From the NCBI GenBank assembly GCA_900315665.1, contig OMZX01000018.1, positions 1-35,428 of the forward strand: DNA of 35,428 bases, written 5' to 3'. Shown in pieces: positions 1-35,428 of the stretch. Position numbers and translations under genes: made by a program. This DNA comes from an uncultured Eubacteriales bacterium. GTDB lineage: Bacteria; Bacillota; Clostridia; Lachnospirales; Lachnospiraceae. The stretch's first letter is position 1. Every line of letters begins with the position of its first letter. Under the pieces are notes generated by a model. The model did not search any database. It had not been told where the DNA came from and saw only the letters and a list, made by a program, of their open reading frames with translations.

Positions 1-26
1 CTCGGTGTCAGCATGTCAACAACGAA

Positions 27-338
27 TCACGTTCTTTTCTTGAGTTTATTGAATACTTCCTTGTGGGTCAGTCGCAGATCGGTTTCTGCTGCCTGCCGGT
101 CTGCTTCATCTAAAGCGGCTTCAGTTGGGCCTATATACGCTTGGATTTTTACTTTTTCAAGTGACAAATTCTGAAGATTTTTCGCGACCATATTTTTTAT
201 TGTCTCAGGGTTCTGGCAGAGATCCAAAGAAGGAATATCTTTAGATACATCAATCGGTGTTTCTATAGCTTTCAGATATTCTTTGAGTGCGTTTGGATTA
301 TTGATATAAATTTTTTCCAAAAGAGTTGATGTAGCCAT
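27..338 (-). CDS. Small antitoxin-like protein, function not established
   Basis: A 103-residue protein with no secretion signal or membrane segment. I do not recognise a named family for the whole protein. The C-terminal third is acidic and then basic (EADRQAAETDLR, then EVFNKLKKR), a tail style common in type II antitoxins of Firmicutes; this is resemblance only. Its promoter is strong and overlaps a perfect 7-bp inverted repeat, as expected for an autorepressed toxin-antitoxin operon. The ribosome binding site upstream of the ATG is poor. Any partner toxin would lie past the left edge: an ATG on the minus strand at 14 follows the stop by 12 bases, but too little is visible to call it. It is AT-rich like the divergent ATPase gene and unlike the rest of the window. 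Confidence 0.6.
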   Translation of the reverse strand: MATSTLLEKIYINNPNALKEYLKAIETPIDVSKDIPSLDLCQNPETIKNMVAKNLQNLSLEKVKIQAYIGPTEAALDEADRQAAETDLRLTHKEVFNKLKKRT

Positions 339-384
339 ATGTTCACTGCTTGAAGTTCGATTTTGAAATCATGTTGTTATATAA

Positions 385-415
385 AATATAAGCGATTGAC
401 ACTTCGCATGTCAAT
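385..415 (-). promoter_or_regulatory. Promoter of the antitoxin-like gene with overlapping operator palindrome
   Basis: On the minus strand a perfect -35 TTGACA (409-414) is followed by an 18-base spacer and -10 TATATT (385-390), placing transcription start near 375, about 35 bases before the start codon at 338. The inverted repeat ATTGACA-n7-TGTCAAT (395-415) covers the -35 box and the spacer, so a protein bound there would block RNA polymerase. A self-regulating product of the downstream gene is the natural candidate; this is inference. Confidence 0.65.
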
Positions 416-472
416 GCAGGGTAACGTCTGTGTTGATAATATTTAAAAAATGAATGATATCGGCATATATTG

Positions 473-502
473 TTGATTTTGGTCCCAAATAAATGATAAA
501 AT
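473..502 (+). promoter_or_regulatory. Promoter of the AAA ATPase gene
   Basis: TTGATT (473-478), an 18-base spacer, then TAAAAT (497-502). The predicted transcription start near 509 lies downstream of the in-frame ATG at 503, which argues that translation starts at the ATG at 542. Confidence 0.5.
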
Positions 503-541
503 ATGTTTGACGGGACGGAAATCGACGACAAGGGGAATACT

Positions 542-1981
542 ATGATAGGAAGAGATAGTGAGACACAAAGTTTGAAATCTTTGTATCGCAGTGGGCAGGC
601 AGAGCTGGTTGCAGTATATGGACGAAGACGTGTTGGAAAAACATATCTCATCAGTGAAACATTCAAAACCAAGTTGACATTTCATCATGCTGGCCTGTCA
701 CCGGTAGAGATGGAGACATTGGGCATAGGAACGCCGCTTCGTAAGCAACTGAAGCATTTTTATAATTCTTTGATTTTTCAGGGTATGAAGAAAAGCAGAT
801 GCCCAGCAACATGGCTTGATGCATTTTTAATGCTTGAACTGTTCTTACAAGAGAAGGATAGAGGAGAACGACAAGTCGTATTTTTAGACGAGCTTCCATG
901 GATGGATACGCAAAAATCAGGATTTATTACAGCCTTTGAAGGATTTTGGAATACTTGGGGATGCTATCGGGATAATCTTATGGTGATTGTGTGCGGCAGT
1001 GCAATTTCGTGGATTCAGGATAAACTGATTAACAATCATGGTGGATTATACGGGCGTTTAACATATAGTATCAAGCTTTCACCATTTACATTGTATGAGT
1101 GTGAAGAATTTTTGCAAAGCAGGGGTGTAAAAATTTCAAGATATGATATTGTGCAAGCCTATATGATAACAGGTGGAATTCCTTATTATTTGAAATATTT
1201 TGAAAAGGGAAAAAGCTTGGCTCAAAACATAGATCAGATGTTTTTTCGAATAGGAACACCTCTTCGAGATGAATATGAAAGATTAATGACATCCAGCTTT
1301 GCCAGACCGGAAAAATTACGGGTTATAATAGAGTGCCTCGCAACAAAAAACGCAGGATATAGTAAACCCGAAATAGAGAATAAGACCAATTTTTCTCGTG
1401 GCGGAAATTTATCAAAGGATTTCAATGCTTTAATTGCCAGTGATTTCATTGTCAAATACAAACCCTTTAAGGAAAAATCATATAGATATAAATTAGTAGA
1501 TCCTTTCTGCCTGTTTTATCTGCGGTTTGCAAAGGATCAGAGTGCTCTTGATAACGATTTTTGGCAGCAGAATCTTACATCGTCTAAAATCAGTTCCTGG
1601 AGAGGGTTCGCATTTGAAAATGTTTGCTTTAACCATATTTCAGAAATTAAAAAGGCTCTTGGTATAAGCGGTGTGAGTACGAAACAATCGATATGGACAA
1701 AGCGGTCTACGGCAGACGAAGATGGTACTCAAGTAGACCTTATCATAGAAAGAAAAGATGATGTCGTGAATATGTGCGAAATAAAATATTACAAAGGTGA
1801 TTTTGTCGTTGATAAGAGCTATCATAGAACGCTTGTTCATCGAAGAAACCTTTTGGAAAAGGAAATCTCTAGGAAGGACATCATTCATAGTACATTGATT
1901 ACCACAAACGGATTGGAATATAATGAATACAGTAGTGATTTCGATAATGTGATTACGCTGGATGATTTATTTGAGCGTTGA
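542..1981 (+). CDS. AAA ATPase of the archaeal-ATPase / DUF234 family
   Basis: A 479-residue cytoplasmic ATPase. The N-terminus carries MIGRDSE, then a P-loop in the form YGRRRVGKTYL (residues about 26-36), and a Walker B-like stretch VVFLDELPWMD near residue 114. This is the hallmark of the archaeal ATPase family (PF01637). The C-terminal third has a DUF234-type region with a nuclease-like signature: VDLIIERKDD followed by CEIKYYKGDF, matching the D...ExK arrangement of PD-(D/E)xK folds. I chose the ATG at 542 because AAGGGG (530-535) sits 6 bases upstream and the P-loop is then at the usual distance. These proteins are common in acquired islands and their cellular role is mostly unknown; a defence or mobile-element role is possible but unproven. 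Base composition is AT-rich compared with everything to its right. Confidence 0.9.
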   Translation: MIGRDSETQSLKSLYRSGQAELVAVYGRRRVGKTYLISETFKTKLTFHHAGLSPVEMETLGIGTPLRKQLKHFYNSLIFQGMKKSRCPATWLDAFLMLELFLQEKDRGERQVVFLDELPWMDTQKSGFITAFEGFWNTWGCYRDNLMVIVCGSAISWIQDKLINNHGGLYGRLTYSIKLSPFTLYECEEFLQSRGVKISRYDIVQAYMITGGIPYYLKYFEKGKSLAQNIDQMFFRIGTPLRDEYERLMTSSFARPEKLRVIIECLATKNAGYSKPEIENKTNFSRGGNLSKDFNALIASDFIVKYKPFKEKSYRYKLVDPFCLFYLRFAKDQSALDNDFWQQNLTSSKISSWRGFAFENVCFNHISEIKKALGISGVSTKQSIWTKRSTADEDGTQVDLIIERKDDVVNMCEIKYYKGDFVVDKSYHRTLVHRRNLLEKEISRKDIIHSTLITTNGLEYNEYSSDFDNVITLDDLFER

Positions 1982-2012
1982 TTTATAGCCAGATGAAGGA
2001 AGCATTAATCTC

Positions 2013-2046
2013 ACATGAGCGTCTCCCGGGTGGGAGGCGCTCATGT
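2013..2046. terminator. Hairpin between convergent genes, probable bidirectional terminator
   Basis: A 15-bp stem (2013-2027 with 2032-2046, one G-T pair) closed by the tetraloop GGGT lies between the stop of the ATPase gene (1981) and the stop of mgtE (2051). There is no long T-run on either strand, so termination efficiency is uncertain. Confidence 0.55.
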
Positions 2047-2050
2047 AGGT

Positions 2051-3442
2051 TTAGTAGTGCATGACGTTGATGAGGAGGATCCACGCGAGGCCATAGTAGG
2101 AGATGACGGCGGTTAAGTCGTTAAGGGTCGTGATGAGCGGGCCGCTCGCGACGGCGGGGTCGACGCCAACCTTCTTAAAGAACATCGGGATGACGGTGCC
2201 GACGAGGGAGGAGACGAACATCGCGATCACGAGGGCGATGGCGATGCAGGCGGAAATCGTGAATGCCATGTTCCAGGGCTCGGTCTTTGCGAAGTGGAGG
2301 TAGAGGCCGGCAAGCGCGAAGGAGGCGGCGCCTAAGATGACGCCATTGGTGAGGCCGATGCGGCCTTCCTTCCAGACGAGCGCGAGCTTCTGCTTCGTCT
2401 TCACGGTGTCGTCCATGAGGACACGGATCGTGACGGCCAGTGACTGGGTGCCGACGTTACCGGCCATGTCGAGAACCATCGACTGGAACAGCATGAGGAC
2501 AGTCACCTGCGCGACGACCTTTTCAAAAATGCCTACAACAGACGATACAACCATACCGAGCAGAAGAAGTACGATGAGCCACGGCAGACGCTTCCTGACG
2601 CTAAGCTTCATCGGCTCCTCGAGATCCTCTTCTGCGGACAGACCACCTAGTTTTGCGTAGTCTTCGCCGAACTCGGTATCGACAATGTCGACAACCTCCT
2701 GCGAGGTGAGGATGCCGATGATGTGGTTTGAATCATCAAGCGCCGGGATGGAATCCTCGGAATAGTCCTTGATCCATTCGAGGCAGGAATCAATCTCCTC
2801 CTTTGCATAGACGAACGGGTAGGAGGTCGTGATCAGCGATTCGAAGTTATCTTCTTTCCGCGCGATGATAAGATCCTTGAGGCTTACGGCGCCATAGAAG
2901 GTGCCGTCCTGATTCACCGCATAAATCGTCGTGATGTTATCATTGTCCGCGGCCTCGGAGATGAGCGCCTTCATCGCCTCCGGGACGGTTAAGTCCTTCC
3001 GGACGGTGATGAAATCGGTCGTCATACGGCTGCCGATCTGGTCCTCATCGAAGGTCGCGAGCATCGCAACCTCCTTCATCTTCGAACGGTCCATGAGGGA
3101 GATGATGGTGTCGCGTTCTTTTTTATCGAGCGATTTCAGGAAATCGACGGTTCTGTCGGAGTCGAGCTCTGAAATGATCTTCGCCTGGAAGCTCGTGCTC
3201 ATTTCCTTCAGATACGTCGTCAGAACATCATCATCGACATAGGAAAGGACGTCCGCAAGCATCTCCGTATCAATGATCCGGTAGAGCCGCTGACGTTCTG
3301 CCACTGTCATCAGTGCGAGCGCATCTGCAATGCTGTTTTCGTGATAATCTTCGATTTTTTCCCTGAGAATCGCAGGCGAATACTTCCCCCGTACAAGAGA
3401 CACGATCTCCTCGGAGAAATTCCTGTTTTCGTTGATGGGCAT
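2051..3442 (-). CDS. mgtE: Magnesium transporter MgtE
   Basis: A 463-residue Mg2+ channel/transporter of the plasma membrane. Residues 1-130 form the acidic MgtE N-domain, about 135-255 the paired CBS domains that sense cytosolic Mg2+, and about 288-460 the five-helix membrane domain. Family motifs are present: GNVGTQS (328-334) and DPAVASGPLITTLND (428-442), whose final Asp corresponds to the pore Mg2+-binding residue. Length is typical. The start is fixed by AAGGAGG 7 bases upstream of ATG 3442, but that ribosome binding site is buried in a 12- to 14-bp hairpin, so translation is probably controlled (see the leader). It is transcribed alone from its own promoter, divergent from the glycan island. 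Confidence 0.97.
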   Translation of the reverse strand: MPINENRNFSEEIVSLVRGKYSPAILREKIEDYHENSIADALALMTVAERQRLYRIIDTEMLADVLSYVDDDVLTTYLKEMSTSFQAKIISELDSDRTVDFLKSLDKKERDTIISLMDRSKMKEVAMLATFDEDQIGSRMTTDFITVRKDLTVPEAMKALISEAADNDNITTIYAVNQDGTFYGAVSLKDLIIARKEDNFESLITTSYPFVYAKEEIDSCLEWIKDYSEDSIPALDDSNHIIGILTSQEVVDIVDTEFGEDYAKLGGLSAEEDLEEPMKLSVRKRLPWLIVLLLLGMVVSSVVGIFEKVVAQVTVLMLFQSMVLDMAGNVGTQSLAVTIRVLMDDTVKTKQKLALVWKEGRIGLTNGVILGAASFALAGLYLHFAKTEPWNMAFTISACIAIALVIAMFVSSLVGTVIPMFFKKVGVDPAVASGPLITTLNDLTAVISYYGLAWILLINVMHY

Positions 3443-3446
3443 AGTG

Positions 3447-3481
3447 AAGCCTCCTTCCGATTATGAGCCGGAAGGAGGCTT
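3447..3481 (-). promoter_or_regulatory. Hairpin sequestering the mgtE ribosome binding site
   Basis: Arms 3448-3459 and 3469-3480 are perfectly complementary over 12 bp with a 9-base loop, extendable by an A-T and a G-T pair. On the minus-strand RNA the 3' arm contains the mgtE Shine-Dalgarno AAGGAGG and the 5' arm contains its complement CCTCCTT. There is no T-run, so this is a translational block and not an intrinsic terminator. Confidence 0.75.
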
Positions 3482-3557
3482 TCTGAATCACGGGAGTGAT
3501 AGCTGTAGGCATTACTGCCGGTTCGGATTCACAGCTGTGAGATCCGGAGCATCAGCT

Positions 3558-3620
3558 TCACATGTGCGAAATGAAAGGCCCTTCCGGCAATGTGGATCGA
3601 TATCCTATTCCGTCGTCCAT
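3558..3620 (-). CDS. Putative 20-residue leader peptide upstream of mgtE
   Basis: ATG at 3620 (minus strand) is preceded by AAAGGA 7 bases upstream, and the frame closes at TGA 3558-3560. The peptide begins MDDGIGYRS and contains LPEGP. Two adjacent Asp at the N-terminus and a Pro-Glu-Gly-Pro stretch are the kind of residues known to destabilise ribosomes at low Mg2+ in the enterobacterial MgtL-type leaders; applying that here is inference. It lies 115 bases before mgtE in the same transcript and includes the segment able to pair with the anti-Shine-Dalgarno arm. It is too short to judge coding potential statistically. Confidence 0.5.
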   Translation of the reverse strand: MDDGIGYRSTLPEGPFISHM

Positions 3621-3682
3621 ATGTCGTTCCTTTCTTAAATAATTGACATAAACGTAGCAGTCTTAATACTGGCTACACAAAA

Positions 3683-3710
3683 ATTATAGCCCAAATTTGC
3701 GATAATTCAA
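3683..3710 (-). promoter_or_regulatory. mgtE promoter
   Basis: On the minus strand: -35 TTGAAT (3705-3710), 16-base spacer, perfect -10 TATAAT (3683-3688). Transcription would start near 3676, giving a leader of about 234 nt. Confidence 0.7.
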
Positions 3711-3754
3711 CCCGAAAGTTCGTGATTTTTGGAGGTAGGCAGCATATGAAATTC

Positions 3755-3782
3755 TTGTAATTTAAGGCAAGTCCTTTATAAT
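3755..3782 (+). promoter_or_regulatory. Promoter of the glycan island (GT8 gene)
   Basis: -35 TTGTAA (3755-3760), 16-base spacer, perfect -10 TATAAT (3777-3782). It diverges from the mgtE promoter, with about 45 bases between the two -35 boxes. It gives a short leader of about 33 bases to the GT8 start. Confidence 0.7.
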
Positions 3783-3821
3783 GAATCTAGATTTTTCGGA
3801 TGAAGATGGAGGCATTGGACG

Positions 3822-4802
3822 ATGGACATAGCGTATGCTTCGGATGACAACTTTGCGGTGCACATGGCGGCGTCGATTTGCTCGGTGATGCAGCATAACC
3901 GGGAGGAGGACATCACATTTCATATACTGTCAGACGGGATTTCGGAGGAGAAGCTCGGGAAGATTACGGATATGATCGAGAAAGGTGGACAGAAGGCGTG
4001 CGTGTATCCGCTCGGTGATTTCGAAGGGAAGCTTCGGGCGCTCGTGCCGGGGATGAATACCGGCGATTTCCATGTGACGACGCTTGCGAGGCTTTTTCTC
4101 GGGTCGATTCTACCTGCGTCTGTGAAGACGGTGCTGTATCTCGATTGTGACACCGTGGTGCTCCATTCGCTGGAGGTGCCTTTTTTGACCCGGATGGATC
4201 CGATGGTAGCCGCGATGGCGCCGGAGCCGACGATTTATCCGGCTGTGAAGGAGCTCATCGGCCTCTCGGACGCTGACATTTATTACAATGCTGGCGTCAT
4301 GCTGCTGAACTTGTCGCTGTGGCGTCGGGAGAATCTGGAAGCGGAATGTCTCCACTATTATCAGAAGATGAACGGGAAGCTGCCCTTCAATGATCAGGAT
4401 ATCTTAAACCACGTGCTTCGTGACCGGGTGTATACATTGGGACAAAGGTTCAATTTCTTCTCTAATTATTACTATTTCAGCTACGCGGCACTCTGCCGGC
4501 TGTCCCCGTCGTATCGGACCGTCGGGACAGAGCGGCTGTACCGGATCAGCAAGCATCATCCGGTAGTTGTGCATTTCGCAGGCGCCGAGCGGCCGTGGAA
4601 TGAGGGCTCGCTCAACTATTACCGGCGGGCGTATGAGAAGTATCTCGCCGAGACGCCGTTTTATGACACGCCGAAGGTGAAGGGACAGAAGCTTTCGATG
4701 CTGTTCTATCATGGCATGAATGTGCTGACCTTCCTTTGCCCGGCAGCACGCAAGAAAATTTCGGACTTGTACTATCGGAAGCACTTTGGAGGTGTCGTTT
4801 GA
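3822..4802 (+). CDS. Glycosyltransferase family 8
   Basis: A 326-residue retaining glycosyltransferase, GT-A fold, cytoplasmic or membrane-associated. It starts with the GT8 signature IAYASDDNF and has the metal-binding DxD as YLDCDTVV (Asp108 and Asp110), then YYNAGVMLLNL (154-164), NDQD (190-193) and the HFAGAERPW metal-binding motif near 251, all in the order seen in lipopolysaccharide galactosyl/glucosyltransferases. The donor is probably UDP-Glc or UDP-Gal; the acceptor cannot be told. GGAGG lies 9 bases before the ATG. It is the first gene of the island and overlaps the next gene by 4 bases, so translation is coupled. Confidence 0.93.
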   Translation: MDIAYASDDNFAVHMAASICSVMQHNREEDITFHILSDGISEEKLGKITDMIEKGGQKACVYPLGDFEGKLRALVPGMNTGDFHVTTLARLFLGSILPASVKTVLYLDCDTVVLHSLEVPFLTRMDPMVAAMAPEPTIYPAVKELIGLSDADIYYNAGVMLLNLSLWRRENLEAECLHYYQKMNGKLPFNDQDILNHVLRDRVYTLGQRFNFFSNYYYFSYAALCRLSPSYRTVGTERLYRISKHHPVVVHFAGAERPWNEGSLNYYRRAYEKYLAETPFYDTPKVKGQKLSMLFYHGMNVLTFLCPAARKKISDLYYRKHFGGVV

Positions 4803-5752
4803 AATTAGCGGTCATCATCTTAAATTACAATGACAGACCTCACACGGAAAAGCTTGCGCGCAAGGTGGCAGGCTTTTCTTTGGTTTCGCTGGTTGTCATC
4901 GTCGATAACCAGTCGACGGACGGGAGCGGTGAAGAGCTTGCGGATTATTTCCGGCATGCAGGAAAGGTCGCGGTCATCAGGACTTCACGAAACGGCGGCT
5001 ATGGTTATGGAAACAATGCCGGCCTCCGGTACGCTTGTGGCCAGGGCTGTACACATATGCTGATTGCAAATCCAGACACGGACTTTACGGAGGACATGCT
5101 GCAAAAGCTCTGCGAAGTGTTCGTCACGAAGCGGGACGCCGGTGTCGTGAGTGCGATGATGCTCGATAGCCAGCACGGACTGCAGCAGACCGCTTGGCCG
5201 CTTCGATCCTTCACGCAGGACCTCATCAACGCAGGGCCGCTTGCGCGGCGGCTGCTCGGGTGGAGCATCAATTATCCGAAGAGCAAATTTCGGAGTGGTG
5301 TTGATTTGCAGAAAAATCCTGGTGATCAGGAAAATCAAGCGGTCAACAGGAATCAAATCATTCATCCGGTGCGGGTCGGTGTCGTGCATGGTTCGCTTCT
5401 TATGATCTCTCGGGAAGCCTTCGAGAAAACCGGTGGCTATGATGAGAAGGTTTTCTTGTATTCTGAAGAAAACATCCTTGCCCGGAGACTTCAGATGGCA
5501 GGCTTCGCCACCTACGTGGTGCCGGAGGCATTGTATCATCATGAAAACAGCGGGACGATCTCAAAAACCTATCACAGCATGGTGCTGAAGCAGAAGCTCC
5601 GACAGGAATCCGAGATGTACTACTATGAGGCGTACCTTCACATCGGGCTAGTGCGGAAACTGATTGCGAAGCTTTGTCAGTCAATCGTCATGTTCGAGAC
5701 AAAGGCACTGGACAAGATGCTGGAGATGAAAGCGAAGCTCATGAAATCGTAG
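4799..5752 (+). CDS. Glycosyltransferase family 2 (rhamnosyltransferase-like), TTG start
   Basis: A 317-residue inverting GT2. The N-terminus LAVIILNYND, VVIVDNQSTDGS (near residues 33-44) and GNNAGLRYA, then ANPDTDF (DxD near 93-95), match the nucleotide-sugar half of WbbL-type enzymes. The C-terminal half has GSLLMISREAFEKTGGYDE and YSEEN. I start it at TTG 4799 because GGAGGT ends 5 bases upstream and the TTG overlaps the previous stop (TTGA); starting further upstream would add residues from inside the GT8 gene with no family match. A hydrophilic N/Q-rich loop (near QKNPGDQENQAVNRNQ) interrupts the usual fold. Sugar specificity is unknown. Confidence 0.9.
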   Translation: MKLAVIILNYNDRPHTEKLARKVAGFSLVSLVVIVDNQSTDGSGEELADYFRHAGKVAVIRTSRNGGYGYGNNAGLRYACGQGCTHMLIANPDTDFTEDMLQKLCEVFVTKRDAGVVSAMMLDSQHGLQQTAWPLRSFTQDLINAGPLARRLLGWSINYPKSKFRSGVDLQKNPGDQENQAVNRNQIIHPVRVGVVHGSLLMISREAFEKTGGYDEKVFLYSEENILARRLQMAGFATYVVPEALYHHENSGTISKTYHSMVLKQKLRQESEMYYYEAYLHIGLVRKLIAKLCQSIVMFETKALDKMLEMKAKLMKS

Positions 5753-5776
5753 TGCGAGTTGATGGAGGAAATTTCG

Positions 5777-6877
5777 ATGATTAGTGTGCTTTTATGCACA
5801 TATAATGGTGAAAAATATATAGCGGAGCAGTTACAGTCAATTCTAGATCAGACTGTGAAGGACTTGCATGTCGTGGTGTCGGATGACGGCTCGACGGACA
5901 GGACAATCGAGATTGTCGGGGAGCTTTCGGAGGAGAATCCGGGGCGGATCACGATCCTACGGCAGGAGCCGCCGACTGGCAGTGCGGCGGTGCACTTTTT
6001 GAAGCTGTTTTGTGATAGGGCATATGATATTCCGGGGCAAGCGCCAGGAGAAAAGACTTCGGAAACGGAATCGGTGGGCGAAGTGTTAAAGGCAGATTAC
6101 ATCATGCTCTCTGATCAGGATGACGTATGGAAGCCGGAGAAGGCGGAGAAGACGCTTGCGATGATGAAGGAAATGGAAGCTAAGTATGGCAAGGACACAC
6201 CGCTTCTCGTGCACTGTGATGCCGAGGTGGTCGATGAAAGCCTCCATCAGATTTCTCTGTCCTATACTGCTTATCAGAAGATGACGCCCAGCCGGAAAAA
6301 ATTGAATCAGCTGCTGGTGCAGAACAATGTTGTCGGCGGGGCGACGATGGTGAACATGAGTCTCGCTGGCTACGTCAAAAATGTGCCGGAACACTGCGTC
6401 ATGCATGATGAGTGGCTCGCGCTCATTGCAAGTGCGTTCGGCGAGATCGGATATATTCCGGAAGCGCTCTACTACTATCGCCAGCATGGAGATAACGTGC
6501 TTGGTGCCGACAAGGGCTCTCGCATTCGGGAAATTTTAGGCCGCTTCGGTCTGTTCCGGACGGACGGAAAATCAAAGGCTGATATGGATGCGCATTCGAG
6601 GTCAGTATATCGTGAAATGTTCCTCCAGGCAGAATGCTTCCTTCGGATGTATGGAAGAGATTCTTCAAAGAATCAAGACAAGAGCCTTTCGTCAGATCAT
6701 GGCGATGAATCTTCACAAAACCAGAACAGAAGCCTTTCCGAAGAGCAGAGAAAGTTGCTCCGTGCCTTCATCTCAATCCCGAAGAAAAATCGCCTCGGAA
6801 AAATTCTCACGATTCTCCGATATGGCTTCACCTATAACCTGCTTCACCGTACAGTAGGTGAGTGCTTATTCATTTGA
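5777..6877 (+). CDS. Glycosyltransferase family 2
   Basis: A 366-residue GT2 of the RfbF/WbbD-like class. Motifs: ISVLLCTYNGEKYI at the N-terminus, VVVSDDGSTDRT, LSDQDDVWKPEK (the metal-binding QDD), HDEWLAL and ALYYYRQHGDNV near the end of the catalytic domain. The start ATG at 5777 has GGAGG 8 bases upstream; the upstream ATG at 5762 has none. Two hydrophilic insertions are unusual: one between strands before the QDD motif (GQAPGEKTSETESVGE) and one near residues 296-327 made of a degenerate 16-residue tandem repeat (DNA repeats at 6662 and 6710). The gene sits 24 bases after the previous one and ends just before a REP-like element. Confidence 0.9.
   Translation: MISVLLCTYNGEKYIAEQLQSILDQTVKDLHVVVSDDGSTDRTIEIVGELSEENPGRITILRQEPPTGSAAVHFLKLFCDRAYDIPGQAPGEKTSETESVGEVLKADYIMLSDQDDVWKPEKAEKTLAMMKEMEAKYGKDTPLLVHCDAEVVDESLHQISLSYTAYQKMTPSRKKLNQLLVQNNVVGGATMVNMSLAGYVKNVPEHCVMHDEWLALIASAFGEIGYIPEALYYYRQHGDNVLGADKGSRIREILGRFGLFRTDGKSKADMDAHSRSVYREMFLQAECFLRMYGRDSSKNQDKSLSSDHGDESSQNQNRSLSEEQRKLLRAFISIPKKNRLGKILTILRYGFTYNLLHRTVGECLFI
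6662..6740 (+). repeat. In-frame 48-bp tandem repeat inside the GT2 gene
   Basis: TCTTCA-anchored units starting at 6662 and 6710 share most positions and end in the identical AGCCTTTC. They encode SSKNQDKSLS and SSQNQNRSLS, so the period is 16 codons and the frame is kept. The segment falls in a hydrophilic loop, not in the catalytic core. Confidence 0.7.
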
Positions 6878-6883
6878 TTTCAT

Positions 6884-6940
6884 CGTCCCCGGTGACACTT
6901 AAAAGCTGACAGTGAGAACCGTCCCCGGTGTCGCAAAAGC
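6884..6940. repeat. REP-like hairpin repeat, degenerate copy
   Basis: A partial unit CGTCCCCGGTGACAC (6884-6898) is followed by a fuller unit starting AAAAGCTGACA and containing GAGAACCGTCCCCGGTGTC (6901-6940). It is the same family as the copies at 13062, 13133, 13927, 13998 and 31903, but the closing TCAGCTTTT arm is altered to TCGCAAAAGC. Confidence 0.75.
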
Positions 6941-6978
6941 TATCCTATCATCAAAATGGCATGATATATGATAGGATA
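6941..6978. promoter_or_regulatory. Perfect 11-bp hairpin in the leader of the next GT2 gene
   Basis: TATCCTATCAT (6941-6951) and ATGATAGGATA (6968-6978) pair perfectly with a 16-base loop, directly after the REP-like element and 29 bases before the next start codon. There is no T-run, so an operator, leader structure or processing site is more likely than a terminator. Confidence 0.5.
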
Positions 6979-7007
6979 AATGATATGATAATTTTAATAG
7001 GAGCAGC

Positions 7008-8003
7008 ATGGCAAAGGAAAAATATCTTCCGGGTAATGACCCGGTGATGGTTTCGGTTTGTATCGTGACCTACAACCACGGAAAATATATCGGCGAATGT
7101 CTCGACCATATTCTTAACCAGATTCGCGATTTCAAGATTGAGATTCTGATTCATGATGACGCATCAACGGATAACGCACAGGACGTGATCCGCGCCTATC
7201 AGAAGCGTTATCCCGAGCTGATCCGCCCGATTCTTCGCGTAGAGAACCAGTATTCCCGCGGCATTCACAACATCTCTGGTGCTTTCAACTTCCCTCGCGC
7301 GACCGGCAAGTATATCGCGCTCACAGACGGTGACGATTACTGGTGCAACCCTTACAAGCTCCGGACGCAGGTCGAGTACATGGAGTCGCATCCGGATTGC
7401 GTGTTCACGTTCCACAGTGCGAAGGTCGTGACAGAAAACGGCGAAATTGCTAATGCTTCCCTTATGCGGCCATACCGTGACGATCGTGTCGTTAGTCCGG
7501 AAGAGCTCATCGATAAGTCAGTCGGCTCACCCTTTGCAAGCTTCATGATCCGGCGTTCTGTTGTAGAAAATCTTCCGGATTATTATAAAAACTGCCCTGT
7601 TGGTGATCGGCCGCTAGAGCTTATGTGTGCGGCTGCAGGCCAGAGCTACTACTTCGATGAGCCGATGTCTGTTTATCGATTTTCCATCCATGGATCCTGG
7701 ACGGAGTCGCAGATGACCGGAGATTATATCGAGAAGCAGCATAACTATTCGAAGCAGATGCAGGAAATGTACAGTGCTTTCGATGAGGCGACGGACCATC
7801 GCTTTCATGATGCCGTGCAGCGCGCCTCCGATCGAACAGTATTTCTTTCAAACGTAAATATTCGCGACTTCAAGGAAATTTATAAGCAAGAAAACCGGCC
7901 ATATCTTCATGAATTAAGCCGCCGGGATCGTTTTTTTATCAGCTTCGAACATATCATGCCGCATATCTATAGGGCATTGCAAAAGGCACATCACCATGAA
8001 TGA
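7008..8003 (+). CDS. Glycosyltransferase family 2
   Basis: A 331-residue GT2. N-terminal VSVCIVTYNHGKYIGECLD, IHDDASTDNAQDV, and the metal-binding motif as LTDGDDYWCNPYKL are the pattern of capsule and O-antigen GT2 enzymes in which TDGDDYW replaces the plain DxD. The C-terminal 120 residues are not a recognised domain. AGGAG lies 4 bases before the ATG at 7008. The stop overlaps the start of the flippase gene by 8 bases, so the two are co-translated. Donor and acceptor are unknown. Confidence 0.92.
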   Translation: MAKEKYLPGNDPVMVSVCIVTYNHGKYIGECLDHILNQIRDFKIEILIHDDASTDNAQDVIRAYQKRYPELIRPILRVENQYSRGIHNISGAFNFPRATGKYIALTDGDDYWCNPYKLRTQVEYMESHPDCVFTFHSAKVVTENGEIANASLMRPYRDDRVVSPEELIDKSVGSPFASFMIRRSVVENLPDYYKNCPVGDRPLELMCAAAGQSYYFDEPMSVYRFSIHGSWTESQMTGDYIEKQHNYSKQMQEMYSAFDEATDHRFHDAVQRASDRTVFLSNVNIRDFKEIYKQENRPYLHELSRRDRFFISFEHIMPHIYRALQKAHHHE

Positions 8004-9432
8004 AACAAACTTAAAAGGGAAGGTCCTGTCGGGGCTGTTCTGGAAGTTCCTGGAGCAGTGCGGGGCACAGGGCATCCAGTTTATCGTGGCACTGGTGCTG
8101 GCGAGGCTCATGACGCCGACGGAGTATGGCACGATCGGGCTCATCACGGTCTTTATCACGATTGCAAACACCTTTGTACAGTCCGGTTTTTCGATGGCAC
8201 TGGTGCAGGGAAAGCATGTGGACGATGAGGACTATTCATCGGTTCTCTGGCTTAGCCTGGGTTTGGCAGGTATTGCTTACATTGCTTTATATGCGGCGGC
8301 GCCGGCAATCGCTGCGTTTTATCGGACGGATGTGCTCATTCAACTCGTGCGGGTGATGGGCATCATGCTGTTTCCCGGTGCGGTAGTATCGATTCAGACA
8401 GCCTTTGTTGCCAGAAATCTTGCTTTCAAAAAAATGTTCCAGTCGACGATGGGGGCTGTGGTCGTGAGCGGCGTGCTTGCAATTCTCTATGCTCTCCGTG
8501 GCGGTGGCATCTGGGCGATGGCACTCCAGCAGATCGCGTATTATTTCAGCCTCATGCTGTTCCTCTTTTTTGAGGTGCCGTGGCGGCCACATCTTCTGTT
8601 CAGCCGGAAAAACATCCGGCAGCTCTTTTCCTTCGGCTGGAAGATACTCGTGTCGGGACTTCTCGATACGATCTGGCAGAATATTTATGCGCTTGTGATC
8701 GGACGAAAGTACACGAGTGCGGACCTTGGAGCCTATAATCGTGGCGAGCAGTTCCCGAAGATCATCGTGACGAACCTATCGCAGGCCGTGCAGTCTGTTA
8801 TGCTCCCGGCGTATTCGAAGCTGCAGGACGATACAGAAGCGCTCCGCAGTATGGCACGACGCTCGATGAAACTAAGTGCATTCTTGATTTTTCCAATGAT
8901 GGCGGGACTGTCAGCGGTGGCTGAGCCGCTGATCCGTCTTCTCCTTGGAGAAAAGTGGATGGGTGCCGTGCCGTACCTAGTGATCATGGCCGTCAGCTAT
9001 GCCGTGTATCCGGTACACATCATTAATCTTCAGATCATCAACGCAAAAGGCCGGTCGGATCTTTTTTTGAAGCTTGAGATCATTAAAAAGATTCTCGGTA
9101 TCGCAATTCTTGCGATTTCAATCTCTCAGGGCATCTGGATCATGATGCTCTGGAAGCTCGTGGATGAATACCTCTGCACCTTCATTAACGCATGGCCGAA
9201 CCGCAGGCTGATTGGCTACGGACCGGGAAGACAGTACCTTGATCTTTTGCCGACCGCGGCCATCAGTGCCGTGATGGGCGTGATGGTGTGGCGGATCGAG
9301 GCATTGGCACTAGGTACAGTTACAACGTTACTGCTTCAGATTATAGCTGGCGTCGTGGTCTATGCAGTTTTGTCATGGCTGTTCAATCGAGAATGCCTCA
9401 TTTACCTTTTAAAACTTGTCGGGAAGGGATGA
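7996..9432 (+). CDS. MOP-superfamily polysaccharide flippase (WzxC-like)
   Basis: A 478-residue integral membrane protein with about 12-14 predicted helices, matching the Polysacc_synt family. The start KGKVLSGLFWKFLEQCGAQGIQF and ARLMTPTEYGTIGLI (residues about 37-51) are classic for WzxC-type lipid-linked oligosaccharide flippases, and GAYNRGEQFPKIIV near residue 245 also fits. It would move an undecaprenyl-linked glycan from the inner to the outer face of the membrane. Translation is probably coupled to the upstream GT2 (8-base overlap, weak ribosome binding site of its own). It is the last plus-strand gene before a convergent GT2. A second, unrelated-looking flippase lies at 14050. Confidence 0.93.
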   Translation: MNETNLKGKVLSGLFWKFLEQCGAQGIQFIVALVLARLMTPTEYGTIGLITVFITIANTFVQSGFSMALVQGKHVDDEDYSSVLWLSLGLAGIAYIALYAAAPAIAAFYRTDVLIQLVRVMGIMLFPGAVVSIQTAFVARNLAFKKMFQSTMGAVVVSGVLAILYALRGGGIWAMALQQIAYYFSLMLFLFFEVPWRPHLLFSRKNIRQLFSFGWKILVSGLLDTIWQNIYALVIGRKYTSADLGAYNRGEQFPKIIVTNLSQAVQSVMLPAYSKLQDDTEALRSMARRSMKLSAFLIFPMMAGLSAVAEPLIRLLLGEKWMGAVPYLVIMAVSYAVYPVHIINLQIINAKGRSDLFLKLEIIKKILGIAILAISISQGIWIMMLWKLVDEYLCTFINAWPNRRLIGYGPGRQYLDLLPTAAISAVMGVMVWRIEALALGTVTTLLLQIIAGVVVYAVLSWLFNRECLIYLLKLVGKG

Positions 9433-9547
9433 TTACAAATAAAGATATCATTATCACACCATGCAGCTGCATAAAAATCTCGAACTGCAAATCAAAATCT
9501 TGCAAAGCTTTTGATTCGACTAAAAATAAATGATACAGCTGAAAATT

Positions 9548-9672
9548 GCATAAAAAGCATACGATAACCAGCTGGAACACGGTAAAAAATCGTTTGACAG
9601 CTGGTTATTGCATAAAAACGTTACAATAACCAGCTGCGAAGGGGTAAAAATGTGGCTTCGCGGCTGATTATT
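9548..9672. repeat. Two tandem 62-bp hairpin repeats between convergent genes
   Basis: Copies 9548-9609 and 9610-9672 share GCATAAAAA, ATAACCAGCTG, GGTAAAAA and a closing arm (CAGCTGGTTATT in the first, GCTGATTATT in the second). In each copy the ATAACCAGCTG arm can pair with the closing arm, so each is a self-contained hairpin. A degenerate related stretch (GCAGCTGCATAAAAA) begins near 9464. The array separates the flippase gene from the minus-strand GT2, whose stop lies inside the second copy. It may act as a bidirectional terminator; no other function is evident. Confidence 0.7.
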
Positions 9673-10798
9673 GAAATTTTTTGCGATTTATTCGAGCCGT
9701 TTTCCGGGCGAGCTGGGCGGCGTATTCGAAGGTTGCGGCGATGAGGTGGCCTTCGATCCGGAGGTAGCGGGTGAAGGGAACCTCGTCAAAATTCGCATTT
9801 TTCAAAATATGACAGGTCTTCAAGGCTTCGAGGATGCCGAACGCATAGTCTGCCCCGAAGCCTTTTTTCATGAAGAAGATTTGCTTTATGAGGAAGCCTG
9901 TGAGGAGCGGGAGTGCGTTTACGGCAATCATCGGCGCCGGCATGTTTTTATAGATCAAATATACGGAGTTCCGGGCGGAAAGGCGTACCTTGAAGGAATT
10001 ATATTTTGAGCCGCTGGTGCCGGAGCCGACATGAAGACAGACGGCTTTCGGGTAGTAGAGAATCCGATAACCATAGAGCTGTGCGCGGTAAGAGACGTCA
10101 AGGTCCTCAAGATAGGCAAAGTGATGCTCATCGAAGAGTCCCACTTTCCAGAATGCCTCTGTCCGGTACATCGCAGCACCCGCGCAGGCGGAGAAGACGA
10201 GTGCAGGGCGGTTCCATTTGGATACTACGCTTTTCGTTCCAGAATGGTTTGCCGGAGCTGTAGGCATTGGCAGGGAGAGATTAGTGCCTGCCGGCTCCTC
10301 GAGCCCGCGTTGGAACTGCCAGCCGAGGACGGTGTACTGATCGCCGGCGTCATCCATGATCGAGGGGTCATGCATTTTGATCATTTTGCTGGAGAGCGCG
10401 AAGATATGTTTTTTCTTATCCTTTTCCATCCGCTTCACGAGAACCTTCAGGAAATCCGGCGCGATCTTTGTGTCATTGTTGAGAAGGACAGTGTACGGGC
10501 AGTGATGGGCCATCGCCTTCCGGATGCCGGCATTGACAGCAGCGGAAAAGCCGAGATTTTCCCGGTTCAAGATGAGGAACCGGTCGGAAGCCTTGGCCTT
10601 CTGCCATCTTGAAAGCCAGTCGATATCCTCGTCTACAGAGCCATTGTCCACGACGATCGTTTCGAAATCGGTGAAGGTCTGCTTCGTGAGCGCCTCCATA
10701 CAGTCCGGCAGAAACCGGACACCGTTATAGTTCGGGATCACGACCGCGACCTTCGGCGAATGAATCGCTGTATCCTGCGTGTTCTGAGAGATTTCCAT
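9668..10798 (-). CDS. Glycosyltransferase family 2 (rhamnosyltransferase-like), opposite strand
   Basis: A 376-residue GT2. Motifs: VAVVIPNYNGVRFL, IVVDNGSVDED, NRENLGFSAAVNAGIR, and the DxD as LLNNDTKIAPDF; GAAMYRTEAFWKVGLFDEHHFAYLEDLDVSYRAQ carries the ED motif of the WbbL group. I start it at ATG 10798, with GGAGG 5 bases upstream, and not at the in-frame GTG at 10819, which lacks a good site. A hydrophilic insertion near residues 182-207 (rich in Pro, Thr, Ser and Asn) sits before the conserved ACAGAAMY stretch. It is the only minus-strand gene within the island and has its own short upstream region shared with the DegT gene. Confidence 0.92.
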   Translation of the reverse strand: MEISQNTQDTAIHSPKVAVVIPNYNGVRFLPDCMEALTKQTFTDFETIVVDNGSVDEDIDWLSRWQKAKASDRFLILNRENLGFSAAVNAGIRKAMAHHCPYTVLLNNDTKIAPDFLKVLVKRMEKDKKKHIFALSSKMIKMHDPSIMDDAGDQYTVLGWQFQRGLEEPAGTNLSLPMPTAPANHSGTKSVVSKWNRPALVFSACAGAAMYRTEAFWKVGLFDEHHFAYLEDLDVSYRAQLYGYRILYYPKAVCLHVGSGTSGSKYNSFKVRLSARNSVYLIYKNMPAPMIAVNALPLLTGFLIKQIFFMKKGFGADYAFGILEALKTCHILKNANFDEVPFTRYLRIEGHLIAATFEYAAQLARKTARINRKKFQ

Positions 10799-10828
10799 GC
10801 TTGCCTCCGTGTATTTCACTTCTTTCCT

Positions 10829-10834
10829 ATCATA
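10829..10834 (-). promoter_or_regulatory. Possible -10 box of the minus-strand GT2 gene
   Basis: TATGAT on the minus strand lies 31 bases before the start codon at 10798. No convincing -35 box was found at the usual distance, so this is a weak call. Confidence 0.3.
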
Positions 10835-10870
10835 ACAAAGAAGAAAAGGCGAGAAAAGAGAAGAAATATG

Positions 10871-10879
10871 TGCTAAGAT
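10871..10879 (+). promoter_or_regulatory. Possible extended -10 promoter of the DegT operon
   Basis: TGCTAAGAT fits an extended -10 (TGn plus TAAGAT), 33 bases before the DegT ATG. No -35 box is apparent. The intergenic region is shared with the divergent GT2 gene. Confidence 0.35.
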
Positions 10880-10911
10880 GTTTCAAGCACTGAAGGGTGA
10901 GGGTTTTATAC

Positions 10912-12021
10912 ATGAGTGATAGAGAAATAATTAATGTAACACGGGCGAGTCTTCCGCCGCTTTCGGAATATGAGGCGATGCTTAAGGATATCTGGGATAC
11001 GGCCTGGCTTACAAACATGGGAAAATATCATGAAGAGCTGAAAAAGAAGCTTCGGGAGTATCTTTCCGTCGGATCCATCGAGCTTTTTGTGAATGGACAC
11101 AGTGCGCTGGAGCTTCTGCTGCAGGCGCTAGACCTTCATGGCGAGGTCATCACGACGCCATTTTCCTTTGCGTCGACGACACACGCGATCGTCCGGAACG
11201 GACTCACACCAGTGTTCTGCGATATCAACACAGAGGATTACACGCTGGATGTTTCGCAGCTCGAAGATCTCATTACGGAGAAGACGACGGCTATTGTGCC
11301 GGTGCATGTCTACGGCAATATCTGCGATGTCGAGAAGATTCAGGAAATCGCGGACCGGCATCATCTTCGCGTGATTTATGATGCGGCACATACCTTCGGC
11401 GAGCGGTATAAAGGTGAGGGTGTCGGTTCCTTCGGCGACGCCTCGATGTTTTCCTTTCATGCGACGAAGGTTTTTAACACGATCGAAGGCGGCGCGGTCA
11501 CGACTGGAAAAGAAAATAAGGAGCTTATGGCGAAGCTCTATGAGCTCAAAAACTTCGGGATCCTCGGGCAGGAGGAGGTCGCTTCTGTCGGTGCAAACGG
11601 CAAGATGAATGAGTTCTGCGCAGCTATGGGACTTTGCAATTTAAAGCATGTCGGAGAATATATCGAGAAGCGGAAGGCCGTTCATAATCGTTACATGGAG
11701 AATCTGTCCGGTGTTGCCGGCGTGATCCTCCCGGAGCATCGTCCGGAAATCGAGTACAATTACGCCTATTTCCCGGTTCGCTTCCATAACTACCGTATGA
11801 ATCGTGACGAAATCTTTGAAAACCTGAAGCAGGACGGCATCAACGCCCGAAAATACTTTTACCCGTGCATCAACGCGTATGCCTGCTATCGTAACCAGTA
11901 TGATGTGCATGACACACCGAACGCGCTTATGTGCTCAGAGGAAATCCTGACACTCCCGATCTACCCGGAGCTTCCGCTTTCGGACGTTGACCGGATCTGC
12001 AATATCATTCTTAGAGGTTGA
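10912..12021 (+). CDS. DegT/DnrJ/EryC1/StrS-family sugar aminotransferase
   Basis: A 369-residue PLP enzyme that aminates a nucleotide-linked keto-sugar. Motifs: NGHSALELLLQAL (cofactor phosphate region), TTPFSFASTTHAIVRNG, YDAAHTFG (Asp157 for the pyridine nitrogen) and SFHATKVFNTIEGG with Lys186 as the Schiff-base residue. The opening INVTRASLPPLSEYEAMLKDIW resembles VioA/FdtB-type enzymes making 4- or 3-amino-dideoxy sugars; the exact product is not decidable. I prefer ATG 10912 (GAGGG upstream) to GTG 10897. It ends 2 bases before the ATP-grasp gene, so the two are an operon. No nucleotide-sugar dehydratase is in the window; the keto-sugar must come from elsewhere. Confidence 0.93.
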   Translation: MSDREIINVTRASLPPLSEYEAMLKDIWDTAWLTNMGKYHEELKKKLREYLSVGSIELFVNGHSALELLLQALDLHGEVITTPFSFASTTHAIVRNGLTPVFCDINTEDYTLDVSQLEDLITEKTTAIVPVHVYGNICDVEKIQEIADRHHLRVIYDAAHTFGERYKGEGVGSFGDASMFSFHATKVFNTIEGGAVTTGKENKELMAKLYELKNFGILGQEEVASVGANGKMNEFCAAMGLCNLKHVGEYIEKRKAVHNRYMENLSGVAGVILPEHRPEIEYNYAYFPVRFHNYRMNRDEIFENLKQDGINARKYFYPCINAYACYRNQYDVHDTPNALMCSEEILTLPIYPELPLSDVDRICNIILRG

Positions 12022-12023
12022 TT

Positions 12024-13049
12024 ATGGAAAATAAGCAAACTGTCCTCGTGACAGCAATCGGCTCCTTTGCAGCCGATACGGTCATCCGTGAATTAAAGGA
12101 GGCGGGCTACCGCGTGATCGGCTCAGATATCTATGATCCTAAGTGGGTCGCGGCGAGCCAGGATGTGGAAGCATTCTACCAGGCACCGCTTGCGAAGGAT
12201 GAGAAGAAATATATTGATTTCATCAAGGATATAGTCGCAAAGGAGCATGTGACGCGGATTGTGCCGCTCATTGATGTGGAAGTCGATGTCCTGAATCGGC
12301 ATCGGGCAGAAATTGAGACGGACGCTGTCCGCATCTGTATGTCGGACGAAGAGGTTATCACGACGCTTCGCGACAAGCTCCTCATGACGAAGCTGGTTGC
12401 CGGTGTGATTTCGTCGATTGACGACCCGGATATGAAGGGACAGGTCCGGACGATCCCGACTGAGAAGGCGTCGGAGATCGACTTCGAGCATGTGAGCTAT
12501 CCGGTCGTGCTTAAGCCGGTGGACGGGCGGTCCTCAAGCGGCCTGTACCGGGTTTATCAGGAGGATCAGCTCGGGTTTGCGTTTTCAAATATCATGGATC
12601 CGACGAAGCTGAACGACACCGCCCTCGACAACTACCTCGTCCAGCCGCTCATCAAGGGTAACGTCATCACGGTAGACATTGTGCGCGACCGCGAAGGGCA
12701 TGTTTCCGCGACCCCGCGCGAGGAGCTTCTCCGTACGGCGAATGGCGCCGGCCTTTCCGTCCGTGTGTTCCGGGATCCGGTGCTCGAAGATATCTGCAAG
12801 AGAATCGCTGACCGTGCCGGCATCGTCGGCTGTGTGAATTTCGAATTCATCCATGGCGCCGGCTCCGGTGTGTATTATTTTATCGAATGCAATCCCCGCT
12901 ACTCCGGTGGCGTCGCGTTCACGGAAATGGCCGGTGTGCATGTCGTAAAGGCTTCGATGCGGATCTTCGATGGCGAGTCGATGGGAGACATCGGCGACCC
13001 GCGCGAAGGCTACATGACGAGGAAATACCTCGAAATCAGCATGAGCTGA
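12024..13049 (+). CDS. ATP-grasp ligase of the carbamoyl-phosphate-synthase-like type
   Basis: A 341-residue enzyme. An N-terminal Rossmann-like pre-ATP-grasp segment (TVLVTAIGSFAADTVIREL, residues about 6-24) is followed by an ATP-grasp domain: YPVVLKPVDGRSSSGLY for nucleotide binding, VQPLIKGNVITVD, and FIECNPRYSGGV near residue 292 carrying the Mg2+-binding Glu and Asn. Such stand-alone enzymes join a carboxylate to an amine using ATP. Because it directly follows a sugar aminotransferase, adding an amino acid or other acid to the new amino group is a reasonable hypothesis, not shown by the sequence. Start: ATG 12024 with AGAGG 6 bases upstream. A REP-like inverted pair follows the stop. 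Confidence 0.88.
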   Translation: MENKQTVLVTAIGSFAADTVIRELKEAGYRVIGSDIYDPKWVAASQDVEAFYQAPLAKDEKKYIDFIKDIVAKEHVTRIVPLIDVEVDVLNRHRAEIETDAVRICMSDEEVITTLRDKLLMTKLVAGVISSIDDPDMKGQVRTIPTEKASEIDFEHVSYPVVLKPVDGRSSSGLYRVYQEDQLGFAFSNIMDPTKLNDTALDNYLVQPLIKGNVITVDIVRDREGHVSATPREELLRTANGAGLSVRVFRDPVLEDICKRIADRAGIVGCVNFEFIHGAGSGVYYFIECNPRYSGGVAFTEMAGVHVVKASMRIFDGESMGDIGDPREGYMTRKYLEISMS

Positions 13050-13061
13050 GAGTCTGACACC

Positions 13062-13100
13062 AAAAGCTGACACCGGGGACGGTTCTCCCTGTCAGCTTTT
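13062..13100. repeat. REP-like hairpin repeat (copy 2a)
   Basis: A 39-base imperfect hairpin: arms AAAAGCTGACA and TGTCAGCTTTT around the core CCGGGGACGGTTCTCCC (first arm base pairing interrupted only at its inner end). It begins 13 bases after the ATP-grasp stop and is paired with an inverted copy 32 bases on. Confidence 0.85.
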
Positions 13101-13132
13101 CGTCAAAATAAATCTACGGTAATACTGCTGCC

Positions 13133-13171
13133 AAAAGCTGACACAGAGAACCGTCCCCGGTGTCAGCTTTT
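13133..13171. repeat. REP-like hairpin repeat (copy 2b, inverted)
   Basis: The inverted partner of the copy at 13062: same terminal arms, core read as GAGAACCGTCCCCGG. The head-to-head pair could form one larger stem of about 39 bp. Located 43 bases before the DPM1-like GT2 start. Confidence 0.85.
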
Positions 13172-13214
13172 GGCATCCTGATGATATGTGCAGTATATGC
13201 GGGAGGTGAACGAT

Positions 13215-13928
13215 TTGGAACAACAGAATAGAAAGCCGGACGTCCTCCTGATTATCCCGGCCTACAATGAGGCGGAGAATCTGCCGCGGGTCGTTCGTGA
13301 TATCACATCGCAGCGTTTTCCGATGGACTATATCATCGTGTCGGATGGCTCAACGGATGATACCATCGCACTCTGCGAGCGGGAGGGCTACCACTATATC
13401 GCACTTCCTGTGAATCTCGGCCTTTCCGGCTGCTTCCAGACCGGCATGAAATATGCCTACCGGAATGGCTACCAATATGCGGTACAGTTCGACGGCGACG
13501 GGCAGCACCAGGCCGTAGACATTGAGCCCTTATACCGGAAGATGAAGGAGGACAACTATGATATCGTGCTCGGCTCCCGGTTTCTCGAAAGGAAAAAGGG
13601 CGGAAGCCTCCGGGAGATTGGTTCTCGAATGATCACAGGCGCGATTCGCATGACGACTGGAAAACACATTACGGATCCGACCTGCGGCCTCCGCATGTAT
13701 AACCGGCGGATGATGGAGCACTTTGCCAACCGGAAAAACTACGGGCCAGAGCCGGATACGATTGCATATCTCGCGAAGAATGGCGCGAAGATCGGTGAGG
13801 CGCCGGTGACGATCCGGGAGCGGATTTCCGGCGAGTCGTATCTCAAGCCGGTGAGTGCCATGAAATATATGGCACGCATGCTCGTCTCGATCCTCGTGAT
13901 CCAGCAGTTTAGAGGCAATAAGATATAA
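13215..13928 (+). CDS. DPM1-like glycosyltransferase family 2 (polyprenyl-phosphate glycosyltransferase)
   Basis: A 237-residue GT2 of the dolichol-phosphate mannosyltransferase type. Motifs in order: VLLIIPAYNEAENLPRVV, IIVSDGSTDDT, LPVNLGLSGCFQTGMKYA, QFDGDGQH (DxD-type metal site), IVLGSRFLERKKG and DPTCGLRMYNRRM. It would load a sugar from a nucleotide donor onto undecaprenyl phosphate at the inner face of the membrane. No C-terminal membrane helices are attached; the DUF2304 gene at 16570 may supply the membrane part, as such genes are often neighbours. The start TTG at 13215 follows GGAGGTGA by 6 bases; the upstream in-frame GTG and ATG codons have no such site. The stop codon overlaps the next REP-like hairpin. 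Confidence 0.92.
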   Translation: MEQQNRKPDVLLIIPAYNEAENLPRVVRDITSQRFPMDYIIVSDGSTDDTIALCEREGYHYIALPVNLGLSGCFQTGMKYAYRNGYQYAVQFDGDGQHQAVDIEPLYRKMKEDNYDIVLGSRFLERKKGGSLREIGSRMITGAIRMTTGKHITDPTCGLRMYNRRMMEHFANRKNYGPEPDTIAYLAKNGAKIGEAPVTIRERISGESYLKPVSAMKYMARMLVSILVIQQFRGNKI

Positions 13929-13963
13929 GCTGACACCGGGGACGGTTCTCCCTGTCAGCTTTT
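13927..13963. repeat. REP-like hairpin repeat (copy 3a)
   Basis: AAGCTGACACCGGGGACGG at its left end, CTGTCAGCTTTT at its right end; same family as the copy at 13062. It starts within the stop codon of the DPM1-like gene, so the repeat overlaps coding sequence. Confidence 0.85.
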
Positions 13964-13997
13964 GCAACAGAGCTTCCGAAGCTATATGTTTTAATGA

Positions 13998-14035
13998 AAA
14001 AGCTGACAAGGAGAACCGTCCCCGGTGTCAGCTTT
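13998..14035. repeat. REP-like hairpin repeat (copy 3b, inverted)
   Basis: AAAAGCTGACAAGGAGAACC at its left end and CGGTGTCAGCTTT at its right end, the inverted partner of the copy at 13927, separated by 34 bases. The following gene starts 15 bases later. Confidence 0.85.
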
Positions 14036-14049
14036 AGAGGAAATAGGAT

Positions 14050-15663
14050 TTGAATCAGGAACAAAGAACTAGAGATTTTATATGGAACGCGGTCGGCAGC
14101 TTCGTCTATGCGCTGGCGTCGATCGTACTCGCGTTCTCCGTCATCCGTCTTGCGGGAGCCGATGAAGGAGGCATTTTCGGGTTCGGCTTTTCGACGCTCG
14201 GGCAGCAGATGTTCATCGTCGCGTACTTCGGCATCCGGCCTTTTCACATCACGGATATGCAGGGCGAGTACAGCTTCGGCGACTATCTCTCTGCGCGGCG
14301 GCTCACGACCGGCTTAGCGATGTTCCTGTCGCTTCTTTTTGTCGGTGCGATGACGATCGCGGGGAAATACACGCTGCACAAGCTGCTGCTTCTTTTTCTC
14401 ATCACGCTGTATAAGATCATCGACGGCTACGCGGACGTCTATGAGTCCGAGCTGCAACGTCAGCATCTCCTGTATAAAACCGGTAAGTCGCTGGCCTATC
14501 GTACGACAATCTCGGTGCTGGTGCTTCTCCTTTCACTCTGCATCACCGGACAGCTTCTTCCGGCGATCATGCTCGCGGATCTTTCACAGGCAGCAGGCAC
14601 GTACCTTTTTGCCGTCCGCCCGATCCATGAGACTGTCCCTGGCTCCAAGAAAAACCATGTAGGCCGTAAAACGACCGCGTCGGACACCTCCGGTGGTTCG
14701 GCACCGAGCAAAACGACCACACCGGATACCTCCGGCGCTTCGGCATCAACCGAACAGACCGGCGCGGACTTCATGAAGGACAGAACCCATGTCCGGAAGC
14801 TTCTCCGGAACACCTCGCTCCTTTTTCTGTCCGTGTTCCTCGATTTCTACATCTTCTCCGCGTCGAAGTACGCCGTCGATTCGGTTCTCGACAATGCTTC
14901 CTCCGGGTTCTTTAATATTCTGTTTATGCCAACCTCCTTCATTTATCTGGTGGCGAACTTCCTGATCCGGCCGACGTTGACGGCGCTGTCCGACGCTTAT
15001 GGTAAGAAGGAATATGACAGCTTTGAAAAAATTTCCGGCAGGATGACCCGAATGGTCATCATTCTGACGCTCGTCATCCTTGCGCTTGCGGCAATCTTCG
15101 GCCGCATCGGCCTCCGGATTTTCGAAATTCTTCTCGGTGAAAGCTATGAAGGACGCCTCACCCGGCAGTTCATCACCTTTCTTATCCTGATCGCCGGCGG
15201 AGGCATTTACGCGCTCGTCAATGTCATGTACTATATTCTCGTCACGATCCGTGCACAGAAGACCATTTTCATCGGCTATGCCGTGACGGCGGTTGTGTCC
15301 TTCCTCACCGCGGAATGGATGGTGAAAACCTACGGACTCCTCGGCGGAAGTGTGCATTATCTCTTTATGATGCTGATCCTTTTCGTGATCTTCAGTCTAT
15401 CTGTCGTGAAGACGCTCGAGAGCATGCGGCAGAAGGCAGAAGCAGAAAAGCCTGCCCCGAAGGAGAGCTTTAGAGAGGCACTGCACGAAGCGGAATTTGA
15501 GACGGAATACAAAAGTCCTGAGGGGCTGCTCTTGAGAAACCGGGATACGATTGAACCGCCCGATGGCCTCCATACCGTCGAGCCGCCGAAGGACTATTCA
15601 GCAGTGGCCGGAACCTGGAATACCACTGAACAGGAGGCGAAGCATGATGAACCACATCGTTGA
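14050..15663 (+). CDS. MOP-superfamily flippase-like membrane protein with a long cytosolic tail, TTG start
   Basis: A 537-residue multi-helix protein. The first helices (FIWNAVGSFVYALASIVLAFSVIRLAG) match Wzx-like transporters. A loop near residues 190-240 consists of a 14-residue tandem repeat (KTT.SDTSG and KTT.PDTSG) that is absent from typical family members. About 75 residues after the last helix form a charged Pro/Glu-rich tail with no recognised domain. The start is TTG 14050 with AGAGGAA about 9 bases upstream; no ATG occurs in frame before the second helix. It overlaps the next GT2 gene by 20 bases. It differs from the flippase at 7996, so the island carries two candidate exporters. 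Confidence 0.85.
   Translation: MNQEQRTRDFIWNAVGSFVYALASIVLAFSVIRLAGADEGGIFGFGFSTLGQQMFIVAYFGIRPFHITDMQGEYSFGDYLSARRLTTGLAMFLSLLFVGAMTIAGKYTLHKLLLLFLITLYKIIDGYADVYESELQRQHLLYKTGKSLAYRTTISVLVLLLSLCITGQLLPAIMLADLSQAAGTYLFAVRPIHETVPGSKKNHVGRKTTASDTSGGSAPSKTTTPDTSGASASTEQTGADFMKDRTHVRKLLRNTSLLFLSVFLDFYIFSASKYAVDSVLDNASSGFFNILFMPTSFIYLVANFLIRPTLTALSDAYGKKEYDSFEKISGRMTRMVIILTLVILALAAIFGRIGLRIFEILLGESYEGRLTRQFITFLILIAGGGIYALVNVMYYILVTIRAQKTIFIGYAVTAVVSFLTAEWMVKTYGLLGGSVHYLFMMLILFVIFSLSVVKTLESMRQKAEAEKPAPKESFREALHEAEFETEYKSPEGLLLRNRDTIEPPDGLHTVEPPKDYSAVAGTWNTTEQEAKHDEPHR
14668..14751 (+). repeat. In-frame 42-bp tandem repeat inside the flippase-like gene
   Basis: Units 14668-14709 and 14710-14751 share AAAACGACC, ACCTCCGG and TTCGGCA at the same spacing. 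They encode KTTASDTSGGSAPS and KTTTPDTSGASAST. The frame is preserved and the insert lies in a loop between membrane halves. Confidence 0.8.
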
Positions 15664-16573
15664 TGTCGTGATCCCTTCCTACAAGCCGGGCGAGAAGCTC
15701 CGGAGATGCCTCACGATGCTCTCGAAGCAGACCCTGCCGCCGGAGTACATCTTCATCATCAACACCGAGAAAAAATATTTTGATCCTTCCCTCACTGCGG
15801 ATTTCGCCAATGTCTCCATCACGCACATCAAAAAGCAGGATTTTGACCACGGAGCGACTAGGAATCTTGGCGTCCGGAAATCACAGGCGGAATTTGTACT
15901 TTTGATGACAGACGATGCAGTGCCGAAGGATACGAAACTAATCGAAACGATGGTAAAGACCTTTGAAACGGATGAAAAGATCGCCGCAGTCTATGGCCGG
16001 CAGCTTCCGACCAGTGAAAGTGCGGAGGACGAGCGTTACGCAAGGCAGTTTAACTACCCGGCGAAATCCTTCGTGAAATCGATGGCCGATAAGGAGCGGC
16101 TGCAGATTAAGACCTATTTCCAGTCGAATGTCTGCTGTATGTACCGTCGTGCCGTTTTAGAGGCGCTCGGCGGCTTCCCGACCCCGATGATCTTTAATGA
16201 AGACATGGTGTTCTGCCATACGATGCTTGCGGCCGGCTATAAAAGTGCGTACTGTGCGGAGGCGGCGGTTTATCATGCACATAACTATAGTGGTATCCAG
16301 CAGCTCCGGCGGAACTTCGATCTCGGCGTATCCCAGGCGGAGCACCCGGAGGTGTTCTCGGATGTGAAGGCGGTCGGGGAAGGCATGCGGATGGTCAAAG
16401 GAAACGCGAAGCAGCTGCTAAAGCACGGCCGCATCTTTTCTGTCGTGCGTCTGTTCTACCGTTCCGGCTGCAAATTTCTAGGCTATCGTCTCGGCAAGAG
16501 CTACCGGAAGCTTCCGATGCAGCTGGTTCTCCGGATCACGACGAACCGGGGATATTGGAGGAATCGCAAATGA
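15644..16573 (+). CDS. Glycosyltransferase family 2 (rhamnosyltransferase-like)
   Basis: A 309-residue GT2. VDVVIPSYKPGEKLRRCL at the N-terminus, FDHGATRNLGVRKSQAEFVLLMTDDAVP (metal-binding TDDA), FNYPAKS, YFQSNVCCMYRR, IFNEDMVFCHTML and HNYSGIQQLRRNFDLGVSQAEHPE are strongly conserved in Firmicute rhamnan/teichoic-type GT2 enzymes; a rhamnosyl donor is the usual annotation. The start ATG 15644 has AGGAGG 6 bases upstream, although the frame is open further upstream. It overlaps the flippase-like gene by 20 bases and the DUF2304 gene by 4 bases (ATGA). Confidence 0.93.
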   Translation: MMNHIVDVVIPSYKPGEKLRRCLTMLSKQTLPPEYIFIINTEKKYFDPSLTADFANVSITHIKKQDFDHGATRNLGVRKSQAEFVLLMTDDAVPKDTKLIETMVKTFETDEKIAAVYGRQLPTSESAEDERYARQFNYPAKSFVKSMADKERLQIKTYFQSNVCCMYRRAVLEALGGFPTPMIFNEDMVFCHTMLAAGYKSAYCAEAAVYHAHNYSGIQQLRRNFDLGVSQAEHPEVFSDVKAVGEGMRMVKGNAKQLLKHGRIFSVVRLFYRSGCKFLGYRLGKSYRKLPMQLVLRITTNRGYWRNRK

Positions 16574-17004
16574 TGACAACACTTTTTCGCATCGTTCTGG
16601 TAGTAGTTTCCATCGGCACGATGCAGGTGATTTTTTCGAGAATCCGGAAGTCGAAGCTGTCCATTGAGGACGCCGTATTCTGGATCCTTCTTAGCGTCAT
16701 GTTCGTGCTGTTCGCGCTGTTTCCGGTCATCCCGGACACACTCGCGCGGCTCCTCGGCATCTATTCGACCGCGAATTTCCTGTTCCTTTTCATGATTTTT
16801 ATTCTCGTCATGCGGCTCTTTTCCATGAGCATGCGGGTAAGCGTCCTCGAGGACAAGCTCCGGGACCTGATCGAAGAAATGGCACTCCGGGATGAGCGGG
16901 AGAAGCGTATGAAATCAACGGCCGATACCATAGCAGCATCTCGCGCTGAGGCGCCGCGGAGCAGTATGAAGGAAGCCCTGGCGGATCAAGAGGGCAAGTC
17001 ATGA
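16570..17004 (+). CDS. DUF2304 membrane protein
   Basis: A 144-residue protein with three membrane helices (about 5-22, 40-66 and 74-92) followed by a charged, helical tail likely to form a coiled coil (VSVLEDKLRDLIEEM). This is the DUF2304 layout. Members usually sit beside a DPM1-like GT2, here 2.6 kb upstream in the same direction, and may anchor it or help move the lipid-linked sugar; no activity is established. GGAGGAA precedes the ATG by 6 bases. It overlaps both neighbours by 4 bases (ATGA), so three genes are translationally coupled. Confidence 0.88.
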   Translation: MMTTLFRIVLVVVSIGTMQVIFSRIRKSKLSIEDAVFWILLSVMFVLFALFPVIPDTLARLLGIYSTANFLFLFMIFILVMRLFSMSMRVSVLEDKLRDLIEEMALRDEREKRMKSTADTIAASRAEAPRSSMKEALADQEGKS

Positions 17005-18047
17005 AGCGATCAGAATATTTCGACATCGTCCGGGGACTCGCAATCCTCATGATCGTGCTCGGCCACACGAACCTCTACGCCGGCGCTTTCGTCTACCTTT
17101 TCCACATGGAGCTTTTCTTCTTCGTGTCCGGCTGGTTTTTCTCCGTCGAAAAATATGGCGCGGACCCGTTGGCCTGGTTCTCGAAGCGGCTTGCCACGAC
17201 CTGGCCGCGCTATATGGTTTATGGCACCCTCATCGCTCTTTTTCACAATGCTTTCTTCCGTCACGGCTGCCTGCCAGCCGGGTCAGCGCCGTATGCGGCA
17301 CGTGACTTCGTGCGTGCGATCCTTTCGACAGCGGTGTTCCAGAATGAAGAGACGCTCGCCGGTCCGATGTGGTTCATCCCGCTGTGGCTTGCGGCAGGAC
17401 TTTTGTTTGCATCTGTGATTGCCCTTTCAAGAAAAAAGGCAACGGTTGCAGTTGCTCTGACAGTACTTCTTGCGGCGCTCGGGATCTATTGCGAGGCGGC
17501 GGATGTGCACACTCCGTTCTACCTTGATAAAGCTCTGCTGGTGGTGCCGTTCTATCTGTTTGGACTACTGCTTCGTCAGCACTGCCCGGATTTTCGGAAA
17601 TATTTGAAAATTCCGGTCGCAATTGTGCTTTATATTTTAAGTATTTTCCTACTTCGGATGGTCAATCGGCATGCGATTTTCTTTGACCTTTCAGCGGGAC
17701 AGACCTATGGTCTTCTGTTCTATCCGGTGGTCGCAGTCGGTATCGTCCATACGCTGTGCCTTTCCGAGTTTATCTCGAAGAGCCGGGTGCTAAGTCAGGT
17801 GTGTGCATTGCTTGGAAAGTACAGCTTCGATATCATGGCGATGCATATGGTGTTTTTTAAGGTGCTTGCTGTTCTGCTCCGGAAGCTTTATTATCGAGAT
17901 CCCGCGATGGATATCTCGGTGTATCCGTCCTTCATCGACCGCGGGAACTATCCGCTCGGTGCACTGTACATTGTGTTCAGCATTGCCTGTTCGCTCGCGG
18001 TCGGGCTGCTGTATGAAAGGGTATCTGATCAATTGAATAAGCTTTGA
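17001..18047 (+). CDS. Acyltransferase family 3 membrane protein
   Basis: A 348-residue integral membrane protein with about ten helices. The opening SEYFDIVRGLAILMIVLGHTNL contains the conserved R-x10-H pattern (Arg11 and His22) of acyltransferase-3 proteins such as OafA and WecH, which O-acetylate surface polysaccharides. FHMELFFFVSGWFF and GPMWFIPLW further support the family. It would transfer an acyl group from a cytoplasmic donor to the glycan. The start overlaps the DUF2304 stop (ATGA). It is the last gene of the island and is followed within 8 bases by a terminator. Confidence 0.93.
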   Translation: MKRSEYFDIVRGLAILMIVLGHTNLYAGAFVYLFHMELFFFVSGWFFSVEKYGADPLAWFSKRLATTWPRYMVYGTLIALFHNAFFRHGCLPAGSAPYAARDFVRAILSTAVFQNEETLAGPMWFIPLWLAAGLLFASVIALSRKKATVAVALTVLLAALGIYCEAADVHTPFYLDKALLVVPFYLFGLLLRQHCPDFRKYLKIPVAIVLYILSIFLLRMVNRHAIFFDLSAGQTYGLLFYPVVAVGIVHTLCLSEFISKSRVLSQVCALLGKYSFDIMAMHMVFFKVLAVLLRKLYYRDPAMDISVYPSFIDRGNYPLGALYIVFSIACSLAVGLLYERVSDQLNKL

Positions 18048-18054
18048 TAAAAGA

Positions 18055-18096
18055 CTGTTCGAAGGTCAGGTGAATCTGGGTTTCGGACAGCTTTTT
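18055..18096 (+). terminator. Intrinsic terminator closing the glycan island
   Basis: A 9-bp stem (CTGTTCGAA 18055-18063 with TTCGGACAG 18082-18090, one G-T pair) is followed by CTTTTTGTTT. It ends the operon containing the acyltransferase. Confidence 0.75.
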
Positions 18097-18167
18097 GTTT
18101 AGCAGCTTTATGAAGGATGATTGTAGGATTTGGTTGAAGAAACATCCGGAAGGAGAATTTGGTCAAC

Positions 18168-19241
18168 ATGGTAACAATTGATCTTGTGACGGGATTTCTG
18201 GGCGCAGGGAAGACGACCTTTATCGAGAAATATGCGCGGTGGCTCATCGGAAAGGGTGAGAAGCTCTGCATCCTTGAAAATGATTATGGCGCCATCAATG
18301 TGGATGCGGGCCTTTTGCAGGATATCCGTGGGGAAAACTGTGATGTCGAGATGGTAATCGGCGGCGATGGGAAGGAAGCGCATCAGCGACGGTTCCGGAC
18401 GAAGCTGATCGAGCTTGCAATGCTAGGCTTTAACCGTGTGATCGTCGAGCCGTCCGGGATTTATGATGTCGATGAGTTTTTCGATACGCTCATGGATGAC
18501 CCGCTGGACCGGATGGCCCGGATCGGGAGTGTCATCGCCATCGTGGATGCTTCACTGAAAGATACCTTGTCTTCAGCCTCCGAATACGTGCTGGCGAGCG
18601 AGATTGCAGAGGCCGGAAGCCTTGTCTTTAGTCGCATAGAGGGTTTCTCAAACACGAGCGAAGTGAGAGCAGACAAGACTTGGATTTCCAGAGGAAACGG
18701 CAGCGTCGGAGCTTCAAATCAGACAATGAAATCGGAGAACACTAGCGAAGCTGGAGCTTCAAATGCCAAGGCGGTGATTGGACACCTAAATCGTGCGCTG
18801 GAGACCGTGCAGTGCAGGCGGAGAATCTCGGAGAAGGACTGCATCGTGGTGCCGTGGGACAAGCTGACAGATGCCGATTTCGAGAAAATCCGCAACGCCG
18901 GCTACCATAGCACAGCATATGTAAAAAGACAGGTAGATGCGAATGGGCAATACCGTTCCGTCTTTTTCTTTCATGTGAAGCTGTCTCCGGAGAAGCTCGA
19001 GAAGCGGGTACAGCAAATCTTTGCGGACGAAGCCTGTGGGCATGTGTTCCGCATTAAGGGGTATCTACCTTCGGAAAAGACAGATGGAAGTTGGATCGAA
19101 ATCAACGCGGTGCGGAAGCATTTTTCGGTAAAGCCGGCAAAGGAAGGCCAGGAGGTGCTCATCGTCATCGGCGAAAGGCTTGACGAAAAGCATATCGAGT
19201 CTTACTTCCGTGACGTGACAGATACCTTCGGCGCAGTGTAA
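18168..19241 (+). CDS. CobW/HypB/UreG-family GTPase, divergent
   Basis: A 357-residue P-loop GTPase. Walker A is GFLGAGKTTF (residues 8-17), followed by ENDYGAINVDAGLL, VIVEPSGIYDVDEFF and a switch region, then a CobW-type C-terminal domain. The family handles metal insertion into enzymes. The loop that normally carries clustered cysteines for metal binding reads VIGGDGKEAHQRRF here, with none. The usual NKxD base-specificity motif is replaced by FSRIE. A 45-residue Ser/Asn-rich insertion with internal repeats follows it. The start is uncertain: ATG 18168 is 12 bases from AAGGAG, TTG 18159 only 3. Its partner protein cannot be inferred from neighbours. Confidence 0.85.
   Translation: MVTIDLVTGFLGAGKTTFIEKYARWLIGKGEKLCILENDYGAINVDAGLLQDIRGENCDVEMVIGGDGKEAHQRRFRTKLIELAMLGFNRVIVEPSGIYDVDEFFDTLMDDPLDRMARIGSVIAIVDASLKDTLSSASEYVLASEIAEAGSLVFSRIEGFSNTSEVRADKTWISRGNGSVGASNQTMKSENTSEAGASNAKAVIGHLNRALETVQCRRRISEKDCIVVPWDKLTDADFEKIRNAGYHSTAYVKRQVDANGQYRSVFFFHVKLSPEKLEKRVQQIFADEACGHVFRIKGYLPSEKTDGSWIEINAVRKHFSVKPAKEGQEVLIVIGERLDEKHIESYFRDVTDTFGAV
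18651..18764 (+). repeat. In-frame degenerate repeat inside the CobW-like gene
   Basis: AACACGAGCGAAG (18651) recurs as AACACTAGCGAAG (18738), and GGAGCTTCAAAT occurs twice. The encoded insert repeats the patterns SNTSE / SENTSE and GASN, adding about 45 hydrophilic residues within the GTPase. Confidence 0.6.
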
Positions 19242-19310
19242 TTTTCCAAAGTTTTCCAATCTTTTCCAAAGTCTGTATATTTTTCTAAACTTTTCCAAAC
19301 TTTTCCAAAG
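19242..19310. repeat. Decamer tandem repeat TTTTCCAAAS
   Basis: Six units start at 19242, 19252, 19262, 19281, 19291 and 19301; one degenerate unit fills the gap. Spacing is 10 bases, almost one helical turn. It begins immediately after the CobW-like stop and ends 26 bases before the stop of the convergent acyltransferase. Confidence 0.8.
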
Positions 19311-19336
19311 TTATAGCTATTACTTACACTATTCCA

Positions 19337-20584
19337 TCAAGAAATGAAGGTTTTTACGCTTCCGAAGATCAGGTGCTCGAGTTTTCCGAAGGTCGAGGCA
19401 TACAGCTTGGCGATGAGAATCAGGAGAACGAGACTGAGGAAGGCGTTCAGGACGAAAATTCTGGCATAGCTCATGCGTGGAAGGAAGAAGAGTGTAAAGG
19501 CGGCACTGAAGGAACAGATGAGCGGCCAGTGGAGGAGGTAGACCGGAAAGCTGAGATCCGAGAGTGCGGCAATCGGCTTCCACGAGAGCAGAGCAGTGAC
19601 GGGCTTGCTTTCGAGGCTTCCGAGGATCAGCATCGCGGAGAACAGGCAGCACCAGAAGCGATTCCAGATGAAATAGGAAGAAATTTCCGGCAGCAGGCGG
19701 TTCACGATCGGGTAGATGAAATGATTCTGTCCGGCGCACTCGAGGTAGAGACTGAGGAAAACGAGCAGGGTCGCGAGGATCGAGCGGACGGAAGCATTGG
19801 CAGACTGGTCCATGCGGATTTTCAGCTGCATGAGGGGGATACCGGCGAGTACGATATGCATCTGGTAGGCATTCGGATCGAAGCGCGGAACATAATAAAG
19901 TGTTACGAAATAGAGCACGAGGACAGCGACGTCATATAAGATGGCGCGAAGCTGAAGCCCGTCATGAGAAGGATCAGTGGTAACATCGTGATTCTGCCTG
20001 ACAATCGATTCGGCCACAGTGGAGACATTGTTAGATGCTGTAGTAGATGAAAAGAATCGGTCTCGAAGGAAGCTGTAGACATACACGAGCACCGTTCCGA
20101 AGAAGAGATATTTCATCATCCAGAGCGGGCCATCGAGTGCGCCATCGAGAAGCAGTGTCGCACGAAGATATTCTGAAATCGTCGGGGCATGGTTATAGTA
20201 GGAGGCAACCCACTGGTTGTTGAGTGTAGCGGCAACCGCGGTTGTGCGAAAAGCCCCGGTATAGTAGAGGGCGAAGCAGAGCGTGTTGATGAAGAAAAAC
20301 GGGATCAGAAACCGGAAATACCGGAGCACGATCGCCTGAAGCAGCGCCCGGCCGCTTGTGATTTTCTTCCTCGAGGCGAGCATCCCGGAGATGAGAAAAA
20401 AGCCATACAATGTGAGCGAACTGTCAAACAGCAGCGTAAATGGCGGCGTGAGAAGATGATTCAGCAGCACATGCGATGGCCGTGGGTCACAAAGCAGCCA
20501 GAACGCCCCCATATAGTGCGTAGAAAATATGATTAGGCAAAATAGAAGCTTTAGTGTGTCGAGCGCTTTATTTCGAACTGCCAT
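19337..20584 (-). CDS. Acyltransferase family 3 membrane protein (second copy)
   Basis: A 415-residue multi-helix protein. The start has NKALDTLKLLFCLIIFSTHYMGAF, a variant of the family N-terminus with His in helix 1, then SLTLYGFFLISGMLASRK (the FFxxSG pattern) and LSDLSFPVYLLHWPL near the end, all acyltransferase-3 features. The substrate is unknown; a surface glycan is likely given the context. A hydrophilic loop near residues 193-222 is rich in Ser, Thr and Asn, like inserts in neighbouring genes. I start at ATG 20584 (AGAGGA 6 bases upstream) and not at an in-frame ATG at 20623. It is transcribed alone, convergent to the CobW-like gene. Confidence 0.9.
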   Translation of the reverse strand: MAVRNKALDTLKLLFCLIIFSTHYMGAFWLLCDPRPSHVLLNHLLTPPFTLLFDSSLTLYGFFLISGMLASRKKITSGRALLQAIVLRYFRFLIPFFFINTLCFALYYTGAFRTTAVAATLNNQWVASYYNHAPTISEYLRATLLLDGALDGPLWMMKYLFFGTVLVYVYSFLRDRFFSSTTASNNVSTVAESIVRQNHDVTTDPSHDGLQLRAILYDVAVLVLYFVTLYYVPRFDPNAYQMHIVLAGIPLMQLKIRMDQSANASVRSILATLLVFLSLYLECAGQNHFIYPIVNRLLPEISSYFIWNRFWCCLFSAMLILGSLESKPVTALLSWKPIAALSDLSFPVYLLHWPLICSFSAAFTLFFLPRMSYARIFVLNAFLSLVLLILIAKLYASTFGKLEHLIFGSVKTFIS

Positions 20585-20610
20585 AACATTTCCTCTCATA
20601 TCGCTGGCTG

Positions 20611-20654
20611 TTACTTTTGCCAATCAGTCAATGATTGTTTATTACTTTTGCCAA
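20611..20654. promoter_or_regulatory. Direct repeats flanking a palindrome upstream of the acyltransferase
   Basis: TTACTTTTGCCAA occurs at 20611-20623 and 20642-20654 (period 31). Between them CAATCA-n5-TGATTG (20621-20637) is a perfect 6-bp inverted repeat. The cluster lies 27-70 bases upstream of the minus-strand acyltransferase start, a sensible place for an operator. No -10/-35 pair is convincing. Confidence 0.4.
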
Positions 20655-20738
20655 CGCATTATTTCTCTTTGCACTTTATCAACCTTTTCAGAACTTCGCA
20701 ACCTATATTGCTTGCTATTCCGGAAGCAGATATATTCA

Positions 20739-20747
20739 TGTTATAAT
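20739..20747 (+). promoter_or_regulatory. Extended -10 promoter of the DUF2142 gene
   Basis: TGTTATAAT is a perfect extended -10 (TGn plus TATAAT), 45 bases before the ATG at 20792. No clear -35 box is seen, as is normal for extended -10 promoters. Confidence 0.5.
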
Positions 20748-20791
20748 AAATCCATCTGCTCACACTAAAATCGAGGATTAGAAATAAATAT

Positions 20792-22354
20792 ATGGAACTA
20801 TTAATAAACCTGGGAGGCACTGACGATACGTTTCTTATTCGTTGGTTTCTGCTGCTCATCGTCGGTACTGTCATCGTGACCGTCATCGCCGGTCTCTGTC
20901 TCACCCGCTGGCGCTGGAAGCTGCACCGCGTGTACTTCCTCGTGGTGCTTTGGTTCGGCCTGTTCTATATGGCCGTTTTCTCGCCACTTTCCGCGCCCGA
21001 CGAAGTCGTCCATTTCGTGACCGCTTACGAGCTTTCTGATCGTCTAATGCTTACACCAGCGCGCGACAGTGATGATCATATCCGGATCCGTGCAGAGGAT
21101 GAATATATCGTGAACTGGCCCGGGGACAATGACCCGACGAAGGCCACAGTTCTTGGTATGACACTTGACCGCGCAGTGTATGAAGAACTCCATGAACATG
21201 GACTTTTCAAGATGACCCGTCAGGGCATGGATGTGACCTGGCAGGTACCGGCGGTGACAACACCGCTCGCGTATCTGTGCCCTGCTGTAGGCATTAGCCT
21301 CGCAAGACTTCTCCATATGAGCTGCTTCGGGCTTCTCTTTATGGGGCGGCTCATGAATCTTCTGCTGTTTACGATTCTCGGGACACTTGCCGTGAAGCGC
21401 ATGCCCATCGGGCGGATGGTCGTTTTCGTGCTGTCGCTCTTCCCGATGACGCTCGAGCTTGCGGCGTCGTATTCCTATGACGCCTTTTTACTTCCGCTTG
21501 CCTTCACGCTGATTTCGGAGGTGCTCAGGCTTTCTTATACGGAGCGGGATATTCGGGTTTCTGACGCGGTACGGCTTTCCATCCTTGCTGTACTTTTGGC
21601 GCCCTGCAAGATGATCTATGCGACTCTTTTCCTGCTGTGCCTGATGATCGCACCGCGGAAATTCGGCAGTGATCACACTTATATTCGAAATTACATCCTT
21701 GCGATTCTTCTCATCGACGTCATGATCGTCGGTTCGATCCTTCTTGTTAACTTCCGCGAGTTCTTCCGCTATGTAAACACAACAGGCACCGTCGCGCCGG
21801 AGCTTGATTCCGAGGGCAATGTCCAGACGGTGGTTTACCACGACCTCATGGAGCTCGTCCGCGACAAAACGCTCATTTTCCGCGTGATCCGGAACTCCTT
21901 CCAGATCCTCGGCGGCGAATACCTCGGCACCACCGTCGGCATGTGGCTGTCCGCCATGGACCGAAGCCTCGGTGCACCAGTGTGGATGTGCATCCTCTTC
22001 TGGACACTCCTTCTTGTGGCGGCTATCGCACCGGACTACGATGAACCATCCCTCGGCATCACCCGCCGCCTGCTGATGCTTGCCACCGGCCTCCTGACCG
22101 GGCTGCTCCTTTTCGTCAGCATGTTCACCGCCTACACCCCGAAGGACACCTGGTATATCCTCGGCATCCAGGGCCGCTACTTCATCCCCTTCCTGCCACT
22201 GCTTTTACTCCCCTTCCACATTAGCGGCCGCCCCGCAGACCCAATCCTCCGCCGTATCCCGATAATCCAGGTGCAGAATGTGAGCATCATCCTATCCCTC
22301 TGCATGAATATTTATGTACTATGTACAAACTTTTTCACGATTATTAATCGTTAA
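20792..22354 (+). CDS. DUF2142 multi-span membrane protein
   Basis: A 520-residue protein with about 11 helices. After two N-terminal helices, SPLSAPDEVVHFVTAYELSDRL (residues about 65-86) carries the conserved PDE...H motif of DUF2142, and GIQGRYFIPFLPLLLLPF near the end is the second family landmark. The large loop after the first motif faces outside. DUF2142 proteins resemble GT-C glycosyltransferases and cluster with surface-polysaccharide genes; a lipid-sugar-dependent transferase or polymerase role is an inference. The ribosome binding site is weak. It stands alone, followed 15 bases later by a long palindromic element. Confidence 0.87.
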   Translation: MELLINLGGTDDTFLIRWFLLLIVGTVIVTVIAGLCLTRWRWKLHRVYFLVVLWFGLFYMAVFSPLSAPDEVVHFVTAYELSDRLMLTPARDSDDHIRIRAEDEYIVNWPGDNDPTKATVLGMTLDRAVYEELHEHGLFKMTRQGMDVTWQVPAVTTPLAYLCPAVGISLARLLHMSCFGLLFMGRLMNLLLFTILGTLAVKRMPIGRMVVFVLSLFPMTLELAASYSYDAFLLPLAFTLISEVLRLSYTERDIRVSDAVRLSILAVLLAPCKMIYATLFLLCLMIAPRKFGSDHTYIRNYILAILLIDVMIVGSILLVNFREFFRYVNTTGTVAPELDSEGNVQTVVYHDLMELVRDKTLIFRVIRNSFQILGGEYLGTTVGMWLSAMDRSLGAPVWMCILFWTLLLVAAIAPDYDEPSLGITRRLLMLATGLLTGLLLFVSMFTAYTPKDTWYILGIQGRYFIPFLPLLLLPFHISGRPADPILRRIPIIQVQNVSIILSLCMNIYVLCTNFFTIINR

Positions 22355-22368
22355 GAGTGTCACTGTCA

Positions 22369-22575
22369 GGAGGCTGACTGGAATTCCGTGCTGAGGGGCT
22401 TGGAGGGGCACCTGTACGAACATAAAGCCGAAAGTCCCAGCTAGCCGAGGGGCTCAGACGAGGTAAAAAATCGGTGCCCACAAGGCCCGATTTTTTAGGC
22501 CCTAGCGCTAGGACTTTCGAGCAGTGAGGAAGGTGCCCCTCCAAGCCCCTCAGCACGGAGTTCCAGTCAGCCTCC
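22369..22575. repeat. Long palindromic element, copy A (207 bp)
   Basis: Arms 22369-22413 and 22531-22575 pair over 45 bases with one mismatch. The interior starts GTACGAACATAAAGCCGAAA and ends TCGAGCAGTGAGGA. It also has an inner stem (CGAAAGTCC/GGACTTTCG) and a central hairpin AAAAAATCGG/CCGATTTTTT. It shares these blocks, in inverted orientation, with copies at 31568 and 35288. Its position right after the DUF2142 stop also makes it a possible terminator. Confidence 0.85.
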
Positions 22576-22604
22576 GTCCGGGAGTAGGAGAAATGAAAGA
22601 TTCG

Positions 22605-22613
22605 TGTTATACT
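22605..22613 (+). promoter_or_regulatory. Extended -10 promoter of the ABC export permease
   Basis: TGTTATACT (TGn plus TATACT), 24 bases upstream of the ATG at 22637. The -35 region is poor. Confidence 0.45.
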
Positions 22614-22636
22614 AACGGTCATTGGAGTGAACGCAA

Positions 22637-23452
22637 ATGAAAAATCTGATTTTACTGATCCGGGCAATCATCGCGAAGCGCCGGATGATATGGGACCTCG
22701 CGAAGGCCGACTTCCGGAAGCGCTTCGTCGGGTCATACTTCGGCATCATCTGGATGTTTGTCCAGCCGCTCGTGACCGTCTTGATCTATGCAGTGATCTT
22801 CGGCCCGTACGGCTTTAAATCCGCACCGCCGGTTCCGAACACAAGCTATGTGATCTGGCTGATCCCCGGCCTCGTGCCATGGTTCTACTTTTCCGAAAGC
22901 ATGACCCAGCTTACGGGCATCCTCCAGGAATACAACTACCTCGTAAAAAAGGTGGTGTTCCCGGTGGAGCTTCTTCTCATCATCAAGCTCGTGAGCTGCT
23001 TCTTCGTGCATTTCTGCTTCGTCATCATCATGCTGATCGCCTACCTCATATCCGGCCGCATGCCGATGCCAACCTGGATTCAGATCCTGTATTACAGCCT
23101 CTGCGCATCGGTACTCGCGCTCGGCATCGGTTACTTCACGAGTGCCGTCAATGTATTTTTTAAGGATATGCAGACAATCGTAGGCATTGCGATTCAGTTC
23201 GGCATCTGGCTGTGCCCGATTATGTACGACGAGACGCTGTTTACATCCCGCGCGCCGTGGGTCGGGACTGTGCTGAAGATCAACCCGTTTTACTACATCG
23301 TAGCGGGTTATCGTGATTCCATGCTGACGGGCCACTGGTTTTTCGAACGCCCGGGGCTGAGCCTGTACTTCTGGGCTGTTTCGCTTTGCCTTCTTTTCAT
23401 CGGCCTCGCCTTCTTTAAGCGCGTCCGGCCGCACTTTTCGGATGTACTGTAG
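22637..23452 (+). CDS. ABC-2 type polysaccharide export permease (Wzm/TagG-like)
   Basis: A 271-residue permease with six helices. IWDLAKADFRKRFVGSYFGIIWMFVQPLVTVLIYAVIFG at the N-terminus is the classic ABC-2 polysaccharide exporter signature (cytoplasmic helix then helix 1), and GLVPWFYFSESM, VKKVVFPVELL and INPFYYIVAGYRDSML also fit. It would form the channel for an undecaprenyl-linked glycan or teichoic-type polymer. The ATPase (Wzt/TagH) that normally follows is absent: the next genes are plsC and pheA. It must use an ATPase encoded elsewhere or be a remnant. GGAGTG precedes the ATG. Confidence 0.94.
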   Translation: MKNLILLIRAIIAKRRMIWDLAKADFRKRFVGSYFGIIWMFVQPLVTVLIYAVIFGPYGFKSAPPVPNTSYVIWLIPGLVPWFYFSESMTQLTGILQEYNYLVKKVVFPVELLLIIKLVSCFFVHFCFVIIMLIAYLISGRMPMPTWIQILYYSLCASVLALGIGYFTSAVNVFFKDMQTIVGIAIQFGIWLCPIMYDETLFTSRAPWVGTVLKINPFYYIVAGYRDSMLTGHWFFERPGLSLYFWAVSLCLLFIGLAFFKRVRPHFSDVL

Positions 23453-23465
23453 GCCAATTTTTTAG

Positions 23466-23539
23466 TATAATGCTTCCTTCCGTAAAGCCGGTTGCTCTGC
23501 GACTGGGTGAGGCTTACTTCCGGATGGCTTCCTGAAGGA
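23466..23539 (+). promoter_or_regulatory. Possible promoter and structured leader of plsC
   Basis: A perfect TATAAT (23466-23471) begins 14 bases after the permease stop; no good -35 is present. The following leader can fold: TCCTTC (23475) with GAAGGA (23534), CCG with CGG, and GTAAAGCC with GGCTTAC. The fold does not cover the plsC ribosome binding site. Confidence 0.35.
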
Positions 23540-23563
23540 GGCATTGGAAAAAGGAGAAATTTT

Positions 23564-24325
23564 ATGCTGTATGCGATTCATGGTTTTCTGGTGGCGTTTT
23601 TCTTTCTGCTTTACGGCTATTTTCTGGTGCCGAAGGTGAAATCTATCAAGGACGATCGGGAGCGGACGATGTATGCGCTCAAGATCGTACAGAGCAAGCT
23701 GCGCCGGATTCTTAAGGTTTGCAAAGTGAAGTATGATGTCGAGGGAATGGAAAACCTCACCAGCATCCCGAAGGATGAGGGTGTGATGTTTGTCGGAAAT
23801 CATCGCTCCTATTTCGATGTGATTCTTGGCTATACGCTTGTGGACCGGCCGACCGGCTTCGTCGCGAAAACCGAGATGCAGAAGGTAAAGCCGCTTGCCA
23901 TGTGGATGGAGTTTTTACACTGTCTGTTCATCGATCGAGACAATTTGAAGCAGTCTCTTAAGGTGATTTTACAGGCGATCCAATATGTGAAGAAGGGTAC
24001 GTCTATCTGGATCTATCCGGAGGGCACCCGCTCGAAGGGTGAGAGCGAGGAGGATATGCTTCCCTTTAAGGAGGGCTCGTTCAAAATTGCCGAGAAGACC
24101 GGCTGCAAGATCATTCCCGTCGCGATGATCAATACGCGGAAGATCTGGGAGGCGCAGTTCCCGAAGGTAAAGCCTAACCAGCATGTACGCGTTATGATCG
24201 GGAAGCCGATCACCGTTTCTGATATCCCGGAGGAGGAGCGAAAGCACGTCGGGGAATATGTTGAGAACATCGTTCTCGAGGAAATCCGGGAGCTGAAAAA
24301 GAAGGATGTTGCGGAGGAAAAATGA
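23564..24325 (+). CDS. plsC: 1-acyl-sn-glycerol-3-phosphate acyltransferase
   Basis: A 253-residue membrane-bound enzyme that acylates lysophosphatidate to phosphatidate in phospholipid synthesis. One N-terminal helix (about 4-22) anchors it. The catalytic HX4D motif is NHRSYFDV (His80, Asp85); the acceptor-phosphate motif is IYPEGTRSKG, and FKEGSFKIA and IIPVAM follow as expected. Start: ATG 23564 with AAGGAG 7 bases upstream. Its stop directly abuts the pheA start, so the two are co-transcribed, an odd functional pairing. A role for another acyl acceptor cannot be excluded because lysophospholipid acyltransferase paralogues share these motifs. Confidence 0.93.
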   Translation: MLYAIHGFLVAFFFLLYGYFLVPKVKSIKDDRERTMYALKIVQSKLRRILKVCKVKYDVEGMENLTSIPKDEGVMFVGNHRSYFDVILGYTLVDRPTGFVAKTEMQKVKPLAMWMEFLHCLFIDRDNLKQSLKVILQAIQYVKKGTSIWIYPEGTRSKGESEEDMLPFKEGSFKIAEKTGCKIIPVAMINTRKIWEAQFPKVKPNQHVRVMIGKPITVSDIPEEERKHVGEYVENIVLEEIRELKKKDVAEEK

Positions 24326-25483
24326 ATGGATGCGAAGGCAGCAGGCAAAGGAATGTCACTTCTTGAAATCAGAGATCAGCTGGATGTCATTGACAGACAG
24401 CTTACGTCGCTCTATCAGGAGCGCATGGAATACTGCGCGGAGGTCGCGAACATTAAGATAAAAAGTGGAAAGCAGGTGCTCGACGCGAAGCGGGAACAGG
24501 AGAAGCTCGCCGCGGTCGAGAGCTTCGTCGAGAGTGACTTTGACAAGAAGGCGGTACGCGAGCTGTTTTCCCAGATTATGACGATTTCGAGACGCCTTCA
24601 GTTTGGCATCATGACAGAAAACGGGCTTTCCTTTGATATCGGGTTTCAAAAGACGTCCTGCATCCCGGTTGAGGGAAAGAAAGTCGTTTATCAGGGCGTG
24701 CCGGGGGCCTATGCTCATATTGCCGCACTCAGAAGCTTCCCGGAGGGAACAGAGCTTTTTCATGTGAAAACCTGGAAGGATGCACTTGATGAGGTCGCAG
24801 AAGGTAAGGCGGACTATGCCGTGCTGCCAATCGAAAATTCCTCACACGGCGCTGTCACGGATAACTTCGACCTGCTACTTCGCTATCCAACGCTTGCTAT
24901 CGTGCAGGAAATTGACCTCCCGGTACAGCATGCACTTCTTTCGGTAGAAGGCGCAGATATCAAAGGACTCAGGGAGGTATACAGCCACCCGCAGGCCATC
25001 GGCCAGTGCCAGCATTTCTTCGAGACACACCCGTATATCACCCCGGTTTCGGTATTGAACACAGCCGTCGCGGCAGAGCTCGTGTCGGAACGTCAGGACA
25101 AAACCATCGCAGCGCTTTCCTCCGAAGAAGCCGGAAGACTCTATCACCTGTCCGTACTCGAACACGCCGTAAACCAGGAAAAAACCAATACCACCCGCTT
25201 CCTCATCCTCGGCCGGGAGAAAATCTACACCGATGAGGCCACGAAAACCTCCATCTGCTTCGAGACCCAGCATAAGCCCGGTGCACTCTATAACGTCCTT
25301 GGAAACTTCATCTTCAACGACGTCAACATGATCATGCTCCAGTCCCGCCCCATCCCCGAAAAACCCTTCGAATACCGCTTCTTCTGCGACATAGAAGGAA
25401 ACCTCGCAACCCCTAAAATCATCAACGCCCTGAACGGCATGCACACCGAAGTCACAGAATTCAGGATTTTAGGCTGCTACTAA
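24326..25483 (+). CDS. pheA: Bifunctional chorismate mutase / prephenate dehydratase (P-protein)
   Basis: A 385-residue cytoplasmic enzyme converting chorismate to prephenate and then phenylpyruvate for phenylalanine synthesis. Residues about 10-95 are an AroQ-type chorismate mutase (IRDQLDVIDRQL...ERMEYCAEVANIK), about 113-298 the prephenate dehydratase (YQGVPGAYAH, PIENSSHGAV, NTTRFLIL with the catalytic Thr-Arg-Phe), and about 308-380 the ACT regulatory domain. The ACT motif usually written ESRP reads QSRP here. In known enzymes this motif takes part in phenylalanine binding, so feedback may be altered; this is inference. GGAGGA lies about 7 bases upstream. Translation is probably coupled to plsC. 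Confidence 0.96.
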   Translation: MDAKAAGKGMSLLEIRDQLDVIDRQLTSLYQERMEYCAEVANIKIKSGKQVLDAKREQEKLAAVESFVESDFDKKAVRELFSQIMTISRRLQFGIMTENGLSFDIGFQKTSCIPVEGKKVVYQGVPGAYAHIAALRSFPEGTELFHVKTWKDALDEVAEGKADYAVLPIENSSHGAVTDNFDLLLRYPTLAIVQEIDLPVQHALLSVEGADIKGLREVYSHPQAIGQCQHFFETHPYITPVSVLNTAVAAELVSERQDKTIAALSSEEAGRLYHLSVLEHAVNQEKTNTTRFLILGREKIYTDEATKTSICFETQHKPGALYNVLGNFIFNDVNMIMLQSRPIPEKPFEYRFFCDIEGNLATPKIINALNGMHTEVTEFRILGCY

Positions 25484-25490
25484 AACAAAT

Positions 25491-25519
25491 TTGCTTTTCT
25501 ACACATAAAATAATAAAAT
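25491..25519 (+). promoter_or_regulatory. Promoter of the two-component/ABC operon
   Basis: TTGCTT (25491-25496), 17-base spacer, TAAAAT (25514-25519), start near 25526. It lies just after the pheA stop, in an AT-rich 73-base gap. Confidence 0.6.
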
Positions 25520-25556
25520 TGATGTCAGAGTTGAAAAACCAAAAGGAGAGTTCCCT

Positions 25557-26258
25557 ATGGCACAGGTTAATATCTTAGTTGTAGATGATGAGAAGGAAAT
25601 CGCCGACCTCGTCGAGATTTATCTCGTAAGCGACGGCTATAAAGTATTTAAGGCATATAACGCACAGGACGGACTTAAAATTCTCAATGAAGAAGAGATT
25701 CATCTCGTTCTTCTCGACATCATGATGCCCGGTATGAACGGCCTCGAGATGTGCAAGAAGATTCGTGAAAAATCAAATATTCCGGTCATCATGTTGTCTG
25801 CGAAGTCCACAGATCTCGACAAGATCATGGGCCTCACCGGCGGCGCCGATGATTACGTGACGAAGCCCTTTAACCCGCTCGAGCTCACAGCCCGTGTGAA
25901 ATCTCAGCTTCGCCGCTACACCCAGCTGAACCCGAACGCCACCTCCGGCATCACCGGAAACGAAATCACGATCCGCGCGATGACCATCAACAAGGATAAC
26001 CACAAGGTCACCATCGACGGCGAAGACATCAAGCTGACCCCGATTGAGTTCGACATCCTCTACCTCCTTGCCTCCCACCCCGGCAAGGTCTTCTCCACGG
26101 ACGAAATCTTTGAGAAGGTTTGGAACGAAAAGGTTTACGAAGCCAACAATACCGTCATGGTCCACATCCGCCGCCTCCGCGGCAAGATGCGCGAGGATGA
26201 ACGTGAGGACAAGATCATCACGACAGTTTGGGGTGTCGGCTATAAGATTGAGAAATAA
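25557..26258 (+). CDS. OmpR/PhoB-family response regulator (VanR-like)
   Basis: A 233-residue DNA-binding regulator. The receiver domain (1-120) has the acidic pair Asp10/Asp11, phospho-acceptor Asp54 in VLLDIMMPGM, and the conserved Lys in DDYVTKPF. The C-terminal winged helix (about 130-232) shows LTPIEFDILYLLASHPGKVFS and a recognition helix around NNTVMVHIRRLRGK. It is likely phosphorylated by the kinase encoded immediately downstream (stop and start overlap by one base). Probable targets include its own operon. AAGGAG precedes the ATG. Confidence 0.96.
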   Translation: MAQVNILVVDDEKEIADLVEIYLVSDGYKVFKAYNAQDGLKILNEEEIHLVLLDIMMPGMNGLEMCKKIREKSNIPVIMLSAKSTDLDKIMGLTGGADDYVTKPFNPLELTARVKSQLRRYTQLNPNATSGITGNEITIRAMTINKDNHKVTIDGEDIKLTPIEFDILYLLASHPGKVFSTDEIFEKVWNEKVYEANNTVMVHIRRLRGKMREDEREDKIITTVWGVGYKIEK

Positions 26259-27445
26259 TGGACGAGAAAAAGGACAATCGCGGAACCGAACATAACTCCG
26301 GCCGGGGCTACATGCTCCGGCTCCTTTCGCATATTGTCATCGCAACCGTGGTCACTTTGATTCTCGAGGTTTTCCTCGTCACAAACGTCACGAGCATCTC
26401 CGGCTATCTTTACCAAACCGGAAACGATTCACTCGCCGTGCAGCGCTTCGCGTTTGGTTCGACTGTCAGCGTTCTCCTTTTTGTCTTCCTCGGCATCCTG
26501 ATCTTCGCGGTGATCCTGCTGCTTCTTCAGCGGCGGACAGCCCGTGATATTGAGTCCATCCGCCGCGCCGTCGAGCAGATTTCGGACGGCGATCTCACGA
26601 CGAAGCTTGAGGTCAGTGAGGACAGCGAGTTTACAAACATCGCGGCAAACATCGGCCGTATGGAAAACGATATCCGGGCGCTCATTGAAAAGGAGCGGAC
26701 CGCCGAACAATCAAAGACCGACCTCATCACGAATGTTGCCCATGATCTTCGGACACCGCTTACCTCAATCCTCGGCTATCTGGATCTGCTTCGCAAAAAG
26801 AAAAATCTCTCTCCGGAGATGCGGCAGAAATATGTCGACATCGCCTATCAGAAATCGCAGCGCCTGCAGAAGCTCATCGAAGAACTGTTCGGCTTCACGA
26901 AGCTTAGCTACGGCCATGTCAACCTGAACATTAAGGAGCTTGATATCGTCGAGCTCGTGGCACAGCTTCTCGAGGAAAGCTATCCGAATTTTGCGAAAAA
27001 CGGCTTAAGTTATGAGTTCATTTCCAGCAAGGATCATCAGACCATCGAAGCGGATGCCGATCTCCTTGCACGTCTTTTTGATAATCTCATCAACAACGCG
27101 ATCAAATACGGCAAGGAAGGAAAGCGCGTAAATGTCCGCCTCCGGACCGATCAGGATTCTGTCACCGTGAAGATCGTAAACTACGGCTATGTCATCCCCG
27201 AGAAGGAGCTGCCGCTCATTTTCGACAGATTCTACCGGACCGATCATTCCAGGACCAATGCTAACGGCCCGGGCGGTACCGGCTTAGGCCTTGCCATCGT
27301 GAAAAACATCACGGATATGCACCATGGCACCGTATCTGTTGCATCTGATCTTTCGGGTACCGTGTTTACTGTCAAACTGCCGATCCATTACGAAGAGGAA
27401 AAGGAGAAAGAGGATAGCCTTGAACAGGATGGAAAGAGAAAATAA
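26258..27445 (+). CDS. Sensor histidine kinase with HAMP domain (VanS-like)
   Basis: A 395-residue membrane kinase. Two helices (about 20-45 and 69-91) enclose an extracellular loop of only about 23 residues, too small for a classical ligand domain. HAMP is about 92-145, then the HisKA dimerisation helix with phospho-acceptor His162 in VAHDLRTPLTSILG, and the HATPase with N-box NLINNAIKYG and the glycine-rich PGGTGLGLAIV. A short sensing loop suggests detection within the membrane or through a partner, such as the large protein encoded next, which overlaps it by 17 bases. It shares one base with the response regulator gene (TAATG). Confidence 0.95.
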   Translation: MDEKKDNRGTEHNSGRGYMLRLLSHIVIATVVTLILEVFLVTNVTSISGYLYQTGNDSLAVQRFAFGSTVSVLLFVFLGILIFAVILLLLQRRTARDIESIRRAVEQISDGDLTTKLEVSEDSEFTNIAANIGRMENDIRALIEKERTAEQSKTDLITNVAHDLRTPLTSILGYLDLLRKKKNLSPEMRQKYVDIAYQKSQRLQKLIEELFGFTKLSYGHVNLNIKELDIVELVAQLLEESYPNFAKNGLSYEFISSKDHQTIEADADLLARLFDNLINNAIKYGKEGKRVNVRLRTDQDSVTVKIVNYGYVIPEKELPLIFDRFYRTDHSRTNANGPGGTGLGLAIVKNITDMHHGTVSVASDLSGTVFTVKLPIHYEEEKEKEDSLEQDGKRK

Positions 27446-29819
27446 AATAATGAGTTCCAGTGTGTTTACACTGCTCTTTTTTCTCATATTGACATGCCTT
27501 TTTTCGGTTCCGGCTTTTGCGGATACCATCGACCTCAGTGTCACCTACGGCTATCAGAATATTGCAAAGGCAGGCCGCTACCTGCCGCTTTCCATCACCA
27601 TCGAGAATACGGATTCGAAAACCTTTTCCGGCCTCATTCACGTTTACATGGTGGAATCAAAAAACAGTGTCTATGAATATCAGTATCAGAAAACCGTAGA
27701 GGGCGAATCCTCGGATGTTCTGCCGGTGACAGTTTCACTTAGTGCGGGTATCAATCAGATTCTCGTGACAGCGGAGGATCGTGATGGCATCGTACAGGGC
27801 ACGAAGCGAATCGGACTTGATGTAGCCGGTTCAGATGCAGAGCTTATCATTGGACTCCTTTCCGCCAATGCTGACGCGCTTTCATATATGAATGATATCA
27901 GCATGCGGGACGGTATCCTTCGGACGCGGACTGTCGCACTGGATCCGGAGAAGCTGCCGTCGGATGAAACGGCACTTGACCAGCTTGATATCCTCTGTAT
28001 CTCCGACTATACGATGTCCGACATGAAGGAGAATGAAGCAGAAGTCATCCGTCGCTGGATCGACCGGGGCGGCGTGCTGATGCTTGGCACCGGCGCGCTT
28101 GGACAAAAGGCAGTGGAGCCGTATTTTTCTTCCTATCTTCGGGAGGAGCTTGTGCCACGGCTTGCGACACTTGATCCGTCACTTTTTGATGAAGGCAATG
28201 AGAGCAACACGAGTAATGAAGCCTTAAAGCTTATGGCGGCTTCCCTTTCTGTACAGGATGGGCAGGAGCTTTTTGTCGAGGATGGTGAGCCGCTGCTTTC
28301 GGCTGTTGCTGTCGGCGCAGGCCGGATCGTCTTCAGCGGCTTCGATTTTTGTGATATCGAGCGTTATGCTACCGAAAATACAGATTTTGTGGATCAACTC
28401 TTTACAGCAGTGCTCGGTGAAGGGAGGCTCGAACAGCTTTCTGTTTCCGCCTCGGAGAAATCCTTGAAGCAGTACTGGGATATTCAGGAGGTTATGAATA
28501 TGACGGACCTCCGGAAGATTCCACGCCCGGAGCTCTATCTGCTTGTGCTTCTTGTGTATGTTCTGCTCATTGGCCCGGTGCTCTACAGCTATCTTCGTGC
28601 GCATGAGCTGCTTCGGATGTACCGCTCGATGGTCATACTGACTGCTGTTTTCTGCACCGTCATTGTGTATATGATGAGCATGTCGACGCGCTTCAGCGGC
28701 ACTTTCGTGAACTATGTGCGCCGTCTTGATATTTCCGAGCAGAGCGTGGATGAAACAGACTTCATCAATGTCCGTTCGCCGTATCGCGAGACCTATGGCA
28801 TTCCTGTTCGTACCGAGTATTATGTGTATCCGGTTCTCAAGGGCTCGGACTATACCGGCGATATTCAGAATCTTCTTTCAGAGGGGCAGGATTATGCCCA
28901 CACCACCATCGATAATGGCCGTGAGAAAACCAGTATTACAGTAGAAAATACAGAACCCTTCACAGCGCGTTATTTTGAGCTTGATAACAAGATGCCGAAC
29001 ACGATCGGGAGCTTCGACAGTGATTTCCGGGAGTCAGAGGGACAGCTCAAGGGCACGCTTACAAACAACACCGGCTACACGCTTTCTGATGCGGCGTTGA
29101 TTCTGTATGGACGTATCATCCGGCTTGACCGGCTGGAAAACGGCCAGACGGTAGATATCGCGGGCATCGCGCAGGAGATGGTTCCGATTGGCGATGCGGA
29201 CAAGATCGCTATGCGTGTGACGCAGGGTAGCGGCAGAAAGTTTCTTCGGTATTATCTTCAAAATGAACTCGCCGGTTATTTCTCCGGCGCCCGGCTTGTC
29301 GGCTTCCTTCGGGAGGATACAGCGGATTTCACGACGGACACGGCAATCGAGCAGTACGGCATCACGATGGCGGTTGCGTCACTTCCGGTTTCCGGTCCTT
29401 CAGATGGCGTGACGATTCGAAATGCGCTATCGACCGATCCAACCATCGTATCCGGAGGCTTCGATATTGAAACAAACACCATTGCCTCCATGAGCCCGAC
29501 AGTGCTGGCTTATCACTTCGGTGAGACGAATGTCGTCGATGCAATCTCCATCGAAAGCCTGTCCGAGGATGCCTTAAACAACGCTGACAGCATCCGGCAG
29601 GTCCTTCCCTTTAGAGGCTCCTTAAGCTTCCTCAATCAGAAAACAGGCGGCTTCGACGTCATCGATGTCGGTGACGGGCAGTTTGACAGTACAGCGCTTT
29701 CTGACTATCTAAGCAACCAGAATACCCTGACGGTGCGATATGCACCGGAGGATAATCGCGGCAGCATCAGCACACGTCTGTATCTTCCGGTTATGACCGT
29801 CACGAGTCATACAGCCTGA
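27429..29819 (+). CDS. Large secreted/membrane accessory protein of an ABC system (GldG-like arrangement)
   Basis: A protein of about 796 residues. A signal peptide ends at AFA before DTIDLS (residue 31). Residues about 32-365 are extracellular and include a segment like a degenerate glutamine-amidotransferase fold (RRWIDRGGVLMLGTGALG and GAGRIVFSGFDF). Two helices follow (about 368-390 and 398-420), then a second extracellular part of about 375 residues. I do not recognise a named family. Its place between a sensor kinase and an ABC ATPase/permease pair suggests an accessory subunit, comparable in layout to GldG-type proteins. The start is uncertain: ATG 27429 gives a charged n-region, ATG 27450 is the alternative; neither has a strong ribosome binding site. 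Confidence 0.8.
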   Translation: MERENKIMSSSVFTLLFFLILTCLFSVPAFADTIDLSVTYGYQNIAKAGRYLPLSITIENTDSKTFSGLIHVYMVESKNSVYEYQYQKTVEGESSDVLPVTVSLSAGINQILVTAEDRDGIVQGTKRIGLDVAGSDAELIIGLLSANADALSYMNDISMRDGILRTRTVALDPEKLPSDETALDQLDILCISDYTMSDMKENEAEVIRRWIDRGGVLMLGTGALGQKAVEPYFSSYLREELVPRLATLDPSLFDEGNESNTSNEALKLMAASLSVQDGQELFVEDGEPLLSAVAVGAGRIVFSGFDFCDIERYATENTDFVDQLFTAVLGEGRLEQLSVSASEKSLKQYWDIQEVMNMTDLRKIPRPELYLLVLLVYVLLIGPVLYSYLRAHELLRMYRSMVILTAVFCTVIVYMMSMSTRFSGTFVNYVRRLDISEQSVDETDFINVRSPYRETYGIPVRTEYYVYPVLKGSDYTGDIQNLLSEGQDYAHTTIDNGREKTSITVENTEPFTARYFELDNKMPNTIGSFDSDFRESEGQLKGTLTNNTGYTLSDAALILYGRIIRLDRLENGQTVDIAGIAQEMVPIGDADKIAMRVTQGSGRKFLRYYLQNELAGYFSGARLVGFLREDTADFTTDTAIEQYGITMAVASLPVSGPSDGVTIRNALSTDPTIVSGGFDIETNTIASMSPTVLAYHFGETNVVDAISIESLSEDALNNADSIRQVLPFRGSLSFLNQKTGGFDVIDVGDGQFDSTALSDYLSNQNTLTVRYAPEDNRGSISTRLYLPVMTVTSHTA

Positions 29820-29833
29820 TAAGGAGGCGGACA

Positions 29834-30802
29834 ATGCTTCTATTTGAAAATGTTTATAAGTCCTACGGGCACCGGCAGGCACTTGACAATTTCAATCTCC
29901 GTATCCACGACGGTGCGATGTTCGGCCTGATCGGGCCGAATGGCGCAGGGAAGACGACGGTGATCACGCTTCTTGCAGGACTGATTCTTCCGGATCAGGG
30001 TACCATCCGGATCGATGATATGGATGCCGGTGACAGGATTCGGCGTCTTCGGAAACGAATCGGCTATGTGCCGGCGGAATCCGGCATGATCCCGAATCTG
30101 AAGGTTTTCGAGTATATGTCATTTTTCGCAAACTGCTATGATCTGTCCGGTGCGAAGGTTTACCGGCGTATGCAGCAGCTTCTGGATACGGTGGGACTTC
30201 TGGACCGAGGCAATCAGTATGTGGATACGCTTTCACCGGGGCAGCAGAAGAAGCTGTCTCTTGCCCGGGCACTCCTGCAGGATCCGAAATATCTTCTTCT
30301 GGATGAGCCGCTTGCCGGACTTGACCCGCAGAACAGCTATGATTTCCGTCAGGTCATCGCGAATATGGCGGATAGTGGAAAAACAATCGTCATCACCTCA
30401 CACGTTCTTTCAGACATCGCCGATCTTTGCACCGATGTAGGCATTATGGATAAGGGAAAGATCGTGCTGGAGGGCGAGATGGATACGGTGCTTGAAGAAG
30501 TGAATCAGTCTAATCCGATCATCATTTCGATGGAGAGTGGTATGGCCCCGGCGGTCCGGATTCTCCGGGATAATCCGTGCGTTAAATCAGTCAGCATCCG
30601 GAATCGTGAGGTGTTGATCGGCTTTAATGGCACGTCGGACGATGAGACAGCGCTTCTGAGAAGCCTCGTGGAGAAGGGCATCCCGGTGCGTTCCTTCCAT
30701 CGTGAAAAGGGAAATTTCGAAGCGGTGTTTATGAAGCTGACGGGAAATGAAGAGAGGAGGGTGACGTCGTATGAAGCTGAATCCGATTTATCGGAGGGAT
30801 GA
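29834..30802 (+). CDS. ABC transporter ATP-binding protein
   Basis: A 322-residue ATPase of the ABC-2/drug-export class. Walker A GPNGAGKTT (residues about 35-43), Q-loop region IGYVPAESGMIP, signature LSPGQQKKLSLARAL (a LSPGQ variant), Walker B LLLDEPLAGLDP and H-loop ITSHVLSD are all intact, so it should hydrolyse ATP. About 80 C-terminal residues beyond the nucleotide-binding domain resemble the extension of CcmA-type ATPases. AAGGAGG sits before the ATG, 14 bases after the preceding stop. It overlaps the permease gene by 32 bases. Confidence 0.96.
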   Translation: MLLFENVYKSYGHRQALDNFNLRIHDGAMFGLIGPNGAGKTTVITLLAGLILPDQGTIRIDDMDAGDRIRRLRKRIGYVPAESGMIPNLKVFEYMSFFANCYDLSGAKVYRRMQQLLDTVGLLDRGNQYVDTLSPGQQKKLSLARALLQDPKYLLLDEPLAGLDPQNSYDFRQVIANMADSGKTIVITSHVLSDIADLCTDVGIMDKGKIVLEGEMDTVLEEVNQSNPIIISMESGMAPAVRILRDNPCVKSVSIRNREVLIGFNGTSDDETALLRSLVEKGIPVRSFHREKGNFEAVFMKLTGNEERRVTSYEAESDLSEG

Positions 30803-31562
30803 GCTGACAGGAACGCGAAGCCTTTCCCTTCCGCTTCTCATCACCTTGCTCAATGCCGGCCTCTCGATTCTTGTGCTGATCAATCTTTTTTATGTGACAG
30901 CGGACGCGGGTGTGACAGGGGAGATTTCATACGGGAATTTTCTTCGGATCTACTATTATGCTGCCGGAATCGAGTATTTTGCACTTCTCATGATGGCGCC
31001 GGTGCTGACGGCGTCGTCGATTACGCTTGAGAAGGAGCGGAAGACCCTGGGGCTTCTTCTTACGTCGCAGCTATCACCGCGGGAGATTATCCGTGGCAAG
31101 CTTTTCAGCGCACTGAGCCTTCTTTTCGAGACATTTGTGACAGCGCTGCCGATTCTCGCGACGGTGAGTATTTTCGGCGGGGTAACGTGGCTCGAGCTGC
31201 TGGTAGCGGTTCTCGTGACGGCAGTGAGCCTTTTTTATGCGTCATCGGTTGGGATCCTTACGAGTGCGCGGCTTCATACGACGACGTCTGCGACGGCGGC
31301 GGCGTATATCGCGGTGCTGGGGTCGATGGCGGTGTTTTTCTTAGGGCTGTATGCGGCGCGGTTTTTGCCGGCGTATGCGGCGTGGGTGCTGCCGGGGGAG
31401 CTTATGCTGATGGTGGTGCTGTCGTTCGTTTTTCTGGAGATTGCGGAGAGGAGTCTTCTGCCGCGGCGCAGGCATGTCGCTGTTCACGCAGCGCCGCCGG
31501 ATGAGTCGGAACCGGAGGATACCGAGCCTGATGCAACTACGGCACGGGCTTCGAAGAAGTGA
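30771..31562 (+). CDS. ABC-2 type permease
   Basis: A 263-residue permease with six predicted helices and the ABC-2 landmark ITLEKERKTLGLLLTSQLSPREIIRGKL (residues about 83-110), where the coupling helix meets the ATPase. The C-terminal 35 residues are hydrophilic and rich in Pro, Glu and Asp. It pairs with the preceding ATPase, whose gene it overlaps by 32 bases; AGGAGG lies inside the ATPase gene. With the large protein upstream it forms a three-part export or membrane-remodelling system; substrate unknown. It ends the five-gene operon, and a 316-bp palindrome begins 5 bases after its stop. Confidence 0.93.
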   Translation: MKLNPIYRRDELTGTRSLSLPLLITLLNAGLSILVLINLFYVTADAGVTGEISYGNFLRIYYYAAGIEYFALLMMAPVLTASSITLEKERKTLGLLLTSQLSPREIIRGKLFSALSLLFETFVTALPILATVSIFGGVTWLELLVAVLVTAVSLFYASSVGILTSARLHTTTSATAAAYIAVLGSMAVFFLGLYAARFLPAYAAWVLPGELMLMVVLSFVFLEIAERSLLPRRRHVAVHAAPPDESEPEDTEPDATTARASKK

Positions 31563-31567
31563 CGCCG

Positions 31568-31883
31568 AAAACCTGCCTGAACGGGGCACCCCTGTGGCGG
31601 TTCCAGTCGGGCTGAGGGACTCGGAGGGGCACCCTAGCTCACGCTCGAAGGTCTAATCGCTATCCAGCCACGCCGAACTGGGCCGGCCCGATTCTGGAAA
31701 ATTTCTGAAGAAATTTTCCGCCAGCGGGCCTAAAAATCAGGGGCCAGGGTGAGCCCCTGATTTTAACCCTGTCCGTCGTGGCTGGCTAGCGAAGACCTTC
31801 GGCTTTATGTTCGTACGGGTGCCCCTCCGAGTCCCTCAGCCCGACTGGAACCGCCACAGGGGTGCCCCGTTCAGGCAGGTTTT
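31568..31883. repeat. Long palindromic element, copy B (316 bp)
   Basis: This fills most of the 517-base gap before udk. Arms 31568-31634 and 31817-31883 are perfectly complementary over 67 bases, ending in a T-run, so the transcript could end here. Inside are stems around GAAGGTCT / AGACCTTC and CCAGCCACG / CGTGGCTGG, and two hairpins: GGAAAATTTCT/AGAAATTTTCC (31696-31719) and AAAATCAGGGGC/GCCCCTGATTTT (31732-31764). GGGCCGGCCC and GGGCCTA flank the first hairpin, as in the copy at 35288. Its minus strand carries GTACGAACATAAAGCCGAA at the same place as copy A. Confidence 0.9.
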
Positions 31884-31902
31884 TGGCTGTGTTTTGACTG
31901 CG

Positions 31903-31940
31903 AAAGCTGACACCGGGGACGGTTCTCTCTGTCAGCTTTT
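31903..31940. repeat. REP-like hairpin repeat, single copy
   Basis: AAAGCTGACACC at the left, GGGGACGGTTCTCTC core, TGTCAGCTTTT at the right; same family as the copies in the glycan island. It is unpaired here and lies 20 bases after palindrome B. Confidence 0.85.
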
Positions 31941-31985
31941 GACTGGTTTTTGGCAGCGGGACTAGTTATTTCTGCGTGTATAGGA

Positions 31986-32021
31986 TATAATTTCGAACTA
32001 GAATCTGCTGGCGCAGATTCT
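31986..32021 (+). promoter_or_regulatory. udk promoter -10 box and leader hairpin
   Basis: TATAAT (31986-31991) has no good -35. A perfect 9-bp hairpin, AGAATCTGC/GCAGATTCT with loop TGGC (32000-32021), would lie at the very 5' end of the transcript. It may protect the 5' end or regulate; no known riboswitch is recognised. Confidence 0.45.
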
Positions 32022-32079
32022 GTGGAGATGTGTGGTGCTTTTGCCACAATGCGACTGCTTGCGAAAAGAGGAGGGCGGC

Positions 32080-32697
32080 ATGAGCTGTATCATGATCGGG
32101 ATCGCCGGGGGTTCTGGGTCCGGCAAGTCGACGTTTACGAACAGGTTGAAGAAGGAGTTTGGGGATCAGGTTACGGTCATCTATCATGATAACTATTATA
32201 AGTCGAATGATGGTATTCCGTTTGAGATCCGGCAGAAAGAGAATTATGATCATCCGGATGCGTTTGAGACGGATCTTCTGATCACGCATCTGAAGGCGCT
32301 TCGCCGTGGTGAGACGGTGCAGTGTCCGGTCTATGATTATTCGCAGCATAATCGGACGGATCAGACGATCGAGCTGAAGCCGTCCAGGATCATCATCGTC
32401 GAAGGTATCCTGGTGCTTGAGAATCCGGAGCTTCGTTCGCTTTTTGATATCAAGATTTATGTCGAGGCTGATGCGGATGAGCGAATCATCCGCCGTATCA
32501 TCCGTGATGTAAAGGAGCGTGGCCGTCATATCGAAGACATCTCTGACCAGTACCTGACGACAGTAAAGCCAATGCATTACCTCTACGTCGAGCCGACGAA
32601 GGCGCTTGCCGATATCGTAATAAATTCAGGTATGAATGATGTCGCATTCGACCTGATGCGGACGAAGATTCAGAGTCTGCTGGATGCTACTAGCTGA
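32080..32697 (+). CDS. udk: Uridine kinase
   Basis: A 205-residue cytoplasmic kinase that phosphorylates uridine and cytidine with ATP or GTP in pyrimidine salvage. P-loop GIAGGSGSGKST (residues 7-18), YHDNYYKS, ENYDHPDAFETDLL, PVYDYSQHNRT and IVEGILVL are the canonical Udk motifs. Length matches the family. Start: ATG 32080 with GAGGAGGG about 5 bases upstream. An 18-base gap to thrC indicates an operon. Confidence 0.96.
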   Translation: MSCIMIGIAGGSGSGKSTFTNRLKKEFGDQVTVIYHDNYYKSNDGIPFEIRQKENYDHPDAFETDLLITHLKALRRGETVQCPVYDYSQHNRTDQTIELKPSRIIIVEGILVLENPELRSLFDIKIYVEADADERIIRRIIRDVKERGRHIEDISDQYLTTVKPMHYLYVEPTKALADIVINSGMNDVAFDLMRTKIQSLLDATS

Positions 32698-32715
32698 CTG
32701 AAAGGAGACTAAATT

Positions 32716-34215
32716 ATGGTTTATAACAGCACGCGTGGCGGCGAGACGAACCGTACGGCAAGCGAGGCGATCCTGGAGGGGCTCTGCAGTGATGGCGGGC
32801 TTTTCATGCCGGATCATATTCCGACGTTTGAGAGGCCTGTCGTCGAGTTGAAGGACATGAGCTATCAGGAACTCGCGTACGAGGTCATGAAGCTTTACTT
32901 TACGGATTTCACGGAGGAGGAGCTCCGGCACTGTATTGATGCAGCCTATGATGAAAAATTTGACACGAAGCTGATCGCGCCGCTTGTGAAGAAGGACAAT
33001 GCTTACTTCCTGGAGCTTTTCCATGGGAAGACGATTGCCTTTAAGGATATGGCGCTTTCGATTCTGCCGCATCTCATGGTCACGAGTGCGAAGAAGAATA
33101 ACGTCAAGGATAAGATTGTGATTCTGACAGCAACATCTGGTGATACGGGGAAGGCTGCGATGGCGGGCTTCTCTGATGTCTCGGGCACAGAGATCATCGT
33201 GTTCTATCCGTATGGCGGTGTCTCTCGTTTCCAGGAGCTGCAGATGCGGACGGAGCCGGGGTGGAACACGCATGCAGTGGCAATCCGGGGCAATTTCGAT
33301 GATGCGCAGACCGGAGTCAAGCGGATTTTCGGCGATACTGCGTTCCGCGAGCATCTTCGGGAGACTGCCGGTGTGCGGCTGTCCTCTGCAAACTCGATTA
33401 ATATCGGACGTCTGGTGCCGCAGATTGTGTATTATGTTTATTCGTATTGTCAGCTGCTCCGGAGCGGTGAGATTGCACTGGGCGAAGGCATTAACGTATG
33501 TGTACCGACCGGTAATTTCGGCAATATTCTTGCGGCGAAGCTTGCAAAGGAGATGGGGCTTCCGGTGAAGAAGCTGATCTGTGCGTCGAATGAGAACAAG
33601 GTGCTGACGGATTTCTTCGGGACGGGTGTTTATAATCGTGAGCGACCGTTTATTCTGACGACGAGTCCGTCCATGGATATTCTGATTTCGTCGAATCTTG
33701 AGCGGCTTCTGTACTTTACTGTTGATCAAGACACCAAAGAGGTGCAGGCGCTGATGGAGGCATTGGCGGAAAAAGGGGAGTATCGGATCACGGATGGTAT
33801 GCGGGCACACATGCAGGATTTCTATGGTGGCTTCGCGAAGGAAGAGGCGGTGGCCGGGACGATCAAGGCGCTTTTTGATAAGACGGGCTATGTGATCGAT
33901 CCGCACACGGCGGTGGCAAAGACGGTGTATGATGCGTACGTGAAGGAGACCGGCGACATGACAAAGACGGTGATTGCGTCGACGGCGAGTCCCTTTAAGT
34001 TTGCGCCGTCTGTCATCTCGGCGCTCGGCGGCAATGGGAATCTCGATGATGTGTTTGCGGTGATTGATATGCTGTCAGAGAAGGCTGGTGTCAAGGAGCC
34101 GGCTGCTGTCAGCGAGGTCCGCACGGCGCAGATCCGCCACAACACGATCTGCGAGCTCAAGGACATGGAAGATGTGACCGAGGAGTTCTTGATCGAGGAT
34201 CGGGAAAAATTCTGA
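32716..34215 (+). CDS. thrC: Threonine synthase
   Basis: A 499-residue PLP enzyme that converts O-phosphohomoserine to threonine. The PLP lysine is Lys110 in TIAFKDMAL; TATSGDTGKAA and NFGNILAAKLAKEMG bind the cofactor phosphate and substrate. The N-terminus YNSTRGGETNRTASEAILEGL is typical of the longer, yeast/E. coli-type threonine synthases found in clostridia. AAAGGAG precedes the ATG. It appears co-transcribed with udk. No T-box or threonine attenuator was seen upstream. Confidence 0.97.
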   Translation: MVYNSTRGGETNRTASEAILEGLCSDGGLFMPDHIPTFERPVVELKDMSYQELAYEVMKLYFTDFTEEELRHCIDAAYDEKFDTKLIAPLVKKDNAYFLELFHGKTIAFKDMALSILPHLMVTSAKKNNVKDKIVILTATSGDTGKAAMAGFSDVSGTEIIVFYPYGGVSRFQELQMRTEPGWNTHAVAIRGNFDDAQTGVKRIFGDTAFREHLRETAGVRLSSANSINIGRLVPQIVYYVYSYCQLLRSGEIALGEGINVCVPTGNFGNILAAKLAKEMGLPVKKLICASNENKVLTDFFGTGVYNRERPFILTTSPSMDILISSNLERLLYFTVDQDTKEVQALMEALAEKGEYRITDGMRAHMQDFYGGFAKEEAVAGTIKALFDKTGYVIDPHTAVAKTVYDAYVKETGDMTKTVIASTASPFKFAPSVISALGGNGNLDDVFAVIDMLSEKAGVKEPAAVSEVRTAQIRHNTICELKDMEDVTEEFLIEDREKF

Positions 34216-34251
34216 AATCTCAAGGTTTCTATGGTAAATGATGGAAGAGTA

Positions 34252-34260
34252 TGTTAAACT
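34252..34260 (+). promoter_or_regulatory. Possible extended -10 promoter of fba
   Basis: TGTTAAACT (TGn plus TAAACT) lies 48 bases before the fba start in a 93-base AT-rich gap; the -35 region is weak. Confidence 0.4.
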
Positions 34261-34308
34261 ATTCACAGTGTCATTTCAAAAGATATTTTCAATAGGAGGA
34301 TAATATCT

Positions 34309-35175
34309 ATGTTAGTTAATGCTAAGGAAATGCTTGACAAGGCTTTAGCCGGTCATTATGCTGTTCCACAGTTCAATATCAACGATCTCGAGTGGACGAA
34401 GTCGGTACTGACTGCCTGTGAGGAGGAGAAGTCTCCGGTTATTCTCGGTGTATCGATGGGTGCCGGTAAGTATATGGGCGGCTTCAAGACAGTTGCTGCG
34501 ATGGTAAAGGCGATGGATGCTTCGCTTGGTATCACGGTTCCGGTTGCTCTGCATCTTGATCATGGTACCTATGATGGTTCCTATGCATGTATCGAGGCTG
34601 GCTTTACTTCCATCATGTTCGATGGTTCTCACTATGATATCGATGAGAATGTCGAGAAGACGAAGGAGCTGGTTTCTGCTGCGCATCATCTTGGCCTTTC
34701 TATCGAGGCTGAGGTCGGTGGTATCGGCGGCACGGAGGATGGTGTGACGAGCTCCGGTGAGAAGGCAAATCCTGACGACTGTAAGAGAATTGCAGATCTT
34801 GGTGTAGACTTCCTGGCTGCCGGCATTGGCAACATCCATGGTGTTTATCCGCCAGATTGGGAAGGTCTTGATTTTACAGTACTTGCTGCCATCAAGGATA
34901 AGATTGGTGCGGATCTTCCGCTGGTTCTGCATGGTGGTTCCGGTATCCCGGAGGATCAGATCAAGAAGGCGATTTCTCTTGGCGTTTCGAAGATCAATGT
35001 TAACACTGAGCTCCAGATCGTATTTGCAAAGGCTACGAGAGCTTATATCGAGGCTGGCAAGGATCAGCAGGGTAAGGGGTATGATCCTCGTAAGCTGCTG
35101 GCGCCGGGCGCGCAGGCTATCATCGATGAGTGCAAATCCAAGATTGCAGTATTTGGCTGCGCTGGGAAGGCTTGA
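34309..35175 (+). CDS. fba: Class II fructose-1,6-bisphosphate aldolase
   Basis: A 288-residue Zn2+-dependent glycolytic enzyme splitting fructose-1,6-bisphosphate to DHAP and glyceraldehyde-3-phosphate. HLDHGTYD (82-89) supplies the catalytic Asp84 and Zn ligand His85; EAEVGGIGG, GIGNIHGVYP and LVLHGGSGIPE give the other metal and phosphate ligands, and KINVNTELQ completes the family pattern. GGAGG precedes the ATG. Codon use is plainer and AT-richer at third positions than in neighbours (frequent GGT, GTT, CTT), as expected for a highly expressed gene. A strong terminator follows. Confidence 0.97.
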   Translation: MLVNAKEMLDKALAGHYAVPQFNINDLEWTKSVLTACEEEKSPVILGVSMGAGKYMGGFKTVAAMVKAMDASLGITVPVALHLDHGTYDGSYACIEAGFTSIMFDGSHYDIDENVEKTKELVSAAHHLGLSIEAEVGGIGGTEDGVTSSGEKANPDDCKRIADLGVDFLAAGIGNIHGVYPPDWEGLDFTVLAAIKDKIGADLPLVLHGGSGIPEDQIKKAISLGVSKINVNTELQIVFAKATRAYIEAGKDQQGKGYDPRKLLAPGAQAIIDECKSKIAVFGCAGKA

Positions 35176-35201
35176 TTCAATTTTATATTTTGGTGTTTAC
35201 G

Positions 35202-35230
35202 CCGCCGCGGGTTCCCGCGGCGGTTTTTTT
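35202..35230 (+). terminator. Intrinsic terminator of fba
   Basis: CCGCCGCGG (35202-35210) and CCGCGGCGG (35215-35223) form a perfect 9-bp GC stem with loop GTTC, followed by seven T. Confidence 0.92.
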
Positions 35231-35287
35231 GTTGTGTGGGGCTTTCGTGGGAAGGTTGTGAAGCCGTGGAGGTTTGCCGTCGGGGTC

Positions 35288-35428
35288 GGAGGGGCACGCT
35301 CCTCACTGCTCGAAAGTCCTAGCGCTATTCGGGTGCTCCAGTCGGGCCGGCCCAATTCAGGAAAAGCCTTGAAGGGGCTTTTCCTTCAATGGGCCTAGAA
35401 AATCCGGGGTTGTAACCCGGATTTTCTA
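35288..35428. repeat. Long palindromic element, copy C, cut by the window edge
   Basis: It begins GGAGGGGCAC, then CTCCTCACTGCTCGAAAGTC and CTAGCGCTA, nearly identical to the minus strand of copy A. Next come GGGCCGGCCC, a hairpin AGGAAAAGCC/GGCTTTTCCT, GGGCCTA, and a hairpin GAAAATCCGGG/CCCGGATTTTC, in the order of copy B. The right arm lies outside the window. Confidence 0.8.

Follow-up and report, generated by a model that had tools for sequence, protein, structure and literature searches.

How can the two arms of a long palindrome go on pairing when their sequence is nearly private to each copy? The question is raised by three elements (A, B and C) in the window analysed here, a stretch of 35,428 nucleotides that constitutes contig C113 of a 2.45-Mb, 121-contig Lachnospiraceae genome (the source genome, G000). 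The first-pass annotation of this window quoted stems that differ among the three elements and still pair, and these are present as quoted. It took such conserved pairing as the mark of selection on folding, and offered a structured RNA, a mobile miniature element or an elaborate terminator as possible identities. The fixed order that it described for the shared sequence blocks is found once element A is reverse-complemented, not as the window is read, and the left arm of element C begins at 35263 rather than at 35288. The features are listed here, with a slash marking an element border.

22369..22575, minus strand: element A, whole; border CCCGGAC/G...C/TGACAG on the minus strand
31564-31887, plus strand: element B, whole; arms of 71 bp with one mismatch allowed
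31564..31634, plus strand: element B, left outer arm; border GTGAC/G
31635..31649, plus strand: element B, asymmetric internal loop, left side with the first bases of the stem, TAGCTCACGCTCGAA
31642..31801, plus strand: element B, conserved core as in the R1 model (inner stem and two-hairpin fork)
31685..31730, plus strand: element B, tip hairpin a, GGCCCG...CGGGCC
31731..31766, plus strand: element B, tip hairpin b, TAAAAATCAGGGGC...GCCCCTGATTTTAA
31802..31816, plus strand: element B, asymmetric internal loop, right side, GCTTTATGTTCGTAC
31817..31887, plus strand: element B, right outer arm, mirroring the left; border C/TGTGTTTTG
35263..35428, plus strand: element C, left arm followed by part of its head, interrupted by the contig end

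Element B starts one base past the stop codon of an ORF (30771-31562) and contains perfect 67-bp arms (31568-31634 and 31817-31883). Its loop motif GTACGAACATAAAGCCGAA occurs at 25 places in the source genome with three or fewer mismatches, compared with 1 for the control. Folded as RNA, positions 31560-31890 reach -273.2 kcal/mol (z -25.6), and none of 100 shuffled sequences was equally stable; the stretch containing element A (22366-22575) has a z of -17.1, with 0 of 200 shuffles equally stable. Element A has its head reversed and is without one of the two tip hairpins. The remainder of element C lies at G000:C40:1-168, with the mirror arm at C40:132-168, and the start of that contig overlaps the window end exactly over 81 bases. 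The window also carries a GC-rich hairpin with a T run (35178-35231) between a fructose-bisphosphate aldolase gene and element C, which has a weak, sub-cut-off match to ncS54 in Rfam and resembles an ordinary terminator. When the site of element B was compared with eight intergenic stretches of congeners in search of an empty site, these were too diverged; by eye they were without the giant palindrome.

The source genome carries about 50 copies of a dispersed family, among them elements A and B and half of element C. A BLAST search with element B gave at least 46 matches (40 of 63 candidates scored). The first-pass annotation had proposed a covariance model as the way to further copies, and such a model, built on 30 cores (R1), found many: at least 87 matches on the two strands together, from 150 scored candidates out of 719, corresponding to 51 places that include the two halves of one copy. 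The additional source-genome copies that R1 brought up were examined by inspection alone. R1 matched none of the other 16 genomes in the genus, 12 of which have a completeness of 90% or more. Across the family it matched 6 of 397 genomes, the source genome and five others, and among 392 genomes sampled from the order, those five not included, the source genome was the single match; both searches used strict filters under which weak matches are lost. The five other genomes have 41 (G268), 13 (G101), 9 (G376, of which 7 were retrieved), 4 (G062) and 4 (G130) matches. Their copies differ from element B in sequence, and those that were folded share its architecture of a long outer stem, small asymmetric loops, an inner stem and a two-hairpin fork. 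Kinship across genera is argued from the R1 matches, the architecture and the borders, not from sequence identity. Loci L101, L106 and L111, which lie near contig ends, share element frames.

None of 4227 Rfam families reached its gathering score on the window, and none came near the cut-off on 22300-35428, in agreement with the earlier statement that no known family matches. Among six element loci, the one sub-cut-off match on an element was to MIR1437 (at L099:2042-2312, with 81.7 bits where the cut-off is 168), which we read as an effect of the long hairpin. A glmS ribozyme match above its gathering score lies near one element copy (L022:912-1063). An exact-pattern scan returned 43 stretches, of which L067 and L068 were folded, plus four viral ones, without such a palindrome; the remaining 41 were treated as chance because of their scattered taxa. 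One later viral match was likewise without a palindrome, and phages and plasmids gave no match to the one source-genome copy used as a query. A literature search judged by titles and abstract openings, with subscription papers and preprints outside it, found nothing on this family, which leaves its absence from the literature unproven.

The elements are roughly 200-430 bp long and consist of outer arms enclosing a conserved, asymmetric core with a forked tip. Arms were counted in 41 of 45 source-genome sequences (42 loci plus A, B and C), after dropping the two halves of C (L005 and wC) and the truncated L026 and L040. They are GC-rich and 25-99 nt long (median 55). Their sequence is nearly private to the copy, and yet the two arms pair almost without mismatch; about ten copy pairs share short arm stretches. 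Some cores are about 95% alike while the arms around them are private. When ten arms with few mismatches were compared with the source genome, eight had no other match at E<=0.01 (one of these had a weak 23-base match, E 0.09), the exceptions being L007 and L011, whose arms carry a terminator hairpin present elsewhere in the genome. The borders are conserved as well: 21 of the 41 copies, and one more in reversed orientation, have the dinucleotides AC...TG, compared with 0.4 on average and at most 2 in a border-shift control. Nineteen of the 41 copies have GGAC at the end of the left border, where the majority string is ...TTTTTGGCTATGCGGAC, and in these 19 the T-rich majority TGTTTTTT opens the right border. 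By eye, AC/G...C/TG borders are also found in copies from G268, G101, G130 and G062/G376, in some cases on the other strand.

Some copies have further structure. Six share all or part of a tip module of about 100 nt with hairpins of its own (GACATCGCAAGCGATGTC ... CGCGCAAGCGCGG), and its presence in copies with differing outer arms and loop subtypes suggests exchange of tips among copies.

G000, copies with the tip module: C76:66623, C52:155884, C16:1642, C62:50718, C84:8436 (L014), C104:33642

In G268, more hairpin units, also repeated (AAGGCATTTTCGAAAATGGCTTCACCCTTTA...), follow the palindromes at L120-L122 and lie between them, and in three loci of that genome palindromes form inverted pairs about 0.9 kb apart.

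One explanation for arms that change and still pair is that each copy is transcribed into a structured RNA, or into several, whose pairing selection maintains through compensatory mutation. Covariation, which the first-pass annotation had proposed to test, is strong and favours this. In the alignment of 30 source-genome cores (A1; the other 11 of the 41 were omitted for indels, Ns or damaged cores), 27 pairs changed on both sides, compared with a mean of 12.8 in shuffled alignments, none of 500 of which was as high; the count of further pair types was unexceptional (42 against 39.8 shuffled, with 113 of 500 as high). Also in favour of an RNA are the conservation of the asymmetric loops and tip and the core mismatches of the G268 copies, with 15 G.T to 7 A.C (26 were of other kinds). 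This G.T excess possibly reflects selection on folding of the tip, or strand-specific folding.

The outer arms behave otherwise. An RNA transcribed from one strand should favour one class of mismatch, and the balance of the two classes in the arms therefore speaks against RNA compensation: over the 41 copies, in an ungapped count, G.T and T.G together numbered 42, A.C and C.A 48, and other mismatches 21. This count supersedes an earlier source-genome pool (G.T 87, A.C 61, other 240) that included misaligned loops, and pooled mismatches for G268, G101 and G062/G376 were set aside since their copies are of mixed orientation. The arm mismatches are lopsided in another respect, with C.A and G.T totalling 62 against 28 for A.C and T.G; it looks as if the right arm had gathered more GC-to-AT changes, and we have no explanation for this.

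The copies in G268, whose outer arms reach about 140 nt and can be aligned along their length, allow the changes to be followed pair by pair. Its 41 R1 matches were delimited into 27 distinct copies, 19 of which entered an alignment (A2), the other eight being truncated, N-edged, diverged or offset. In these 19 copies, selected for a well-formed palindrome, 98.8% of cells are paired, and 73 pairs have changed on both sides, compared with 37.9 in shuffles and at most 23 with slid partners. Mean identity is 69% in the arms and 98% in the tip. The 25 outer-arm cells that are not Watson-Crick (G.T 9, A.C 11, other 5) again lack a wobble excess, and the 290 two-sided Watson-Crick cells of the outer arms comprise 128 transitions and 162 transversions (56%), a proportion of transversions among double changes that also argues against an RNA. 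Inner pairs show 15 transitions and 4 transversions. Insertions and deletions of 4, 7 and 11 nt are mirrored, a further difficulty for compensatory mutation. Among the 13 rows with outer-arm gaps, the same four pairs are absent on both arms in 7 and the same seven in 3; of the remaining three rows, one has gaps of 3+3, of which just 1 is in register, and each of the other two has one gap without a counterpart. Five rows carry an 11-nt block in both arms, and the other 14 lack it in both.

Concerted change can also be seen at one orthologous locus. Loci L047 and L048, from G062 and G376, are 90.4% identical over 3,151 bp, with 1-kb flanks that are 87 and 92% identical. Eight of 129 pairs differ between them, six of the eight on both arms and one from GC to TA, and 0 of the 46 unpaired positions differ. 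If the changes are placed independently on the two arms, the mean overlap is 0.38, and 6 was never reached in 20,000 trials. This comparison of a single locus excludes chance, not very strong compensatory selection, although two-sided change in six of eight pairs weighs against an RNA maintained in that way.

Host sequence can be mirrored, too. At L007, a gene identified as yebC by Pfam (YebC) ends in a stop codon followed by an intrinsic-terminator hairpin within the left arm, and the right arm holds this terminator again in inverted form (57 bp, zero mismatches). Among 15 congeners, yebC has its own hairpin and T run within 90 nt of the stop codon in 9 cases, 8 of them strong; these terminators have other sequences, and 6 of the 15 were without one by the same test. 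Because congeners have yebC terminators of their own, the left copy at L007 is probably native and the right one its mirror copy. A terminator is mirrored likewise at L011, downstream of a DctM transporter gene. At L013, a pair of similar hairpins lies outside the arms and contains mismatches. Mirroring of a host terminator counts against a structured RNA, as does the lack of an Rfam match at cut-off, and we judge that explanation rather unlikely. The pairing changes in the stems thus stand as described in the first-pass annotation, together with the family and its copies; taking them as the mark of selection on folding does not agree with the balanced mismatches, mirrored indels and mirrored terminator of the outer arms, which DNA copying explains better.

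The terminators mirrored in L007 and L011 also favour another possibility, that the arms are made once, when insertion duplicates the target flank in inverted orientation, and that copies later decay. Such an origin would suit arms that are nearly private to each copy around cores as much as 95% alike, and the finding that most arms tested are unmatched elsewhere. We consider it improbable all the same, because the conserved borders fall outside the private arms, the G268 arms can be aligned lengthwise among copies, and the ortholog arms changed in concert after insertion.

The position of element B next to a stop codon, together with the T-rich TGTTTTTT consensus after the hairpin in the 19 copies with GGAC borders, might point to elaborate intrinsic terminators, or to attenuators acting in both directions, at the ends of operons. 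The first-pass annotation had placed every element after an operon end; this is true of B in that it abuts a stop codon, and does not generalise. By crude strand calls for 38 of 41 copies, flanking genes are in the arrangements -- (14), -+ (9), +- (8) and ++ (7), so there is no bias to gene ends and 9 of the 38 copies lie between apparently divergent genes. The arms and forked tip also go far beyond a terminator's needs, which makes this a very improbable account of the family. An assembly or amplification artefact (inverted chimeras), which might be suspected from the contig break within C and N runs in a few copies, is scarcely credible given the mismatches in the arms, the differing flanks on the two sides of copies and the related repeats in the single-contig genomes G101 and G062.

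Two-sided changes that far outnumber mismatches, mirrored indels and a mirrored host terminator point to copying from arm to arm at the level of DNA. We therefore favour, as the likeliest explanation, a non-coding dispersed mobile element whose arms are kept mirrored by DNA copying of one onto the other. Replication or repair would bare a single strand, on which the conserved core would fold back, and a polymerase would then copy the opposite arm by a template switch, as in quasipalindrome-type correction. New bases, indels and bordering host DNA such as a terminator would in this way appear on both sides. The conservation of the asymmetric loops means that copying does not erase everything. 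Point mutation plus copying would give fewer transversions than the 162 of 290 seen in the G268 arms; set against the 15:4 ratio of inner pairs, this share means that blocks of the arms must also be replaced, from a source that we did not find. Long palindromes are attacked by SbcCD. A bolder form of the copying explanation, possible but doubtful, is a self-templating mobile DNA in which the forked core is a device or enzyme substrate for repeatedly rewriting the second arm from the first, so that every copy would hold a palindrome of its own that is constantly renewed, engulfing and mirroring host DNA in the process; transposition itself may then run by fold-back copying.

Of the identities offered in the first-pass annotation, the mobile miniature element is the best supported. 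The elements are short, non-coding and dispersed in many copies, as miniature inverted-repeat elements (MITEs) are, and are probably non-autonomous mobile DNA of a MITE- or REPIN-like kind, which we infer would be moved by a transposase acting in trans. Target-site duplications, which the annotation had also proposed to look for, were not found in the source genome or in G268, and do occur in a related subfamily. Type-2 copies of G062/G376 (L100, L102, L105, L108 and L115) have common terminal repeats with CAGGATAAACTTG... ends, and all five examined have 9-bp direct repeats at the border, two exact and three with one mismatch. The type-2 end sequence (CAGGATAAACTTGTAAACTT) is absent from viral contigs. 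The site of L102 holds a different element type in another species (L109, the same intergenic site within one genus), where the target stretch ACTCAAG occurs once.

No transposase was found beside copies among the 60 most recurrent ORFs listed from short flanks, all of which overlap elements and are frames inside them. A Y1 transposase was considered as the mover and rejected, as Y1 genes did not correlate with elements and several element-free congeners carry them; a search of 22 genomes for PF01797 showed no RAYT/Y1 link. The source genome has an IS200-like Y1 gene (G000:C26:166-522) whose 3' end is about 150 bp from copy L002, and a second, weaker PF01797 match on contig C11, which has no R1 copy.

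Several known repeats resemble this family in part. MITE copies normally have a common sequence, whereas the arms here are nearly private and change on both sides, and no parent transposon was found. The likeness to MITEs lies in small, non-coding, multi-copy elements with a stable stem-loop, as characterized in PMC10969869, and in the terminal inverted repeats and 9-bp direct repeats of the G062/G376 type-2 subfamily; MITEs are typically AT-rich according to the same text, in contrast to the GC-rich arms here. REPINs, the REP doublets of Pseudomonas, are dispersed miniature hairpin elements in which a less conserved stretch still pairs, and compensatory change in their hairpins has already been published (PMC3116915). 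As that source describes them, they carry a conserved 16-mer at either end, the first residues of the two lying 71 bp from each other, and are RAYT-linked, whereas the elements here are about 200-430 bp long, with a central conserved forked core, private arms and no RAYT link found. The REP/REPIN definition in PMC3733652 calls for a GTAG or CGTC tag at one end and stems of 5-13 bp, which borders of AC/G...C/TG and arms of 25-99 nt do not fit.

ERIC, YPAL, RPE, RUP and Correia/NEMIS are bacterial repeats that likewise form stem-loops and occur dispersed. They measure about 100-170 bp, and their terminal inverted repeats have 4-24 contiguous bp in the account excerpted from PMC2229807, compared with arms of 25-99 nt here, and in that excerpt we met no description of a forked core with private arms. 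A survey of 40 bacterial genomes reported 92 repeated stem-loop families, 67 previously undescribed (PMC2267715), among which the present family may or may not lie. The palindromes of Nematomorpha mitochondria, as described in PMC6649704, are long inverted repeats, perfect for the most part, which differ from species to species with arms staying identical, and template switching is proposed there as one possible mechanism; they lie within coding genes of the mitochondrion and do not form a dispersed family built on a common core. Since compensation in REPINs and concerted evolution of long arms are both published, the present family varies a known kind.

Covariation is widely taken as evidence of structured RNA; in this family it is very strong, and yet DNA copying is suggested. 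The family would thus serve RNA discovery both as a warning and as a control case. Rare and patchily distributed as these elements are, they may preserve, in the chromosomes of bacteria, a natural record of copying by fold-back.
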